Positions 1 through 64,000 of a DNA stretch of 64,000 nt are shown here, one piece after another. Under the pieces are notes generated by a model. It saw nothing but the letters and a program-made list of their open reading frames with translations, searched no databases and was not told the origin of the DNA. Location of the stretch: NCBI GenBank assembly GCA_019058365.1, contig JAHPZE010000006.1, forward strand, positions 46,080-110,079, read 5' to 3'. Each line of letters begins with the position of its first letter. The stretch's first letter is position 1. The position numbers and the translations under genes are program-made. The DNA comes from Promethearchaeota archaeon. GTDB lineage: Archaea; Asgardarchaeota; Lokiarchaeia; Sigyniarchaeales; SOKP01.

Positions 1-1407
1 ATGCTTCGAAACATTATATTTGGTGGATTTCCAAAAGAAAAAATTTATCCTATACATCCTAAATTGGAAGATATTCAGGGTTTAAAGGCCTATAAATCAA
101 TATTAGATCTTTCAGAAACTCCAGATTTGGCTTTTCTCATTTTAAAACCCAATCATGTTCCAAAAGTATTGGAAGAATGTGGAAAAAAAGGAGTAAAACG
201 AGTAATAATAGTATCAGGAGGATTTCGAGAATTTGGTTCTGAAGGGATTCAGCTTTCTAATGAAATTCTCGAGATAACTAGAAAATATGATATTAGATTT
301 ATTGGTCCAAACTGTTTAGGAGTTTATAACGCATTTTATAATTATCCTGAATTTGAAGATAAATGCTTGAATACAATGTGGATATATGAAACTCCTGAAC
401 GAGGTAATATTTCCATTATTGCTCATTCTGGAACAGTTGCATCCCATGTCTTTTGGTATTGTAATAGAATTGGAGTAAAAATAGGAAAATCACTTTCTAT
501 TGGCAATGAAGAAAACATAGATTTAGTTGATTTTTTGGATTATCTCAAAGATGATCCAGAGACCGATGTTATTGGCTTATATATTGAAGAAGTAAAGAAG
601 GGAAAAGAATTTATAAATATAGTAAAGAAAATTACCCCTAAAAAACCAATTGTCGCTATTTATGCTGGAGGAACAGAAGCGGCTTCGCGCTCAATCATGG
701 GACATACAGGTTCGATTGCGGGAGATAATCAAATTTTTGAAGCAGTGTTTAAAGAAACAGGCATCATTTCTACTGATTCAATTAAAGAATTTTTTTATTA
801 CTTAAGAGTATTTTCACATAATATTATCCCAAAAGGCAATAGGTTAGGAATAATAACAGATTCAGGAGGATGTGGTGCGATGATGGCAAAGGTTGCTGAG
901 AAAATAGGTTTGGTGGTACCTGAATTTTCAGATGAATTAAAAGGTATATTAAAACAGTATGTTCCACCTGTAGCAAATATTGATAATCCTTTAGATTTAA
1001 CTTTTCAATTCAATCAATACAATCTCTATGTAAAAATTCCAAAAGCCATGATAAATTCTGGTGAAGTTGATGGAATAATTATCTATGCTGCATTTGGTTT
1101 TGAAGAAATTTTAGATATAATTAAAGCCTCAGGTGGTAAAATTTATGAAGAATTTGAGATATCTAATGAAATGATGAAAGGTCTATATTTAAAACCAATT
1201 CAAAGGCTAGTGAAGAAGAAAGGAGTTCCTGTTTTTTATATTGGTCCACAAGGGTATTCGAATCCATGGGTTAGAGAATTCATTAATTCAAATATTCCTA
1301 TTTTTGATTTGTGGGATATGCCTGTGAAATGTTTTTCAGTTCTGGTTGATTATTCTAAATATCGAAAAAAACTCGATTCAAAATTTGAAAATTTAAAATT
1401 TAATTAG
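1..1407 (+). CDS. Acyl-CoA synthetase (NDP-forming), alpha subunit, 5' end cut by window
   Basis: Catalytic alpha part of an ADP-forming acetyl/acyl-CoA synthetase, which makes ATP from acyl-CoA plus ADP and Pi. The visible protein starts inside the CoA-binding Rossmann domain: family members have about 30 more residues with a glycine-rich loop before 'LRNIIFGGF', so the true start lies upstream of the window. Residues 1-110 are the rest of the CoA-binding domain and about 130-290 the succinyl-CoA-ligase-like domain. 'GHTGS' holds His235, the expected phosphohistidine. The ATP-grasp beta domain is not fused here and must be encoded elsewhere. Family assignment is firm; substrate (acetate or branched/aryl acids) cannot be told. 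Confidence 0.85.
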   Translation: MLRNIIFGGFPKEKIYPIHPKLEDIQGLKAYKSILDLSETPDLAFLILKPNHVPKVLEECGKKGVKRVIIVSGGFREFGSEGIQLSNEILEITRKYDIRFIGPNCLGVYNAFYNYPEFEDKCLNTMWIYETPERGNISIIAHSGTVASHVFWYCNRIGVKIGKSLSIGNEENIDLVDFLDYLKDDPETDVIGLYIEEVKKGKEFINIVKKITPKKPIVAIYAGGTEAASRSIMGHTGSIAGDNQIFEAVFKETGIISTDSIKEFFYYLRVFSHNIIPKGNRLGIITDSGGCGAMMAKVAEKIGLVVPEFSDELKGILKQYVPPVANIDNPLDLTFQFNQYNLYVKIPKAMINSGEVDGIIIYAAFGFEEILDIIKASGGKIYEEFEISNEMMKGLYLKPIQRLVKKKGVPVFYIGPQGYSNPWVREFINSNIPIFDLWDMPVKCFSVLVDYSKYRKKLDSKFENLKFN

Positions 1408-1524
1408 TTAATTCTCTACTCATTTCACTAATTATTTATATGTTTTTTATCTATAATTATTAGAATTACTTTAAAAGTTATATCAGATATAAGGAAATTA
1501 AATTATAATAAAGCGGTTTTCTAT

Positions 1525-2523
1525 TTGTCAATCCAATTTTTTAATCCTCCATCAGTGATTTTGGCTTCAGGATCCAAATTGGGTGTTGAATTAGGTGGCA
1601 GTAAAACCATTTTAAGTTTTGATTCACACCACAATTTATATTCTGAGAGCGTAATTTTTACAGAATTAAGCTGGGGTTCATTTTATCAAGAAGAGGGACT
1701 AACTGACCAAATAGATACATTTACTACAAAAGAGTATGACTCTATTCGAGAAGATCCTGAAGCATTGATTACAACAATTGTAGATACTATTTATAAAATT
1801 ATTAATAATGAAAAGTTATTCTATGGAATTGTAGATTTTGAAGTAGATGCTTTTCTTAATCAAAATACCGTAATTCCCGGGTTGAAATTAGACTATGAAA
1901 TTATAAATAAACTTTTAGAGGCGCATAAAAGAACTCGAGATAAAGATTTATTTCCTAAAATTCTATCTGATTCAAAAAATATAAAAAAAATTAATATTGA
2001 AATTCAAGGTACCAAAAAATATAAACTTCATATAATGGGAACTAAGTTGGAAGATCTAGCTGATACTTTGAGAATGGCTAAAGGTTTTGCAACAGGAATC
2101 GTCTGTACATCTCGAGGTGCTGCTAACCTTTACATTTTAAGCGATAACATTGTATATAAGGAAGATGAAATTCCAGAACTATACATTGACCAAGAAAACT
2201 TAGCTATTATTGAGATGGGAATTCAACGAGAACTTTTATTTCCAATTAGTTGGTTTAGAATTGATCTAGGGCTTAGGTCTTTAGAAACTTTAGAGCTTTG
2301 GCATAAGATTAAAGATGATGATAGGATAATTAAAGCTTTAGATAGATATGATAAATATATAACAAGCTTAATATACAATAAATATCGAGATATGGCATCC
2401 GCAGAAAAAATTGGCACTAATTCGGAAGGCGATTTCAATCATATGAAAAGAAAAGAAAGAAGGCAAGCACTTAAAGATATGGCGGAAGCTATAAGAAAAT
2501 TAACTGAAGAATATAAAAAATAG
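1525..2523 (+). CDS. Conserved-looking hypothetical protein, 332 aa
   Basis: Not recognised. A soluble 332-residue protein with no membrane segment and no cysteine cluster. It opens with a glycine-containing 'LGVELGGSKT' stretch near residue 20, which resembles an ROK/actin-like phosphate loop only superficially, and ends in a charged helix rich in Lys, Arg and Glu (about 305-332). The reading frame starts with TTG at 1525; no in-frame ATG lies closer to the preceding gene. It is followed 4 nt later by the convergent gatC. Function unknown; the long open frame and amino-acid balance make it a real gene. Confidence 0.6.
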   Translation: MSIQFFNPPSVILASGSKLGVELGGSKTILSFDSHHNLYSESVIFTELSWGSFYQEEGLTDQIDTFTTKEYDSIREDPEALITTIVDTIYKIINNEKLFYGIVDFEVDAFLNQNTVIPGLKLDYEIINKLLEAHKRTRDKDLFPKILSDSKNIKKINIEIQGTKKYKLHIMGTKLEDLADTLRMAKGFATGIVCTSRGAANLYILSDNIVYKEDEIPELYIDQENLAIIEMGIQRELLFPISWFRIDLGLRSLETLELWHKIKDDDRIIKALDRYDKYITSLIYNKYRDMASAEKIGTNSEGDFNHMKRKERRQALKDMAEAIRKLTEEYKK

Positions 2524-2527
2524 ACTC

Positions 2528-2836
2528 TTATTTCTCTTTTAAAATTCTTGGAGCTTTGAAATATCCATCTTTTTTATGTTTTGCATTTTTTAATGCATCT
2601 TCAGTAGATAGTGATTCCCAAGGTATATCTTCTCTAAAAACATTCTTTAAGCCATCTATTGGATGAGTCATAGGTTTAATATTGCTAGTATCTAAATTAT
2701 CCAATTTTTTAAAGTAATTTAGGATATCACCTACTTCTTTTGCAAGTTTTACTTTTTCTTCCTCAGATAAATCAAGTAAAGCTAATTTTGCAATATGGTC
2801 TATAGTTTCTTTTGATAACTCTTTGTTCTGATTCAT
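2528..2836 (-). CDS. gatC: Glutamyl-tRNA(Gln)/aspartyl-tRNA(Asn) amidotransferase subunit C
   Basis: Small non-catalytic subunit that belts GatA to GatB in the transamidosome, which makes Gln-tRNA(Gln) or Asn-tRNA(Asn) from the misacylated precursor. Family features seen: 'HIAKLALLDLSEEEKVKL' at the N-terminus, 'DILNYFKKLDNLDT', the 'KPMTHP' segment, 'FREDIP', and a C-terminal 'DGYFKAPRIL' that matches the GatC tail. The length of 102 aa is typical. No gatA or gatB is next to it; its neighbours are unrelated, so it stands alone here. Confidence 0.92.
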   Translation of the reverse strand: MNQNKELSKETIDHIAKLALLDLSEEEKVKLAKEVGDILNYFKKLDNLDTSNIKPMTHPIDGLKNVFREDIPWESLSTEDALKNAKHKKDGYFKAPRILKEK

Positions 2837-2954
2837 AGCTTAGCTCACTAAGTTATAGTCATATATAATAATTAAGCTTGATCCTATTGTTTTTTAAAAT
2901 TATTGAATTGAAAGTCATACTTTTTACACATTTAAACTTAGTTTTAAACTGTGA

Positions 2955-2963
2955 TATATAAAA
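2955..2963 (+). promoter_or_regulatory. TATA-like box upstream of the PadR gene
   Basis: The 9-nt TATATAAAA lies about 135 nt before the ATG of the PadR gene at 3091. A start site about 25 nt downstream would leave a leader of roughly 100 nt that contains the repeated half-sites at 3010-3029. Sequence match only. Confidence 0.4.
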
Positions 2964-3009
2964 ATATCAAATAAAAGGTTTTAAATATTCAATAATCATT
3001 ATATCAGTT

Positions 3010-3029
3010 ACTGGTAGTCCAGTCACTGG
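3010..3029. promoter_or_regulatory. Putative PadR operator with three alternating half-sites
   Basis: ACTGG (3010-3014), CCAGT (3019-3023) and ACTGG (3025-3029) alternate, so two overlapping inverted repeats share the central half-site, with spacers of 4 and 1 nt. The site lies 61 nt upstream of the PadR start codon. PadR-family regulators commonly bind dyads near their own promoter, so autoregulation is the simplest reading. Confidence 0.45.
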
Positions 3030-3090
3030 TAATCAGAGAACAATTAGTTATATTTACTATTAAAACGCTATCTATGATTTTGAGTAACCC

Positions 3091-3675
3091 ATGGTTGAAA
3101 ATTATAATAAAAATTTTGAAAAGGTAATGAAAAAAAATTTCACTAATATCTTTATACTTTCTATACTTGAAAAAGGGCCTTCTCATGGTTATAAAATAGG
3201 GAATGAAATTGAAAAGCGCACTATAGGAATGTGGAATCCATCTGCATCGACACTATATTGGATATTAAATAACTTAAGGGAAAAAGGATTCATAAAACTC
3301 CTTGAAGAAGATAAAAATAAAAAAGTGTATGAGATTTCAGATACAGGGAAAGAAGCATTAAGATTAATGAAATTAACTCAACGAAATATAAGAAATACAT
3401 ATCGTCGGTTTTTAGCAGCATCAATAGATAATAGTAATACAATTGATTTAGAGGATCTCGAACGCTTTGATGAAATTCCTTCAATCCAAGTGCTACCGAC
3501 TGCTTTAAGACCAGAAAGGTTTAAGGGTAATTTAACTCTTAATGAAAGAATTCAACTACTTGAATCTAAAAAAGCAGCATTTATAGAAACTCGAGATCGA
3601 ATGAATGAATACATCAAGGACTTTGATGAAACAATTTTAAAAATTAGAAAGGAATTAGATAAACGAGAAAAATAA
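3091..3675 (+). CDS. PadR-family transcriptional regulator
   Basis: Winged-helix regulator. The PadR signature is clear in residues 13-90: 'ILSILEKGPSHGYKIGNEIE' (first helices), then 'PSASTLYWILNNLREKGFIK' (recognition helix) and 'KVYEISDTGKEALRLM' (wing). The remaining about 100 residues carry a charged, probably coiled-coil dimerisation segment ('ERIQLLESKKAAFIETRDRM'), as usual for PadR proteins of about 190 aa. It probably controls itself through the dyad at 3010-3029 and perhaps the radical SAM gene 60 nt downstream on the same strand. Ligand unknown. Confidence 0.85.
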   Translation: MVENYNKNFEKVMKKNFTNIFILSILEKGPSHGYKIGNEIEKRTIGMWNPSASTLYWILNNLREKGFIKLLEEDKNKKVYEISDTGKEALRLMKLTQRNIRNTYRRFLAASIDNSNTIDLEDLERFDEIPSIQVLPTALRPERFKGNLTLNERIQLLESKKAAFIETRDRMNEYIKDFDETILKIRKELDKREK

Positions 3676-3737
3676 TCTCTACTAGGAAAGTTTCGAAAAA
3701 ATAAAAAAATAATGATTAAAAGAGAATTGAAATAAAA

Positions 3738-4709
3738 ATGAGCTTTGACCAAAATAAAAAAAGAATACCTTTTCTTACTTTTCTTATATCTTATAAATGC
3801 ACTAATGAATGCAAGCATTGTGCGCTTCATGGATCTCCAAATCAAGACGATATTTCAATGGAATTAGGGGATATAAAAAGATATTTAGAAGATATTACAA
3901 CTAATTATATAGTTGATGAAGTGGGTTTTTTTGGAGGAGAACCTCTACTTAATCTTGATTTACTAGTTAGCTTCATTGAAGAGGTGAAAAGATATGATAT
4001 TCCAAATATTGGATTACCAACGAATGGATATTGGGGAAAAAATGATACAACTGCTAAAAAATATGCCCTAAAGTTAAAAGAAGCAGGTTTAAATACTATT
4101 GGTTTTAGTATTGACATGTTTCATCAAGAATTTATTCCACTCGATGTAGTGAAACGAGCAATGAAAGCTGCATATGAAGTTGGAATTGAACGGATATATT
4201 CAATAACTCAAAATCTAGGACCTGGTAATATAAATAATTCTTTTAATGAACAGAATAAAAAAATTACAGAAGTGATTTCCAATGAGTTTGAGTTTTGTCA
4301 GGTAATAAATAGTGAGTTACAAGTAAGAGGTCGAGCGGCAAAACAACTCATCAAATATTACTCAATGAATACAATACCCTCAGATAAGTGTCTTATTTTC
4401 AAAGTTCCGATGTTTATGATCGATCCTAATGGATGGGTTTTCCATCAATTATGTCATGGGATTTGTATTGGGAATGCTAAGAAAAATGCTTTATCTAAAA
4501 TAATAATGAACTTTAACTATAGAAAACATCCGATAATAGGGAAGTTGGTGGCTAAAGGAGGCACTAATAATCTTCTTGAAATTGCTATTGAAAAAGGATA
4601 TAAACCTCAAAATGGATATGCGGATAAATGTCATGTCTGTTCTTTAGCGAGGAATTTTCTCCGTCCTTTTTATCCAAATATACTCGAACCTTCAAATATA
4701 TATTATTAA
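3738..4709 (+). CDS. Radical SAM protein
   Basis: The 'CTNECKHC' motif near residue 18 is the CxxxCxxC that binds the [4Fe-4S] cluster cleaving S-adenosylmethionine. 'FFGGEPLLN' follows as the GGEP SAM-contact motif and 'LPTNGYWG' as the next strand. In the C-terminal third, 'CHGICIGNA' and 'KCHVCSLAR' add five more cysteines that could hold an auxiliary cluster, as in SPASM/Twitch-type enzymes. Length of 323 aa suits this group. It follows the PadR gene on the same strand. Substrate unknown; peptide or cofactor maturation are the usual roles of such proteins. Confidence 0.8.
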   Translation: MSFDQNKKRIPFLTFLISYKCTNECKHCALHGSPNQDDISMELGDIKRYLEDITTNYIVDEVGFFGGEPLLNLDLLVSFIEEVKRYDIPNIGLPTNGYWGKNDTTAKKYALKLKEAGLNTIGFSIDMFHQEFIPLDVVKRAMKAAYEVGIERIYSITQNLGPGNINNSFNEQNKKITEVISNEFEFCQVINSELQVRGRAAKQLIKYYSMNTIPSDKCLIFKVPMFMIDPNGWVFHQLCHGICIGNAKKNALSKIIMNFNYRKHPIIGKLVAKGGTNNLLEIAIEKGYKPQNGYADKCHVCSLARNFLRPFYPNILEPSNIYY

Positions 4710-4808
4710 ATACTACGAGAAGAGATAGAACATCCCTTAAAGAAATTTATAGAGAAACTTTAAAAAATAATAATAAGAATTAAGTGATATATCTATTTTA
4801 TTTTAAAT

Positions 4809-5162
4809 ATGGTAGATGAAGAAGATTTAAGGGATTTGATCCCTAGCTACGCCTATATCTCGTTAGCGAGACGTGGAATGGAGAAAATCTCTTTAGATCA
4901 ATGTTTTCTTAAGGATTGCGATAACCAAGACCCCAAATTATTAGAACCTTTTAAAAAAGAAGAATATGAAGAGGAAAAGAAAGAAATTAAGAAAATCTAT
5001 ATAAAATGTAAAAAATGCAATGGTATTTTCATATTAAAACTTGAGACATTAAAATATGTAGCAAAATCGACTAAAGATGAGGAAGAGGAACCACTATCTA
5101 TGGGGCTAGTGTACGCTTTAGATGAAAATGGCAATTCTCTTGGACATATAGGGTATTTTTAA
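4809..5162 (+). CDS. Small zinc-ribbon-like hypothetical protein
   Basis: 117 aa, not recognised. Four cysteines sit in two pairs: 'CFLKDC' (about residues 37-42) and 'CKKC' (about 75-78), separated by a Lys/Glu-rich linker, which fits a zinc ribbon interrupted by a charged insertion. The C-terminal about 35 residues ('SMGLVYALDENGNSLGHIG') look like a beta-rich domain. Its stop codon directly abuts the ATG of the HAD hydrolase, so the two are almost certainly co-transcribed and translationally coupled. Confidence 0.6.
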   Translation: MVDEEDLRDLIPSYAYISLARRGMEKISLDQCFLKDCDNQDPKLLEPFKKEEYEEEKKEIKKIYIKCKKCNGIFILKLETLKYVAKSTKDEEEEPLSMGLVYALDENGNSLGHIGYF

Positions 5163-5858
5163 ATGAGATTTGATTTTTATTTATTTGATTTAGATGGAAC
5201 TTTGCTTCATCTTGGTAATATCGGAGCTTATGTGGATCAAATATTAATTGAAACCTTCATCAGATTAGAAGCCAGTAATCCGCCAAAAAAGAATGAAAAG
5301 TATAAACTGTGGTCTCCTGAAGAAGACTTCTTTGATGTTTTAGAAGAATGGGGTGTCAAGAATCCTCAGAATTTTTGGAAGGTTTTTGATGAGATAGATT
5401 TTAAGTTACGGAAAAAACTAATTGAAAATGAACAGGCTTTCTTATATAAGGATGTTTATAATATATTAGAAAAGATTTACCATCACAAGTATAATAAAAA
5501 ACTCGCAATAGTCTCAAACACGGCATATTATATTGTTGAATTTATCTTGAAAAAATTTGGTATCATAAATTTTTTTCATGAAACTTTTAGTTTAGGTTAT
5601 TATAATAACGATCAAGAACTAGCTAAACCGTCTCCAAAAGGCGTTCTCACGATATTGGATAAATTTAAATATGATCCAAAAGAATCAAAAGCTATATTAG
5701 TTGGAGATTCTAAATTTGATATTATTGCTGCTAAAAAAGCTGATATTTATGCATGTTTAATAAGAAGGGAAATAAATAATCAAAATAAAAATTATAACAA
5801 ATGGGATATTCAACCAGATTTCGTCATAAAAGGATTGGATGAACTAGTTCATTTATAA
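5163..5858 (+). CDS. HAD-superfamily hydrolase
   Basis: Phosphatase-like haloacid dehalogenase fold. Motif I is 'FDLDGTLL' (nucleophile and acid-base Asp near residues 9 and 11), motif II 'IVSNT', motif III the Lys of 'AKPSPKG', and motif IV 'VGDSKFDIIAAKKAD'. The helical cap lies between motifs I and II, as in subfamily I enzymes such as phosphoglycolate-phosphatase-like proteins. Length of 231 aa is normal. The ATG follows the upstream stop with no gap. Substrate cannot be predicted. Confidence 0.85.
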   Translation: MRFDFYLFDLDGTLLHLGNIGAYVDQILIETFIRLEASNPPKKNEKYKLWSPEEDFFDVLEEWGVKNPQNFWKVFDEIDFKLRKKLIENEQAFLYKDVYNILEKIYHHKYNKKLAIVSNTAYYIVEFILKKFGIINFFHETFSLGYYNNDQELAKPSPKGVLTILDKFKYDPKESKAILVGDSKFDIIAAKKADIYACLIRREINNQNKNYNKWDIQPDFVIKGLDELVHL

Positions 5859-5986
5859 TAATAGGAAATCTACAAATTCTTAACTTAACCATTCAAAATT
5901 AATGAAATAATAGATATTGAATGAATAAAATTAAATAATCAAACTGATTTTTATTTAATATTGAAAATCTTAAGAGACTTATCCAA

Positions 5987-7714
5987 ATGTCGACAAAATT
6001 AGGAGAGGAAGACGGTTTACGAAAAAAAGTGTGGAAAATTATAAATTTAATACAAGCGAACCAACTATTTGTACACTATAAAGATTTGAGCATCAAATTC
6101 TTAGCTGAAAAGAGTAAAAAAGTAAATACAAAATTATTACCTGAAATATTATCATTATGCATCCTTAATGCTATAGTCCCCAACTCCGCTATGATATTGA
6201 TTGGAGGACACGGAGGGGGTAAAACTACTCTTGTAAAGCTTCTAGGTAGGATGTTCACAGCAAATTCACTTAGTAATATAGAAAATTCAATCATTAGAGG
6301 GCATCCTCAGCTAACTGAAGAGAAATTAATCGGAACCTTAAAATTAGGAAAATTAATGAAAGAAGGAAAAGAAGAGGTAGTATGGAGACAATTCATTACA
6401 AATTTTTGGAAAATTATTGACGAGGTGAATCGGCTAACTCCATATGCTCAAGACATCTTATTGTCATTGTTAGCTGAGGGAACAGTGAAATATTACGACT
6501 CGATAGCAACAATTAATAAATTTTGTTTATTTGCAACGATAAATCCTCATGATGTTGGTACTTTTGAACTATCTCAACCATTTTTAGATAGATTTGGAAT
6601 TTCAGTCCCAATTTCTATGCCAGGAAGTCATGATTTACAACTCATTTTAACTGGAAAAGATGAGAAATATTCAGGTATGGATGAACTAATTCAAGTTCCT
6701 GAGATTCTAACTATTGATGAATTAATGGAAATATGGTACTATGTAAATAGAGTATCATTTTCTCCTGAAGTTAATAATTATATTCATGCTATAATAAGAG
6801 AATTTACATTGTGTGCAAGAGTAGACAAGGGTAATACTGAAGATATAAAACCTAGCACAGGACTATGTTCAGGGTGTCATTTCAATACACCTCAAAATAT
6901 TTGTAATAAAATTGATTCAATTCTAAGTGTGAGGGTTGCTAAAGATCTTCTAAGGTATTCTAAAGCTTTAGCTTGGTTATTAGGATTAGATAAGATTGAT
7001 GTTAATATTGTAAACACTATAGCACCATACGTAATTTCACATAGAACAATTTATGTAAAAAGGGAAATAGATAAGTCTCCGTATTTTGGAAATAAGTATG
7101 AGTTTTCTAATGATATTTTAACCACAGTTCAAAAAAGGTTTAAAAATCGTGAATTATGCTATGAAATCGCTGAAAGATTTCGCGAAGGAAATCCTAAAGA
7201 TACTGATTTATCAGAGTTAAAAAAATTTGAAAAAAATGATTTGATTATAAAATATGACTTAATTCCATTTGTAAATTCAGTTAATAACAAAGAATATCCT
7301 CCAATTGCCCAACAAATACAAGAAGCAGCAAAAAAAGGAGATATTAATAAGCTAGCTGAAATAAGAAATAATCTTTTAGAGAAAATCAATTTCCCAAATA
7401 GAGGAGACCTAATTGAATGGTGTAATCGAGAACTTTTTAGGCAAACAGTTACCGATTATGTCATTAAATATTCTTATTGGAAAGAAGTCTGGGCAGATAT
7501 AGCGGCTGAATTCTCTAATTTAGATCAATCATTGAAGGAAGCATTTAGTCAAAGACAAACTAAACAAATCCGTACAGAGGATATGCTAATTGAAATTAAT
7601 GTAACAGGAACTAAAGAAGACTCGTTAGTAAATATTCAAATTTCTGGCGGCTCTGAAGCTTTAAGATTAAGAACTATTCTAGATAATTTTGAATACATAC
7701 AAAAGGAAGAATAA
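5987..7714 (+). CDS. MoxR-like AAA+ ATPase
   Basis: Chaperone-type AAA+ protein paired with a VWA protein. Walker A is 'GGHGGGKTT' (Lys79), Walker B 'IIDEVNR' (Asp145, Glu146), followed by 'LLSLLAEG' and sensor 1 'FATINPHD', all in MoxR/RavA style. After the AAA core come 'CSGC' and a further Cys about 9 residues later, a possible small metal site unusual in MoxR proteins. The C-terminal about 200 residues are charged and unrecognised. The VWA gene starts 17 nt downstream. MoxR-VWA pairs generally insert metals or remodel protein complexes; that role here is inferred. Confidence 0.8.
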   Translation: MSTKLGEEDGLRKKVWKIINLIQANQLFVHYKDLSIKFLAEKSKKVNTKLLPEILSLCILNAIVPNSAMILIGGHGGGKTTLVKLLGRMFTANSLSNIENSIIRGHPQLTEEKLIGTLKLGKLMKEGKEEVVWRQFITNFWKIIDEVNRLTPYAQDILLSLLAEGTVKYYDSIATINKFCLFATINPHDVGTFELSQPFLDRFGISVPISMPGSHDLQLILTGKDEKYSGMDELIQVPEILTIDELMEIWYYVNRVSFSPEVNNYIHAIIREFTLCARVDKGNTEDIKPSTGLCSGCHFNTPQNICNKIDSILSVRVAKDLLRYSKALAWLLGLDKIDVNIVNTIAPYVISHRTIYVKREIDKSPYFGNKYEFSNDILTTVQKRFKNRELCYEIAERFREGNPKDTDLSELKKFEKNDLIIKYDLIPFVNSVNNKEYPPIAQQIQEAAKKGDINKLAEIRNNLLEKINFPNRGDLIEWCNRELFRQTVTDYVIKYSYWKEVWADIAAEFSNLDQSLKEAFSQRQTKQIRTEDMLIEINVTGTKEDSLVNIQISGGSEALRLRTILDNFEYIQKEE

Positions 7715-7731
7715 ATAAATTTAACGGTAAG

Positions 7732-9447
7732 ATGATTCAATCAAGAAGAAAAGGTAAAAAAATAAATAATGAGCGTGCAGAAAAGGAAAAAAGAACAATA
7801 GAGTTAGCTAATTTTGCATGGAACAAGACGTTAAAGGAATTTTATTATCCTCCATTAAACGACCCTAATTATGTATTTGATTACACGCACTTAGAGGGAT
7901 TTTATATCGATCCTGAACATCGATGGCAAATTACAATGAATCTAGCTAATACTCCATTATTAAAAGATGATCAAGAATATATAGACTATTTTTACATCAT
8001 CTCGCTTCATGAAGTATCTCATTATCAAATCATTCCTTACGATGGTTTAACTCACGCTAAATTATTAAGAGCTGCTATGACCCATGTGAATCAAAATTAT
8101 GCTCCTATTGTTGTAAATATTTTTGCTGATTTAATTATTGATACTAAATTATACCAGAAATATTCTAATCTTATTGAATGGGAAATGGCTGAAACCTATA
8201 AACATATCACAAATAAAGGCCCACTAAGTAATTTTAGTAAATTTTTATTTCGAGCCTATGAGAAAATGTGGGATAAAGATGTTATAGGCGATGAGAAACT
8301 TAAGGAGATGGATTCTTTAGCAGAGGGGGTAACTAAAATAATTCTCAAAAATTTCGAGGATGAGTCAACATGGGAAAAGAAGGTATCTCAAGTTGCAAGA
8401 ATTATGAAAATATTAATCCAAGATACATTTGCCTTAATAGGAACTGGAGGTGTTGTAGATAAAAACAATGAAAAGAGAAAAAGTCCTGGAGGAGCATTTT
8501 TAGAAGTTCCAAAAGATGTGCTAGAAGTAATGGATAATCCGTTAGAAAATAAAAATACGGACAAATTAAAAGAAGTGAATGAAGATAATTTACGACAAAA
8601 ATCAGAAGAATTTGCTAAAGATATCCCATATTCTGAATTTGGTGGACCTGCGCGTCAAGCTGGAATTTTGATTGATGGAAATGCTTTAGCTACTTGGTAT
8701 AGAGGGCTAGCAAAAAATCTAATCGAAATAAAAATTTTTGAAGAAAAACCAGGAGGGCAATTACCAGTTTATCCAGAAGTTTGGCGTATTGGAGATAGAA
8801 TAGAAGATTTAGATATTGTTCAGAGTTTATTAAATAGTCCCGTAATGATTCCTAATATTACTACAAGAAAATGGGCATATAAAGAAGGACCAGGTCTTTT
8901 GGTTGAAAAACAAATCCCTGATCTTCTAATTGTTTTAGATTCTTCGGGTTCTATGGGTTGGAACTATACTTCAAGATCAACTCTTGGTAAAGGGCCATAT
9001 CACACAGCATTAGTAGCGGCATTTGCTTCTTTACATTGTGCTGCAAGTAAGGGTGCTAAATTTAGTATAATTAATTTCTCAAATAGAGCAGATATATGCC
9101 AATGGACATCCGATTATATTAAAGCGGAGAACGTGCTGTTGAGGTATCAGGGGGGAGGAACCTTTTTACCAATTAGAGAAATTGCAAATCAATGTGAAAA
9201 AGCAGAAAAAAAGACTCTTGTTTTTATCATCACCGATTTTGGTATCTATAATTGGAGTAAAACAAAAAAAATAATGATTGAGTTAGCTCAAAAAGGGCAT
9301 AAAATTGTTGGATTTTTCATAGGTTCTACTAAGATACCTAAAGACAAATTTAAAAACCTTCTAAATAATGTAACTTTTTACGGGATAGGAAATGCTAAAG
9401 ATTTAATTAGTTTGGTTATAACTGAAGTCAAAAAATATTATTTATAG
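7732..9447 (+). CDS. VWA-domain protein with N-terminal HEXXH metallopeptidase-like domain (DUF2201-like)
   Basis: Two-part protein. The N-terminal half carries 'HEVSH' (His93, Glu94, His97), a perfect HEXXH zinc-protease motif, followed by 'NIFADLIIDTKL' (Asp133, Asp137), which could give the third ligand; this layout matches predicted metallopeptidases of the DUF2201 type. The C-terminal domain is a von Willebrand A fold with an intact MIDAS: 'LDSSGSM' (Asp403, Ser405, Ser407). It sits 17 nt after the MoxR ATPase and is surely its partner. Whether the peptidase part is active is not known. Confidence 0.8.
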   Translation: MIQSRRKGKKINNERAEKEKRTIELANFAWNKTLKEFYYPPLNDPNYVFDYTHLEGFYIDPEHRWQITMNLANTPLLKDDQEYIDYFYIISLHEVSHYQIIPYDGLTHAKLLRAAMTHVNQNYAPIVVNIFADLIIDTKLYQKYSNLIEWEMAETYKHITNKGPLSNFSKFLFRAYEKMWDKDVIGDEKLKEMDSLAEGVTKIILKNFEDESTWEKKVSQVARIMKILIQDTFALIGTGGVVDKNNEKRKSPGGAFLEVPKDVLEVMDNPLENKNTDKLKEVNEDNLRQKSEEFAKDIPYSEFGGPARQAGILIDGNALATWYRGLAKNLIEIKIFEEKPGGQLPVYPEVWRIGDRIEDLDIVQSLLNSPVMIPNITTRKWAYKEGPGLLVEKQIPDLLIVLDSSGSMGWNYTSRSTLGKGPYHTALVAAFASLHCAASKGAKFSIINFSNRADICQWTSDYIKAENVLLRYQGGGTFLPIREIANQCEKAEKKTLVFIITDFGIYNWSKTKKIMIELAQKGHKIVGFFIGSTKIPKDKFKNLLNNVTFYGIGNAKDLISLVITEVKKYYL

Positions 9448-9633
9448 CTCAACTTTTTTACTTAAAGATATTTAATCTATTTCTTTGATTTTTTTTCAGT
9501 TCTTTTATGAAGGCTTTAAACTAAGTAACTTTATAAATTGGAGGATTAATTTCACCTATAATCTATTGACTGACCGAGAAAAAATTCATTTAAATATGGA
9601 GAAAAAAGTTGCAAATGCATAAGTAGTAATGTA

Positions 9634-10125
9634 TTACCTTAAATCAGGTTTGTTAATTTCCCGTAAATACAATTTCATAAAGTATCTTTGACTTTGACAA
9701 TACATTAGTTTATCTCTTTGTGTTAAGTGCTTGCATTTTTGTAAAACTCTCTGGATATCTGTAAGTAGTTTGAAACTATCATATTTTGCCTTTTGGGGGA
9801 AATTTTCTACTGTATTTTTTATATCATTCTTTATCTTAATTTCATAAAACAAATTCTTAAGATTTAAAACGGGTTCTGAATTTTCTAATCTTAAATCTGT
9901 CAATACTTCTATTTCCTCTTCAGGATTTATTGAATTATCAATAATGGAATTACTAGAATTATATTCAATAAATATATCGCATATTCCTTTATGTCTATAT
10001 CTACAATCTTGGCAATCATAAGAACAAGGAGAAGATTTGACTCGACAAATGTTTTGGATTTTTTTAAGAACATTTTCTGTTTCGTGTATATTTGAACTTA
10101 TCATTTTCATTCCTTTATCATTCAA
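9634..10125 (-). CDS. Hypothetical protein with a cysteine cluster
   Basis: 163 aa, not recognised. Residues about 27-49 hold Cys-x7-Cys-x3-Cys-x2-Cys-x7-Cys, enough for one Fe-S cluster or zinc site; two more cysteines lie near the C-terminus ('QKCKHLT', 'MYCQSQ'). The rest is helical and charged. Three Met codons lie within the first eight residues, so the exact start is uncertain. It stands alone, convergent with the VWA gene and followed upstream by the peroxiredoxin-like gene on the same strand. Confidence 0.55.
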   Translation of the reverse strand: MNDKGMKMISSNIHETENVLKKIQNICRVKSSPCSYDCQDCRYRHKGICDIFIEYNSSNSIIDNSINPEEEIEVLTDLRLENSEPVLNLKNLFYEIKIKNDIKNTVENFPQKAKYDSFKLLTDIQRVLQKCKHLTQRDKLMYCQSQRYFMKLYLREINKPDLR

Positions 10126-10179
10126 TTTTATGTAATTCTTCCAATATTTTTCTTAGACTTTTCTGGTAATAGCAGAGAG

Positions 10180-10200
10180 ATATCTAGATATATATAAAAA
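10180..10200 (-). promoter_or_regulatory. TATA-like region with a 12-bp palindrome
   Basis: Between 10180 and 10200 an AT-only run on the minus strand can serve as TATA box for the gene starting at 10125. Its edge contains the perfect palindrome ATATCTAGATAT (10180-10191). In such AT-rich DNA the palindrome may be chance. Confidence 0.3.
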
Positions 10201-10326
10201 ACATATGATTTCTTCTTTTGAAACTAAGTAATATTTAGGTAATATCTTCACTTGGTTCAGAAAAATAAATTAATAAGGATTTATAAAAATTAAAAAAAAA
10301 GATAGAATCTTTTTTGATTTTAATGA

Positions 10327-10854
10327 TTAAAGTACGGAAAGAAGGTTATCAATATCAAGCCAACCTTTTAAAGCGTGAATAATTGTTCCTTGTTCATCAA
10401 TAATAAATTGTCCAGGTCCTTGTTTTTCCCAGCCTTCATATTCTCCGTGCTCAAAACCAAATTTCCTAACTTCTTTAATTTTCAAAGGAATTTGAGAAAC
10501 TGCTTCTTTTGTCATTAATCCTAAGCCATAATCTGCATATAATTCATCTTTTGAGCTTAAAATAACAGGAAAGTTAATCTTCTCTTTTTCAATATATTCT
10601 TTCGCTACTTTTTCGCCTGATTGAGTAATGTACAATATTTTTGCACCTTTTTTCTCAATTTCAGTCTTACGGGTCATCAGTTCCTTAAGATCCACTTGAC
10701 AAATAGGACACCCAAAATATCTCGAAAAAATTAGTACAATTTTTTGATCTCCTATCAATTCTGCTAAATCAATTGTGCCAGCATTATATGATTTTAACTT
10801 AAATAATATCGCTTTATCTCCTATCTTTACCTCATTTTTTTCCATAATGTTCAC
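10327..10854 (-). CDS. Peroxiredoxin-like AhpC/TSA-family protein
   Basis: Thioredoxin-fold protein. 'IFSRYFGCPICQVDL' near residue 50 places a C-x2-C pair where the Prx-like group of the AhpC/TSA family has its active site. The fold continues with 'ILYITQSG', 'FPVILSS' and 'GQFIIDEQGTI', matching thioredoxin strands and the region facing the cis-proline. Two Mets at residues 1 and 4 give alternative starts. Classical peroxiredoxins keep T-x3-[TS]-x2-C; here the residues before the first Cys differ, so a thiol-disulfide role is as likely as peroxidase activity. Confidence 0.75.
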   Translation of the reverse strand: MNIMEKNEVKIGDKAILFKLKSYNAGTIDLAELIGDQKIVLIFSRYFGCPICQVDLKELMTRKTEIEKKGAKILYITQSGEKVAKEYIEKEKINFPVILSSKDELYADYGLGLMTKEAVSQIPLKIKEVRKFGFEHGEYEGWEKQGPGQFIIDEQGTIIHALKGWLDIDNLLSVL

Positions 10855-10979
10855 TAGATTTAATTATTTTGTATTAGAATGTTTAATTTCATAAAAAAGT
10901 TATGGTTCCAGTGAAATTAAGAGATGATTTTAAATAATTCCTTTATAAGGGTAAACACTTCTTAGAAAAATATAATAAA

Positions 10980-11624
10980 TTAATAATTCTTATTAACCCA
11001 ATCTTCAAATTTAACTATTCTTAACTGTTCTGCCCATAAAGCTTTTATATTAGGTATATCAGGAAGTAATTTTTCTTTTTTTAGAAGCTGATATAATTTT
11101 TCTATTGATTTTTCAATTAAAATTTCATATAAGGGAGTTTTTTCATCAAGATCTTTCAATTTTTCTTGGGCTTGATTTTTTATTTGTTTAATAATAGTAA
11201 TCCAATTTTCTGTAAATTTCACTATGTATTCTTCTAATTTCTCAGAAAATTCTGTTGATAATACTGGAATGGTTAATTGATAATTCTTATTTATCAATCT
11301 AATTAAATTATACCATTCTAAAGTCGTAAGGTGATTTTCAATGGTTTCTCTTGTCCATTGGTAGGAAATTTGGCATTCATATTCTTCTTTAGTTATTAAT
11401 AATGGGTTGGGAGAAAAGTTAACTTTTTCATAGATTTGCTGAAAGGTTTTTGGACCAGTAGCAAGTATTATCAAGATTTCACGCCTTACTTTATTATCTA
11501 AAACCCATGGTATTTCAGGATCATCCCATGGCTTTGAAGTCGCAAAATCGAACCAAGGTTGAATCTCATCTACATTTATTTTCCCTACAAAACGATAATC
11601 ATGATATTTTGTATTTTCTTTCAT
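10980..11624 (-). CDS. Winged-helix (ArsR-like) DNA-binding protein
   Basis: An HTH core is visible in residues 36-95: 'DNKVRREILIILATGPKTFQ' followed by 'TIENHLTTLEWYNLIRLINK', the usual ArsR recognition helix plus wing. The C-terminal about 100 residues form charged helices ('SEKLEEYIVKFTENWITIIK', 'SIEKLYQLLKKEKLLPD'), likely for dimerisation. It is transcribed towards the peroxiredoxin-like gene and lies just downstream of sufC-sufB/D on the same strand, 45 nt after sufB/D, so it may belong to the same transcript and sense Fe-S or redox state. No cysteine motif for metal sensing is seen. Confidence 0.65.
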   Translation of the reverse strand: MKENTKYHDYRFVGKINVDEIQPWFDFATSKPWDDPEIPWVLDNKVRREILIILATGPKTFQQIYEKVNFSPNPLLITKEEYECQISYQWTRETIENHLTTLEWYNLIRLINKNYQLTIPVLSTEFSEKLEEYIVKFTENWITIIKQIKNQAQEKLKDLDEKTPLYEILIEKSIEKLYQLLKKEKLLPDIPNIKALWAEQLRIVKFEDWVNKNY

Positions 11625-11669
11625 AATTTTTTCTTCTTTTATTAAATTCTAATTTATTTTTCTCAAATA

Positions 11670-12632
11670 TTATTCTTCTTGAAGCATTGCCTCTATAAGA
11701 ATTTGAGTAGCCTCTTCCTCAGTTAAACCCTTAGCTTGTAGTTCATCAAGCCACTTTTGTGGAAACCTACCTAAGGAAGCTTCATGTGAAACACTTGAAG
11801 TTGGATCTATGGCTCTGATAAAAGGACGAGCTCTACATATAGATCCTTTTCCTAATACAATTTCATTACACTCTACATGACCATTACATTGTGGAGCATT
11901 TCCTTCCGTAATCCCATACATTAGCACTTCTCCACCGTCTTTAGCAGCTGCTTTCATTTTAATTACGCTTCGTGCATTTTCTCCCTCAAGAAAAACAGAA
12001 TCTCTTATCCTGATCGAATCTTTTTTGCATTTTCCAAAAGCTCTGATATTTGATTTAATTACACTGTTTTTCATTGCATATATATCTAGCATTATTTTAA
12101 CTTTACCGGGAGTACCTTTTGTTAAGTTAAAATTATTTTCAAAAATGCTATTTTCACCGATGTACATATATCCAACTGGAGCAACTAATGCCCCCGAATT
12201 TTCACCATGATAATGAGTTTCACTATAAGTAAATTTACAATTTTTTCCAATGTAGAAATGTCCAAACATTTTATGAATGAGTCCATTTGCTTTTGGAAAA
12301 CTGCAATGTGCTTGTACAGTTACTTCTGTATTATCTTCAGCAATAATTCTTGGAAAAATTTCTTGAACTCCTGTCTCTTTATTAACACCAAAGCATAAAT
12401 GAACTGGGTCTTCAATTTTTGTTCCTTGTTTAATTACAATATCTGCTACAATTCCATTTTCAATCTCTCTACCTTTTAAGATAACACCTTTTACTTGTTC
12501 TAATCCGCTAATCTTATTAAAATCTAATAAGAGTTTGGCCCCCTTCCCATGTCCCGGTAAAAAATCTCTAATATCAATATTATAATCTTCAAGACTTTCT
12601 AATATTTCTTCTGGATATTCTGTTTTGCTCAT
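11670..12632 (-). CDS. SufB/SufD-family Fe-S cluster assembly scaffold
   Basis: Parallel beta-helix scaffold of the SUF system, which works with SufC in the cytosol. The C-terminal beta-helix includes 'ARSVIKMKAAAKDGGEVLMY', 'CNGHVECNEIVLG' and the family hallmark 'SVSHEASLGRFPQ'. At 320 aa it is the short archaeal SufB/D type. Its ATG overlaps the sufC stop by 4 nt (ATGA), so the two are translationally coupled. A single SufB/D gene with SufC is the usual archaeal minimal SUF; whether it acts as SufB or SufD homolog is left open. Confidence 0.9.
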   Translation of the reverse strand: MSKTEYPEEILESLEDYNIDIRDFLPGHGKGAKLLLDFNKISGLEQVKGVILKGREIENGIVADIVIKQGTKIEDPVHLCFGVNKETGVQEIFPRIIAEDNTEVTVQAHCSFPKANGLIHKMFGHFYIGKNCKFTYSETHYHGENSGALVAPVGYMYIGENSIFENNFNLTKGTPGKVKIMLDIYAMKNSVIKSNIRAFGKCKKDSIRIRDSVFLEGENARSVIKMKAAAKDGGEVLMYGITEGNAPQCNGHVECNEIVLGKGSICRARPFIRAIDPTSSVSHEASLGRFPQKWLDELQAKGLTEEEATQILIEAMLQEE

Positions 12633-13426
12633 AATCCTTGTTCCTCCCTAAATATTTTATCGATATAATCCTCATCGAAGCAAGCTTGTTTCCCATTGAA
12701 TAATTTTCTTTTACAAAATTCTTTTAATCCAGCTTTAGCGCAATACCTTAGCATAACTTTCGGAAACACATCTGTTAGTATAGCATCACCCCTCCATATA
12801 AGAGTTCCATAATCTGCAACCATCCCAATATCTTCTCTGTGGGTAATCAATAGGATTGTCATGTTCAATCCCTTGATTTTACCAAAAATATGTAAAAAAT
12901 CTTCAATAACAATGAAATCTAATCCTGAATCTGGTTCATCTAGTATAACCAATCTGGGTCTCATCGCAATGGTTGCTGCTAACTCTACTCTCTTTCTCTC
13001 TCCTCCGCTTAAAGATTCATCAATAGTTCGATTCATATATCTTTCAGGCTCTAAATTTACAATTTGTAAAGCTTCACGGATTATATCTTTACTATTTACT
13101 TTATCCTTAATTCCAAGAGATATATATTTTGGAATTGATAATCCATCGATTCTTGCTGGTTCTTGCCATGCTAAAGTTATACCTAATTTTGCACGTTCTG
13201 ATATACTCATATCAGTAATGTCAATTCCATCAAAATATATTTTTCCTTCAGAGGGCTTATAATTATTTAACCCCATTATAGTATATGCTAATGTTGATTT
13301 TCCTGATCCATTTGGACCAATAACAGCATGAATTGAACCTTCTTTAACACCAAATGAGACCTTATTTATTATTACACATTCTTGATCAAATGTAGGTATT
13401 GTTAGATCTTTTACTTCTAATAGCAT
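12629..13426 (-). CDS. sufC: Fe-S assembly ABC-type ATPase SufC
   Basis: Soluble ABC ATPase that powers the SufB/D scaffold. Walker A is 'GPNGSGKSTLA', Q-loop within 'WQEPARIDGL', signature 'LSGGERKRVELA', Walker B 'LVILDEPDSGLD', and H-loop 'LLITHRED'. 'WQEP' and 'DSGLD' are typical of SufC rather than transporter ATPases, and no membrane permease is nearby. The 265-aa length is slightly long because of a C-terminal extension with Cys residues ('CAKAGLKEFCKRKLF'). The gene is first in the sufC-sufB/D transcript and divergent from the PAC2 gene. Confidence 0.93.
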   Translation of the reverse strand: MLLEVKDLTIPTFDQECVIINKVSFGVKEGSIHAVIGPNGSGKSTLAYTIMGLNNYKPSEGKIYFDGIDITDMSISERAKLGITLAWQEPARIDGLSIPKYISLGIKDKVNSKDIIREALQIVNLEPERYMNRTIDESLSGGERKRVELAATIAMRPRLVILDEPDSGLDFIVIEDFLHIFGKIKGLNMTILLITHREDIGMVADYGTLIWRGDAILTDVFPKVMLRYCAKAGLKEFCKRKLFNGKQACFDEDYIDKIFREEQGL

Positions 13427-13663
13427 TTTAGAACACTAAATATTAAATTATTATAATTTTTAAGAGCTCTCAACTAAGATCTTAAATTCTCGTTTGAATA
13501 AAAATTTAAATTTTCTTTTAATATCATCAGAAGAAAAATAGAGATTTCAAATCTTTGATTAAATTATAGTAGATAACTTAAAAAAGACCTTTAATATTAT
13601 ATTCTTAGTTTTCATTATAAATCTTAAAAATAAAAAATGCATAATACTGTGTAATTTAAAAAA

Positions 13664-14464
13664 GTGATAATAATGGTAAAAAAAGAGTACATCTGTGAAA
13701 AGGGAAAAAGGAGTTCAATCGTTATAGAAGATGTTTCAATTGAAATTAGGGAAGGAGCCACTCTCATTTTAGGATTTGCGGGAATTGGTCTTATTGGTCC
13801 TATTGTTGCTAATACTTTAATTGAACAATTACCAGATGTTAAAGAAATTGGTTTTATCACCAGTGAGTATCTTCCCCCAATCTCTGTGTTTTATGCGGGC
13901 GTTTTAAAACACCCATTCCGACTCCTTTATTCGTCTCAATCAAATCTTATAATAGGCATTTGTGAAGTTCCTTTTCAAATTCCAACAGCATACAATGATT
14001 TGAGTAAAACCATATGTAATTGGGCTTTATCGCAAGATGTTAAAGCAAAAGAGTTAGTAATTTTTCAAGGAATACCTCAAAGAGGTATTATTGATGAATA
14101 TCCTGTATATTATGCTGCAGAAGAAGTAATGATTGATCAGCTTGAAAAATTTGGAATCAAAAAAGTTGAAAAAGGAATCATTGTGGGTCCTGAGGCAACT
14201 GTATTAAATGAAGCATTAGTAAATAGATTGAATGCTTATGCTTTATTTACTCCCGTTTTAGAAATCCCTACTCCAGAGGGTGCTGCGAGTATAATAGAAG
14301 TTTTAAGTAGAATTTATGATTTAAAGATTGATACTTCATCTTTAATAGAGCAGGGAAAAGAAATAAAAGCTAGGATGTTAGAGCTAGCACAAAAAGCTCA
14401 AGAGTATCAAAAACAACAACAATTACCTGGATCTGGAAAAGAGTACACTGGATATTTCCAATAA
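13664..14464 (+). CDS. PAC2-family protein (proteasome assembly chaperone-like)
   Basis: The PAC2 fold is recognised from 'LILGFAGIGLIGPIVANTLI', 'IGFITSEYLPPISVFYAGV' and 'FQGIPQRG' and 'PTPEGAASIIEVLS' in order along 266 residues. Archaeal relatives (PbaA/PbaB) and eukaryotic Pba1-Pba2 interact with the 20S proteasome. The C-terminus ends in a flexible Gln-rich stretch and 'GYFQ', in which Tyr lies third from the end, not second as in the docking HbYX motif, so proteasome binding cannot be claimed. It is divergent from sufC, with 237 nt between. Confidence 0.82.
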   Translation: MIIMVKKEYICEKGKRSSIVIEDVSIEIREGATLILGFAGIGLIGPIVANTLIEQLPDVKEIGFITSEYLPPISVFYAGVLKHPFRLLYSSQSNLIIGICEVPFQIPTAYNDLSKTICNWALSQDVKAKELVIFQGIPQRGIIDEYPVYYAAEEVMIDQLEKFGIKKVEKGIIVGPEATVLNEALVNRLNAYALFTPVLEIPTPEGAASIIEVLSRIYDLKIDTSSLIEQGKEIKARMLELAQKAQEYQKQQQLPGSGKEYTGYFQ

Positions 14465-14655
14465 CAAAAATCGTTTTCAAATTCATTTTAAATATTCAAT
14501 CTTATTTTTTATTAAATGTTCTCTAATTTTAAGTAAAATATAAGAAATCTATATATCTCTGAAGTTGACTTTTGATAAATTATAAAAATTACGTTTATAA
14601 TTCACCTTTATTTAGATAGCTTGAATGAAAATAAGGATTAAATTAAATATAATTT

Positions 14656-15111
14656 TTGAGGCAATTTACTATTAAAGAAAAATTTATACCGGTTCAGATT
14701 GATCAGGAGTTGTGTTTAAGATGTGAACGTTGTTTACGAGCTTGTAAAGCTAAAGCAATATATTTTGAGCATGGAATAAGAAAAGTCGATTATATTAAAT
14801 GTAAAGCATGTTTAAACTGTGTTCAAGTATGTCCAAGAAACGCAATCCAAGTAACTTCTATTACACATGCAGATCAAATTGTAAGCATAAAAATAGATCA
14901 TGAAAAATGTACAATGTGCGAAAAATGTCTCGATGAAAATGGAAAATTCTGCCCAAAAAATCTTTTTTATAAAGATATTGTAAAAAAAGTGGGAAGAGAA
15001 GAAAAAGGAATAAGATTTAAGTTTAGAGAGATAGCAAAATGTCAAGGTTGCTTAAAGTGCGAATTATTTTGCCCAGAAGGGGCAATAGAACCAGTGAAAT
15101 TTGAAGCTTAA
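14656..15111 (+). CDS. Polyferredoxin-like 4Fe-4S protein
   Basis: Four cysteine motifs in 151 residues: 'CLRCERCLRAC' (13-23), 'CKACLNCVQVCP' (about 49-60), 'CTMCEKC' with a later 'FCP', and 'CQGCLKCELFCP'. The layout corresponds to two double-cluster ferredoxin units, so up to four [4Fe-4S] clusters. Start is TTG at 14656; no Shine-Dalgarno sequence is seen. It ends 17 nt from the convergent AfpA-type flavoprotein gene; AfpA proteins take electrons from ferredoxin, so this may be its partner. Confidence 0.8.
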   Translation: MRQFTIKEKFIPVQIDQELCLRCERCLRACKAKAIYFEHGIRKVDYIKCKACLNCVQVCPRNAIQVTSITHADQIVSIKIDHEKCTMCEKCLDENGKFCPKNLFYKDIVKKVGREEKGIRFKFREIAKCQGCLKCELFCPEGAIEPVKFEA

Positions 15112-15127
15112 ATCTATAATGAAATTT

Positions 15128-15682
15128 TTAGCTTTTCTCCTTAACTTTTTGCAAAATTAGTTTTCTAATATCTTCAAATTTCTTTATTACAACAATCCCT
15201 TCCATCTGATTTAATCTTTTTATATTTTCAATTTCAACATCTCTAATTTTTAAGATTAAAGGAGAACCGTCAGGTCGAGAAGTAACAATTGGCTCAGTAT
15301 CTTGATCCGATGGAAAAACATAGACTATCTGTCCTCCTTTAATGGCTTGAGCCACACAATTAGTTATTAAAGTATCTGCGATACCATATACAATTTTAGC
15401 TACACTATTAGCAGAAACTGGGCAAGCTATAAATAAATCGTAATTCCCGATTTGCAGAGGTCCAGCATAAAAGGGAATATTTGGCGTTTTTTCGACTTTC
15501 ACCTTTTTGACAGCTTCAGTGAGAGCTAACCACTTTTTATACCACTTAACAACAGCACTCCCTTCTTTCGATAAAATAACAGTTAAATCTATATTAAAAT
15601 TATCTTGTAATTCTTTCATCAAATCAATGGATTCTTGAAGAACATAACCCGTTCCTGTTATACCCCACATTAATTTAAACAT
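15128..15682 (-). CDS. afpA: Archaeoflavoprotein AfpA/DmrB-type flavoprotein
   Basis: FMN-binding protein of the flavoprotein (UbiX/Dfp-like) fold. The N-terminal 'MWGITGTGYVLQES' is the family's phosphate-binding loop (usual form: WGITGAG). 'FIACPVSANSVAKIVYGIAD' binds flavin and 'TLITNCVAQAIKG' follows. At 184 aa it matches the archaeoflavoprotein AfpA family and dihydromethanopterin reductase DmrB; the two cannot be separated by eye. The tail-to-tail ferredoxin gene supports an electron-transfer role. Confidence 0.8.
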   Translation of the reverse strand: MFKLMWGITGTGYVLQESIDLMKELQDNFNIDLTVILSKEGSAVVKWYKKWLALTEAVKKVKVEKTPNIPFYAGPLQIGNYDLFIACPVSANSVAKIVYGIADTLITNCVAQAIKGGQIVYVFPSDQDTEPIVTSRPDGSPLILKIRDVEIENIKRLNQMEGIVVIKKFEDIRKLILQKVKEKS

Positions 15683-15794
15683 TTCAAATACTTAGTTTTA
15701 TTTATTATTATATCTACTAATAAGAAGAATTAATAATTTAAGCATAATAAATATTTAATGAGAATAACCTAAAATTATTAGCTATAGATTTAAT

Positions 15795-17027
15795 ATGAAT
15801 GATTCAAAATATATCTATCTTGATAATGCTGCGACGACTCCAATGGATCCAAGAGTTATTGAAGAGGTTACTAAACACTTTAGAGAGACTTATGGAAATT
15901 CTTCGAGCTTGCACTCAGTTGGGCAAAAAGCAGGGCAAGTATTGTTAAAATCACGCGAAACTATTGCATCATTAATTAATGCGAATAGAGATGATATCTT
16001 TTTCACTTCATCAGGAACAGAGGCAGATAATATTGCTATTTTTGGTGTTTCTTCAAAAAGTAAAGAAAGAGGAAATCATATAATTACAACTTCAATTGAG
16101 CATCATGCAGTAGAAAACCCATATAAAGAATTAGAGAAAAAAGGATTTGAAATTAGTTTTTTACCGGTTGATAAATATGGATTAATTGATCTAAAAGATT
16201 TAGAGGGTGCAATTAATGATAAAACTATCCTAATTAGTATAATGTTTGCTAACAACGAAATTGGAACAATTGAACCAATTAAAGAAATTGGCGCAATAGC
16301 GAAAAAACATGATGTTATATTTCATACTGATGCTGTTCAAGCATTCGGAAAAGTTCCAATCGACGTAAATGAGATGAACATTGATTTGTTATCTGCAGCC
16401 GCTCATAAACTTTATGGACCTAAAGGTGTAGGTATGTTATATATTCGTAATCAAGGAGTAAGAGAAGGTTGGGGTAAATATATTGCACCTATAATGTATG
16501 GTGGAGGTCATGAAAGGGAGATAAGACCAAGTACGGTAAATGTCCCTGGTATTGCTGGTTTTGCAAAAGCCGTAGAAATCGCAAAGGAAGAAATGGAAAA
16601 AGAAATGGAGAGACAAATTAGATTAAGGGATAGAATTATAAATTTTGCAACTACAAATATCGAAGATTGTTATTTAAGTGGACATCCTACTCAAAGACTG
16701 CCAAATAATATAAATTTAGGTTTTAAATATATAGAAGGAGAATCAATTGTATTAGATTTGGATGTGGAAGGAATTGCAACATCTACAGGTTCTGCATGTT
16801 CATCAAAGTCACTAGATCCTAGTCATGTATTGCTAGCAATAGGCTTAAAACCAGAGGACGCTCATGGTTCATTGAGAGTTTCAATAGGTAGGTTTACAAC
16901 TGAGGGAGATATTGATTATCTCCTCGAGAAATTACCCTTTGTAATAGAGAGATTACGAAAAATATCCCCTCTTAAAAAGGGAGTCAAATATATATTTGAT
17001 GAAACAGCAATAAATCATCATCATTAA
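15795..17027 (+). CDS. Cysteine desulfurase (NifS/IscS type)
   Basis: PLP enzyme that takes sulfur from cysteine and passes it as persulfide to the Fe-S scaffold. N-terminal 'YLDNAATTPMDPRVI' and 'GNSSSLHSVGQKA', then 'HTDAVQAFGKVPID', 'AAHKLYGPKGVG' with the PLP-binding Lys, and 'STGSACSSKSLDPSHVL' with the catalytic Cys followed by the long loop of class I (IscS/NifS) enzymes. 410 aa is typical. The C-terminus ends in three histidines. Its natural partner IscU lies at 30.4 kb, and sufC-sufB/D lies 2.4 kb before, so both routes could use it. Confidence 0.93.
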   Translation: MNDSKYIYLDNAATTPMDPRVIEEVTKHFRETYGNSSSLHSVGQKAGQVLLKSRETIASLINANRDDIFFTSSGTEADNIAIFGVSSKSKERGNHIITTSIEHHAVENPYKELEKKGFEISFLPVDKYGLIDLKDLEGAINDKTILISIMFANNEIGTIEPIKEIGAIAKKHDVIFHTDAVQAFGKVPIDVNEMNIDLLSAAAHKLYGPKGVGMLYIRNQGVREGWGKYIAPIMYGGGHEREIRPSTVNVPGIAGFAKAVEIAKEEMEKEMERQIRLRDRIINFATTNIEDCYLSGHPTQRLPNNINLGFKYIEGESIVLDLDVEGIATSTGSACSSKSLDPSHVLLAIGLKPEDAHGSLRVSIGRFTTEGDIDYLLEKLPFVIERLRKISPLKKGVKYIFDETAINHHH

Positions 17028-17063
17028 CTACTTTTCTCAAAGAATTATTAGAAATTAGGAAAA

Positions 17064-17810
17064 CTAACGATATATTTCATCAGGGGGTTCGGTCTCTATT
17101 ATTGTATAATTTCCACTACTCCAAGAATTAATAGTTCCAGACCAATTTGGAAATAAACTAAATCTCGGTCTTAGGTAAATTTTAACCCAATCATGGGGAG
17201 CGATCATAACATGCCTTGCTAATTCCATTTCCCAAAATTCTGATTTGAAAAGATAATGTTCGACCACTAATATAAATGGTGCATTACCAAACCCTTCCCA
17301 AACGGTACTCTCATTAATTTTAAAATTCGGATGATTACTGGATAAATAATTGACAAAAACTTCTCTCATTGATTCGATTGTGGGTGAAATATTTGATGTC
17401 CAGTTTATCACCTGCACTTTTGCATAATCTTTTTTGGAGATCCTTCCACTGCTAGCTACTGCTTCAACTTCAATTATATTATTGAGATGAGTTATATTAG
17501 GATATAAAAATACTTCAACTATCTTTTTTAATGGCTCATTTTCCCAAATTTTATATTCTAATTCAATCGATATGTTAGTTTTTATCGATATAGATAAATT
17601 AGACATTAATTCATTGCTGTTGGTTCTTATATCTAAAAGCAACCATGCTGAATGATTTGAATATGATTTCATTTCTTTAGGCATAAATTCAATTTGGAGG
17701 TTTTTTTGTCCTGGCGTATTGAAAATTATAAAAAAAACAATTGGCATTGAAGCTATAATCAACGTAATTCCCACTATAGACGCAATCGTAAACTTTTTAT
17801 TCCTTTTCAT
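17064..17810 (-). CDS. Membrane-anchored extracytoplasmic hypothetical protein
   Basis: 248 aa with one hydrophobic segment at residues 8-30 ('ASIVGITLIIASMPIVFFII') after a Lys/Arg-rich start, so it is anchored with the rest outside. The outer part is beta-rich and holds many N-x-S/T sequons ('NLSI', 'NITH', 'NWTS', 'NESTV', 'NWSG', 'NYTI'), which fits surface N-glycosylation in archaea. It starts 6 nt after the permease gene upstream on the same strand and is therefore probably an accessory of that transporter. Not recognised otherwise. Confidence 0.6.
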   Translation of the reverse strand: MKRNKKFTIASIVGITLIIASMPIVFFIIFNTPGQKNLQIEFMPKEMKSYSNHSAWLLLDIRTNSNELMSNLSISIKTNISIELEYKIWENEPLKKIVEVFLYPNITHLNNIIEVEAVASSGRISKKDYAKVQVINWTSNISPTIESMREVFVNYLSSNHPNFKINESTVWEGFGNAPFILVVEHYLFKSEFWEMELARHVMIAPHDWVKIYLRPRFSLFPNWSGTINSWSSGNYTIIETEPPDEIYR

Positions 17811-17816
17811 AACAGC

Positions 17817-19133
17817 TCAACTAAAAAAAAACGATAATAAGGCTAAATATCCAATAGATAAAATAATATGAATTATAGCAAATGTAGCACCAACTTTCAA
17901 TAATCTTTTAAAATTTAGATTTTCAACATCATTATTTTGAGCAATTTTAAGTGTCATTACATCACAAGCTGCTCCTTGGGGTATAAGGTTTCCACCAATA
18001 TTTACTGCTATAATTAACGAATAATATAAAGGGATTGAAGGAAATCCAAAGCCAGTGGGGATAGGAGCTACCAACAAATTTACGATTGGAATAAAAACTA
18101 ATGCTGTAGGAGTATTAGCAACAAATCCTGACACAAAACTAACAAGGACCAATATAATTAAACTTACTAGGAAAGGATTTAAATTTTGAAACGGGATTCC
18201 TTTAAAAAGTTCATCAAAACCAGCTACTACTAAACAGCCAACAACAACGTATAATGAAATAAAGAAAAATATGATTTCCCATTCAATATCTTTTAAAAAT
18301 TCACCCATTTTTTTTTTAGTAAATTTTTTATTAATTAATACTAATAAAAATGCTGAAAATGCTGCTGTTAAATAAAGAAATGGTAGAATTGCAAAAAGAA
18401 CTATAGTAACAATTATTGCAATACTATTAAAATAAAACATTCTTTTATCTGATATCATTACTTTAGCATCTACTAAATCCAAAACGTATTTTTTTTGAAT
18501 ATCTTCTATTTCTGGTTCTTTACTCAATTGGAATTTATCTAATAAAAAAACTGTTATGAATAAAAGGAAAAAAGAAAATACCCAATAGTAGGTTATGAAA
18601 TAAACAGTATCTAGATTAAATGCAGCGGAGATAATAATATTTTCTCCACTAGAGAATGGAGTTATAATTGATCCTATATTTATACAAATTGTCATTCCTA
18701 ATAAATAAGTCCCTGCTCTTATTTTTAAAAAACGACATAAACGTATTACTACTGGTGCTAATATTAATACAACAACAACATCACTAATAATAGATGCTAA
18801 AATAGTTGTAATAAAACATAATAAATAAAAGAATATTTTTCTATTTCCCTTTGAAATTTTAAAAAGTTTTACGGCTAAAAATTCTAAAATATTCGAATCT
18901 TGTGCGATTTTAGTGATAATGCTCATACACAAGATAACTATTATGGCTTCAAATTCAATAAATGATACAAAAGTAGATATTGTTAAACCCTTCGTTATAC
19001 CAGTAATTGTGCCAGCTGTAAAACAGCATAATAAAGAAATAGTTACAAAATCTAATTTCTTTGACGAATAACTAATTAATATAATAATAAAAATAATAAA
19101 TATTACAATAAGGAGCCATGGATCTTCCAACAT
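17817..19133 (-). CDS. ArsB/NhaD/citrate-transporter-family permease
   Basis: 438 aa, 11-12 hydrophobic segments, of the ion-transporter superfamily. Seen are 'IISDVVVVLILAPVVIRLC' and 'SSGENIIISAAFNLD' in the first half, and 'GFVANTPTALVFIPIVNLL' and 'VNIGGNLIPQGAACDVMTLK' in the second: the paired re-entrant-loop motifs of this fold, including the G-N-x-P-turn repeat. It could carry Na+/H+, arsenite or dicarboxylates; the family does not reveal which. First gene of a two-gene unit with the anchored protein downstream. Confidence 0.75.
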   Translation of the reverse strand: MLEDPWLLIVIFIIFIIILISYSSKKLDFVTISLLCCFTAGTITGITKGLTISTFVSFIEFEAIIVILCMSIITKIAQDSNILEFLAVKLFKISKGNRKIFFYLLCFITTILASIISDVVVVLILAPVVIRLCRFLKIRAGTYLLGMTICINIGSIITPFSSGENIIISAAFNLDTVYFITYYWVFSFFLLFITVFLLDKFQLSKEPEIEDIQKKYVLDLVDAKVMISDKRMFYFNSIAIIVTIVLFAILPFLYLTAAFSAFLLVLINKKFTKKKMGEFLKDIEWEIIFFFISLYVVVGCLVVAGFDELFKGIPFQNLNPFLVSLIILVLVSFVSGFVANTPTALVFIPIVNLLVAPIPTGFGFPSIPLYYSLIIAVNIGGNLIPQGAACDVMTLKIAQNNDVENLNFKRLLKVGATFAIIHIILSIGYLALLSFFFS

Positions 19134-19249
19134 AGTTAATTATAAAGGAATTTATTTATAAAATAATTTTTTTAAAGCTAATTAATAATTTAAATTTGAT
19201 TAATTATTTGCTGCTTATTCCTTCTTTTTCAAAATGGAAAGTAAGAACT

Positions 19250-19289
19250 ATTTAAATTAAATGAATTGCAATTTAAATTAAATGAATTG
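19250..19289. repeat. Two 19-nt direct repeats, 21-nt period
   Basis: ATTTAAATTAAATGAATTG occurs perfectly at 19250-19268 and 19271-19289, separated by CA. The copies are two helical turns apart and lie between divergent genes (minus-strand permease start 19133, plus-strand start 19337). Each copy also contains a TTTAAATT core that could act as a TATA-like element. Confidence 0.7.
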
Positions 19290-19336
19290 TAGATAATATA
19301 ATAATTTCGAATTTTCTTAAAAAGAGAGTATGCATT

Positions 19337-20446
19337 TTGAATGGTGAAGTAATTTTTTTACATTTAAGAGATGTAGGGCGTAGTATTGATTTGAAAAGAG
19401 CAATTACAATAATTCCTGCAATTCAAGATAAAAAAATTGTCAAGACAAAAGACACACCTTCATACGTGGATTTTCCAGACCCTTTAGTTTTAGAGGTTAC
19501 TCAGAAGATATCCTCGGAATTAAAAAATATTGAAAGTATAACTCTCTTTGTTAAAGTATATGCAGAAGGTGTAATATCCTTAATTGCTAGACTTACCTTT
19601 CAAAATTTATCTTTTAAGGAACTGCATAAATTGAGGAAAATTAACTTTCATACTTCTGATGGAAATTTTCAAATAACTAATTTTTTAGAATATCATAGTA
19701 ATAAAATTTTTGAACAAATACGAGATTGCATAAGCGAAGCGAGTTCTATATTTGAAGAATCAGAATATGAAAAATATACATTATTTTGTATAACTGATGA
19801 TCTAGAGAACCCTAAAGGTTTTATTGAAAAAGAAAGAACCTATATATCATCTTTACTTATGGGAGAAAACCCAGAATTAAAACTTAGCCAAGATCAAATC
19901 AATAAAACAGTTGAATATACTTTTTCATTTTTAAATAATGATTTAATCATTTTTGATTTTGACAGATGTTTAATTATTGATCCAAATTGTGATTATGAAG
20001 ATATTTTACTTGTTGTTGAGATAGTTAATTATCAATTACTCGAATTACGTACTTTAGATAAAATCTTAGATAAAAGGCTAACAATAGCAGAAGAAGATAT
20101 CCGTAAATTTTATTTTAAAAGTCAAAGCATATTTAGAAGATTTAAAAGAAAAGTTGGACGTTTAATTCAATTAAGATATGATTTATTATTTTTATTAGAA
20201 AATATTGAAAATGTCTCAAAATTGATTGGAGATTATTATTTAGCCGGGATTTATACATATTTAGCGGATTTATTTCAACTAAAAGAATGGAGTAATAGTA
20301 TAAGGCATCGCCTTGAAACATTAGAAAATATTTATAATATCACACAGACCAATATTAATGAAAAATTTTTGCTTTATATAGAAATTCTACTTAGTTTTAT
20401 TTTTATAATGGAATTTATACTACTCTTGATTAATTACTTTTTATAA
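19337..20446 (+). CDS. Tail-anchored protein, possibly RMD1/YagE (DUF155)-like
   Basis: 369 aa with a single C-terminal hydrophobic helix at residues 345-369 ('LLSFIFIMEFILLLINYFL') and none elsewhere, so tail-anchored with the bulk in the cytosol. The order acidic N-domain, long helical region ('LRTLDKILDKRL', 'KVGRLIQLRYDLLFLLENI'), then 'WSNSIRHRLETLENIYNI' before the membrane helix resembles the DUF155/RMD1 family, but I see no decisive motif. Start is TTG at 19337; nearby ATGs are out of frame. The paired direct repeats lie 48 nt upstream. Confidence 0.5.
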   Translation: MNGEVIFLHLRDVGRSIDLKRAITIIPAIQDKKIVKTKDTPSYVDFPDPLVLEVTQKISSELKNIESITLFVKVYAEGVISLIARLTFQNLSFKELHKLRKINFHTSDGNFQITNFLEYHSNKIFEQIRDCISEASSIFEESEYEKYTLFCITDDLENPKGFIEKERTYISSLLMGENPELKLSQDQINKTVEYTFSFLNNDLIIFDFDRCLIIDPNCDYEDILLVVEIVNYQLLELRTLDKILDKRLTIAEEDIRKFYFKSQSIFRRFKRKVGRLIQLRYDLLFLLENIENVSKLIGDYYLAGIYTYLADLFQLKEWSNSIRHRLETLENIYNITQTNINEKFLLYIEILLSFIFIMEFILLLINYFL

Positions 20447-20475
20447 TTTCTAGATATCCTTATTTATAACTCAAC

Positions 20476-21687
20476 TTACAAGAAAATGTCTGATGCGGGA
20501 AAATCCTCTGTCTTTTTTGACATGATTTTTTCTATGGCCATGATAAAATCTTCACCCGAAATAATTTCAGAATTTCTTCTAATGGCATACATTCCTGCTT
20601 CTGTACAAATACCTTTAATGTCAGAACCTGTTGCACCTTGAGTATGAGCACTTAAATAATTTATTTCAATATTTTCTTCAATATGCAGATTTCTCATATG
20701 AACTCTAAAGATTGCTTCTCTGGCTTTTTCATTAGGAATGGGAAATTCTACTATTCGATCAAATCGACCCGGTCTTAATAAAGCTGGATCCAATATATCT
20801 GATCTATTTGTTGCCCCTATAAATTTTATGTCACCTCTTTGATCAAACCCGTCTAATTCACTTAATAGTTGCATTAATGTTCTATTTACTTCTCTATCAC
20901 CTGAAGTATCATCTTGCATCCTAACAGCACCTATTGCGTCTAATTCATCTATAAACAAGATAGCAGGTGCTTTCTGTCTTGCTAAACTAAAAATTTCTCT
21001 GACATATTGAGCACCTTCACCTATGAATTTTTGAACTAATTCTGTTGCAACTACTTTAATAAATGTTGCATTTGTTTCATGAGCAACAGCTTTAGCTAGT
21101 AAAGTTTTCCCCGTTCCTGGTAAACCATAAAAAAGAACACCTTTAGGGGGTTCTATCCCAATCTTTTGGAATAATTCAGGTTTTTTCAATGGTAATTCTA
21201 TTATCTCTTTAACTTCTTGAATTTGATACTCTAAACCTCCTATATCATCATAGGAAACGCCAGTTAGACTTTCTATTATTTCCATACCCCTAACAAATGG
21301 GTTAAAATTGGAAGGTAATAGTTCCATTACGGCATAATTTCTTTGATTTAAAGCAACATGTAAACCGGGTACAAGTTTCTCTTTTTGCAATCTATTGCTA
21401 ATTCTAACAATAAAACTAGCGCTAGGTGAACTATCTACAACAGCACGGTCATTATTGTCATCTAATATATCAGTTATATGTCCCGATAATAATGGAAGTT
21501 CACTTAACCGATCAATTTCTTCACGTAAACTTTTTATTTCAAATTCTGCTTTTGTTAACCCATTATTTAATAAATTTATTTCGATTTTTCTTTCTTTTAT
21601 TTTTTCTTCAAGATGCCGTATATATGAAGTTATTTTCTCAACGTTTTCTGGATCTTTTTTACCATTTTCAATTTCTGTAGCGGTCAT
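20476..21687 (-). CDS. pan: Proteasome-activating nucleotidase (PAN/Rpt-type AAA ATPase)
   Basis: Hexameric ATPase that unfolds substrates for the 20S proteasome. Coiled coil at residues 16-62, OB domain about 65-125, AAA domain from 145. Walker A 'GLPGTGKT' (188-195), Walker B 'ILFIDELDAIG', 'DREVNRTLMQLLSELDGF' and 'GATNRSDILDPALLRPGRFDR' (sensor 1, arginine fingers) are textbook PAN/Rpt. The C-terminus is 'ASDIFL': Ile-Phe-Leu where PAN and Rpt2/3/5 end in hydrophobic-Tyr-X. 403 aa is normal. No 20S subunit gene is in the window. Confidence 0.92.
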   Translation of the reverse strand: MTATEIENGKKDPENVEKITSYIRHLEEKIKERKIEINLLNNGLTKAEFEIKSLREEIDRLSELPLLSGHITDILDDNNDRAVVDSSPSASFIVRISNRLQKEKLVPGLHVALNQRNYAVMELLPSNFNPFVRGMEIIESLTGVSYDDIGGLEYQIQEVKEIIELPLKKPELFQKIGIEPPKGVLFYGLPGTGKTLLAKAVAHETNATFIKVVATELVQKFIGEGAQYVREIFSLARQKAPAILFIDELDAIGAVRMQDDTSGDREVNRTLMQLLSELDGFDQRGDIKFIGATNRSDILDPALLRPGRFDRIVEFPIPNEKAREAIFRVHMRNLHIEENIEINYLSAHTQGATGSDIKGICTEAGMYAIRRNSEIISGEDFIMAIEKIMSKKTEDFPASDIFL

Positions 21688-21719
21688 TTTATTATAGGGC
21701 CATGATATTCTAATTATAA

Positions 21720-23654
21720 TTATGTTAATCCAATTCTTTTAATAGCTACTTCTAAAATCTTTTTTAACATTTCCTGGTATGGTATATTTGCAAAATTACA
21801 CATTTTTGCTAGATGACCATCCCAACACCAACCAGGATTAGGATTTACTTCTAAAAGCTTAGGATTTCCTGAATCATCTAAACGCCAATCAAATCGCGCA
21901 TAATCTTGACATTCTAATCGTTCAAATAATTTAAGAGAACAATTTTCAATGATTTCAATAACGTCATGTGAAAGATTTGCAGGAATGGATTTAATATTCC
22001 AATAAGGAGAATCTGGTAACCATTTTGCCTCATAACCACATATTTTTGGTAAATCTGAAGGCAAATTTGAATAATCTTCCTCGATTATGGGGAGAATAAT
22101 AAAATTATCTGTTTGATTTCCGATAATTCCAACCGTGAGATCCTTACCAGTAAGAAATTGTTCAACTAAAACTGGTTTATCATAGCCAAAATTTTCACGA
22201 ATCTCTGAAATTGCACTTAATAATTCCTCTCCATCATTAACAACACTTCTCTGAGTAATTCCAAAACTAGAGTCTCCAAAATTTGGTTTTACAATTGCAG
22301 GAAAATATAAGGGTAAATCTATTATTTTTTCTTCTGGTTTAATGAAAATAGCTTCAGGAACGGGAATCCCTAATTCTTTTGCAATACCTCGTACTAAGGA
22401 TTTATCATAACAAAAGGCTAAACATTGAGGTCCAGATCCTGTATATGGAAGTTTCAGAATTTCTAGTAAAGCGGGTATATGTAATTCTTTCCTAGCTTCA
22501 TTGTAATAACCTTCATCACACAAATTAAAAACAAAATCAACTTTTCCTTTCAAATTTAATAAATCTTGAATAAGAGTACTGTGATTATCTAAAAATGAAA
22601 AACTATAGTCATTAAGCTCCTTTAGTGCTGTTTTTAATTGAAATATCGTATAGAAATCATCATCATCGAATTTATTTAAGGGTTTAAGTACATCGGGTTT
22701 AGTGGGGTCTCCAAAAATAACAACACTATTTCTCTTAGCTTTTTTTTCTTTCTTTTTAATCTCTGTCCATTCTTTTTTAACGATAGCGCTAACGATAATC
22801 CTTTTTTCCATCATGCCTAAATCTTGATCTCGTTGAGACTCAGGAGTAATTGAACCATGGAATTTTACATCACTAAAACCTACGTTTTCTAATAACTCTG
22901 AAATTGTTCTTTTTGAGTATAATCTTTCCGCATAAAACTGATCCACTAATACTCCTTTATTAACATGGGTTATTACTTCCCGTGAAATCAATTTTTGTTT
23001 ATCTAAAGATAAAGATCTTTCTCGGCAAACGAAAAAATTCTTATCAATCCATTCCCATGAACGTGTTTGAAAATTTTGTTTAATGTAATTACCATCAGTT
23101 ATATCTATTAATATTTTTCCCCATGGTTTTAAAACACGGAAAACTTCTTTTAATACAAGAAGATCATCATTAATTGATTCAAAATATCCAAAGCTATTAC
23201 CTAAAATCATGACAAAATCAAATGTATCTGGAGTATATTGTAGTTTTCTCGCATCACCTTCACGAAATTTGCATGAAACCCCACTTTTTTTAGCGTTTGA
23301 TTTGGCTTTTTGAATTAGAAATCTTGAACGATCTAATCCATATATATTTTTAAAATTATTATTAGCAAGTTCAATAGAATGTCTTCCTTGACCACAACAG
23401 AGATCGAGAATCTGATGTTCTGGTTGAAAATTCATTATTTTCAAAAAATAGTTCACTTCAAATTCAGTAATTTTTTGATCTTCTACTACATCCCCATCTG
23501 TTTTTAGATAATAGGAGTTAAATATCCTTTTCCACCAATCTTTTTTGACATATTCTTCTAAGTCAACAACAGGACCAAGACATTTGGATGAATTTTTTTC
23601 TTTACTTTCAAAATTTCTTTTTTTATTATTTATGCTTTCTGCTTGAGAATTCAT
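21720..23654 (-). CDS. Fusion of SAM-dependent methyltransferase and D-Ala-D-Ala-ligase-like ATP-grasp
   Basis: 644 aa, two enzymes in one chain. Residues about 60-290 are a class I methyltransferase ('ILDLCCGQGRHSIEL' motif I, 'FDFVMILGNSFGYF' motif IV, 'VFRVLKPWGKILID'). After a Lys-rich linker (about 300-310), residues 315-640 are an ATP-grasp of the D-Ala-D-Ala ligase type: 'VDFVFNLCDEGYY', 'LPYTGSGPQCLAFCYDKSL', 'VKPNFGDSSFGI', 'EVNPNPGWCWDGHLA'. Archaea lack murein, so the ligase probably joins other amino acids or modifies a small molecule, with methylation as a linked step. It is 32 nt upstream of pan on the same strand. Confidence 0.82.
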   Translation of the reverse strand: MNSQAESINNKKRNFESKEKNSSKCLGPVVDLEEYVKKDWWKRIFNSYYLKTDGDVVEDQKITEFEVNYFLKIMNFQPEHQILDLCCGQGRHSIELANNNFKNIYGLDRSRFLIQKAKSNAKKSGVSCKFREGDARKLQYTPDTFDFVMILGNSFGYFESINDDLLVLKEVFRVLKPWGKILIDITDGNYIKQNFQTRSWEWIDKNFFVCRERSLSLDKQKLISREVITHVNKGVLVDQFYAERLYSKRTISELLENVGFSDVKFHGSITPESQRDQDLGMMEKRIIVSAIVKKEWTEIKKKEKKAKRNSVVIFGDPTKPDVLKPLNKFDDDDFYTIFQLKTALKELNDYSFSFLDNHSTLIQDLLNLKGKVDFVFNLCDEGYYNEARKELHIPALLEILKLPYTGSGPQCLAFCYDKSLVRGIAKELGIPVPEAIFIKPEEKIIDLPLYFPAIVKPNFGDSSFGITQRSVVNDGEELLSAISEIRENFGYDKPVLVEQFLTGKDLTVGIIGNQTDNFIILPIIEEDYSNLPSDLPKICGYEAKWLPDSPYWNIKSIPANLSHDVIEIIENCSLKLFERLECQDYARFDWRLDDSGNPKLLEVNPNPGWCWDGHLAKMCNFANIPYQEMLKKILEVAIKRIGLT

Positions 23655-24487
23655 TATGGTCTTACAATTGGTATTTTAATTTTGATAAAATCTGAAGAAA
23701 ATAAAGACTTTTTACCTTGAATGAAGTTTTTAAGAATTTTATATATTTAATAAAAAGAGTTACACAAAGATTAATCCTTTTTAAAATTTCAATTTTAATA
23801 TTATATATCATCTATTATTTAATCGATTATCCTTAATATGTTATTTAGATTTAATTTTACTTCATTCTATTAAAAATTTATATTTGAAATTAAATATAAA
23901 TTAATTCATTTAAAAACTTTTCTCTTAGATTTTTGCCCTCCAAGGCATATTTTAATTAGATTAGATATTATGTAATTAATAAATTAGTTCTTCAATCTTA
24001 GAAATCGGATATAAAATTAATTTAATGAGATAAATGTGAGTTTAATTTAACACCTTCTCCTCTTTTATTATGCATTTTGGGATATTAGGTGTTTTCTCTA
24101 ATAATGACTTTTTATTTACTTTCAAAAGTGATTATTTTACATAAGAGATGATTTTACATTTTGAATTTAGAGAAGAAAATAAAAAATTACTCGATTTTAT
24201 AATAGATTCTAAAAAGATATTAAATTTTTAGAATCCAATCAAGAACTATAATTAATTTTTAATTAAAGGAAACAGCATTATTTTATGTATGATAAAAATT
24301 AACTGTTATAGTTGCTAAAAGTAGGCATAATGAATTTTAAATATTTAACAATCTCAATTAATCTTCTTAATTTTAATTATTGTTATTAAAATTAAAAAAC
24401 TTTATATATTCAATAAGTCTTTTATCGTAATTGAAAATATATCATTATTTTAATCTATTATAAATATTAAAAAAAGAGGTTAAAATC
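23655..24487. other. 0.8-kb gene-poor AT-rich spacer
   Basis: No frame longer than about 20 codons with coding character is seen on either strand. Contents noted: an inverted repeat AACACCT/AGGTGTT (24049-24055 and 24087-24093, 31-nt loop) and the TATA-like box at 24401-24408 for the small gene downstream. No tRNA or CRISPR signature was found. It could hide a non-coding RNA. Confidence 0.5.
24401..24408 (+). promoter_or_regulatory. TATA-like box for the small acidic protein gene
   Basis: TTTATATA preceded by an A-run (24395-24399), about 87 nt before the ATG at 24488. A transcript starting about 25 nt later would have a leader of about 55 nt ending in a strong Shine-Dalgarno GAGGT at 24476-24480. 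Confidence 0.45.
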
Positions 24488-24655
24488 ATGAATACAAAAC
24501 GAAAAGTTGGAAAGAAAAAATTCGAGGAAGAAGATGATTGGGATGAGGACGTAGAATATGATGATAATGAAGGCTGGGATGAAGATTGGGGAGATTATCA
24601 AGACTTAGATGAAAATTGGGAAGATTTTCAAGACTTAAAAGAAAACTTTTTCTAA
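24488..24655 (+). CDS. Small acidic tryptophan-rich repeat protein, 55 aa
   Basis: A 55-codon gene. The ATG at 24488 has GAGGT at 24476-24480, spacer 7 nt, an excellent ribosome binding site. The first 11 residues are basic ('MNTKRKVGKKK'); the other 44 are strongly acidic with Trp and Tyr/Phe at regular spacing. The C-terminal half is a tandem decapeptide: 'GDYQDLDENW' followed by 'EDFQDLKENF'. The bipolar charge and aromatic spacing suggest a nucleic-acid mimic, a chaperone-like tail or a partner-binding peptide; no family is recognised. It is isolated between long non-coding stretches. Confidence 0.65.
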   Translation: MNTKRKVGKKKFEEEDDWDEDVEYDDNEGWDEDWGDYQDLDENWEDFQDLKENFF

Positions 24656-24754
24656 TTGGCTTCAGAATGACGTTATATCTAATTAGATTAATCTATAATA
24701 TACGAAATGCTTAATTGATCCCAATTTTTTTGATAAATGATTTAATAAACTAAA

Positions 24755-25435
24755 ATGTTAAATTTAAATAAGAAAATGAAAAAACGAAATTACTTAGCAA
24801 TTCTAATATTAATCGGCGGAAAGAGTACTCGTTTTGGTACTGAAAAAGCGATTATTGAGATATATGGTAAACCTTTAATCTTACATCAATTAGAAATTTT
24901 AGCTAAAATTGATCAAGATATCTTTTTAGTCGCTCATTCTGAAGAACAAATATATAAGTATCAAAAACAAATAAATTTTCCAAAAAATACTAATTTTATA
25001 GTAGACGATAGAGATATTTTTGAATATCCCAAAATTTTCAAACCAATGTTAGGTATATATTCTGGATTTAAAGAATTGAATAGATTAGGCTTTGAAAAAG
25101 CATTTGTGTTATCTTGTGATATGCCTCTCATTAATCCCGATGTAATTAATTTAATGATAAATGAGTCTGAGGAATTTGAATGTTGTATCCCCAGATGGAG
25201 TAATGGCTTTTTAGAGTTGTTTTTTGCTATTTATCCGGTCGGGAAAGGATATCTAAAAGCCAAAGAAATTCTGATAACTGAAAATTATGGATTAATAAAT
25301 TTCGTTGATAAGAATTGGAAAATAAATTATGTTTCAGTAGAAAACACTATTCAACCTTTAGATAAAAATTTATCAAGTTTGATAAATATTAATGGACCAA
25401 TAGATATTGATAAATTAATAAAATTAAATAAATAA
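24755..25435 (+). CDS. MobA-like NTP transferase (molybdenum cofactor guanylyltransferase family)
   Basis: Nucleotidyltransferase fold. 'LILIGGKSTRFGTEKAIIEI' near residue 17 is the MobA-type GG-x-S-x-R-x-G-x-x-K loop, followed by 'GKPLILHQ'; 'SCDMPLINPDVI' gives the Asp that binds Mg2+. 226 aa fits MobA and related guanylyl/cytidylyltransferases. Met at residues 1 and 8 are alternative starts; the motif begins shortly after the second. No other molybdenum cofactor genes are in the window, so the substrate remains open. Confidence 0.78.
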   Translation: MLNLNKKMKKRNYLAILILIGGKSTRFGTEKAIIEIYGKPLILHQLEILAKIDQDIFLVAHSEEQIYKYQKQINFPKNTNFIVDDRDIFEYPKIFKPMLGIYSGFKELNRLGFEKAFVLSCDMPLINPDVINLMINESEEFECCIPRWSNGFLELFFAIYPVGKGYLKAKEILITENYGLINFVDKNWKINYVSVENTIQPLDKNLSSLININGPIDIDKLIKLNK

Positions 25436-25477
25436 TGCTTGAATTTATAAAAAAAAATTTAAAACTGGGTTAGTATA

Positions 25478-25882
25478 ATGAGTGGAAATGACTACAAATA
25501 CTGTAAATTGGAAAATGACGTTATTTATATAAAAGAGAATTTTAAGAAAAAAGGAAAAGAATATGGCATTGTGAAATTAAATAAAAAACAAATTAATGCA
25601 CTAACAGAATGTATAAATTTACAATCCGTAGCAGCATTAGTTTCTCCAAGATTTAGTCAAAGAATAGAACATTTTCTACTACCTCGAATTGATGAAATTA
25701 GTAGAATAGTATATGAATTAAAGCCATTTCCTGATGAATTGGGAATTGAAATGTCAAAAGAAAATTATTCAGATATTCTTAAAGGACTTAATCTTGGTAG
25801 TGTTATTAAAGGCTTAAGAGATAGAGGTTATTCTGTAGAGGAATTAAATACAGCACTCAAAAAAATCAAATTTTATAAGTAA
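25478..25882 (+). CDS. Hypothetical protein, 134 aa
   Basis: Not recognised. A soluble, lysine-rich protein with one Cys pair far apart (residues 9 and about 46). The N-terminal 45 residues look like a beta sheet ('KLENDVIYIKENF', 'YGIVKLNKKQ'), the rest helical, ending in 'IKGLRDRGYSVEELNTALKK', which resembles a helical protein-binding tail. It follows the MobA-like gene by 42 nt on the same strand and may be co-transcribed. Confidence 0.5.
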   Translation: MSGNDYKYCKLENDVIYIKENFKKKGKEYGIVKLNKKQINALTECINLQSVAALVSPRFSQRIEHFLLPRIDEISRIVYELKPFPDELGIEMSKENYSDILKGLNLGSVIKGLRDRGYSVEELNTALKKIKFYK

Positions 25883-26158
25883 ATTAAGTTTTTTAGATTC
25901 TCAAATTTTTTTTTTTCAATACATATCTTTATCATAAAATAATTTAAACATTTCTTATCTACGCAACAAAAATTATCAAAAAGTAATAGAAATCTAAAAT
26001 TTCTAGAATATCGATTAACTAAATTGTTTAAATTTATAGTTCAATATTTCTAAAAAATGAAAATAATAGATAAGTTTATTAAGCTGATACTCTAGTTAGA
26101 ATATTCAACGGAGTAATATATTTAAAATTATTAAAATCTTTAAAAAGTGATATTGTAA

Positions 26159-27076
26159 ATGAAAAGTTATAGAGAACAATTGAACTTTGGAGAAAAAACA
26201 GAAGATAAATGTTGTGAAGATCAGTGTATAGTTCTTAAAGGGGGTAATAAAGTTTGTTTGAATTGTGGAATGGTATTAGATGTTCATTTGGTTGAAAATG
26301 AAAGAAGAGCTTATAATAATGAAGAAATGGAAAAAAGAAAACAAAATGAACCTAGATGGAGAGAATTTGGATCGAGAACAGTACTTCCTAATCACAAAAT
26401 AGACTATAAAGGACATTATTTGAATGCTGAAAAGAAGACCTTGTTTTTACGTTTATCCAAAATTCAAAATTCTTTAATTTCAAGCATAGAAAGAAATTTT
26501 TGGGAGGCTAAACCAAAAATGAAACAGCTTACTTCAAAATTAAATATTCCTGAATATATACACGAAACAGCGTGGAAAATTTACGCTCTCACAGCAAAAA
26601 AAAAATTGACAATGGGACGCTCAATTGAGGGATTTATAGCTGCTTCTTTATACGTTGCTATTAGAGTCCATGAACTTCCAAAGGTATTAGAAGAAATTAG
26701 TGATGCTGCTATGATTCCCCGAAAATCTATAATACATTCATTAGGTTTACTTCTTAAAGAGATTTTACCCGAATTAAACCTTAGTTATAAGCCTATTAGT
26801 GTTAAACAATTGATATTTAAATTTGGAAATGAATTAGGACTTCCGATAGAAATCCAAAAGAACGCTTTACATTTAGTTTCTATCACATCTAAGAGGGGAC
26901 TTGCTTTAATAGGTAAAGATCCAAAAGGACTTGCCGCTTCAGCTATTTATTTAGCTGTAAAATCAACAAATAAAAGGATGACTCAAACTGAAATTGCTAA
27001 AGCTGCTAAAATAACAGAAGTTACATTAAGATCACGAATAAAAGATTTTAAAACCAAACTTGCTTTAGTTGAGTGA
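26159..27076 (+). CDS. tfb: Transcription initiation factor B (TFB, TFIIB homolog)
   Basis: Bridges TBP bound at TATA to RNA polymerase. The N-terminal zinc ribbon uses Cys18/19, Cys23, Cys33 and Cys36 ('KVCLNCGMVL'), followed by the B-finger/linker ('PRWREFGSRTV'). Two cyclin repeats follow: about 110-200 ('GRSIEGFIAASLYVAIRVHE', family GxxxxxxAAAxxYxA pattern) and about 205-305 ('DPKGLAASAIYLAVKSTNKR' and the terminal HTH 'TQTEIAKAAKITEVTLRSRI'). 305 aa is the usual archaeal length. The first ribbon pair is C-x3/4-C, not C-x2-C. Archaea often have several TFBs; this may be one of them. Confidence 0.92.
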   Translation: MKSYREQLNFGEKTEDKCCEDQCIVLKGGNKVCLNCGMVLDVHLVENERRAYNNEEMEKRKQNEPRWREFGSRTVLPNHKIDYKGHYLNAEKKTLFLRLSKIQNSLISSIERNFWEAKPKMKQLTSKLNIPEYIHETAWKIYALTAKKKLTMGRSIEGFIAASLYVAIRVHELPKVLEEISDAAMIPRKSIIHSLGLLLKEILPELNLSYKPISVKQLIFKFGNELGLPIEIQKNALHLVSITSKRGLALIGKDPKGLAASAIYLAVKSTNKRMTQTEIAKAAKITEVTLRSRIKDFKTKLALVE

Positions 27077-27183
27077 TTATATAACTCTAAATTTAATAAT
27101 TTTCATGACCTTATTTTTCTAAAAATGAGATAACTGGTTTATTTTTTAAAAATTAAAAAATAATAGTGAAATAGGTTAGATAG

Positions 27184-27771
27184 ATGACTCTTTTTATTGC
27201 ATTAATGGAAAATCCAATTTTTGCTCTTATTATTTTACCTTTATTGATACTTACGGCTCGCATTTTTGATGTAACACTTGGAACTTTAAGAATTGTTTTC
27301 ATATCTCAAGGGAGACGCAAATTAGCTCCAATTGTTGGTTTTTTTGAAATATTCATTTGGCTATTAGCAGTGGGTCAGATATTCAATAATTTAACGAATT
27401 TTATTTATTACTTTGCATACGCCGGAGGTTTTGCAATAGGTAACTATGTTGGATTAATAGTTGAAGATAAAATATCTTTAGGTTTATTAAGTTTACAATT
27501 AATCATTAGAGAAAATCCGGAAAATTTAATTGGGCTATTAAAAGAAAATGGGTATAGTTTAACCACAATGTCTGCTGAAGGGGCAAGAGGTATAGTAAAA
27601 TTAGTATTATTAATTATTAAACGAAAAAATCTACCAAAAATCCTAGAGCTTATACGACAGAATAACCCAAAAGCATTTATATCAATTGAACAAGTAAAAT
27701 CTGTTAAAGGAGGTAATTTTCCTTCACATACAAAAACTAGATGGGAGCTTTTTAATAGAAGGAAGAGATGA
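27184..27771 (+). CDS. UPF0316/DUF2179-DUF5698 membrane protein
   Basis: 195 aa with three N-terminal membrane helices (about 10-28, 45-65, 70-92) including the family pattern 'ARIFDVTLGTLRIVFISQGR' and 'GFFEIFIWLLAVGQ'. 'AGGFAIGNYVGLIVEDKISLG' follows, then a cytosolic ferredoxin-like domain (105-180, 'LLKENGYSLTTMSAEGARG') typical of DUF2179. Bacterial members are uncharacterised; the C-terminal domain may bind a small ligand. It is separate from the tfb gene by 107 nt. Confidence 0.85.
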   Translation: MTLFIALMENPIFALIILPLLILTARIFDVTLGTLRIVFISQGRRKLAPIVGFFEIFIWLLAVGQIFNNLTNFIYYFAYAGGFAIGNYVGLIVEDKISLGLLSLQLIIRENPENLIGLLKENGYSLTTMSAEGARGIVKLVLLIIKRKNLPKILELIRQNNPKAFISIEQVKSVKGGNFPSHTKTRWELFNRRKR

Positions 27772-27914
27772 TGGTTCTAATTTAAAATATGGAGCCATAT
27801 TCTCTTTTTAAATTGAAATTAAATTAGTATTTGCTATTAAGAATTATTTATTATCTAATAATGAAAAGATCTGTTAATTGATATTAATAAACTTAATTTA
27901 TTATCATCTTTACC

Positions 27915-27924
27915 TTATAAATAA
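27915..27924 (+). promoter_or_regulatory. TATA-like box upstream of the beta-CASP gene
   Basis: TTATAAATAA lies about 100 nt before the ATG at 28028. It is the best TATA match in the 256-nt gap that follows the UPF0316 gene. Sequence match only. Confidence 0.35.
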
Positions 27925-28027
27925 GATGGATAAGATAGTTTTAATGTTTTTAGTGTAAATAAATTAATTCCGGAATCGATAAAAAAAATAGTAATTGTTA
28001 ATTTACTTGACAAATATCATTAAATAA

Positions 28028-30325
28028 ATGATTGTTGAGGAATTTATATTTTTAGAAAAAAAAATTCCAATTGAACGAAGAGAAGAATTTAGCTCTTCTT
28101 ATAAAATCAAATCTTATGAAACAAAAGTAAGATTCATGGAAGAGAGAAAAATTCCTCAGAAAAATATTGAAGATGTTCTTGCTCATTTTTTCAAAATTAA
28201 TACAAACATCTCGAAAAAAACAAAAAACTCAATATCTAAAATATTATTCTCCCAAAAAGATAGAATTTTAATATTAATTACCCCTTCTGGCAAAGATATT
28301 ATTCTAAATCGAGATAGATTAATTAAAGATTATGGATGGTTCTTTTTCATAGAAAAACCAGAAAAAAAAGAAAAAGAATTAAAAAAGAAAAAGCCTAAAA
28401 AGAAGGAGGAAAGAAAGGAAGAAAATACCATAGGTACAGAAGAATTTCATTTTGAAGAGATAATAATTCCTTTAAAACAAAAGGAAAATATGAGAGCATT
28501 ATATAGAACAAAAGAATATAATCAATACCTAAAAATAATTAAATCCGAAGAATTACCTCAAATTCCTATAAAAGATGTTCTTGCAGATTTTTTCTTTAAA
28601 GATGAGCTCGTTCCAGCTGAAGAAAAAAAAGGCATTAGAAAGATTATCTATTATCATAAGGAAAAAGTCATAGTCATTAAATCTCTTGTAGGTGATGAAA
28701 TGTATGAAAACTTGGAGAGATTAGTTAAAACGTATGGTTGGTATTTTTATATAACTGGAGTTTCTGTAGGAAAATGTGAAATTTGCATCGCAATTGATAA
28801 AATAGAAAAAAGATTTGATGCAAAATATTTTTCTAATATCTCTCTTAAAAATAATAATGAAAAAGATATTAGAGTAAGTATTTACCCCATTGTTCTTAAA
28901 CCGAATCATAATTGCCATATCTTAGGATTAGGAAATCTGAATATCTTATTGGATTGTGGACTTTCAGAAAAAGATGAAGAAAATGAAATTGAAGGGGATA
29001 TTCGGCATATTGAAGATTATCTTCAGAATTTACCACAGTATCTTTTAGAAGAAGAAAAAATTAAAAAAAAGATTACCAATGATGATCAAGATGAGATAAT
29101 TCTAGAAAACATTCCAAAAAATCCTAAAATTGATGCCATTTTTATATCACATAGTCATTATGATCATGTTTCTGGGCTAAAGGAATTAATTAAATTATAT
29201 CCAGATGTACCTATTTTTAGTTCTAGAATAAGTCTTGATTTATATCTCCTTAGGGATTCAAACTTCTTAAAACAAGAAAATCATACGGAAATTGAAGAAG
29301 CTGAATACCGAAATATCATTAGAAATATAGTTTATGTTGAAAACGGTACTAAAATCGACTTTAAAGAAAAAGATTGTTACCTTTCATTTTTCCATGCTGG
29401 TCATATGCCCGGTGCTTTGATGATGTTGGCAAAAACAGATGATTTTAGATTCTTATATACAGGAGACTATACTTACATTGATATTACACCATTTGCCGGC
29501 ACTAGACGATTTTTAGAACAAATATCTCGCCCTATAGACTATTTACTTATTGATGGTACTGCCGCTCAAGAAGATTTTGGAAATATTTCTGATCAATTTC
29601 ATAGTTTAATCTTGTTTTTAGAGCAAAAGGCAGAATATGGAGATAACTCTCTCATTGGGGCAGATCCATCAAGTTTGGCTATAAGTTTTATGTTAACCTT
29701 CTGGAGATATTTTAGAAAACTTCAATTACGGCGTGGTTTCAAGAAACGCCCTAACATTTATGTAGACATGATGGTGAGGAAAAATATCCAAGTTATCAAC
29801 CATCGTTATGAGTACATTTATGGTCCAATTTCAAGATTAATTAGAGATAAGGCAAATCCTTTTAATAGCATAAAGTTTAGATGGTTTGATCACTCTAATT
29901 TAGACTTTTTACGTAAAAAAAACAATATTATTATTTCTCATCCACCAGATCTTTCTTATGGATTAATTAGAAATATTATTAATATTATTGGGCGTAGCCC
30001 TCATAATTTTGTTTTTCTCGCAGGCTCTATTCATGAGTCTCCTGGTGCAGAATTGGTTGAAGGTGCTGACGAAATCCAGTTCTCTGAGACATGGAAAATG
30101 CCATTTCGCGCATTCTTGCTTAATACTTTTGCACCTCATATTAAAATAAAACTTCATGCCGATAAAAATCAATTAAGAGAAATGATAAAAAGTTTAGAAC
30201 CAAAAGAAGTCTGTTTTTTCCACCAATCCGCTAAAAAATTAACAGAAGTAGTAGAATATGTAAATGAATTAGGTGTTGAAAAAGTTTCATTGCCTATAAA
30301 GAGAAAACTCCTAATATTAAAATAA
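28028..30325 (+). CDS. Beta-CASP-type metallo-beta-lactamase with duplicated N-terminal module
   Basis: 765 aa. Zinc site: 'SHSHYDH' (His375, His377, Asp379, His380), 'HAGHMPGA', 'YTGDYT' and a final 'LHAD', all as in RNA-processing beta-CASP nucleases (CPSF73/RNase J type). Two copies of an unrecognised module precede it: residues 3-112 and about 142-250. Both start with 'EEF.F.E..IP' and end with 'YGW.F.I', and share 'I.DVLA.FF' and 'KI....K..I.I'. A Lys/Glu-rich linker (about 115-140) separates them. Archaeal CPSF proteins carry KH domains at this place; these modules do not show a GXXG loop. Likely an RNA nuclease; target unknown. Confidence 0.78.
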   Translation: MIVEEFIFLEKKIPIERREEFSSSYKIKSYETKVRFMEERKIPQKNIEDVLAHFFKINTNISKKTKNSISKILFSQKDRILILITPSGKDIILNRDRLIKDYGWFFFIEKPEKKEKELKKKKPKKKEERKEENTIGTEEFHFEEIIIPLKQKENMRALYRTKEYNQYLKIIKSEELPQIPIKDVLADFFFKDELVPAEEKKGIRKIIYYHKEKVIVIKSLVGDEMYENLERLVKTYGWYFYITGVSVGKCEICIAIDKIEKRFDAKYFSNISLKNNNEKDIRVSIYPIVLKPNHNCHILGLGNLNILLDCGLSEKDEENEIEGDIRHIEDYLQNLPQYLLEEEKIKKKITNDDQDEIILENIPKNPKIDAIFISHSHYDHVSGLKELIKLYPDVPIFSSRISLDLYLLRDSNFLKQENHTEIEEAEYRNIIRNIVYVENGTKIDFKEKDCYLSFFHAGHMPGALMMLAKTDDFRFLYTGDYTYIDITPFAGTRRFLEQISRPIDYLLIDGTAAQEDFGNISDQFHSLILFLEQKAEYGDNSLIGADPSSLAISFMLTFWRYFRKLQLRRGFKKRPNIYVDMMVRKNIQVINHRYEYIYGPISRLIRDKANPFNSIKFRWFDHSNLDFLRKKNNIIISHPPDLSYGLIRNIINIIGRSPHNFVFLAGSIHESPGAELVEGADEIQFSETWKMPFRAFLLNTFAPHIKIKLHADKNQLREMIKSLEPKEVCFFHQSAKKLTEVVEYVNELGVEKVSLPIKRKLLILK

Positions 30326-30434
30326 TGGGTATAATTTATAAGAAACAAACCATAAATCTTTATGATATCAATATATTATTTTTCATAGAATTACACATAT
30401 AATAAGGTGATTAAGCATATATTCTGATAAAGTA

Positions 30435-30800
30435 ATGGAGCACTTCAGAAATCCACGAAATATGGGTGAAATGAAAGGTGCTGATGCTATTGGCGAATAT
30501 GGAAATCCTGTATGTGGCGATTTAATGTATATTTATATTAAAATAAGAGAAGAGAATGGAAAAGAATATATTAATGATATATCTTTTCAAACCTTTGGTT
30601 GTGCGGCCGCTATAGCCTCCTCATCAATGTTAACAGAACTAGCTAAGGGGAAGAGCTTAGATGAGGCGATGAATATTACTAGAGACGATGTTGCTTCTTC
30701 GTTAGATGGATTACCTCCCATCAAATTACATTGTTCAAATTTAGCAGCAGATGCATTAAAAGATGCGATAAATAAATATCGAGAAAAGAAAAAATACTAA
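30435..30800 (+). CDS. iscU: IscU/NifU-type Fe-S scaffold protein
   Basis: Scaffold on which cysteine desulfurase sulfur and iron form [2Fe-2S]/[4Fe-4S] clusters. All three ligand cysteines are present: 'GNPVCGDLM', 'FGCAAAIASSS', 'LHCSNLAADAL'. The first ATG (30435) gives 'MEHFRNPRNMGEM', but the frame is open back to 30411 and encodes the conserved 'YSDKV' just before it (family: YSEKV). AAGGTGA at 30404-30410 stands 6 nt before an AUA codon at 30417, so true initiation may be at AUA giving '(M)YSDKVMEHF'. The desulfurase partner is at 15.8 kb. Confidence 0.9.
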   Translation: MEHFRNPRNMGEMKGADAIGEYGNPVCGDLMYIYIKIREENGKEYINDISFQTFGCAAAIASSSMLTELAKGKSLDEAMNITRDDVASSLDGLPPIKLHCSNLAADALKDAINKYREKKKY

Positions 30801-30872
30801 TAATGTATGTTAAATGTGTTTAAATGTCTTTAATAATAAAAATGTAAGAGATTTTTTATCTTTGAGTTTATT

Positions 30873-31727
30873 ATGAACTCTTCTAAACCTATACCTGATA
30901 TAATTCGAGAGCGAACATCTCGTCGGACTTATTCAGGTCAACCTCTCGACAAAGCTATGAGAGAAAAGTTAAATAAATTATTAGAGAATCATGATCTAAA
31001 AAGTCCTTTCAGTGAATATTCTGGAAAGGCGAGATTCGAACTTATTAGTGTGCCAGAATTTGATACTAATGAAAGAAAGAAAATAGGGACTTACGGGTTG
31101 ATTAAAGGAGCTCAAGATTTTATTGTGGGTGCTGTTGAAAGGTCTAAGTTTGATCGTGAACATTTTGGATATCTTATGGAAACCATCATATTAGCCGCCA
31201 CAGATATGGGCTTAGGAACTTGTTGGTTAGGAGGTTTTTTTAATAAAAGTCTTTTTTCTGCAAAAATTAATAGCAGTTCGAATGAAATTGTCCCTGCTAT
31301 TACTCCTATTGGCTATTATCTTCAAAGAACAATTAAGGAAAAAGCAATTAGGACATTCGTGAAAGCAAATAAACGATTCTCATGGGATCGTTTATTTTTT
31401 AATGGCAAATTGAATACTCCACTTAGTCTTGAAGATGGAGGAAAGTATTCTGAATTACTTGAAATGGTTAGATTGGGTCCTTCTGCCAGTAATAAACAAC
31501 CTTGGAGGATTATTAAGGATCCAAATATAAATAACTTTCATTTTTATACTGTGAAAACTAGTTCAGTTTATAGTAAATTTCCACCTCTAGATATTGGAAT
31601 AGCAGTATGTCATTTTGATCTTACAGCAAAAGAATTATGTATTAATGGAACTTGGTTATTTGAAAATCCTCAAATTCTTGGAACAGAAGATTTAATATAT
31701 AAAATTTCTTGGAATGAATACAAATGA
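30873..31727 (+). CDS. Nitroreductase-family flavoprotein
   Basis: 284 aa FMN enzyme of the putative TM nitroreductase group. 'IIRERTSRRTYSGQPL' near the N-terminus binds FMN phosphate; 'GYLMETIILAATDMGLGTCW' is the conserved central helix; 'VRLGPSASNKQPWRII' is a second FMN-contact motif, which in ordinary nitroreductases lies near the N-terminus. The protein thus looks like an internally arranged double unit, normal for this group. It follows iscU by 72 nt and ends at a perfect hairpin. Substrate unknown. Confidence 0.8.
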   Translation: MNSSKPIPDIIRERTSRRTYSGQPLDKAMREKLNKLLENHDLKSPFSEYSGKARFELISVPEFDTNERKKIGTYGLIKGAQDFIVGAVERSKFDREHFGYLMETIILAATDMGLGTCWLGGFFNKSLFSAKINSSSNEIVPAITPIGYYLQRTIKEKAIRTFVKANKRFSWDRLFFNGKLNTPLSLEDGGKYSELLEMVRLGPSASNKQPWRIIKDPNINNFHFYTVKTSSVYSKFPPLDIGIAVCHFDLTAKELCINGTWLFENPQILGTEDLIYKISWNEYK

Positions 31728-31753
31728 TGATAAACCTATCCAATGGTTTATCA
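31728..31753 (+). terminator. Perfect 9-bp hairpin just after the nitroreductase stop
   Basis: TGATAAACC (31728-31736) and GGTTTATCA (31745-31753) pair perfectly around an 8-nt loop, beginning one base after the TGA at 31725-31727. No clear T-run follows at once, so it may cap or stabilise the mRNA end rather than act as an intrinsic terminator. Confidence 0.5.
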
Positions 31754-31876
31754 AATTTCTAAAAGTAAAACTAATAAAAATTCTTTAAATTATAATCGGT
31801 ACTTATAATTATAGAATTTGGTATCTTATCTTAATCATATACAATTTAAATTTGATAAATGTGAGGTGTTAAAAAA

Positions 31877-32113
31877 GTGATCTTTATACCTTTTCATATA
31901 TATGCATTTACTCCCTTTCACTGGATTTTCATGCTTTTAGGAGGTATTCTTTATTTTGTTATCAGTTTATTTATCGCAAAATATATACATAAAGATGCAC
32001 TTAAGAGAGGAATTAAAAATAGTGAATTTTGGTTATTAATTGGTTTTATTCTTAACTTGATCGGATTACTACTATATGTATTCGTAAGAAAAAATTATGA
32101 ACAAAGAACTTAA
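31877..32113 (+). CDS. Small two-TM membrane protein
   Basis: 78 aa, two hydrophobic helices (about 13-35 and 52-70) around a short basic loop ('KYIHKDALKRG'). Start is GTG at 31877, chosen because GAGGTG at 31863-31868 lies 8 nt before it. Not recognised. The Pfam phospholipase-D-nuclease N-terminal (PLDc_N) fold has a comparable two-helix layout, but the match is only general. Confidence 0.6.
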   Translation: MIFIPFHIYAFTPFHWIFMLLGGILYFVISLFIAKYIHKDALKRGIKNSEFWLLIGFILNLIGLLLYVFVRKNYEQRT

Positions 32114-32203
32114 TATTTAAAATCTAGTAAGAGAAGTAAACATTAATTTTTTTAAATTTTTTTTCAGCTATAATATATTTAAGATCATTTTTGTATTGAA
32201 TTA

Positions 32204-32644
32204 TTATTTGTGATAAGAATCAATATAAGCTTTTGCGCAATGCTTACAACAGAAATTTAATTCTTTACCATGAAATAATTCAACATGAAAATCTTCATAA
32301 AGTTTTACTCCACAACTTGCACATATTTTTAATTTTGACTTTATTGCAACTTCTATTAAGTTATCAAACCTAGAGAAAATTCTGTCAACAAATTCAAATC
32401 CAGAAGAAGTTAATTTAAAACCTTTAGACCTTTTTGATTTTGGAGTTGGGACATCTTCAATATATCCTTCTACTTTTAATTTATTAAGAAAATCATATAC
32501 ATAAGTAGGACTAGCTGTTGTATGCAAATCTTTATCAAGCCGTTTCAAAATAGAATATCCTGTTATGCTTGTTTCTGATTTTAACAGCATTAATATAAAA
32601 AATCGTGATAAACTTTGGACTTTAATATTATCATCTTCACTCAT
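32204..32644 (-). CDS. PadR-like regulator with C-terminal TRASH metal-binding domain
   Basis: 146 aa. Residues 10-95 are a PadR winged helix ('RFFILMLLKSETSITGYSIL', 'SPTYVYDFLNKLKVEGYIED', 'KGFKLTSSGFEFVD'). Residues 108-143 form a TRASH/YHS-like treble-clef: 'CASCGVKL', then 'FHGKELNFCCKHCAKAY'. TRASH domains bind heavy metals and in archaea serve as copper sensors. The gene is divergent from a small membrane protein and the copA operon, with a perfect dyad between them, so a copper-responsive regulator of this island is the natural reading. Confidence 0.85.
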   Translation of the reverse strand: MSEDDNIKVQSLSRFFILMLLKSETSITGYSILKRLDKDLHTTASPTYVYDFLNKLKVEGYIEDVPTPKSKRSKGFKLTSSGFEFVDRIFSRFDNLIEVAIKSKLKICASCGVKLYEDFHVELFHGKELNFCCKHCAKAYIDSYHK

Positions 32645-32724
32645 AGTAAAAATCCCAATTAAAACAAATAATGAATAAATACGATTTAAAAATTTTGTAT
32701 ATATAATATAATAAATATCCTTAA

Positions 32725-32746
32725 ATATATACTTTTCAGTATATAT
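32725..32746. promoter_or_regulatory. Perfect 22-bp dyad, putative operator of the copper island
   Basis: ATATATACT (32725-32733), spacer TTTC, AGTATATAT (32738-32746): a perfect 9-bp inverted repeat. It lies between the PadR-TRASH gene (start 32644) and the membrane zinc-ribbon gene (start 32805) and is itself TATA-like on both strands, so a bound dimer would block TBP for both directions. Confidence 0.6.
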
Positions 32747-32804
32747 ATTAGATTTTAATGAATTTTTTTAATAAATTATAACAAAAGTAAACGGAGAAGA
32801 TTTA

Positions 32805-33113
32805 ATGATTTTAGATAATGGGGATGAATTTACACATCACATGATGATGGATTGGGAGCTTGGAAATTGGATATATATAATTTTAGGGTTAGGGATAATT
32901 CTTTTAATTCTACTTATTTTAGGGTTCATTTTTCTCTATAAAAATCGTAAAAGTATGGCTAACTATAAATATATTCAAAATAATGTTCAAAAGCAAAGAG
33001 ATAATGAAATTAGTGATAATACCTTTCAAAAAGTAAATTTTTGTTACAATTGCGGAAGAAAATTAGACGATAGTCAATCAAAATATTGTTCTTTCTGTGG
33101 AGCACAAATTTAA
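32805..33113 (+). CDS. Small membrane protein with C-terminal zinc ribbon
   Basis: 102 aa. N-terminus 'THHMMMDWEL' is rich in His and Met, the side chains that bind copper, and precedes one membrane helix (about 24-46). A charged segment follows and the last 25 residues are a zinc ribbon: 'FCYNCGRKLDDSQSKYCSFCG' without its last residue shows two CxxC knuckles. Placed between the copper sensor and copA on the copA strand, it is probably co-regulated. A role as membrane metal sensor or chaperone is inferred only from composition and position. Confidence 0.65.
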   Translation: MILDNGDEFTHHMMMDWELGNWIYIILGLGIILLILLILGFIFLYKNRKSMANYKYIQNNVQKQRDNEISDNTFQKVNFCYNCGRKLDDSQSKYCSFCGAQI

Positions 33114-33266
33114 AATATGAAATTAGACCATTTTAAAAATTTATTAAAAAAATTCTTTAAAATCAATAATTAGAAAAACAAATTTCAATAGAGAATTACA
33201 AAATATAATCAAAATTTATAATAATAGCATTTGGTAATTAAGAATTAAGCTTTTAGGTGATAATTA

Positions 33267-36200
33267 ATGGGAATAGAATCTAATGAAAAAGTAAAAATTA
33301 AGCTTGGCGGAATGACATGCGCCTCTTGTGCATTGAAAATAGAGACAAAATTAAAAAGTTTAGAAGGTGTTAAAAGTTCTGTTGTCAATTTTGCAAATGA
33401 AGAAGCAACCGTTGAATATAACCCAACAGTAGCAAATTATAATGTTTTTAATGATGCAATACGAAATTTAGGTTATAAAGCATCACTTGCTAAGATGGAT
33501 ATTAAAATAATTGATTCCCTCCCAAAAAATGAGTTAGACATTTTGGAAAACAAAATTAAGCAAATTAATGGAATACAAAATATTAGAAGTAATTTTGAAG
33601 CACAGAAATTTTTCATTGAATTTAATGAATTAAAATTAAGTGAAAATGAAGTTTATTCATTAGTTAAAAATTTTGGATACAAAATTGAGAAAGCGGCAGG
33701 TGCTATAGATAAGGAAATTGAACAACATAAAAAAGAAATGAGATATCGCTTAATCCTTCTTATAATTTCATTAGCATTTGCAGCAATCATCGCCCCCATT
33801 AATTTTGTTATACCTGCTAATTTCACACGAAATTTAATACTAACCATTTTAGCGACTACTAACTACGCTATATCTGGGTCTTTCTTCCTAGGTGGTGCAT
33901 ATAAATCGCTTAAGAATAGATCAACAAATATGGATGTGTTGATTGTGTTAGGAACAACAACTGCTTATGTTTATTCTATACTAACTACTTTTTTTATATC
34001 GGGAGACGTTTTTTATGATGCGATGAGTATGATATTTGCTTTTATTTTAATAGGGAAATATTTAGAACATAAAACGAAAGGACAAGCTTCTGAGGCAATA
34101 AAGAAGCTTATTGGTTTGCAACCTAAAACAGCAACATTATTAAAAGAGGGAAAAGAGATTGAAATTCCTATTGAAGAGATAGAGATTGGTGATACTCTGG
34201 TAGTTAGACCGGGTGAGAAAATACCAGTTGATGGAAAAGTTCTTGAGGGCAAAACGAAAATCGATGAATCTATGATAACAGGTGAAAGTAAGTATGTTAA
34301 GAAAATTGTGGGAGATAATGTTATAGGTGCTACTGTAAATCAAACTGGACTAATCAAAATGACGACAGAAAAAATCGGAAAAGACACCCTTCTTTTTCAA
34401 ATTATTGATTTTGTTAAAGATGCTCAAGCTCGAAAGGGGTCAAGACAACGCTTAGCAGATAAAGTGAGCAGTTATTTTGTACCTATCGTGATTATAACTG
34501 CTACTCTTGCATTTTTATATTGGTATTTTATAGCAAATTTAGGTTATGAAATCGCACTACTAGTTTTTACATCCGTTGTTGTAATTTCTTGTCCTTGTGC
34601 TTTAGGATTAGCGATTCCCACTGCAATTATGGTTGGAACTGGGAAAGGTGCTGAAAATGGTATTCTTATGAAAGGAGGGGACTCATTAGAAGCTGTAAAT
34701 AATATCAATACTATCGTTTTCGATAAGACAGGAACTTTAACTGTTGGAAAACCAAAAGTAACTATGATTTATTCTGAAAAGGATTTAATAGGAAAAGGAT
34801 TAGGTAAAAAAGATATTCTTTATTTTGCAGGAAGTGCCGAAATGGGTTCTGAGCATCCACTTGGTCAGGCTATAATTGAAGAAGCAAATCAAGAAGGGTT
34901 AAAATTAGTATCTCCGAAAGAATTTGATGCAATACCAGGAAAAGGAATAATAACAAAAATAGATAATAAGCGAGTTTTTGTTGGCAATGAAAAATTATTC
35001 TTAACAAATGATTTCGCTTTCAATGAATATAATTCAAAATTTATTGAATCCCAGGAAAAGGGGAATACAACAGTCTTAATAGGTGTTGATGATCAAATTA
35101 AAGGAATTATTGGTATTGCTGATAAGGTGAAAGACCAAGCTAGCTACGCTCTTGAAAAGCTACGTGAGAGTGGATTGGATATATATATGTTAACTGGTGA
35201 TAATAAGAAAACTGCAATGAACATTGGAATGGACTTGAATTTTGATGAAGATCATATATTAGCAGAAGTATTACCTAATGAGAAAGCGCTTACGATCAAG
35301 AAACTTCAAGATTCTGGAGAAAATATACATGTTGCAATGGTAGGTGATGGAATAAATGATGCTCCTGCCTTAGCACAAGCGAATGTTGGAATTGCAATTG
35401 GTTCTGGAACAGATGTAGCTATTGAAACTGCAGATATTGTTCTTATGCGAGGTGATTTAAGAAACGTTGTAGCAGCAATCAAGTTATCCCAGAAAACATA
35501 TAGAAAAATGATTACTAACCTTTTCTGGGCATTTATTTATAATATTATTGGAATTCCCTTAGCAGCGGGGTTATTATTTACTTTTACAGGCAATTTTCTT
35601 CCACCATACTTAGCTGCGATATTTATGGCTTCAAGTTCCGTTTCAGTTGTCACAAATGCTTTATTCTTGAAAAGATATGAACCAAAAACTGAACAACAGA
35701 TCCAAGAAATGAAACTCTTAGCTGAACAGAAAGTAATTGATCCTATATGTGGAATGGAAATTATTCCTAGCCAATCAATTGAATATAAATTCAAAGGTAA
35801 GAATTATTATTTCTGTAGTGTTGTATGCGAAAAAGAATTTAAATTAAATCCTGCAAAATATGCTAATTTTCAAAATATTGACCCAAAATTAATGCAAAAA
35901 CAAGCTAATTCCTCAGAATTAGTCACTGATCCCGTCTGTGGTATGAAGGGACGTGTAGAAGATTGGATTGAACATGAATATAATGGAAAAAGATATTATT
36001 TCTGTAATGAAAATTGCATGAAAGAATTTAAAAATAATCCTGAGAAATATATCGAAAAAGAGAATCAAGAGGTATCAAAGGATATACCCGAAGAAACTGG
36101 GGAGATATTAAAATGTTCTGAGTGTGGTCATGAAATAGAATTACCAGAGCATTGTGGAAGACCCATGCATAAAGAGGATGATCAATTAGTATGTTGGATG

Positions 36201-36476
36201 GGTGCCTCTTGTGGTGCTCAACCAATTCCAAAACATCATGGGAAAACCATGGAAATTATAAAAAGTAAAATTAATGAAGAAAAAAATCTAAAGGAGGATG
36301 ATAAAAAAATGATAAGATTAAAATGTGAAGAATGTGGATTAGAACAAACACTTCCAATGCATTGTGGAAAACCTATGCATAAAGAAGGTGACCAATTAGT
36401 TTGTTGGATGGGTGCCTCTTGTGGCACAATACCAATCCCAGAACATCATGGTAAGCCAATGAACATAGTTGAATAA
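33267..36476 (+). CDS. copA: Copper-translocating P1B-type ATPase with YHS and Cys/His tail modules
   Basis: 1069 aa Cu(I) exporter. HMA domain with '[11 protein letters not shown]' (residues 12-80), a second HMA-like domain without cysteines (about 70-130), eight membrane helices, 'TGES', '[12 protein letters not shown]' (CPC about 441), 'DKTGTLT' (Asp about 485), 'SEHPLGQAI', 'GDGINDAPA' (about 692), and 'YNIIGIP' plus 'MASSSVSVV' in the last helices, the Cu(I)-ATPase signature. After helix 8 come two YHS domains ('PICGMEI', 'DPVCGMKG') and two copies of a Cys/His module (about 948-1000 and 1015-1069), each with 'CxxCG', 'HCG.PMHKE', '[10 protein letters not shown]' and 'HHGK.M'. Such a long metal-binding C-terminus is unusual. 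Confidence 0.93.
36291..36297 (+). promoter_or_regulatory. Strong internal Shine-Dalgarno sequence inside copA
   Basis: AAGGAGG lies within the copA frame, 11 nt before an in-frame ATG at 36309. Initiation there would make a separate 55-residue copy of the last Cys/His module (36309-36476). See the related free gene at 36504. Confidence 0.45.
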
Positions 36477-36503
36477 AAAATATTAAAAGAGGTAATTAAA
36501 TAA

Positions 36504-36677
36504 TTGAAACTGTATAGATGCAGTCAATGTGGTAAAGAAATCGAAACACTGCCTAAACATTGCGCGGAAGATATGGTGTTTAATGAAGAAAGGAATCAAT
36601 TTGAATGTTATATGGGACCAGATTGTGGTTATCTTCCTCTAAATGAATTAAAATGTGAAAACTGTTGTAATTTATAA
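36504..36677 (+). CDS. Free-standing Cys/His metal-binding module, 57 aa
   Basis: 57-codon gene starting with TTG at 36504, with AGAGGT at 36488-36493 as ribosome binding site. 'YRCSQCGKEIETLPKHC' and 'FECYMGPDCG' align with the two tail modules of CopA (CxxCG, LP.HC, C.MG..CG), but the module's Met-His pair is replaced ('AEDMVFNEE') and the C-terminus ends in extra cysteines ('LKCENCCNL'). Only 27 nt separate it from the copA stop, so it is the last gene of the operon. Probably a small soluble metal carrier; metal not determined. Confidence 0.7.
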   Translation: MKLYRCSQCGKEIETLPKHCAEDMVFNEERNQFECYMGPDCGYLPLNELKCENCCNL

Positions 36678-36789
36678 TAAAAAATAAATTATTTTTTTTC
36701 AAATTTTAAAATTGTTAAAATCATTTATGGCTAATTATAGTTGAATAAAGTTAAGATAAAGCAACAAAATTCGTTAAGAATATTAAAAT

Positions 36790-38094
36790 TTAAGTTTCAA
36801 AATTCTTTCGTTTTTGAATATTTAACCATACTCCTAAAAAAATAAATATAAAGAGACCAATAAGACAAATTAGTGCTCCTAAAAGAAAAGCCATTTGATA
36901 TGCAAATACTTCACTTATTCCTCTATTTATTAAAAAATCGATGAGAGGACCACCGATCAATGTGCTAGCAGAGCCCCACGATAGAAAAAAAGTAGTATTA
37001 TATACCGCAAATAATTTTGCACGCATTCTTGCTGGTATTAAAACAGAAGCAATAGCATATGAGGAAGCAGAAATTATAACTTCTGCTGCACCAATTAAAA
37101 AACTTCCTATAAAAATAATTTCCAAACATTGTGTGGTTGCTGTAATTACTAGTGCCACAATTCCAATGGTAGTTCCAATAATTAAAGCTTTTGAATTACC
37201 CAATTTTTTACTTAAAGATCCTGCTGTAAATCCAATCATCATAACTGCTATTGAACGGGAATTTGCTACAAAACTTAACATTATACTATTCAAGTTAAAT
37301 CCAGATTCTAAAGTAAGGTATTGAGGGTAAGGTACTGCGATAGAATTTCTACCAAAATTAATAAAAACTAAAGCAATTATAAACACAATAAAAATTAAAA
37401 TACTCTTTTGTTGTTTGTTGTTGATATCATTTTTTTCAACCAAAATCGCATCTTCTTGCTTTTCCAATTCAATTCCTCCCTCTGGGGTCATTAACATTGG
37501 AATTGTAGAAATTATCATTACAAAAGAAGCTACAAAAAACAAAGGTCCGTTTCTAAATCCAAAACCATAATCATATAAAAATCCACCAATAAATATTCCA
37601 ATAATACGTCCCAAACCTCCTAGACTTGTTAACTGACCCATAATCTTACTTCTCTTTTCAGACGGATATAAATCACTTATCAAAGCACTCCAACCTATAT
37701 TAGACATGGACCAAAACATTTCAATGAGACTAAGTCCTATTATGATAACCCATCCCGCTATTAAAAAATTGTTAAAAATAGAGTGAACACCCCACACAGT
37801 AATAGTACCTATTCCTGCTAAAATCTCACCACATATTATCAAAGTTCTTCGACGCTGGAACTTATCACTAATCGGACCCCACACGAAATTTTGAAATATG
37901 ACACTCATCAACATGGGTATGCTTGCATAGAGCGTTGTCATAGTAACGGATAAATTTAAGAAATCTCTCATATAGATCGATAAATATGTATAGAAAAGGC
38001 CTCTTCTAAACATAGCTAACATTTGAAAAGATGATAATCCAGAAAATATTTGTATAGACGATTTAGAATGTTCCTTCTTAAGTATTCTTCTCAT
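36790..38094 (-). CDS. Major facilitator superfamily transporter
   Basis: 434 aa with 12 hydrophobic helices in two halves. 'GPISDKFQRRRTLIICGE' after helix 2 is the MFS motif A, and 'GFTAGSLSKKLGNSKALIIG' its counterpart in the second half. 'GSASTLIGGPLIDFLINRG' precedes the last helices. The central loop ('EGGIELEKQEDAILVEKNDI') is cytosolic and acidic. The family does not reveal substrate; drug or sugar exporters look like this. Convergent with the copper operon and not obviously part of it. Confidence 0.85.
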   Translation of the reverse strand: MRRILKKEHSKSSIQIFSGLSSFQMLAMFRRGLFYTYLSIYMRDFLNLSVTMTTLYASIPMLMSVIFQNFVWGPISDKFQRRRTLIICGEILAGIGTITVWGVHSIFNNFLIAGWVIIIGLSLIEMFWSMSNIGWSALISDLYPSEKRSKIMGQLTSLGGLGRIIGIFIGGFLYDYGFGFRNGPLFFVASFVMIISTIPMLMTPEGGIELEKQEDAILVEKNDINNKQQKSILIFIVFIIALVFINFGRNSIAVPYPQYLTLESGFNLNSIMLSFVANSRSIAVMMIGFTAGSLSKKLGNSKALIIGTTIGIVALVITATTQCLEIIFIGSFLIGAAEVIISASSYAIASVLIPARMRAKLFAVYNTTFFLSWGSASTLIGGPLIDFLINRGISEVFAYQMAFLLGALICLIGLFIFIFLGVWLNIQKRKNFET

Positions 38095-38228
38095 AAAAGT
38101 AAAAATTGCGAATTTTAGATAACTAAAAGAAACGTTTTTTCTAAACTTTTCTAATCATTAAAACTTAAAAAAGACTGGTTTGGCAATTTAGATAATAATG
38201 GTAAAATTCAAGGGAATAAAACATAGAA

Positions 38229-40691
38229 TTAATATGTTTTTGCAGTATTTGAAGAACGTAGTTTTTCAATTGCCTTTATCCACATATTTAACTGTGTTAA
38301 TAATTTCTGAGTATCTGGAACTCGACTTATTTGCTCTGAATATAGCGGATAATTTTTATATAGATTATTTAATAATTCAAGTAGAGATCTTTGGCTTTCT
38401 GTTTGATCTAGCATGTCTTTTTTTAACTGAAAAAGAGATCTTTTTTCCTTCTTAGATTTTAAGGCTTTTAGAAAGTTTTTAGTAACAATTATTCTGAACA
38501 GGGAATATTCCTCTGGTCTAAAATTTGCTAAAGAGAAGTTCATATTATTATCCGCAAATGGTAAAAAGAATATTTTTTTATCCTCTGGTTCATCTGGGTT
38601 ATCAATTAAAGTAAATTCAATATCTCTATTATCAAGCTCTTCTAAAATTGGATATAATTCTCCTGGAGTAATTTTTGTGGCTTGCTCAATTTGATTTGAA
38701 ATTTCAGAAATAGGAAAATTAAATTCGGGTGTTTTTTCAGGATTTTCAATTCGATAAATATATTCTTTTCTTATTATTTGCATAATTTGGTTTTCTAAAT
38801 CTTCAGCAAGATCTTCTGCAATAAAAGAAATTTGAGTTTTCTTTAACTTTTGTTGGAATAATTCTTTATCTCTTTGCTTTTTGCTATAATCAGCTGAAAG
38901 TGATGAGATAAAACTATCTGTTGGTTGATCACCTTCTACTGTACCTAATCTACTAGTTTTACTTTTTTTTTCTATAGCTGTATTGTATAACCTTTCGCTT
39001 AAATATCTCCTAGCTTTCTGATGAGCAACTTCTTTTTTCTCAAATCGCTCAGTTATAGAAACAAAATCAAGCATTTTCACAGGTTTTCCTAAATCTTGTT
39101 TTTCTTCCCTTATTAGAATATCCATATCTTTCTTTACCAATGTATCTAGAAGTGCATAAACATTACTTTTTGATAATTGAGTTGCTTTAATTAACTCTCG
39201 TTCAATTATTTCAATCGGGTAAGCCTCACCCCTTCGAATGTATTCACTTCTAATAATTTTATAGATCTTGTCTAGGCTTCTTTCCTCTTCACTAACAGTT
39301 TCTTTTTGTAATCTCATAAACATTGAAGTTTCGTGAGGTTTTATATAGTAAACTAATAGTGTGGTACCTAGGAAAAAAATCATAAGTACTGAGATAATAT
39401 ATTTATCCCACATTAATATTACACCCACATTAGATATTATTTGATTTGGTATTTCATTTGAAAGAGAGAAACGTGTCAATGTTTGAGCGAATACACAAGC
39501 TAAACAAAATAAAATTAAACCATCTTTTTTGAAGATAAGTATACGCCAACCAAGAGTTTTCCCAAGTTTCTTTACAATTCGATATAAAAAATACATTGAT
39601 ATGATAAATTCGAGTAAAAAGATATAAGAAACCGCAGAACCTGTTGCCCCAATTGTTGCTTTAAAAGCAGTAATTGTCTCATCTTGAAGCAACATATACA
39701 TACTGATTTGTAAAATTTGAAAGAAAAAGATAAAAAAAACAATCAATGCAAATGTTAAATTATCAAAAGTACCAGCTCTTTTAGTTTCAGCCCGTCGTCT
39801 AGTAGATACATATTCAAAGATGATAAAAACTAACGTCATTACTAAACTAAAGTAAATTAAGGGCATAATTCTCGTCATTTCTAAGTTATATACTGCCACA
39901 GCACTGCTTGGATCACTACGTCCGAAAAATTCCAAAGATAAGATTACTAAAAAGCTTCTGTAAAATAATGAAATTACTACAAGCATGCCTAGTATTATAA
40001 AAGGTATGATAATAGCTAAGAAATATCTTGGAATTGAATATTTCTTAATGAATCTGGCTTCTATTTTAGTTGAGAATTTTCGTGAATAAACATAAAACCG
40101 ACTACTTAATAAGACTAACCAAATCATCGCTAGGCTTAATAAATAGCTCATAAAATTGAGACTTGTTCCAACATATAGAAAAAGTATAAATAACGATAAA
40201 ATAAGACTACAATAAAATATTAATTGTTTAATCGCACTGTATTTTTCAAAAATAAAGAGTCTAAATTTATCTATACTAAGGAGAACAGATAAAATTAGAA
40301 AAAACGCCACAATTGTATTTGAAAACGCAAATGGATTACCAAATGTTAAGAAATTAATCCAAGACCCTGGAAAATTAATTGCTGTAATTAAAACTAAAGA
40401 ATAAAAAATAAATATAGCATATAATCCAAAAAACTTTTTTTCAAACGAATAAGATTTTGGTTCCTGACCATTAATATACACTTCTTGATGAATAATTTTA
40501 TCATAAAAACCAGATTTAATTTTAGATTTTAAATCACTTAAATTCGCCCTTTTTCGTGAAGCAAAAGCTTTAGCCTTATTCATTGGCTCTATTTTCCGCA
40601 TTTTTGAGGTTTTTGGCAATTTTAATACTTTAAAATTCTCTTGTTTTTTCTTGGTTTCTTCTTCAGAATTTTTTGCTTGCTTGCCAGACAT
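38229..40691 (-). CDS. Large multi-TM protein with two winged-helix-like cytosolic repeats
   Basis: 820 aa, not recognised. Basic N-terminus, about ten membrane helices between residues 85 and 455, then about 360 cytosolic residues. The cytosolic part holds two related blocks: about 480-540 ('IYKIIRSEYIRRGEAYPIEI', 'ATQLSKSNVYALLDTLVKKD') and about 640-705 ('IMQIIRKEYIYRIENP', 'ATKITPGELYPILEELDNRD'). Each has the helix-turn-helix plus wing look of a winged helix. This suggests a membrane-tethered sensor or regulator. It is divergent from a 98-aa gene with similar helical pattern. Confidence 0.6.
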   Translation of the reverse strand: MSGKQAKNSEEETKKKQENFKVLKLPKTSKMRKIEPMNKAKAFASRKRANLSDLKSKIKSGFYDKIIHQEVYINGQEPKSYSFEKKFFGLYAIFIFYSLVLITAINFPGSWINFLTFGNPFAFSNTIVAFFLILSVLLSIDKFRLFIFEKYSAIKQLIFYCSLILSLFILFLYVGTSLNFMSYLLSLAMIWLVLLSSRFYVYSRKFSTKIEARFIKKYSIPRYFLAIIIPFIILGMLVVISLFYRSFLVILSLEFFGRSDPSSAVAVYNLEMTRIMPLIYFSLVMTLVFIIFEYVSTRRRAETKRAGTFDNLTFALIVFFIFFFQILQISMYMLLQDETITAFKATIGATGSAVSYIFLLEFIISMYFLYRIVKKLGKTLGWRILIFKKDGLILFCLACVFAQTLTRFSLSNEIPNQIISNVGVILMWDKYIISVLMIFFLGTTLLVYYIKPHETSMFMRLQKETVSEEERSLDKIYKIIRSEYIRRGEAYPIEIIERELIKATQLSKSNVYALLDTLVKKDMDILIREEKQDLGKPVKMLDFVSITERFEKKEVAHQKARRYLSERLYNTAIEKKSKTSRLGTVEGDQPTDSFISSLSADYSKKQRDKELFQQKLKKTQISFIAEDLAEDLENQIMQIIRKEYIYRIENPEKTPEFNFPISEISNQIEQATKITPGELYPILEELDNRDIEFTLIDNPDEPEDKKIFFLPFADNNMNFSLANFRPEEYSLFRIIVTKNFLKALKSKKEKRSLFQLKKDMLDQTESQRSLLELLNNLYKNYPLYSEQISRVPDTQKLLTQLNMWIKAIEKLRSSNTAKTY

Positions 40692-40825
40692 TATAATTAA
40701 TAAATCTTTTTTTCCTATAAAACTAATTGTAATATATTTTGAAAACTAATGATACGATATTTAGTAAAATATAAGTTCTATATACAAATTTTAAAAATAT
40801 TCCGATATAAATTTAAATATAGTTA

Positions 40826-41122
40826 ATGCATTTTAGTATTGTGAAAATGGAAAGAAAAGTTGAAAACAGAGAAAGCCTGTTAAAGTTAATCAAAAAAGCT
40901 ATTGAATTACTTGCCGAGAGGAATGTATCTCAAACAGTGATTTTATCTTCTTATAAGATTAACTCAGTTTTAAAAGAAAACTACGGCATAAATATAAAAG
41001 TTGATAAAATTGGAAGAATTCTGAGTAAAATTGCTAAGTTAAATGAATTAAAAAGGCTTAATACTAATATACCGAAGTATAAACTACAAATCTCAAAAGT
41101 TTCGAGTTTAGAATTCTTTTGA
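40826..41122 (+). CDS. Small basic protein, possible winged-helix
   Basis: 98 aa, lysine-rich. 'LLKLIKKAIELLAERNVSQT' and 'VDKIGRILSKIAKLNELKRL' resemble the helices of a small DNA-binding HTH unit followed by a wing-like strand 'KYKLQIS'. Two Met codons (1 and 8) are possible starts. It sits between the large membrane protein (divergent) and the MPN gene pair (convergent, stop 8 nt away). Not recognised with certainty. Confidence 0.5.
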   Translation: MHFSIVKMERKVENRESLLKLIKKAIELLAERNVSQTVILSSYKINSVLKENYGINIKVDKIGRILSKIAKLNELKRLNTNIPKYKLQISKVSSLEFF

Positions 41123-41130
41123 GTTTACCT

Positions 41131-42537
41131 TTAACCTAAATTTCGAAAGCTAGTAATTGTCTTTTGGAGTTTCTCAAGTAAAATTTTTATTTCTGAGTTA
41201 AATTCTTTGAATGGCTCCAACTCCGTGTTCAGTTTCTCGATTTTTTCATTCGTATTAGTTTGTAATGAAGTTATAGATTTTTCAATGCTTTTTTCAATAT
41301 TTTGAGCCAATGAGTTTACTTGAGTATTTGTATTTGTTAATTTAGATTGAAGATTTTTTATCAACTCTTCGATTTGTGAATTTATTTGCGTAGTCTCTTT
41401 AACCTTTCCAGATACAGAATTAATTACTAATTCCATCTCATTTTTAATATTTGATATATGACCTTCGATGAGAGTGTTTAGATTATCAATAAGATTATTC
41501 TTTGTGGTAGAGATATCTGTTATGAATTCTTTATTTTTTTTAACTCGAGTATCAACATAGTTAGAAACACTTTTTTTAAACTCAATTATCGTTTCATTCA
41601 ATGTCATATTGAACCAATTATCAACTTTAATTATTCCAGATGATATTGCATCCTTCATTTTATTTACTGATTTACTAATATACTCAGTGCCTTTAGATGT
41701 TCCCTGATTTACATCTTTAATCCAATCTCCAATTTGAGTTTTGACAATATTCATGAACATATTTGAGATTTTTTCTGTTCCTTGTTGTAAACCTAAAGCG
41801 ACTGAGGTTAATTCAGGATATTCTACAATTTCTTCTTCAACTGTCTGTGTTTCTTCTGTTTTTGGAATTTCTTGCAATTCTCCAAGAGGTTGTTCAACAA
41901 ATTCATTTATTTCCTTAATAAGAATAGGATTTTTTTTTTGGAAATCCTCTGAAAATTTTTGCACCCACTTAAAATACTCTAATGAGTTTGGAATTTCAAT
42001 TTTAAATGGTACCATATGATATTTATCAGCTTTAGTATAATCATCTAATCTATAAATTTCAAATCCAAGATTCCCATCCTTCCCCATGAGTGTATGATCA
42101 AAAACTATACTAAAACCATAAGGAAATTCCTCCTTTTGGAAATACTGTAAATTTACTAAATCACTCTCACTGAGGTACAAACCCCAAGAAGGGTGAGAAT
42201 GGTAATATCCTATTAAAGCAGATGAATATTTTTTACTGATCTCAGTAAATAAATCATAATCATCTTTATCAAATCCGATTTCTGCTTTATCTCCATGTGT
42301 TATAGGAACAGCATTTTCTACAAAGACTTTTTCTTCGATAGTATCATATTTTCCTACACAGACCCCCATAACTTCTATACTTTGTTCTAATTTATCATTA
42401 CCAAAACGTAGAACATGAGTAAGCATGTTTCTAAAAGCTTCCTTCTTAATGAATATATTTCCTTTTTCAGATTTACTTGTATCATCAAAATTTTTTTGAT
42501 TTATTTTTTGATTAGATTTTTTTTCAACCACTTTCAC
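41131..42537 (-). CDS. JAMM/MPN-domain protein with long C-terminal coiled coil (paralog 1)
   Basis: 468 aa. Residues 28-165 are an MPN domain with a complete JAMM metal site: Glu55 in 'IEVMG', 'HSHP' (His113, His115), Ser123 and Asp126. The 'EVMG' and 'YYHSHP' wording is that of Rpn11/CSN5-type deubiquitinases. After 'GFEIYRLDDY' and a conserved 'YHMVPF' linker, residues about 200-468 are mostly coiled coil ('MFMNIVKTQIGDWIKDV' onwards). Its GTG start overlaps the stop of the upstream paralog (GTGA). Likely metal-dependent isopeptidase or a scaffold with such activity; substrate unknown, since no ubiquitin, E1 or E2 gene is in the window. Confidence 0.8.
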   Translation of the reverse strand: MKVVEKKSNQKINQKNFDDTSKSEKGNIFIKKEAFRNMLTHVLRFGNDKLEQSIEVMGVCVGKYDTIEEKVFVENAVPITHGDKAEIGFDKDDYDLFTEISKKYSSALIGYYHSHPSWGLYLSESDLVNLQYFQKEEFPYGFSIVFDHTLMGKDGNLGFEIYRLDDYTKADKYHMVPFKIEIPNSLEYFKWVQKFSEDFQKKNPILIKEINEFVEQPLGELQEIPKTEETQTVEEEIVEYPELTSVALGLQQGTEKISNMFMNIVKTQIGDWIKDVNQGTSKGTEYISKSVNKMKDAISSGIIKVDNWFNMTLNETIIEFKKSVSNYVDTRVKKNKEFITDISTTKNNLIDNLNTLIEGHISNIKNEMELVINSVSGKVKETTQINSQIEELIKNLQSKLTNTNTQVNSLAQNIEKSIEKSITSLQTNTNEKIEKLNTELEPFKEFNSEIKILLEKLQKTITSFRNLG

Positions 42538-44015
42538 TCAACCCTCTCTGTTTCCAATTTTTTTATCTTAGCTAATAAATCTTGATTTTCTTTTCTTAAA
42601 TCTGTGAGATCATTTTGGAGCGTCTTGATTTCAACTTTTTGTGTTTCCAATTTGTTTTGTAGTGAAGTTTTTGAGCTCTCTAGTAATATTATAGCAGCTT
42701 TTAAATCTGATAGAAAGCTTTTTGATTCTTTATTTAAATTAATAAAAGTTCCTATGATTTTATTAACATTTTTTGTGAAAGTTCCAGATAAATCTTTTAT
42801 AATATTATCAAATTTTTCTGGAATTGTGTATTCTATTGAATTAAGGCTTTTAGATAAATTTTCTATAATATTACTTTGTTCATCCAAACTTTTAGAAGAT
42901 GCTAAACCTAATTTATTTATATTAGTTAATTCATCTATTTGGTTATTAAATTGAATTATAATACTGTTGATATTTTCCTTTAATTTTTCTTCAACTATTG
43001 ATTTAAATTGTCCATTAAGTTCAGTCTTGATATTATCAAATAGATCTTTAAAGATTTCTTGATCAGAATCAAATTCTTCAAATTTATCATCAATGTACAT
43101 GTCCAATTCGTTTAATTTTTCCTTAAAGGAAAATTTAAAATTTTTTTGAAGATTAGAAATCCCCTCACTTAACCTGTCTTTTATTGTAATCACATCTTTT
43201 CTTATTTGTAAATTATTCTTAACAGTAGTATTGATCAAATTTTCACTCCAAGAATTAAGAAATATGATAAATGGTGCGATAACAATTTCTAAGAACTTTG
43301 TTAATTCTGTATTGAGTGCAGATAAGATTTTAGTAGAATCTAATTCCGGTTTCTTTGTAAAAATTTGGCTTTCACTTGGAAATGCAATATCTCCAAAAAG
43401 ATCGGGCATTTCATTAATTTCCAATATAGGAGGCTCTTTTGAGTGAATATTATTTATTAAATTGATTAATTTTAAATAATATTCAATACTATCAGGAGGT
43501 GCTACAGACGCTTTTACCTCGTGATAACCTGACATTTGACCTTTGGCTGGATTATCTAATCGAAATGTACGAAATCCTAAATCTCCTGGTTTTTCTAAAT
43601 AAGCATGGTCAAAAACAATTCCTATGGCACTAGGGTTTGGAGTTTGCCAACCAAGTTGATTACGTATATCTGTTGAAGAAAAGAAAATATCCAGTTCGGG
43701 GTGAGAATGGTACCACCCACAACTAAACCAGTTTTTTTCAGCATAAGCAGCATCAACCATAGAAAATGTTACATAATCTTCTGGGGCAAATGCAACTTCT
43801 ATCGCACCACCGTGTGAAATGGGAATAGCATCTTCAATTATAACATCTCTAATTCCCTTCTTATCTGGTTCACCTTCACCTAATGATCCAATAAGTATTC
43901 CCATTACTTCTCGGTACTGCCTTTTATCTCTTGCTTTATTTCCAAAACGAAGGACATGTAGAAGCATTTTATAATAAGCTTCTGGTTTAATAATAACAGT
44001 TTTTTCAGAAGTCAA
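42534..44015 (-). CDS. JAMM/MPN-domain protein with long C-terminal coiled coil (paralog 2)
   Basis: 493 aa, same architecture as the downstream gene. JAMM residues are Glu36 ('REVMG'), His103 and His105 ('WYHSHP'), Ser113 and Asp116. 'GFRTFRLDN', then 'GYHEVKAS', links to about 280 residues of coiled coil with 'LQKNFKFSFKEKLNELDMYI' and a tight heptad tail ('LQNDLTDLRKENQDLLAKI'). Overlaps paralog 1 by 4 nt, so the two are made together and probably form a heteromer like the MPN pairs Rpn8-Rpn11 and BRCC36 complexes, with the difference that both keep the metal site. Confidence 0.8.
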   Translation of the reverse strand: MTSEKTVIIKPEAYYKMLLHVLRFGNKARDKRQYREVMGILIGSLGEGEPDKKGIRDVIIEDAIPISHGGAIEVAFAPEDYVTFSMVDAAYAEKNWFSCGWYHSHPELDIFFSSTDIRNQLGWQTPNPSAIGIVFDHAYLEKPGDLGFRTFRLDNPAKGQMSGYHEVKASVAPPDSIEYYLKLINLINNIHSKEPPILEINEMPDLFGDIAFPSESQIFTKKPELDSTKILSALNTELTKFLEIVIAPFIIFLNSWSENLINTTVKNNLQIRKDVITIKDRLSEGISNLQKNFKFSFKEKLNELDMYIDDKFEEFDSDQEIFKDLFDNIKTELNGQFKSIVEEKLKENINSIIIQFNNQIDELTNINKLGLASSKSLDEQSNIIENLSKSLNSIEYTIPEKFDNIIKDLSGTFTKNVNKIIGTFINLNKESKSFLSDLKAAIILLESSKTSLQNKLETQKVEIKTLQNDLTDLRKENQDLLAKIKKLETERVE

Positions 44016-44241
44016 TGATATTCACGATTTATGTTTTAGATTTAGTTTGTTAATGATCTATATATAGTTTAATTGGTTTTAAATATTTGAATAAAAAAAT
44101 TGAAAATTATATCTGGTCTTCTAATTTATTCTGTATTGAGTCTTCTTTTTCAGAGTAAATTTTGATTCTCTTTCCTTATTCTCTTAAATTATTAAATCAA
44201 ATAAAAAATAAAATAAGAATTAAAACAAATTTATTAAATCA

Positions 44242-44898
44242 TTAATCATGAGGTAATGGTTTACCACAGAAAGGACAGAATCGGAAGCCTAAGTCTTTAC
44301 CACAATGTGGACAAAAAGAACCTTCTACTCCTACTGGTGCTTTTTCCTCAACACCTTCTTTTGGTATTGAAGGTAACTCTCTTTTTGTTTTAAGAGTTGT
44401 AGCCGATGAGGCAGTACTAGGCAGTACCTCTTGTTTTGCCATCACTCTTTCCTTAAAAGCTTGTCTTCGTTCTTCTTCAAGTTCTTCTTGCGTTTTAGTA
44501 CCTTCTGTTTTAACCCAACCTTGAACCTTGGGTCTTTTCAATTCACTTTCAGGAACCCTTTCCAATTCTACTTCTTTAGTTTCTGATATTGGAGCAACTA
44601 CTTTTCTCTCATCCTTCTTCTGCAGGGCTTGTTTTACAAGAGCTTGAGTTGTTTTCATTACTTGATGGGGATTAATATTAGGGATTGCTACAGTCCTAAG
44701 AACCCAGCCTACAATAATATTTTGATTTGGAAAATCGCCTTCGACATCCTCATCTTTAAAAACATAAGAATCAATAATATCTTTCCCTTTTAACATGCGA
44801 ACAGCCCATTTCTCATTAATTAATCCTAATTGCAGTCTATAAGATGTTCCAGGTACGCCAAGTTGGCTCGTTAATGGTTCGAATCCTCTCTCTGTCAC
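44242..44898 (-). CDS. Hypothetical protein with C-terminal double zinc ribbon
   Basis: 218 aa. The N-terminal about 105 residues form an unrecognised compact domain ('SYRLQLGLINEKWAVRMLKG', 'QNIIVGWVLRTVAIPNINP'). A charged, low-complexity linker (105-185) follows. The last 30 residues are a zinc ribbon with 'FCPHCGK' and 'FCPFCGKPL'. Start is GTG at 44898. The opening 'ERGFEPLTSQ' looks like the spurious peptides read from tRNA genes, but no cloverleaf is found and the rest of the frame is clearly coding. It lies 226 nt upstream of the MPN pair on the same strand. Confidence 0.6.
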   Translation of the reverse strand: MTERGFEPLTSQLGVPGTSYRLQLGLINEKWAVRMLKGKDIIDSYVFKDEDVEGDFPNQNIIVGWVLRTVAIPNINPHQVMKTTQALVKQALQKKDERKVVAPISETKEVELERVPESELKRPKVQGWVKTEGTKTQEELEEERRQAFKERVMAKQEVLPSTASSATTLKTKRELPSIPKEGVEEKAPVGVEGSFCPHCGKDLGFRFCPFCGKPLPHD

Positions 44899-45143
44899 TT
44901 CAAATCACTTTTTTTCACTAAATTATATGAGATCAGTAATATTATAATGATAAATTTCGAATTTAAATTATTATTTATTTTTAAAATTTATCTTAAAGTT
45001 AAAAATTTTATCTGATTGATTAAGTTGATCGATAGTTAAAATGTTTAATTCTTATATTTTTGGTTTGGGATTAAAAACAAATAAATACAAATTATTCTAT
45101 TATCTTGTAAAATACCATTGTTGAAAATAACAGGATTTTTATC

Positions 45144-45461
45144 ATGACTGTAATAATTCCAAAGAATGATTATTTAACTTTAGTGGCCGCAACTATTAGA
45201 TTTGCTAATGCTCGTATTCCAAAGGATGATTGGTTAGAAGTTAGTGGCATCTTTACTGGAAGAAATGAAGGAGATGATGTATTCATAACAGAATGTTACC
45301 CCATCATGCATCAAGAATTAGATAAAGATGCGGTAATTGATCAATATAAATGGAATGATGAAGATTATGAAGCTCTTTATATCATCGATGATGAAGCATT
45401 TTCAAGAGATCCACCTGAGTTTGTGGTCGGATGGTGGCATAGTCATCCTGGCTTTATTTGA
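45144..45461 (+). CDS. JAMM/MPN-domain paralog 3, 5' fragment ending inside the active-site motif
   Basis: 105 codons: MPN strands with Glu32 ('LEVSG') and 'WWHSHPGF' (His99, His101), ending in TGA at 45459-45461. The Ser and Asp of the JAMM motif are encoded in the same frame 37 nt later in the next fragment. Two in-frame stops (TGA 45459, TAA 45483) separate them. Removal of 30 nt (about 45456-45485) gives 'HPGFKVMMSHIDIRT', with exactly the six residues between Pro and Ser found in paralogs 1 and 2. So this is one gene interrupted by a 30-nt insert, a pseudogene or an RNA-processed gene. Confidence 0.65.
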   Translation: MTVIIPKNDYLTLVAATIRFANARIPKDDWLEVSGIFTGRNEGDDVFITECYPIMHQELDKDAVIDQYKWNDEDYEALYIIDDEAFSRDPPEFVVGWWHSHPGFI

Positions 45462-45491
45462 ACTGGATTTACCAGACTTAGCTAAAAGGTA

Positions 45492-46130
45492 ATGATGAGT
45501 CACATCGATATTCGTACTACTCTATCATATCAACAAAATAATCCTTTGGCAATCTCACTAGTTTTTAATCCTACGAGACTTATTCGCCAGATCGAAGTAG
45601 CAAACAAAAAAGGAGATCCAGATATACAACTAAAAAATGATCCTGGGTTTAAAATATTCAGGTTAGATGATATTAATCGAGGTCTTGAAGCATCTTATCA
45701 TGCTATAGACTATAAAATTGAAGGATACGATAGTATGGAGCAATTGGTTACTTCAACTCAGAAATTTATTATCGATATTACTAATTTCTTCCCTAAGAAT
45801 AATGTTCCACAAACTTATGAGAAATATATTGATGATAGAATAACTCAATTAAATTCATTATTCCAGGGAACTGAAGAATATTTAACCACATTGACCTATC
45901 GTGGTGAAAAAAAGAGAATCCCAGAAGTTATAGAAAATCAAAGCAAAGAAATTAGGAAATTTGTAGCTGAAACAATTATAAAGATTGAAAATATTAAGGA
46001 ATTCATGAATTATTTAGAATATAAAGAAAGAGAAACATTAATTCCACAAATCAAGGCTATAATAAACAAATGGGATGAACAAGTTGTTGGATTAGATAAG
46101 AGAATAAAAGAACTAAAGAAGAAATTTTAA
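45492..46130 (+). CDS. JAMM/MPN-domain paralog 3, 3' fragment with coiled coil
   Basis: 212 codons in the same frame as the 5' fragment. It starts with the missing JAMM residues in 'MMSHIDIRTT' (Ser and Asp), continues with 'GFKIFRLDDINRG', 'SYHAIDYKIEG' as in paralogs 1 and 2, and ends in a short coiled coil of about 130 residues. The frame is intact with normal composition, so decay, if any, is recent. AAAAGG upstream of the ATG pair at 45492/45495 is too close for a good ribosome binding site. Confidence 0.65.
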   Translation: MMSHIDIRTTLSYQQNNPLAISLVFNPTRLIRQIEVANKKGDPDIQLKNDPGFKIFRLDDINRGLEASYHAIDYKIEGYDSMEQLVTSTQKFIIDITNFFPKNNVPQTYEKYIDDRITQLNSLFQGTEEYLTTLTYRGEKKRIPEVIENQSKEIRKFVAETIIKIENIKEFMNYLEYKERETLIPQIKAIINKWDEQVVGLDKRIKELKKKF

Positions 46131-46254
46131 CCCTAATAATTTTCATCTTATTTTTAGTTTTGATAAATTTTTATTTGATTACGCTTTTTTTTGATTAATT
46201 ATACGATTATTTTTAAAAAAAATATCAGAGAAATTTTAGAATTTAGTCATTATC

Positions 46255-48459
46255 ATGAGAAAAATTAATTTTCCTTTTACAGCGATTCTTGGTCAAGAGA
46301 AAATGAAGATGGGGTTAATCTTGAACGTTATTGACCCTCAAATAGGTGGTATCTTGTTAACTGGTCAACAAGGCACTGGAAAAAGTACTGCTGTAAGATC
46401 TCTCGTAGAACTGATGCCTCAAATTGAAATTGTTGCGGGTTGTGAATTTTCATGTGATCCTAATTCAGATATTGATGATTTATGCCAAAATTGCATAGAA
46501 AAAAAGGAAAAAGAGCAAATAACTACAGAATTCCGTGATATGTGGCTTGTAAATTTGCCTTTAGGAGTCACAGAAGATATGGTTTGTGGGAGTCTATCTA
46601 TAGATAAGGTATTAACTGAAGGAATAAGAGCTTTACACCCTGGGTTACTCGCGAAAGCAAATAGAGGTATTTTATATGTAGATGAAATTAATTTACTCCA
46701 AGATCATATCGTTGACGTTCTTCTAGATTCTGCAGCTTCAGGTGTAAATATCATAGAAAGAGAAGGAATCTCTATATCGCATCCTTCAAGATTCGTTCTG
46801 GTTGGTTCAATGAACCCAGAAGAGGGTGATTTAAGACCACAAATAGCAGATCGCTTGGGATTAGAAGTTAGGATTAAAGCCCCTAGAGATTCAGAATTAA
46901 GAGCAGAAATAACTAAAAGGGTTATAGAATTTGATGATCATCCAAAAGAATTTATTAAAAATTTTGAAGATGAACAAGAAAAATTAAGACAACAAATCCT
47001 TAATGCTCGTGATATTTTAAAGGAAGTTCAAATCCCTAGTTCTGTATATGAATTTGTATCCAAAATTGTAAATGAGTTAGAGATTTTTTCTCAAAGAGCA
47101 GATATTACTTTTATTCGATGTGCGAGAGCTCATGCTGCTTTAAATAGTAGAAAGGATATAGTTGAAGAAGATCTTAATGTGGCTATGGATTTAGTATTCG
47201 AACATAGAATTCAATCACTTCATTATGAAATGACACCGGTAGAAATTAAAGCAAAAATAGCTGAAGTATATGGCAAAATAAGAGAGGCTTATGAAAATAC
47301 AAAAGTACTCCAACCCAATAGAGAAACAGAAGGCCCTTTAAAGCATTCAGATGAACATCAAAAAGAGTTTAAACGTCAATCTGTTGATCCTGATAAAGTT
47401 GACATCCCAGAATCCCAAGAACAGAAATTACCCCCTCCAAAATACCCTGATAATAAAAAAAGAAATCCTAAACCCGCGGGAGGATGGAAAGTAAAGAATA
47501 TTCCTTTTGATGATGATCTTAGATTTTTTGAAGATAGACAAGTGGCTATGCCATTTATATATAAGATGGAAAAGAAAATGACCTCTATCTTAGATAACAT
47601 AAAAAAGGACAGAAAGATATCTGATTATGGTGGAAGAGGGATCGGTAGGAGAATCAAAATATCCTCATCCCAAAAGGGCAGATATGTATCTTACAGATCA
47701 CCTATACGTGAACAACCAAAAAGTATTGCTTTAGATGCTACCATTAGGAATTATTTAAAAAATATTGTATATAACGAAACTGAAATTGATTTCCCTATTC
47801 ATTTTAATAAATATGATTTAATGGATAAAATCTATGAATATCGCGCACCTTTAGCTCTCTTCTTTGTTTTAGATAGCTCAGCATCAATGTATTACGTAAT
47901 AAAACAAATGACAGACGTTATATTATCATTACATCGAGAGGGATATAGAAAGAGAGATAAAATAGCTCTCATTGTATTTCGAGGTAAGGATGCTATTGTA
48001 TTACAGAATCCCACTGTAAATTTTAACATGGCTATTAATAAATTGAAAAAAATTGAAGGTAAATCATATACTCCAATGGCAGCAGCTTTAAAGAAGGTAT
48101 CTGAGCTAATAAAAGTTGAGAAATTGAAGGATAGAAATATTATACCTATAGTCTTTATATGTAGCGATTGTGGAGCAAATATTTCTGTTAAATATCCTGA
48201 TTTAATAGCCCAAATTGAAACGGATTATTCTTTAATTACAAATGAATTAAAAGAATTAACAAAAAAATTATCAAAACAAAATATCCATATGGTTGTGCTA
48301 GAACCAAAAAAATCCTATGCGACACACGCTCTTGGTGTACACACATATTCAGCAGAACATATTAAAAAAAACTTTAAAAAATACGCGAATGCTCAGATTT
48401 ATAAGTTTAACAAATATAATCCCGACTCTTTAATATTAGAATTGAAAAAAATTCTCTAA
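46255..48459 (+). CDS. Magnesium-chelatase-like ChlI/ChlD fusion (AAA+ plus VWA)
   Basis: 734 aa. N-terminal AAA+ domain of the ChlI type: 'AILGQEKMK', Walker A 'TGQQGTGKST', the family's cysteine insertion ('CEFSCDPN' and 'LCQNC'), 'NLPLGVTEDMVCGSLSIDK', Walker B 'ILYVDEINLL', and 'GSMNPEEGDLRPQ'. A charged linker (about 355-430) leads to a VWA domain with an intact MIDAS 'LDSSASM' and 'GKSYTPMAAALKKV'. Such proteins drive metal insertion with a third (H) subunit such as CobN/ChlH, which is absent here. It could serve another client; the ATP-grasp gene follows 20 nt later. Confidence 0.85.
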   Translation: MRKINFPFTAILGQEKMKMGLILNVIDPQIGGILLTGQQGTGKSTAVRSLVELMPQIEIVAGCEFSCDPNSDIDDLCQNCIEKKEKEQITTEFRDMWLVNLPLGVTEDMVCGSLSIDKVLTEGIRALHPGLLAKANRGILYVDEINLLQDHIVDVLLDSAASGVNIIEREGISISHPSRFVLVGSMNPEEGDLRPQIADRLGLEVRIKAPRDSELRAEITKRVIEFDDHPKEFIKNFEDEQEKLRQQILNARDILKEVQIPSSVYEFVSKIVNELEIFSQRADITFIRCARAHAALNSRKDIVEEDLNVAMDLVFEHRIQSLHYEMTPVEIKAKIAEVYGKIREAYENTKVLQPNRETEGPLKHSDEHQKEFKRQSVDPDKVDIPESQEQKLPPPKYPDNKKRNPKPAGGWKVKNIPFDDDLRFFEDRQVAMPFIYKMEKKMTSILDNIKKDRKISDYGGRGIGRRIKISSSQKGRYVSYRSPIREQPKSIALDATIRNYLKNIVYNETEIDFPIHFNKYDLMDKIYEYRAPLALFFVLDSSASMYYVIKQMTDVILSLHREGYRKRDKIALIVFRGKDAIVLQNPTVNFNMAINKLKKIEGKSYTPMAAALKKVSELIKVEKLKDRNIIPIVFICSDCGANISVKYPDLIAQIETDYSLITNELKELTKKLSKQNIHMVVLEPKKSYATHALGVHTYSAEHIKKNFKKYANAQIYKFNKYNPDSLILELKKIL

Positions 48460-48479
48460 ATATAATTTTCACTCATATA

Positions 48480-49730
48480 ATGCATAAAATGGTTAAGAAA
48501 TCAAATTCCATACTTGTTGTTGGATTTAATACACGTCCTTTAGCTTTTTCATTGAATAAAGCAGGTTATAATATATACGCAGTAGATTTCTTTGGTGATT
48601 TAGATCTCTATCCATATGTAGATGATTATATTATTGTAATAAAAGCTTTGAAAAGTAATTATAACTCTTTAAAAGAGAAATATAGTATATTCTTAGCTCA
48701 ATTTGCTTTAGAATTGCATCGCAAACATAGAAATGTAGATTTTTTATTAATAGGTAGTGGTTTAGATGATGCCTATAAAGAAAGGGAAAAAATCTTAGAT
48801 GAAATTAAGAGTTTTAATACGATTAGCGTCAATAATGAGTTACAAGTTATTAAAAAGTCAAGAGATATAAAATATCTTCTTGAATTTCTTAAATCCCTTG
48901 GTTATAAGGTTCCTTTATCTTTTTCTTTTGAAAATTTTCGACTTTTAAACGCAAATCTGGAATATCCCTTTATATTAAAAAAAAAGAGAAGTGCAGGTGG
49001 CATAAATGTCTTCAAAGTTGAGCATGAAAAGAAATTAACGTCTCTAATACGTATTTTAGAAAAGAAAAAGTTTATTCCGTCAGAATGGTTAGTTCAAGAA
49101 TACATTGAAGGAATTCCCGTTAGTTGTACAGTAATTTCTGATGGAAAAGAGTGTGAAGTCATATCCATAAATCGTCAAATCATTGGTGAAAAGTTTCTTT
49201 ATGCTCCAAAAGATTTTATGTATTGTGGAAATATCGTGCCTGCTGGATTGTCAATTGATGAAGAAAAAATTATATCTGAGATTTCGATGCTTCTAACAAA
49301 AGAATTAGGTCTACAAGGGATTAATGGGTTTGACTTTGTTTTAAAAGATAATTATCCTTATTTTATGGAATGTAATCCAAGAATTCCTGGATCAATTAGA
49401 GCTTCAGAATCTGTTCTGAACTTGAATCTTTTAGATTTACACATAAAATGCTTTATACCTAATGAATGGAAAAACATTAAAAAATTGATTAAATCTACGA
49501 TACCTAAAACTTTTGCTACAAAATTGGTATTTTTTGCTCCAAAAGATATAGAAAAAAGAATTTTATCAAAAATAAATAATCTTGAATTTGTTTATGATAA
49601 AACTGAGCCAACTAAAGATGTTTTAAAAGGGGAACCTTTATGTACTGTTTTATATGTTGCTAAAGATTATCTTGCATCTTTTAATGGAGCGAAAAAGATT
49701 ATAAATGAAATCGAGAGAATTATTGGATAA
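48480..49730 (+). CDS. ATP-grasp carboxylate-amine ligase-like protein
   Basis: 416 aa. N-terminal 'ILVVGFNTRPLAFSLNKAGY' is the pre-ATP-grasp Rossmann-like part. The ATP-grasp core follows: 'PFILKKKRSAGGINVFKV', 'EWLVQEYIEGIPVS', 'GLQGINGFDFVLKDNYPYFM' and 'ECNPRIPGSIRAS' (Mg-binding Glu and Asn). Uncharacterised archaeal members of this group include ligases of cofactor tails such as the MfnD type. Genetic coupling with the chelatase-like gene (20-nt gap) suggests a shared cofactor or amine pathway; the substrate cannot be named. Its 3' end overlaps the convergent roadblock gene by 11 nt. Confidence 0.78.
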   Translation: MHKMVKKSNSILVVGFNTRPLAFSLNKAGYNIYAVDFFGDLDLYPYVDDYIIVIKALKSNYNSLKEKYSIFLAQFALELHRKHRNVDFLLIGSGLDDAYKEREKILDEIKSFNTISVNNELQVIKKSRDIKYLLEFLKSLGYKVPLSFSFENFRLLNANLEYPFILKKKRSAGGINVFKVEHEKKLTSLIRILEKKKFIPSEWLVQEYIEGIPVSCTVISDGKECEVISINRQIIGEKFLYAPKDFMYCGNIVPAGLSIDEEKIISEISMLLTKELGLQGINGFDFVLKDNYPYFMECNPRIPGSIRASESVLNLNLLDLHIKCFIPNEWKNIKKLIKSTIPKTFATKLVFFAPKDIEKRILSKINNLEFVYDKTEPTKDVLKGEPLCTVLYVAKDYLASFNGAKKIINEIERIIG

Positions 49731-50457
49731 TAGCTTTAATTTTAGCAATGTAAGATCCTAATTTTCTCTCGTCAGACTCGGGAACAGCAAGTGCTAAGAC
49801 TCTGTTTTCATCTAAATCGTGGATTATAACAGAACCATTTTCCCCTCCTATAATACAGTATTCCATATGACTTTCTAGTAATACTCCAGATAAATTATAT
49901 AATGCAGCAACCATAGCTGAAAGAATTGGTTCAGGCATAGTTGATTGTATCTTAATTGGTAATCCATCTTTGGTAATAATTGCTAACACTAGAGTATTTG
50001 GTATCGCTCTTTTCAAACCTTTAAATATTTCTTCTTTAAGAATATCTGATGTTTCTGCAATAGCGGTTATTTGTAGGCTTAATTTTTGTAGTCTATTAAT
50101 AAATGAATCTAATCCTTCAAGTTCAGCTAACTCTCTATTTAAATAACTTATCATTGTAATATGTTCTGTTAATATGGAGAGGACAATTTTTTCCTTACCA
50201 ATAATTAAGTTATAAGAAACATCTTGATTTAGTGAATCTCTTAACATTTTAGATGAAAGGTATACAAGGCTACTATTTGCTGCTGTAATTTCACCCATTG
50301 TCATTTTAACTTCTTTTTTAAATTTGCTTGCTATTTTTGTTCCCTCAGCGGTTCCAACATTGATTCCCAGAATAGCTGGTGCTGAATCAAGCTCTTTTTC
50401 TATTATTTCAGATACATCTGATTCTAATTCTTCGATTATTTTTTCTTGCTTTTCCAT
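49720..50457 (-). CDS. Tandem roadblock/LC7-domain protein
   Basis: 245 aa, two roadblock-type units. First, about 25-110: 'GINVGTAEGTKIASKF', 'LVYLSSKMLRDSL', 'NLIIGKEKIVLSIL'. Second, about 155-240: 'LVLAIITKDGLPIKIQ', 'LYNLSGVLLESHMEYCIIGG', 'SVIIHDLDENRVLALAVP'. Each shows the sheet-helix-sheet order of the fold. Roadblock proteins sit on small GTPases (MglB-MglA, Ragulator-Rag) and are expanded in Asgard archaea; a GTPase partner is likely, and an MglA-like one is at 63.3 kb. Assignment from pattern, without a strict motif. Confidence 0.7.
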   Translation of the reverse strand: MEKQEKIIEELESDVSEIIEKELDSAPAILGINVGTAEGTKIASKFKKEVKMTMGEITAANSSLVYLSSKMLRDSLNQDVSYNLIIGKEKIVLSILTEHITMISYLNRELAELEGLDSFINRLQKLSLQITAIAETSDILKEEIFKGLKRAIPNTLVLAIITKDGLPIKIQSTMPEPILSAMVAALYNLSGVLLESHMEYCIIGGENGSVIIHDLDENRVLALAVPESDERKLGSYIAKIKAIIQ

Positions 50458-50550
50458 GGAAGAATATTGTATATCTGAAAATAAAAAGCTATTCTAATTA
50501 TTTAATAATAATAATAAAATATGAACTAGTACGGTTAGAATGTTTAATAA

Positions 50551-50862
50551 TTGAAGATTAAATTAATTAATTATGTAATTATGTTAACAGGTTGTTATGA
50601 TACAAGATTAAAACCGCTCTCTTATCGAAGTCCAAAAACTCTACTTGAAATCGCTTATGTAATAATTAGAAAATATTGCAGAATCGGTGATTTTTGTGAT
50701 TTATCAGATATTATTATTTTCGATAATACCATTATTGGCAAATCATGCAAATTAAATTGGTGTATTATAGATGAGAATATAAAAATACCAGACAAGTTTA
50801 ATACAACAAATTGTTTTATTATTAAAAATGATAAAAAAGAATTAGAAATAATAACTTATTAA
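50551..50862 (+). pseudogene. Collapsed sugar-nucleotidyltransferase relic (N-terminal loop joined to hexapeptide tail)
   Basis: 103 codons from TTG (or ATG at 50581). The start, 'MLTGCYDTRLKPLSYRSPKT', corresponds to the nucleotide-binding loop of NDP-sugar pyrophosphorylases (usual LAGG-x-GTRL-x-PL...PK), with the second Gly replaced by Cys. Straight after 'LLEI' come hexapeptide-helix repeats ('CRIGDFCDLSDIIIFDNTII', 'GKSCKLNWCIIDENIKI') as at the C-terminus of the same enzymes. The roughly 200-residue catalytic middle is missing, so it cannot be active as a transferase. Either a deletion pseudogene or a mini-protein that keeps the trimer-forming helix. Confidence 0.6.
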
Positions 50863-50916
50863 ATTTTAATCATTATAGTAAAAATTATAAATAAATAATA
50901 TTGTGATCTTGTTATA

Positions 50917-51717
50917 ATGGATTACGAAATAAAAAAACAATTAGAGACTAAGGATAATCTTATTAAATTAAAAGATGAACAAGTGAAAACTCTTGAGAAC
51001 TCTCTATTATTAAAGGATGAGCAAATCAAGACTCTTGAGAAGACAATAAAGACTAAGGATGAAGAAACTAGAACTTTAGAAAAAACTGTCTCATTAAAAG
51101 AAGAAGAAATTAAGAAATTAAGTTCTTCTGCAATTGATCCAAATTTTTTAAAAGATCAAGATGAAACTATTACTCAGCTTCAGAAAGAGATAGAAATATT
51201 AAATGAGGAATTAACTAAAGCGGATGAAGATTTGGAAGGCTTAGAATTAGAAAATGAGAAACTAAAAAATGCTCAAACTAGTTCTAAAGAAGTAAAAATC
51301 ATAGATTTTACAAACACTCAGATTAAGAAATCTAAAATTCTTGAAAAAATGAAAGCTTTATTAGAAAATGCTATAGCGAATGTTACCATTGTTGTTCCTA
51401 GTATTGAAGATTTGCAGGAACTCTATTTATATGAACTTAGATCTTCTGTTAGTATGAAGATTGCGTGTTCAATTAATCCAGGAATTGATGAGCATAGGGA
51501 ATTACTGGAGGAATTTGAAAGTTTAGATAATATTTCCCTTAGAAATTACGAAAGAAAAGATAGATATGTCATAACTAGGGATGGAGAGGAACTATTTTTT
51601 GCCGCAATTGGTAACTCTGATGAGAATCATCTCGTATTCCATACAAGAGACCCAAAACATATCACATTATTCAGTTCCTTAGCCACTGATGGCTGGATCC
51701 AGAGTAGAAAAGTGTAG
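50917..51717 (+). CDS. Coiled-coil protein with 14-residue repeats and a globular C-terminal domain
   Basis: 266 aa. Residues 13-70 are four and a half copies of a 14-residue unit: 'KDEQVKTLENSLLL', 'KDEQIKTLEKTIKT', 'KDEETRTLEKTVSL', 'KEEEIKKLSSS'. A second coiled coil spans about 80-125. The last 130 residues form a globular domain ('NVTIVVPSIEDLQELYLYEL', 'VSMKIACSINPG', 'ENHLVFHTRDP') that resembles the C-terminal domain of archaeal TrmB-type regulators with the PLD-like fold. No DNA-binding HTH is present, so it may act as a partner of another regulator. Confidence 0.6.
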   Translation: MDYEIKKQLETKDNLIKLKDEQVKTLENSLLLKDEQIKTLEKTIKTKDEETRTLEKTVSLKEEEIKKLSSSAIDPNFLKDQDETITQLQKEIEILNEELTKADEDLEGLELENEKLKNAQTSSKEVKIIDFTNTQIKKSKILEKMKALLENAIANVTIVVPSIEDLQELYLYELRSSVSMKIACSINPGIDEHRELLEEFESLDNISLRNYERKDRYVITRDGEELFFAAIGNSDENHLVFHTRDPKHITLFSSLATDGWIQSRKV

Positions 51718-51720
51718 AAT

Positions 51721-52449
51721 TTAAAATATCGGACACTTCTCTTTTACACATTTATCATTAATGTTTGAAAAACAACATCTTTCAAAGGTATAACCTAAAT
51801 CTATATTGAACTTTTCTTTTAAGAATTTAATAGTCTCTTTGATCGATAACCTCACTGATCTTTTACAACAGTGCTCTAAGTTATCAGCGATTTTATTTAA
51901 TGATCTTGATGTTATTTGATTTGCTAATGTCCTTGGAGAATCTGTAGATGGAGTTGCTCCTGTGAAAATACTTATTGCTATCCCAGATCCCATTCCAGCA
52001 CCACATGATCCATAAAAGCCGCACCACCCACCTGGAACTTTAGAGGCTCTTCGTATTGCTTCTTTAATATCAAATAAATTTATCTCGGTTCCATCAGGTT
52101 TTTTTATTTTATTGTTTTTAAGAGCTGTTAAAATAACCGCAGGGGTTAAAACATGATGTTCTGGACCATAAACTTTGAATTTAGGATGCTTCATTATTAA
52201 ATCTGCTAATTTAAATGGATCTTTAATCTTTGTTTCCCCACAAATTCTTTCAATGAGTTCAATAGGACCTTTGGAATGACAAGTATCACATATATAATGA
52301 CCTTCTTCACAGTAAATATTAGAATTAAATATATATCCACAAAATTCACATTTAAGTTCTTTATAGTCTTCCTGTTTTGTCCCATAGATTAAATTTTTAT
52401 GGCAAATCTCACACTTATCACTTTTTTTTTCAGACATTAATAATCGCAA
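51721..52449 (-). CDS. DUF5714-family cysteine-rich protein
   Basis: 242 aa. The N-terminal 60 residues have paired cysteines ('CEICHK', 'CEFCG', 'YICDTCHSKG') for zinc or Fe-S. The core includes 'GPEHHVLTPAVILTALKN' and 'KVPGGWCGFYGSCGAGMGSGIA', then 'CCKRS', 'CCFS' and 'KEKCPIF'. These match the DUF5714 family known from methanogens and anaerobic bacteria, often near methyl-transfer or Fe-S enzymes. Function undetermined. It follows the PHP phosphatase gene by 9 nt on the same strand. Confidence 0.75.
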   Translation of the reverse strand: MRLLMSEKKSDKCEICHKNLIYGTKQEDYKELKCEFCGYIFNSNIYCEEGHYICDTCHSKGPIELIERICGETKIKDPFKLADLIMKHPKFKVYGPEHHVLTPAVILTALKNNKIKKPDGTEINLFDIKEAIRRASKVPGGWCGFYGSCGAGMGSGIAISIFTGATPSTDSPRTLANQITSRSLNKIADNLEHCCKRSVRLSIKETIKFLKEKFNIDLGYTFERCCFSNINDKCVKEKCPIF

Positions 52450-52458
52450 CTTTAAAAT

Positions 52459-53322
52459 TTACGGTATTTCTATAAATGTTCTTTTTCTTTTATAAAAATG
52501 AGCTAATTTAGTATAACCTATCTTGCTTACCAATTTTATCATTTTATTAAATTTATAACCTAACTCATTAGGATGATGAGCATCTGACCCTAAGAGAATT
52601 GGAATATCTAATTCATACATTTTTTCAATAATTTCAAAACTAGGGTATTGTTCTTTTATTTCTTTTCTTAATCCCCCTGTATTAATTTCAACTGTTAAAT
52701 CTCTCCTTTTAACACACTCAAGAGTTTTAATTACTTCATTCATAACCAATTCTTTGTCTATTGCTCTCTTTTTATATTTTTTTGGTAAATCAAAATGACT
52801 TACAACGTCAAAGTCAAATTCTTCTGAGGTGATCATGTCCTGTAATTTGTGATAATATTCTAAATAGATATTATCAATACTATCATATTCTTTATACATA
52901 CTTAAAAATCTTCTATCATCAACAGCAAATAATTTTGATTTTCCATGTAATATGTGGACCGAACCTAGGATATAGTCTAAATTATTCAATCTATTCTTAA
53001 TCTGTAAATTTAAAAAACTCTCTTGACTTTTAAAGTAATCGACCTCAAATGCTACTCTTAACTGAATTTTATTTTTATATATATCTCTTAATCTTTGTAT
53101 AGACGAGAGATATAAATCAACTTCATTTAAGCTCATAGCATATTCTTGATATGGAACTTCTTCTATTAAGATAGAACTACTCTTAAGATATTCATATGGG
53201 AAATGATCACTAATTCCAATAAGATCTAATTTCTTATCGATAGCTTTTTTAATATAATCCTCAATCGAGCCAACTGCGTGATGGCACATTTGATTGTGAG
53301 TATGATAATCTTCTAAAACCAT
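52459..53322 (-). CDS. PHP-domain histidinol-phosphatase-like protein
   Basis: 287 aa metal-dependent phosphatase of the HisJ/HisK type. 'DYHTHNQMCHHA' gives the first metal ligands, 'IGISDHFP' the next, 'VAFEVDYF' and 'LGSVHILHG' the middle ones, 'VVSHFDLP' and 'GSDAHHPNELG' the last. 'LRVAFEVDYF' and 'DLTVEINTGGLRK' match histidinol phosphatase well. No other histidine biosynthesis gene is near, so it may act on another phosphoester. It is 9 nt before the DUF5714 gene and divergent from the alpha/beta hydrolase. Confidence 0.82.
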   Translation of the reverse strand: MVLEDYHTHNQMCHHAVGSIEDYIKKAIDKKLDLIGISDHFPYEYLKSSSILIEEVPYQEYAMSLNEVDLYLSSIQRLRDIYKNKIQLRVAFEVDYFKSQESFLNLQIKNRLNNLDYILGSVHILHGKSKLFAVDDRRFLSMYKEYDSIDNIYLEYYHKLQDMITSEEFDFDVVSHFDLPKKYKKRAIDKELVMNEVIKTLECVKRRDLTVEINTGGLRKEIKEQYPSFEIIEKMYELDIPILLGSDAHHPNELGYKFNKMIKLVSKIGYTKLAHFYKRKRTFIEIP

Positions 53323-53388
53323 CTTGTATTTATAAAATAATATAAATTAGATAAAATTAATCATAACAAAATATAAGCTGATTAGTTT

Positions 53389-54198
53389 TTGGAATTTAAA
53401 AACAAAATATTTGATGGTGAATATGAAGTATCTGAAGTTCAGATTAATAATGAAGGACAAATCTTTCGAGGATTATTGTATTTTCCAGCAGAAAGATTTA
53501 AAAAACCTTATCCATTAGTGATATATTTCCATGGATTTCCAGAGTTATTTTCATTAACAGAGAATGTAAAAAAGTATAAATATATTTTAGATTTGGGTTA
53601 CTCCCTTATTGTTTTTAATTTTCGAGGATATCGAATTAGTGAGGGCTCGATTTCAATTGGTTCTCAAATCTCTGATAGTTTAAAGATAATTGAATTTGTA
53701 AAAATAATGACAAAAAAGAAAATTTTCGATATTAATAGTATTAATATTATAGGTTATGATTTTGGAGCACATATAGCTTTAATGGTATGTTCTAGAATTG
53801 AAACTATAAATAAATTGATAATTGTCAGTCCAATTATAGATTTAAAAAAACATGTTTATAGTAAAGACTTTCCAAGAGCTTTGAGTTACATTAACAGATT
53901 TCTTCCCAGTTGTATCAATAGAATTGAAAATATCGAAGAATTTATTAAGTCTACAAAAGAAGAGTTAGATAATGACCAATTGCAAATTGAGATATTTATA
54001 AATCAGTTGAAATTAAAAAAACTAAAAATAATTATCGGAGAAAATGATAAATTAACACCTATAGCAGAAATAAACAGTATATTTCAGGGAGTAAATATTA
54101 ATTACGAGCTTTCTATTATTAATGGTGCAGATCATGATTTTAATGATGATGAGGAATTAGAAAAATTGAATAAAGAGATAATAAAGTGTTTCATATAG
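53389..54198 (+). CDS. Epoxide-hydrolase/dehalogenase-like alpha/beta hydrolase
   Basis: 269 aa. The wording of three motifs resembles epoxide hydrolases: 'HGFPELF' (oxyanion loop), 'RGYRIS' and the nucleophile elbow 'GYDFGAH', where Asp124 replaces the Ser of ordinary hydrolases. Later 'GENDKLTP' can supply the acid and 'GADHDF' the catalytic His. The cap region ('CSRIETINK' to 'INQLKLKKLK') is short and rich in Lys and Ile. Start is TTG at 53389. Whether the Asp gives a covalent ester as in dehalogenases/epoxide hydrolases is inferred. Confidence 0.7.
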   Translation: MEFKNKIFDGEYEVSEVQINNEGQIFRGLLYFPAERFKKPYPLVIYFHGFPELFSLTENVKKYKYILDLGYSLIVFNFRGYRISEGSISIGSQISDSLKIIEFVKIMTKKKIFDINSINIIGYDFGAHIALMVCSRIETINKLIIVSPIIDLKKHVYSKDFPRALSYINRFLPSCINRIENIEEFIKSTKEELDNDQLQIEIFINQLKLKKLKIIIGENDKLTPIAEINSIFQGVNINYELSIINGADHDFNDDEELEKLNKEIIKCFI

Positions 54199-54224
54199 TC
54201 ACTTTTTCTATTGAGGGTCTAAAT

Positions 54225-54716
54225 TTGAACAAATATCATTTGAGACGGATTGAAAAAGAAATATCTAATAAAAAGGAATTATTAGGGATCCTTAAAAAGG
54301 GAAAATATACAATTATTTCGCTGTGTAAAGAGAATAAACCTTATATTGTAGCTCTAAGTTATGGATATGATGAATCTAAACATGCTTTATATTTTCATTG
54401 TGCTAAAGAAGGGCAAAAACTGGATTTTATAAAATCTAATCCATATGTTTGTGGTACTATTATTGAAGATAATGGTTACAAAGATGGATGTGGTCAAGCA
54501 TTCCGTTCAATCGTATTTAGGGGGAAAATAGTGATTATTGAAGAATTAGAAGAAAAAAAATATGGATTTGACATTTTAATAGATCAACTGGAAAACGATC
54601 CTAATACCATTAAAAGTAAATTCCTTAAAAAAGATACAACGTATGAAAACTCAGGTATTTTAAGATTAGATATTACAGATATTACTGGTAAAGAAGAAAA
54701 ATCAGATTCCCAATAA
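54225..54716 (+). CDS. Pyridoxamine 5'-phosphate oxidase-like (NimA-type) flavoprotein
   Basis: Split-barrel flavin protein of the NimA/nitroimidazole-resistance type. The core 'YTIISLCKENKPYIVALSYG', 'ALYFHCAKEGQKLDFIKSNP' and 'CGQAFRSIVFRGKIVIIEEL' is typical. TTG at 54225 is chosen as the start because GAGGG at 54213-54217 precedes it by 7 nt and the usual 'RRIEKEI' start follows; the frame is open to GTG at 54186, which would overlap the hydrolase gene. Probably co-transcribed with it. Ligand unknown (FMN, F420 or heme are all found in the family). Confidence 0.75.
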   Translation: MNKYHLRRIEKEISNKKELLGILKKGKYTIISLCKENKPYIVALSYGYDESKHALYFHCAKEGQKLDFIKSNPYVCGTIIEDNGYKDGCGQAFRSIVFRGKIVIIEELEEKKYGFDILIDQLENDPNTIKSKFLKKDTTYENSGILRLDITDITGKEEKSDSQ

Positions 54717-54728
54717 AATAGTTTAACT

Positions 54729-55529
54729 CTAAAATTTAATTGATTTAAATACAGTTTGCCAACAATATTGCTTCAAAAAATCAATTTTATATAAGGGAAA
54801 TTCAATTAATTGAAGTATTTTATAAAGAATTCTAAATATTTTTGGTTTTTTGAAAATAATTTTAAAAATCTCAGTCGATGGAGAAATAATATAATATTCA
54901 GCATGCTTAATATTACTAAATATTTTTTTTGCTTTCATAACATCTGATAATAATAAAGGATGTTCATGTTTAGTTCTTTTTTTTGGATTTAGATGTTTCC
55001 TATTCATTTCTACTATAGGATTTTTTTTTAGTGGTTCTATAAAGGTAATGAACCCTTTTTTTTTGAGTAAACGTTTACATTCTCGAAAGAATAGCCCGAT
55101 ATCTGGTAAATGATGAAGAATTCTAGAACCTACAATGATATCAAACGTGTTATCTTCAAAATCTGGAATTTGGGCATTCATAACTCGAAAATCTACATTA
55201 AGGTTTAATTCATTCATTTGACTTTTACAGAAATTTATAAAATTTTTTGAAAGATCGATTCCTATTACATCAGCCCCCTTTCGAGCTAAATAAAAAGAAA
55301 GATTACCTCGACCACAGCCAATATCTAACACTTTCTTTCCTTCAATATTTCCTAGCATGTTTTTTAATGTTATATTAACTTGTTTAAAAAAACTCTCTTC
55401 TTCTAAATCAAATATTTTTCCCGGACGTAACATCTTTTTATTATAATAACTTTCTTCATCTCTGAATATGTGGGTATACTTTGAAAGTGTTTTCTTTTTT
55501 TCTTGATCATCCATAAATATCGAATCCAA
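54729..55529 (-). CDS. Class I SAM-dependent methyltransferase
   Basis: 266 aa. 'GKKVLDIGCGRGNLSFYLA' (motif I), 'ADVIGIDLS' (motif II), 'FDIIVGSRILHHLP' (motif IV) and 'CKRLLKKKGFITFIEPL' are all clear. 'KKNPIVEMNRKHLNPK' after motif IV and the basic C-terminus ('KIIFKKPKIFRILYKIL') resemble lipid or quinone methyltransferases (UbiE/COQ5-like), though not enough to name one. It is convergent with the NimA-like gene. Confidence 0.82.
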   Translation of the reverse strand: MDSIFMDDQEKKKTLSKYTHIFRDEESYYNKKMLRPGKIFDLEEESFFKQVNITLKNMLGNIEGKKVLDIGCGRGNLSFYLARKGADVIGIDLSKNFINFCKSQMNELNLNVDFRVMNAQIPDFEDNTFDIIVGSRILHHLPDIGLFFRECKRLLKKKGFITFIEPLKKNPIVEMNRKHLNPKKRTKHEHPLLLSDVMKAKKIFSNIKHAEYYIISPSTEIFKIIFKKPKIFRILYKILQLIEFPLYKIDFLKQYCWQTVFKSIKF

Positions 55530-55617
55530 CCGTATCTTAATAGTAATATTTAATTCTTTAAAATAAATATATTGAAATGTTATTGAATGCCATCACTAAA
55601 AACGTTAATAAAAATCT

Positions 55618-56979
55618 ATGATTAGAAAGTATCAAGAAATATATGATATAGATATTGAGGAAGCAGAATTTTTTTTAAAATTAGAAAAGTCATTAACCAA
55701 GGCTAAAAGGAATGAAGATACGAAAATAGGATACTTTAAAAAGTTCCAAGCCAATAACATTGATTTATTCAAAAATAATAACTATTATAGTTATGTAAAT
55801 GAAGAATCACATATTATTGCATTAGATTTGAGTCGATGGGAAATAAAAGAACTTCCAGAATCTATTGGGAAACTGTCAAAGCTACAATATTTAAGTTTAG
55901 CTAATCTTGAATTGAAAAGTTTGCCTGAATCTATTAAATATCTCTCTCACCTTAAATACTTTAATTTAGGGGGCAATAAGTTTAGTAGTTTACCAAAATG
56001 GTTGATTGATTTTGTTGGAAGTAAATTCTCACAAAATTATATAAATAAGGGGGTAAATACTATAGAAGCAAAAGTGCTAAGTATATTAGAAGTTCTTAAA
56101 GGAAATAGATTGGAAAAAGTAAGTATAGAAAGTGATGTAATTCATTGGGAATATGCTTTAAATTATAAGATTAACAAGGAAGGAAATATAATAGGGATAT
56201 ATATAAATGATGAGAAAATGGGAATTGGAATCTTCCCCGAACTAATATGTACTCTTAACTATCTCCAAGATTTAGTTTTACCACAATCATCGTTAGAATT
56301 CTTACCAAATTGTATTGGTGAACTTCATAATCTCAGATATTTGGATCTATCTTTTAACAGAATTAATTATATCCCAGAGTCAATAGATAAGTTAGTAAAT
56401 TTAGAGTATTTAGACCTAAATGATAATGAAATCTCTGAAGAAAAGTTATCTTCTCTAAAATGGAGCAAAAATGGGCAATTATCTCTTGATAAGGGTGATT
56501 TTAATAGTGTAATTCAAGAATGTAACAATACATTAAAAATATATCCTAAAAATAAAAGTGTTTGGTTCAACTTAGGAATCGCTTATAAAGAGGTAGGGGA
56601 ATATTCTAAAGCTGAAGAAGCATTTAAAAAGTTTTTAGAAATCGATCCACTAGGTTCAGTTGTATGGAGTAATCTAAGTGATATTTATTATCAAAAGGGA
56701 GATTATACTAATGCTATTACTACAATAGAGCAGGCTTTAAAAATTGAACCGAATGTAGCATTTTTATGGAGTAACCTTGGCTTTAATTTAAAGAAATTGG
56801 GAAAATATGATAAAGCTATTAGTGCATATTTACATTCACTTGATATAAATCCAAAAAATAAAAATGTATGGAAAGATTTAGCACTAATTTATCGCTACAA
56901 AGGCGATTACATGAAAGCTATTGAAGCTGATGAACATGCTTTAGAAATTGAACTAAACCCAAACGATGAACAGAAATAG
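55618..56979 (+). CDS. LRR-TPR repeat protein
   Basis: 453 aa. After a helical start (1-60), leucine-rich repeats of the 'LPESIGKLSKLQYLSLANLE' kind run at residues 65-120 and about 205-285 ('LPNCIGELHNLRYLDLSFN', 'IPESIDKLVNLEYLDLNDNE'), split by an unrelated 85-residue block. Residues about 295-445 are TPRs: 'VWFNLGIAYKEVGEYSKAEE', 'VWSNLSDIYYQKGDYTNAIT', 'LWSNLGFNLKKLGKYDKAIS', 'VWKDLALIYRYKGDYMKAIE' at 34-residue spacing. Both repeat kinds bind proteins, so it is an adaptor. Cytosolic, no signal peptide. Confidence 0.88.
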   Translation: MIRKYQEIYDIDIEEAEFFLKLEKSLTKAKRNEDTKIGYFKKFQANNIDLFKNNNYYSYVNEESHIIALDLSRWEIKELPESIGKLSKLQYLSLANLELKSLPESIKYLSHLKYFNLGGNKFSSLPKWLIDFVGSKFSQNYINKGVNTIEAKVLSILEVLKGNRLEKVSIESDVIHWEYALNYKINKEGNIIGIYINDEKMGIGIFPELICTLNYLQDLVLPQSSLEFLPNCIGELHNLRYLDLSFNRINYIPESIDKLVNLEYLDLNDNEISEEKLSSLKWSKNGQLSLDKGDFNSVIQECNNTLKIYPKNKSVWFNLGIAYKEVGEYSKAEEAFKKFLEIDPLGSVVWSNLSDIYYQKGDYTNAITTIEQALKIEPNVAFLWSNLGFNLKKLGKYDKAISAYLHSLDINPKNKNVWKDLALIYRYKGDYMKAIEADEHALEIELNPNDEQK

Positions 56980-56986
56980 AGGAAGG

Positions 56987-57637
56987 TTAATCTAAATATT
57001 TATTAATGTATCGTTGAACTTCGCTCGCAGGTTGAAAGATCCCGAAATGTCCCTCACATAGGATATCTGCGTTAAGATCTAAGAGTTTTCTTAACGAATT
57101 TTGATAATCATCATAGTTACTTACGCCAGGAATAATTGGTCCATGCAAATCTTGCCCAAATAGAATTTTCTTTTTATCTTTAGTTTCGATCAATATTGAA
57201 ATAGAACCTGGAGTATGGCCTGGTGTATGAATGCATTGAAATTCATAGATTCCAAATTTTAAAATTTCTAAATTCCCTTTCAATTTTTTTGTGAGTTTAA
57301 TAGGTTGATACTTTACGCCATACCACATAGCTGCTGTTTCTTTATCATGCCCCATCTCTTCTATTGCTTCTGCATCAAATTCATGAGCATAGTAATTCAC
57401 ATTTTTATTATATTGTTTTAAATCATAACACGCAGCGATATGATCTATATGGAAATGAGTTATAATACAATGTTTTATCTCCATTGGATCTAAATTGAGT
57501 TTAGTGATCTTTTTTATCATTTCAAGGCTCATTCCACAATCTATTAAAACAAGCCCTTCTTCACTATGAGTATTTACTAAATAAACTGAACAACCAGAAT
57601 CTCCTATATGATAAATATCCTCAAAAATTTCTCTCAA
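56987..57637 (-). CDS. Metallo-beta-lactamase-fold hydrolase
   Basis: 216 aa. 'THFHIDHIA' supplies the HxHxDH metal site, followed by 'HTPGHTPGSISI', 'FGQDLHGPI' and 'CEGHFGIF' for the remaining ligands. The short glyoxalase-II-like form fits many hydrolases of thioesters or lactones. Start is TTG at 57637 with AGGAG as Shine-Dalgarno about 8 nt before. The perfect 23-bp palindrome at 57660-57682 lies directly upstream, so it is likely under specific repressor control. Confidence 0.85.
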   Translation of the reverse strand: MREIFEDIYHIGDSGCSVYLVNTHSEEGLVLIDCGMSLEMIKKITKLNLDPMEIKHCIITHFHIDHIAACYDLKQYNKNVNYYAHEFDAEAIEEMGHDKETAAMWYGVKYQPIKLTKKLKGNLEILKFGIYEFQCIHTPGHTPGSISILIETKDKKKILFGQDLHGPIIPGVSNYDDYQNSLRKLLDLNADILCEGHFGIFQPASEVQRYINKYLD

Positions 57638-57659
57638 ATTTTATTCTCCTTACCTATAT

Positions 57660-57682
57660 TAATCAATCATTATGATTGATTA
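57660..57682. promoter_or_regulatory. Perfect 23-bp palindrome upstream of the MBL gene
   Basis: TAATCAATCAT (57660-57670), a central T, ATGATTGATTA (57672-57682). The arms are 11 bp with no mismatch. It ends 22 nt before the start codon at 57637 and lies downstream of the TATA-like ATATATA at about 57698-57704, so it would cover the start site. No adjacent gene encodes an obvious regulator. Confidence 0.6.
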
Positions 57683-57720
57683 TTTAAAAAATAATAGTTT
57701 TGTATATATCTAGATTCAAA

Positions 57721-58518
57721 TCATGTTGCTTTAATATAAAGTCTTTTATAGAGCAGAATTGTAATAACCGCTGCCATCATTGTTGAAAATAAAACATCTG
57801 AGACATAATGAGCTCCAATAACAATGCGAGATAAACCAACAAATAGTCCCCATCCAACTATTAAAATATAGGATAAAATCTTAATAATATCCGTATTCTT
57901 TCGATCTTTTACTACAATTAATAAAGGTAAAAACATCCATCCCATTGCGGTATGACCGCTAGGAAAACTTTGGTTTCCTGTTATCCCTTGCGGCAAAAAC
58001 CAAGGAGTATAATCTATAAAACCAGGAGCAAGATCTCTAAATCGAACTCTTCCCCATAAAAGTTTAATTATTTGTACAAATAATAACGGATTGATGATTG
58101 CTAACAGCAAAATTATTCCTGCTAAAGTTCTATAGGTCTTCCAATCCTTATTCCATGTGATCATTACATAAAATATCATCGGAATAATTAAAGCCCACCC
58201 TGTATAAAAATCTGTTTCATTATTCGCAAATATGATAAAAAGGATTCCAACAATCACAGATATATAAGCAGGGATTTTTTGTAAATTTAAATTCTTATTA
58301 AAACCCCCTAAGTAAGTTGCCAGTGCTATTGCTATTAATGCATAACCAGGAACTTCTCCAAAATCTCTTCCAAAAATACCCCATTTTGAATTTTGATCTA
58401 CCACAACTTTAGACATTTCTAGATCCGTAAAACCAAAAACAATAGCAAGAGTAATCCAAATTAATATTATGGTTAACAGTAACTTTGTGGTTATAGATTC
58501 TTTAACATTTTTAAACAT
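57721..58518 (-). CDS. PAP2-superfamily membrane phosphatase
   Basis: 265 aa, six to seven membrane helices. The three active-site blocks are present: 'KLLWGRVRFRDL' (motif 1), 'FPSGHTAMGWMF' (motif 2 with catalytic His) and 'GLSRIVIGAHYVSDVLF' (motif 3, nucleophile-side His and Asp). The proteins dephosphorylate lipid phosphates such as phosphatidate or isoprenyl diphosphates; in archaea probably polyprenyl or archaetidyl phosphates. Downstream of the GDPD gene on the same strand. Confidence 0.88.
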   Translation of the reverse strand: MFKNVKESITTKLLLTIILIWITLAIVFGFTDLEMSKVVVDQNSKWGIFGRDFGEVPGYALIAIALATYLGGFNKNLNLQKIPAYISVIVGILFIIFANNETDFYTGWALIIPMIFYVMITWNKDWKTYRTLAGIILLLAIINPLLFVQIIKLLWGRVRFRDLAPGFIDYTPWFLPQGITGNQSFPSGHTAMGWMFLPLLIVVKDRKNTDIIKILSYILIVGWGLFVGLSRIVIGAHYVSDVLFSTMMAAVITILLYKRLYIKAT

Positions 58519-58595
58519 TCAAGCACCTAGTGTCCCATCATCAAAAAATAACCTATTGAAGAAAGTTATAATAATAATCCTAATACATTGATGTA

Positions 58596-59327
58596 TTATT
58601 TATAATATTCCCTTATTAGATTAAGAACTTTATCTGGATAATCAGTATAAATTGCTTCCACTATTTTGTCCTTATATCTCATATGAATAACTCTTTTCAT
58701 GTTTACTTTCGTGTTGACTCCCCAAATATAACATTTAAATCCATTATCTATGATATCAGTAAATAAATCATCAACCATCTTTTTACATCTTACATTTACT
58801 ACATTTATATCGAGTTTTCTTAATTTTTCAATGATTCTTGGTTTATTTGATATTTTACTTATATTTTCTGGTAATGTATGTACTAGATTTGATATCCCAT
58901 TTTGTTTCCTTAATTGCGAAAGTATCATTAATCTCCGATCTGTAATTTCTATTTTATCTAAGATTGAAGCTTCTTTTGCTAGATGTATCAACCTTACCCC
59001 AGCTTCTTTATCAGCAATGTCAAAACTATAGCGGAGCTCATTCGAGAAATCTTTAAAAGTCTTAAAAAGATCTTTAACTAAGGGGATTCTATTATCCTCT
59101 TCAAATATTAAATGATTAATCTCTTTAAATGTTAAATTATTTACCCGATATAATACTTTTCCTTTTCTGAAATATGGATCATGCAAACATATTAATTTAT
59201 TATCTTTTGTAATTTGAATGTCTGTTTCAATTCCCGCGCCCATTCTTACAGCTTTTTTGAAAGAGGGAATTGTATTTTCAATTTCATATCCCGACGCGCC
59301 CCTATGCCCAAAAATGTATGGAATCAT
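58596..59327 (-). CDS. Glycerophosphodiester phosphodiesterase
   Basis: 243 aa TIM-barrel phosphodiesterase. 'IFGHRGASGYEIENTIPSF' has the catalytic His, Arg and the Glu-Asn pair; 'IETDIQITKDNKLICLHDP' gives the metal ligands and the second catalytic His. The C-terminal 'NVKCYIWGVNT'-like strand appears as 'GFKCYIWGVNTK'. It releases glycerol-3-phosphate, or in archaea glycerol-1-phosphate, from deacylated phospholipids. It precedes the PAP2 gene by 77 nt and forms a lipid-phosphate unit with it and the DedA gene opposite. Confidence 0.9.
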   Translation of the reverse strand: MIPYIFGHRGASGYEIENTIPSFKKAVRMGAGIETDIQITKDNKLICLHDPYFRKGKVLYRVNNLTFKEINHLIFEEDNRIPLVKDLFKTFKDFSNELRYSFDIADKEAGVRLIHLAKEASILDKIEITDRRLMILSQLRKQNGISNLVHTLPENISKISNKPRIIEKLRKLDINVVNVRCKKMVDDLFTDIIDNGFKCYIWGVNTKVNMKRVIHMRYKDKIVEAIYTDYPDKVLNLIREYYK

Positions 59328-59429
59328 CTATTTATCAATAAGAAAATAATAAGAAAGTTGAAAAAGATAATTTTTATTGAAATTTAAATTACTTATATTA
59401 CCTTATATTTACTCAAGATATTGATTAGA

Positions 59430-60278
59430 ATGGGAGAAAATAACGAAGTAAATTCTAAAGAGGAAAAACAATCTTCCTCTATGAAATTAAAGAACTATCT
59501 TAAAAATTTAGTAGATTTTTCGAATTATGACGCTAAGACAATAATCTATATTATTATATTCATAGTTTTAATTGCTGCATCTTTAGTCTTATTATATTTT
59601 ATATTTTTTGTAGATAACACAATATTATACAAATTTGTTGTAATATATTTTGTAAATCCGGTTTATAACTTAGGAATTATTGGCATCTTTCTTTTTATAG
59701 CCATTATGGGGATTCAAGGACTTCTTGTCCCTCTTCCTTCTGAAGTTGTACTTTTAGCTACTGGTATGATATGGGGGTGGTTTTGGGGAGGTTTAATGGG
59801 AGTCATTGGTTCAATGGCTGCGGGAATATTATGTTATTATGTAAGTAAACGTGGTGGAAGACCTTTGGCTGAAAAGTTTGTTGGTGAAAAAGCTATTGAT
59901 ATTGCTGATGATTTCATCCAAAAACATGGTATTAAAGCAATTATTATTACAAGGTTTATTCCATTTATTCCGTTTGATGTGATATCCTACACTTCGGGAT
60001 TAGTAGATATAGATATAAAAACATATTCAATAGGAACCTTGATAGGATCAATCTTTAGAGCTTTCTTTTATGCAACATTAGGGTGGCTACTCTTCATGAG
60101 ATTTAATCTTACTCTTCCCTTAGATTTTGATACTTTGCCTTTAAACGTAATTATTGAGCAATCAAATTATTTCAATACTATACTATTAATAATTTTAGCA
60201 GCTCTAGCTGGAATGATAATCTTATATTACATACTAATTAAAAAATTAGAGAAAAAGAGAACTCTAAAAAATGAATAA
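59430..60278 (+). CDS. DedA/VTT-domain (SNARE-associated) membrane protein
   Basis: About 282 aa with a charged N-terminus and five or six membrane segments. The VTT core is seen in 'VPLPSEVVLLATGMIWGWFW' and 'GVIGSMAAGILCYYVSKRGG', then 'ITRFIPFIPFDVISYTSGLV', the pattern with the conserved Arg and Pro of DedA proteins, and 'IGSIFRAFFYATLGWLLF'. DedA proteins are lipid carriers or scramblases. ATG at 59430 is preferred over TTG at 59421. Divergent from the GDPD gene. Confidence 0.85.
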   Translation: MGENNEVNSKEEKQSSSMKLKNYLKNLVDFSNYDAKTIIYIIIFIVLIAASLVLLYFIFFVDNTILYKFVVIYFVNPVYNLGIIGIFLFIAIMGIQGLLVPLPSEVVLLATGMIWGWFWGGLMGVIGSMAAGILCYYVSKRGGRPLAEKFVGEKAIDIADDFIQKHGIKAIIITRFIPFIPFDVISYTSGLVDIDIKTYSIGTLIGSIFRAFFYATLGWLLFMRFNLTLPLDFDTLPLNVIIEQSNYFNTILLIILAALAGMIILYYILIKKLEKKRTLKNE

Positions 60279-60360
60279 GGATGTAAATTGTTATTACAAT
60301 CAATTTATAATATTGTGATATTATTTCTTTTTTTATATTTTCCTTAAAATATTTTAGCCT

Positions 60361-60534
60361 ATGGATAAGAAGGAAAAACCATCTCAAGAAATAGGATTTA
60401 AAGACCATTACGAATTGAATTTAACAGAGTTTTACCGGGCTCTCAATGAAGCAATTACTACTAATAATACGCAATCTATTTATGAGCTTTCAAAGATTTT
60501 CACCAGATATCTATTTAAAAAATTAAATAATTAA
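60361..60534 (+). CDS. Small hypothetical protein, 57 aa
   Basis: 57 codons, ATG 60361, TAA 60532-60534. Charged start, then a helix 'NLTEFYRALNEAITTNN' and 'SIYELSKIFTRYLFKKL'. The segment 'ALNEAITTNNTQSIYEL' resembles 'NVIDSIKTNNCEELHNL' in the next gene (60728), in the same relative position near the C-terminus, so the two may be paralogs. No clear Shine-Dalgarno is seen, so support is moderate. Confidence 0.45.
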   Translation: MDKKEKPSQEIGFKDHYELNLTEFYRALNEAITTNNTQSIYELSKIFTRYLFKKLNN

Positions 60535-60648
60535 CTTTTTTTTTGAAAGGGTTAAACTTTATTACGGTTCACATTTTTTGAGAGATTAAAGAGTAGAATC
60601 TCCACAAAGTTTGATTTTTTTGTAATTTGTACTAATAGTATATAAAAC

Positions 60649-60657
60649 TTTCGAATT
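60649..60657 (+). promoter_or_regulatory. TATA-like box for the gene at 60728
   Basis: TATATAAAA, 70 nt before the ATG at 60728. A start about 25 nt downstream would leave a leader of about 45 nt that contains GTGAGG at 60715-60720 as ribosome binding site. Confidence 0.5.
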
Positions 60658-60727
60658 GATTAGGTTTATAAATTTGAAGACTATTCTTAACTTAAGTATT
60701 AAATACTAAGTAATGTGAGGAAATATA

Positions 60728-60985
60728 ATGACAGTTAGCGGAGAACAGACAAATTATGAGGAAATTTTAGTTTCGTCTCTAAGAGCTGATTTAGAATGGC
60801 TAGAACGAGAATTTGAGCTTCAATTTAAATTCAAAAAAGAAAAAACTAATGAGGATATATCTCTTGGTAATCAAATTCTCGATAATGTAATTGATAGCAT
60901 AAAAACAAATAATTGCGAAGAATTGCATAATTTATTAGCAACAACACTAAATAGGATTGAACAGACCTATCCTGAATTTTTTTAA
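60728..60985 (+). CDS. Small helical hypothetical protein, 85 aa
   Basis: 85 aa, entirely helical and acidic ('LVSSLRADLEWLEREFELQF', 'ILDNVIDSIKTNNCEELHNL'). Ribosome binding site GTGAGG at 60715-60720, 7 nt before the ATG, and a good TATA box support it. Contains one Cys. Similar in its C-terminal half to the 57-aa protein just before it. Not recognised; the all-helical, charged make-up suits an adaptor or a regulatory peptide. Confidence 0.6.
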   Translation: MTVSGEQTNYEEILVSSLRADLEWLEREFELQFKFKKEKTNEDISLGNQILDNVIDSIKTNNCEELHNLLATTLNRIEQTYPEFF

Positions 60986-61251
60986 TTATTTTGAATTCTC
61001 CGAAATCTTCTATTTCTGTATTTAAGCTATCGACGATATTTTTAATTTCTACTTTATTCATATAATTATTAGTATATGAAATCAAAAATATTTAAGATAT
61101 TAATAGAATTTAGATTCTTATTTGAAAAAGATAAAATATTATAATACAGAAACTTCATTATTAAAAAAAGGAATAAGCTAATGTAAATTTAAAAATAATT
61201 TAATTACTAGAAAAACAAATCAACAACATATTAATAATAAATATTTTAATT

Positions 61252-62337
61252 ATGGAAAGAATTATATTAACTCACTGGAATACCTCAACAGGACCAGAGC
61301 CCATTATCCAATATCCTCCAGATAAATCTTTTCCTCCCAAAGATTTTTTTCTAAAAATTTGGGCGAAACATGAATTAAATAAAGAAAATTCTATAATTGA
61401 ATTTGTTCCTGAGGATAGTGAGACTTGTTATCTTTCAATAGTACAAAAATTTGAGGGAGAAATCTATTTTCTTATATTAGTTTATAATCAAAAAATGATG
61501 ATTGAAGATATAATAAAAGAATCTCCAGAAATATTAGGCCTTATTAGTAAAAATTTAATAGAATTGATAAATACGAATAAAATTACTCGTACAATTTCTG
61601 AAGCATTTAACACGATTAGAAATTATTCTAAATTAGATGAAGAAGAAAATCTTATAAACTTCTTTCAAGATCGAATTAAGTCTACTATTTTACAAATTCT
61701 TAGGAAGGGAGTAATCTCTAAATCGGTATTAACTAATATATTAAAACATGATTATGGTTTCTCTACAGTAAATATTGATTTAATATTAATTTCTTTCCTC
61801 CATGAAAATTTAGTAGTTAAAAAGAATGTACCAGGAAGTAAAGAATGCTATTTTCTAATTAAGGACCTTTCTTGTACTAGGATTCCTCCAAAAAAATTAC
61901 CAACGGATCAGATTGAAGAAAGTTCTTTAAAAAAATATGGAGAGTCTTTAAAAAATTATTATTTTGATTATTATAATGTCTCAGAATTTGAAAATAAGAC
62001 TATAATTCAGACAGTTCTTTTTAATAAAGACGTATTTCATCTTATAAAAATGCTAAGAGAAAAAATCTTATCTGTAAATGATTGTTTAACTATTTTAAAC
62101 AATAAAGAAGAATTATTTACTGAGTTATTAGATAAAAAATTTATTTATGAAGTAAAAGGGTTCGTGTACCTCTTTTCAGATGTTCGATTTATTAAATTTA
62201 ACCCATATTACATCATCGAAAAGTTAGTGGAAAGATATCAAAATCAAGATATTTCTTTAAATGAATATATAGCACATTTAAAGTTATTATCAATGCAGAT
62301 AGAGGAACCATTTTCCATTAATTATGAAATAGTGTAA
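61252..62337 (+). CDS. Longin-like/roadblock-like N-terminal domain protein, 361 aa
   Basis: The first about 120 residues ('HWNTSTGPEPIIQYPPDKSF', 'SIIEFVPEDSETCYLSIVQK', 'YFLILVYNQKMMIEDIIKES') follow the sheet-sheet-sheet-helix order of longin domains, with a Gly-Pro early turn seen in trafficking longins. Residues about 125-195 look like a winged helix ('TILQILRKGVISKSVLTNIL', 'DYGFSTVNIDLILISFLHEN'), and a second helical domain ends the protein. Longin domains are expanded in Asgard archaea, but the assignment here rests on pattern alone. Confidence 0.45.
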   Translation: MERIILTHWNTSTGPEPIIQYPPDKSFPPKDFFLKIWAKHELNKENSIIEFVPEDSETCYLSIVQKFEGEIYFLILVYNQKMMIEDIIKESPEILGLISKNLIELINTNKITRTISEAFNTIRNYSKLDEEENLINFFQDRIKSTILQILRKGVISKSVLTNILKHDYGFSTVNIDLILISFLHENLVVKKNVPGSKECYFLIKDLSCTRIPPKKLPTDQIEESSLKKYGESLKNYYFDYYNVSEFENKTIIQTVLFNKDVFHLIKMLREKILSVNDCLTILNNKEELFTELLDKKFIYEVKGFVYLFSDVRFIKFNPYYIIEKLVERYQNQDISLNEYIAHLKLLSMQIEEPFSINYEIV

Positions 62338-62456
62338 TTGATCCTATTTTACGTTCTCTTCTTCATTTCAATTCTAAGAAAATAAAAATATAAATACTAC
62401 ATCAACTAAATTTATACAATTTACTAAAATTAAAATTTATAAAATGGTGTGTATAT

Positions 62457-63215
62457 ATGGCACTTGAATTAGTAGATTTCTTACAAGGAAGCTTTAGTCT
62501 TGTATTTGTTATCATATCTATTATAATAGGGATTACAATCCTCTCGAAATATTCTCAATTTAAAAATCGATTGTATATTTTAGTGGGAATTAGCTGGATC
62601 GGCGTTAGTGTTCCCTGGGTCCCAGATTCAGTCAGTTTCTTAATGAATGTTTTTGTTCAGCAATCGCTTCCGGTTGAATGGTATTTTATTATCGGTAATG
62701 TTTTTTTACCTATAGCTCTTTTAACTTGGTTGACAGCCTTTACTGATATGATTTACAGAAAAGCCCAGAAAAAAGTATTGATAATAACTATTATTCTTTC
62801 AATAATATTTGAAATAATATTTTTTGTATTGTTCTTTATTAATATAGATTTGATCGGAGTCATTAATCCTAATAGACCTTTTACCGTAGAATTTGATCTT
62901 TTTATAACTATATACTTATTGCTTATTATCTTAGTTATGCTAATCACAGGAGTCATATTTGCTCAAAAATCAGTTAAATTAGAAAATCGAGAAGTACGAT
63001 TGAAAGGCAAATTACTCCGTGCAGCATTTATTACATTTACTGTTGCTGCCATTTTAGATTCTTTACTTGGTACTATTTTTGAAGATCCAACCGACCCTCT
63101 CTTAGCGATTATGGTTGTGATCGTAAGAATCTTGTTAATAATCAGCGCTTTGGAATTCTATGGAGGTTTTTTACTTCCCAAATGGATGAAAGAGCTATTT
63201 ATGAAAAAAGAATAA
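62457..63215 (+). CDS. Seven-TM hypothetical membrane protein
   Basis: 252 aa with about seven hydrophobic segments (about 12-32, 40-58, 75-95, 106-128, 144-168, 185-205, 215-238), a layout common among Asgard membrane proteins of unknown function. 'LENREVRLKGKLLRAAFITF' is a basic cytosolic loop. No family motif is recognised. Separate from its neighbours by 120 nt upstream and 50 nt downstream. Confidence 0.6.
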   Translation: MALELVDFLQGSFSLVFVIISIIIGITILSKYSQFKNRLYILVGISWIGVSVPWVPDSVSFLMNVFVQQSLPVEWYFIIGNVFLPIALLTWLTAFTDMIYRKAQKKVLIITIILSIIFEIIFFVLFFINIDLIGVINPNRPFTVEFDLFITIYLLLIILVMLITGVIFAQKSVKLENREVRLKGKLLRAAFITFTVAAILDSLLGTIFEDPTDPLLAIMVVIVRILLIISALEFYGGFLLPKWMKELFMKKE

Positions 63216-63265
63216 TATTTTTTTTTCTATTTTTATATTATTTTATATTATATAGAAAAAACCAG

Positions 63266-63958
63266 TTAGGTAGTTAAGATCGAAGTATCTGAAAATTCTT
63301 TATCAACTGGGGCTTTCCCATCTCCATATATGTGATATAATCCAGATCTTCTAGCTATCTCATAAAAACTACGATAAATATCTTTTTCTTGATCAAATAA
63401 CGCGCAAGTTTTATATATTAAGGGATTCCAAATATAAAATTTATTCTTTGGACCATACCAAAGTTTCTCATTTTTTAAAATCTGGATAAAATCTTCATCA
63501 CTAATTACAGCTTTAAGATCTTGTTTATTCAGCATAACTATAAACGGAATTTCTTTAATAAGCCGATTATTTGTAATACTTTTTAATTCTAATAAAAATT
63601 CAATATTATCCTCAAAAAATTTTATTTGAGAATCAACTACAAAAATGACAGCATCAGTTTCAGCATCAAGTTTATTAAATACTTTAATTCTTAATGAACT
63701 GAAACCCTTTTGACCGGCAACTGTATATACTCTATAATATACCTTCCTCTTTTTTGTTGATTGAAAAATTCCTCGGTCAAAATAAAGTGTAGCTCCACTT
63801 GTTCTATCAATTTTTTGCAAATCACTAACAGGAATGATTTCCCTATTTCCATCTTTAGTTAACTTATAAAGAGTTTCTAATATAGTAGTCTTTCCTGATC
63901 CTGCCATACCATAGTATACAATTTTTAGATACGTATTTCCATTATTGTGTTGAACCAT
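63266..63958 (-). CDS. MglA-like Ras-superfamily small GTPase
   Basis: About 230 aa. G1 'GMAGSGKTT' (residues 17-25), G3 'TVAGQ' in place of Ras DTAGQ, as in MglA (TVPGQ), G4 'NKQD', G5-like 'TCAL'. No membrane anchor or CaaX box. ATG at 63958 is preferred over TTG at 63979 since GGAG precedes it by 8 nt and the upstream codons would leave extra non-conserved residues. Likely cycles on or off a roadblock-type partner such as the tandem roadblock protein at 49.7 kb. Confidence 0.82.
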   Translation of the reverse strand: MVQHNNGNTYLKIVYYGMAGSGKTTILETLYKLTKDGNREIIPVSDLQKIDRTSGATLYFDRGIFQSTKKRKVYYRVYTVAGQKGFSSLRIKVFNKLDAETDAVIFVVDSQIKFFEDNIEFLLELKSITNNRLIKEIPFIVMLNKQDLKAVISDEDFIQILKNEKLWYGPKNKFYIWNPLIYKTCALFDQEKDIYRSFYEIARRSGLYHIYGDGKAPVDKEFSDTSILTT

Positions 63959-64000
63959 TGCAGGATCTCCGGAGAACAAATAAACTTACTTTCACTTTAA

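Follow-up and report, generated by a model that had tools for sequence, protein, structure and literature searches.

An intron in the crenarchaeal cbf5 pre-mRNA was reportedly described by Watanabe in 2002. In the account of Yokobori et al. (2009, PMC2738675), the intron of this pre-mRNA has a bulge-helix-bulge (BHB) fold, is cut between bulge bases 2 and 3, is patchily distributed among relatives and is linked to a hetero-oligomeric endonuclease. The tRNA-splicing endonuclease also acts on the HVO_1309 mRNA of Haloferax, at a BHB site in the 5' UTR (PMC7714728, in part). Among proteins with MPN domains, Caldiarchaeum CsRpn11 is an archaeal JAMM protein with a eukaryote-like motif, a homodimer whose gene belongs to a ubiquitin operon, and Rpn11-Rpn8 and CSN5-CSN6 are MPN+/MPN- pairs (PMC6043591, in part).

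Here we describe a locus of the Lokiarchaeia within a window of 64,000 nucleotides, the whole stretch of DNA that was analyzed. It holds three MPN-coiled-coil genes in a widely kept order, one of which (MPN_C) very probably carries a BHB intron; the tRNA-splicing endonuclease would excise it, and RtcB would be the probable ligase. The putative intron shares with that of cbf5 its position in a protein gene and all of the above features, including the link to the endonuclease. In contrast to cbf5, however, the genes concerned encode JAMM, AAA+/vWA and LURP-one-like proteins, the host belongs to the Lokiarchaeia rather than the Crenarchaeota, and splicing is predicted from DNA. Within the published text drawn on here, cbf5 is the only other archaeal protein gene with a BHB intron that was found in print. 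As for HVO_1309, the endonuclease is predicted to act on an mRNA, but the MPN_C insert lies within an active-site motif rather than in a 5' UTR. Unlike CsRpn11, the MPN proteins are three paralogues with long helices, encoded away from ubiquitin genes.

An earlier note on this DNA had reported three MPN/JAMM proteins with coiled-coil tails at positions 41131 to 46130, flanked by a zinc-ribbon protein, a small basic protein and a 10-TM protein. The three MPN genes were present, as were zinc-ribbon, small basic and large hydrophobic neighbors (Table 1). Scores for the Pfam JAB profile (PF01398; cut-off, 22.5 bits) were 35.7 for MPN_A, 42.6 for MPN_B and 36.9 for the first piece of MPN_C, and the MPN_A and MPN_B genes overlap by 4 nt. 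Zinc-ribbon models scored below cut-off on the zinc-ribbon-like protein, and the sole profile match of the large protein, a weak one to PadR, was also below cut-off. A tRNA gene overlapping the zinc-ribbon start was rejected, since ARAGORN and Rfam found nothing there and the region is a conserved protein N terminus. Roadblock was also observed among the cluster neighbors. The gene order was widely kept in the family, and MPN_B and MPN_A were adjacent in 34 of the 35 stretches with both genes; single paralogues with unrelated neighbors, which the note had said would refute a system, were not what we found within the family. These observations support a conserved cluster within a Lokiarchaeal family.

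Table 1. Features of the MPN cluster, numbered by position in the window
Feature	Position	Strand	Remarks
Large protein	38229..40691	-	Hydrophobic N-terminal half (by eye)
Small basic protein	40826..41122	+	Faces MPN_A
MPN_A	41131-42537	-	MPN domain and coiled-coil-like tail; JAMM complete here, incomplete in 19/29 orthologues
MPN_B	42534-44015	-	MPN domain, full JAMM site, then long helices
Conserved protein	44242..44898	-	C-terminal zinc-ribbon-like cysteine pairs; upstream of MPN_B
MPN_C	45144-46130	+	Exon 1, predicted intron and exon 2
MPN_C exon 1	45144..45455	+	Start to ...HSHPGF; ends at predicted 5' splice site
Central 4-bp helix, 5' strand (GGCT)	45450..45453	+	In exon 1; pairs with 45480-45483
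Predicted 30-nt BHB mini-intron	45456..45485	+	Inside MPN_C JAMM motif; in-frame TGA and TAA
Intron hairpin (CTGG...CCAG)	45463..45475	+	One pair changed on both sides
Central 4-bp helix, 3' strand (AGCT)	45480..45483	+	In intron; compensatory changes in G001 and G003
MPN_C exon 2	45486..46130	+	K-VMMSHID... to stop; purifying selection
AAA+ (Mg-chelatase-like)/vWA protein	46255..48459	+	Downstream of MPN_C

MPN_C had been regarded in the note as a broken gene, a description that gave way on comparison with relatives. Both in-frame stops, TGA at 45459-45461 and TAA at 45483-45485, lie within a 30-nt insert, and the joined exons would encode 318 residues. An insert of 29 to 31 nt was found at the same site in 5 of the 55 family genomes covering it, 22 of which were judged solely from full-length matches without stops. 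Base-by-base reading of 33 genomes and one further metagenome-assembled genome (MAG) located it in 5 (29 to 31 nt) and in none of the other 29. The reading frames on either side are open in all five carriers, and exon 2 of the carriers had a dN/dS ratio of about 0.1 (for example, 0.070/0.727 for G000-G010 and 0.062/0.729 for G016-G008), indicating purifying selection. If MPN_C were a pseudogene or an assembly error and the insert random damage, the two in-frame stops and the uninterrupted gene in 50 of the 55 genomes would be explained. This is very unlikely, however, given the purifying selection on exon 2, the occurrence of inserts at the identical base in other genomes with diverged sequence, their restriction to 29 to 31 nt, and two findings presented below, the compensatory changes in the helix and the presence of comparable inserts in two further genes. 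The most likely reading is that MPN_C is intact and bears an intron.

The 30-nt insert is predicted to fold as a BHB intron, for which the rule is a 4-bp central helix with 3-nt bulges on opposite strands, cut between bulge bases 2 and 3. In the five MPN_C carriers, the cut predicted by this rule yields GFKVMM or DFKVMM, exactly as in intron-free relatives. The central helix was at the rule position in all seven inserts analyzed (five from MPN_C and those from G030 and G012 described below), with 2 to 3 of 3 bp in the outer helix and 0 to 3 of 3 bp in the inner helix. The outer helix was broken at one pair in two of the five MPN_C sequences, and G000 and G003 had no inner helix beside the bulge. 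Across the five MPN_C inserts, 96.4% of cells were paired, and 3 of 11 pairs were changed on both sides, compared with none in any slid version; the helix spanning exon and intron had compensatory changes among carriers. With these five sequences, the covariation score was reached by 5 of 500 shuffles and the number of both-side-changed pairs by 12 of 500, and further pair types were no more numerous than in the shuffles (500/500). Shuffled inserts paired as well as the MPN_C insert in 0.029 of cases for the window and 0.079 for G003, which is only moderately unlikely.

The fold also bears on whether the ribosome might read through the insert (by selenocysteine or pyrrolysine read-through) or hop over it (translational bypass), with no splicing. 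The insert is short, contains a hairpin and is a multiple of three in two of the five carriers (30 nt), as recoding would allow, but in the other three (29 or 31 nt) read-through would shift the frame. Moreover, the carriers do not share their stop codons (TGA and TAA in G000 versus TAG in G018), no matching take-off and landing codons were seen by eye, and the pairing spans both exon and intron, as a BHB requires. We consider recoding highly improbable. A group I or group II intron or an intein was rejected, as these comprise hundreds of bases with a ribozyme core or a protein-splicing domain, compared with 29 to 31 nt here, and Rfam gave no match above the gathering score within the window.

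The five carriers of the predicted BHB intron are not a clade: the tree requires 5 changes, versus a shuffled mean of 4.8, and several gains or losses are therefore needed. The window intron was identical at 28 of 30 positions to those of G016 and G003 although synonymous sites in MPN_C were saturated or nearly so, a pattern that movement of the intron itself might produce. A mobile repeat was rejected: the intron core pattern, allowing up to 2 mismatches, occurred once each in G000, G003, G016 and G050 among 58 genomes, the G050 match (2 mismatches) being at chance level, with a backward control pattern also giving 2 matches. Homologues of the C-terminal half numbered 467; among the 120 listed, 21 were proteins of 210 to 212 amino acids that start just past the insert site, 20 with M(M)SHID and one with MMLHID. 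The window's own protein and that of at least one other known carrier (G018, on a 26,364-base contig) were among them, but half genes need not represent introns: P0117 has exactly the sequence of the C-terminal part of MPN_C in L015, where the gene is intact.

Scanning 114 stretches revealed two more BHB-type inserts, neither homologous to that of MPN_C: one of 30 nt (CGAA:UUCG) in an AAA+/vWA gene of G030 and one of 29 nt (AAAG:CUUU) in a LURP-one-like gene of G012. Of the 34 family genomes in which the former gene had a near full-length match, one carried the insert; the latter case comprises one genome and one full-length homologue. Shuffles matched the observed pairing in 0.0009 (G030) and 0.0005 (G012) of cases, and the predicted junctions again restore residues of intron-free relatives. 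The G030 gene is the orthologue of the AAA+/vWA gene in the window. Eleven other stop-bearing inserts, ten of them with a single homologue and the eleventh, L079, with two, were rejected, none being a 29- to 31-nt insert in an otherwise continuous gene; they represented gene junctions or ends, upstream stretches, antisense open reading frames (ORFs) and one decayed copy with an 18-nt difference (L241). In L011, the AAA+/vWA gene was interrupted by a run of N.

The window genome encodes RtcB and two proteins of the tRNA-splicing-endonuclease type (PF01974), one of which keeps an EHSLF stretch where the other has KDSAKF; the genes of this endonuclease pair lie on C26 and C12 of G000. We propose that the tRNA-splicing endonuclease would cut the insert out of the MPN_C mRNA and that RtcB would probably seal the exons. 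Translation of unspliced mRNA would end early, after 105 residues in the window, and the product would lack the JAMM Ser and Asp; splicing would therefore be required for the active site. Spliced MPN_C and MPN_B may be zinc isopeptidases acting on ubiquitin-like conjugates, with MPN_A as a partner in which catalysis is being lost or is already gone, in a relation like that of Rpn8 to Rpn11.

All three window genes encode the full JAMM site (Glu, HSHP, Ser, Asp) that the note had read in them. Among orthologues, the site was complete in 10 of 29 for MPN_A, 26 of 28 for MPN_B (the other two lacking only the aligned Glu) and 21 of 21 for MPN_C, counting three rows in which Asp is one residue beyond the usual spacing. 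In 16 of the 29 MPN_A orthologues, one or more of the JAMM residues His, His, Ser/Thr and Asp had been lost, and in three others the sole deviation was at the Glu column. Judged by these residues, MPN_A is often inactive. The note's suggestion that the cluster differs from eukaryotic MPN+/MPN- pairs was not supported, because JAMM is often incomplete in MPN_A and mostly complete in MPN_B, which resembles a eukaryotic MPN-/MPN+ pair. As in Rpn11-Rpn8, CSN5-CSN6 and BRCC36-Abraxas, a further pair of this type, one partner (MPN_B) keeps and the other (MPN_A) often lacks JAMM residues, and helices follow the MPN domain; the two genes are also adjacent. Unlike in the eukaryotic pairs, MPN_A is still complete in some orthologues (and both proteins in the window), no convincing PCI scaffold was seen, and the dimer is a prediction from the genes.

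The note had likened the motifs to those of Rpn11 and CSN5, and profiles indeed placed CSN5, Rpn11 and BRCC36 as the closest solved relatives, with which the MPN folds agree; the best solved match of MPN_B was CsRpn11 (6fjv/6fju; 8.1e-14). Structure models of the window MPN_B and of MPN_C from the relative L007 both had long helices after the MPN domain. The coiled-coil tails described in the note were to this extent borne out, but in MPN_C the tail helices formed a bundle and not a single long coil. MPN_B and MPN_C combine the MPN fold with the Glu, HxHP, Ser/Thr and Asp of JAMM/MPN+ proteins.

As the note had remarked, no ubiquitin, E1 or E2 gene was seen in the cluster, in contrast to archaeal ubiquitin operons, in which a JAMM gene has Ub, E1 and E2 alongside. 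On contig C34 of the same genome, another JAB gene adjoins E2-like and E1-like ORFs (named by reading the ORFs), and one of three ubiquitin-domain matches in the genome lies at C34:128741. A profile search of G000 gave no convincing PCI scaffold; four matches exceeded the 22-bit cut-off (22.4 to 36.5 bits; two in one frame), and 2 of 14 control genomes also matched. The three MPN proteins could instead be structural or RNA-linked scaffolds, in keeping with the JAMM losses in MPN_A, the lack of a ubiquitin gene in the cluster and the AAA+/vWA and Roadblock neighbors, which suggest other chemistry. The near-complete retention of JAMM in MPN_B and MPN_C and the identity of their nearest solved relatives speak against this, and we regard scaffolds as rather unlikely. 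A heteromeric isopeptidase complex of the MPN proteins is plausible from the sequences, whereas no observation spoke to the filament complex that the note had offered as an alternative.

More tentatively, and with somewhat less than even confidence, we suggest that Lokiarchaeia may have scattered protein-gene introns of about 30 bases that are removed by the endonuclease and gained or lost at specific sites, that the MPN_C intron may serve as a protease switch, and that the paralogues may constitute the first archaeal MPN-/MPN+ pair. Eukaryotes use the same enzyme family for tRNA introns, and the ligase also for XBP1 mRNA. If the inserts are spliced, three or more genes would have protein-coding introns in a lineage near the archaeal ancestors of eukaryotes. 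Gene finders split such genes, and Asgard protein lists would then miss them, a problem already pointed out for archaea by Yokobori et al. (PMC2738675).

Three of the six matches to the Pfam JAB profile in the whole genome are the paralogues MPN_A, MPN_B and MPN_C, each scoring over the cut-off. The fourth JAB gene, on contig C34, adjoins ORFs that read as E2-like and E1-like, the fifth, on C12, appears on reading to carry a long repeat-like tail, and the sixth lies on C33. Contig C40 (stretch L201) also encodes a 790-aa zinc-ribbon-like protein with a weak PCI profile match at two places. The named relatives of this genome are Lokiarchaeota or Lokiarchaeia MAGs.

Coordinates and strands of the features discussed
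Feature	Coordinates	Strand	Remarks
P-type ATPase, copper type (by reading)	33267-36476		C-terminal repeated Cys-rich domains
TM10 protein	38229-40691	-	
Basic protein	40826-41122	+	
MPN_A	41131-42537	-	468 aa; 4-nt overlap with MPN_B
MPN_B	42534-44015	-	493 aa; zinc-ribbon gene upstream
Zinc ribbon	44242-44898	-	
5' end of zinc-ribbon gene	44860-44898		resembles antisense of a tRNA 3' half
MPN_C	45144-46130	+	strand opposite to MPN_A and MPN_B; followed by AAA+/vWA gene, then ATP-grasp-like gene (label from reading of the protein)
MPN_C insert	45456-45485	+	predicted 30-nt mini-intron
MPN_C exon 2	45486-46130	+	
AAA+/vWA	46255-48459	+	

The earlier note had proposed that this cluster is a candidate system and that its gene order be checked in relatives, where we found the order to be widely conserved. 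Gene order was analyzed in other genomes, using 36 of 43 stretches after 7 had been dropped as duplicates or split contigs; a pair was scored only where the stretch contained both genes. MPN_B and MPN_A lay on the same strand, no more than 300 nt apart, in 34 of 35 stretches, and MPN_C was opposite the zinc ribbon in 26 of 26. The pairs zinc ribbon-MPN_B (30/30), MPN_A-basic protein (30/30), basic protein-TM10 protein (26/26) and ATP-grasp-AAA+ (20/20) were always kept, and AAA+/vWA-MPN_C was kept in 22 of 23, the exception being stretch L052 of genome G030. There, an extra 4.6 kb or so lies between the two genes, and the AAA+/vWA gene of the same genome carries an intron-like insert. Cases with genes far apart or missing fall outside these counts: MPN_C lies approximately 14 to 20 kb from the cluster in G032 and G024 and far from it in G004, and at order level MPN pairs stand alone, without other cluster genes, in L071 (G048), L073 (G038) and L074 (G040), of which L071 and L073 are short stretches or close to contig ends. 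MPN_B-like matches, paralogues included, were detected in 56 of 58 genomes searched, including the window's own. No description of the cluster was found in a literature search whose scope left out preprints and many subscription papers, and the terms JAMM, MPN, JAB and Rpn11 are absent from PMC9192718. A tRNA reading of the 5' end of the zinc-ribbon gene was rejected; it had no RNA model match, and the stretch is a conserved protein start.

After removal of near-duplicates, some other sequences and one half gene, JAMM residues were compared in 28 of 36 MPN_B, 21 of 25 MPN_C and 29 of 37 MPN_A sequences. All five residues were intact in 26/28 MPN_B rows, 21/21 MPN_C rows and 10/29 MPN_A rows. 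The two incomplete MPN_B rows lack only the aligned Glu. Three of the 19 incomplete MPN_A rows differ at the Glu column alone; in the other 16, one or more of the His, Ser/Thr and Asp residues are missing, and which ones varies by lineage. Three MPN_C rows have Thr instead of Ser, and in L058, L064 and L077, which were counted as complete, the motif is SGFGD, placing the Asp one residue later; in these and in L057, SGFGDRKTT replaces SHIDIRTT. By profile, the best solved relatives were CsRpn11 for MPN_B (8.1e-14), CSN5 for MPN_C (5e-13) and DrBRCC36 for MPN_A (6.8e-12). The model of MPN_C from stretch L007 (pLDDT 87.2) comprises an MPN domain and a helical bundle, and that of MPN_B (pLDDT 75.8, pTM 0.44) an MPN domain and helices of approximately 80 and 170 residues. 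The top Foldseek matches were CSN5 for MPN_C and BRCC36 for MPN_B, with low TM-scores to the query (0.39 and 0.28, respectively) and an rmsd near 20 over the full-length alignments, indicating that the good match is confined to the MPN part.

At the place of the stops in the window's MPN_C, relatives show HSHPGFKVMMSHID. The site was readable at 34 places (33 genomes plus stretch L018), of which five (G000, the window's genome, and G001, G003, G016 and G018) have 29 to 31 extra bases and 29 have no insert; G023, with six bases between the anchors, was scored as an offset without insert. A family search detected MPN_C at E <= 1e-40 in 56 of 65 genomes and covered the site in 55 (G080 is partial); the carriers are 5 of these 55 and belong without exception to the window's genus, where they make up 5 of 17 genomes. 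RNAfold gave a bulge-helix-bulge (BHB)-like fold for the window and G018 inserts, and in the alignment of the five inserts 96.4% of cells fit the pairing of the named BHB structure. Changes on both sides occur at pairs 18-50 and 19-49 of the exon-intron helix and 30-42 of the hairpin, and none in slid versions; further pair types among the five inserts were not above shuffles. A predicted cut between bulge bases 2 and 3 would give GFKVMM (DFKVMM in G001). The 4-bp helix arose in 3 to 11% of shuffled inserts, and the full pairing seen was equalled by 2.9% of shuffles for G000, 0.12% for G018, 0.14% for G001, 1.9% for G016 and 7.9% for G003.

Split genes were also sought in 114 stretches totalling 1.98 Mb, of which 1.33 Mb was covered by homologous alignment. 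These stretches are no random sample, since they were drawn from around the present locus or other MPN/AAA genes. Many homologues supported MPN_C, the AAA+/vWA gene of G030 and one N run, and a single homologue supported a G012 gene that we take to be LURP-one-like. The G030 insert pairs exon CGAA with intron UUCG, with outer UCC:GGA and inner UCU:GGA, and its predicted excision would restore NPEEGELRPQ. The G012 insert combines AAAG:CUUU with an inner AAU:AUU helix and a stem of UUGAG:CUCAA, and its predicted excision would restore KEKYWDWGSGD. Shuffle values were 0.0009 and 0.0005, respectively. The 11 remaining candidates were rejected as artefacts or a decayed copy. Stretch L241 (G013) holds two adjacent gene copies that read as DNA methyltransferase-like, one of them decayed.

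The window's genome has two PF01974 matches and one RtcB. By eye, one PF01974 protein reads EHSLF, whose His is presumably catalytic, and the other reads KDSAKF at the same place. A literature search, with preprints and many subscription papers outside its scope, found no paper on BHB introns in Asgard mRNA. A 2020 paper gives the cbf5 intron as the sole case reported to that date, besides its own 5'-UTR case (PMC7714728). Hetero-oligomeric enzymes are stated to cut the unconventional BHBs of cbf5 (PMC2738675), and in three other Asgard genomes 92 to 95% of tRNA genes are reported to contain introns (PMC11291895).

Exon 2 of the carriers is under purifying selection, with dN of 0.06 to 0.18 and dS of 0.73 to 2.1 in five carrier-relative pairs. 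Among 120 listed of 467 C-terminal-half homologues, 21, including the window's own, are 210- to 212-aa proteins starting just past the insert site. Contig ends cannot account for all half-length proteins, because several sit on contigs of >20 kb; one, P0117, is identical to the end of an intact gene. The source names of P0013, P0019, P0025 and other close homologues are from Thorarchaeota, Hodarchaeota or Hermodarchaeota, unlike the Lokiarchaeal setting, and may be bin labels.

Carriers are scattered on the exon-2 tree, requiring five changes against a shuffled mean of 4.8; starred branches force four of the five. The G000 intron is identical to those of G016 and G003 at 28 of 30 positions each; MPN_C synonymous sites are saturated between G000 and G016, with a dS of approximately 2 between G000 and G003. 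The introns of G001 and G018 are more divergent. Between distant carriers, the inserts of the window, L059 and L060 are conserved far better than MPN_C synonymous sites, and this high intron identity could result from strong RNA constraint or from lateral movement.
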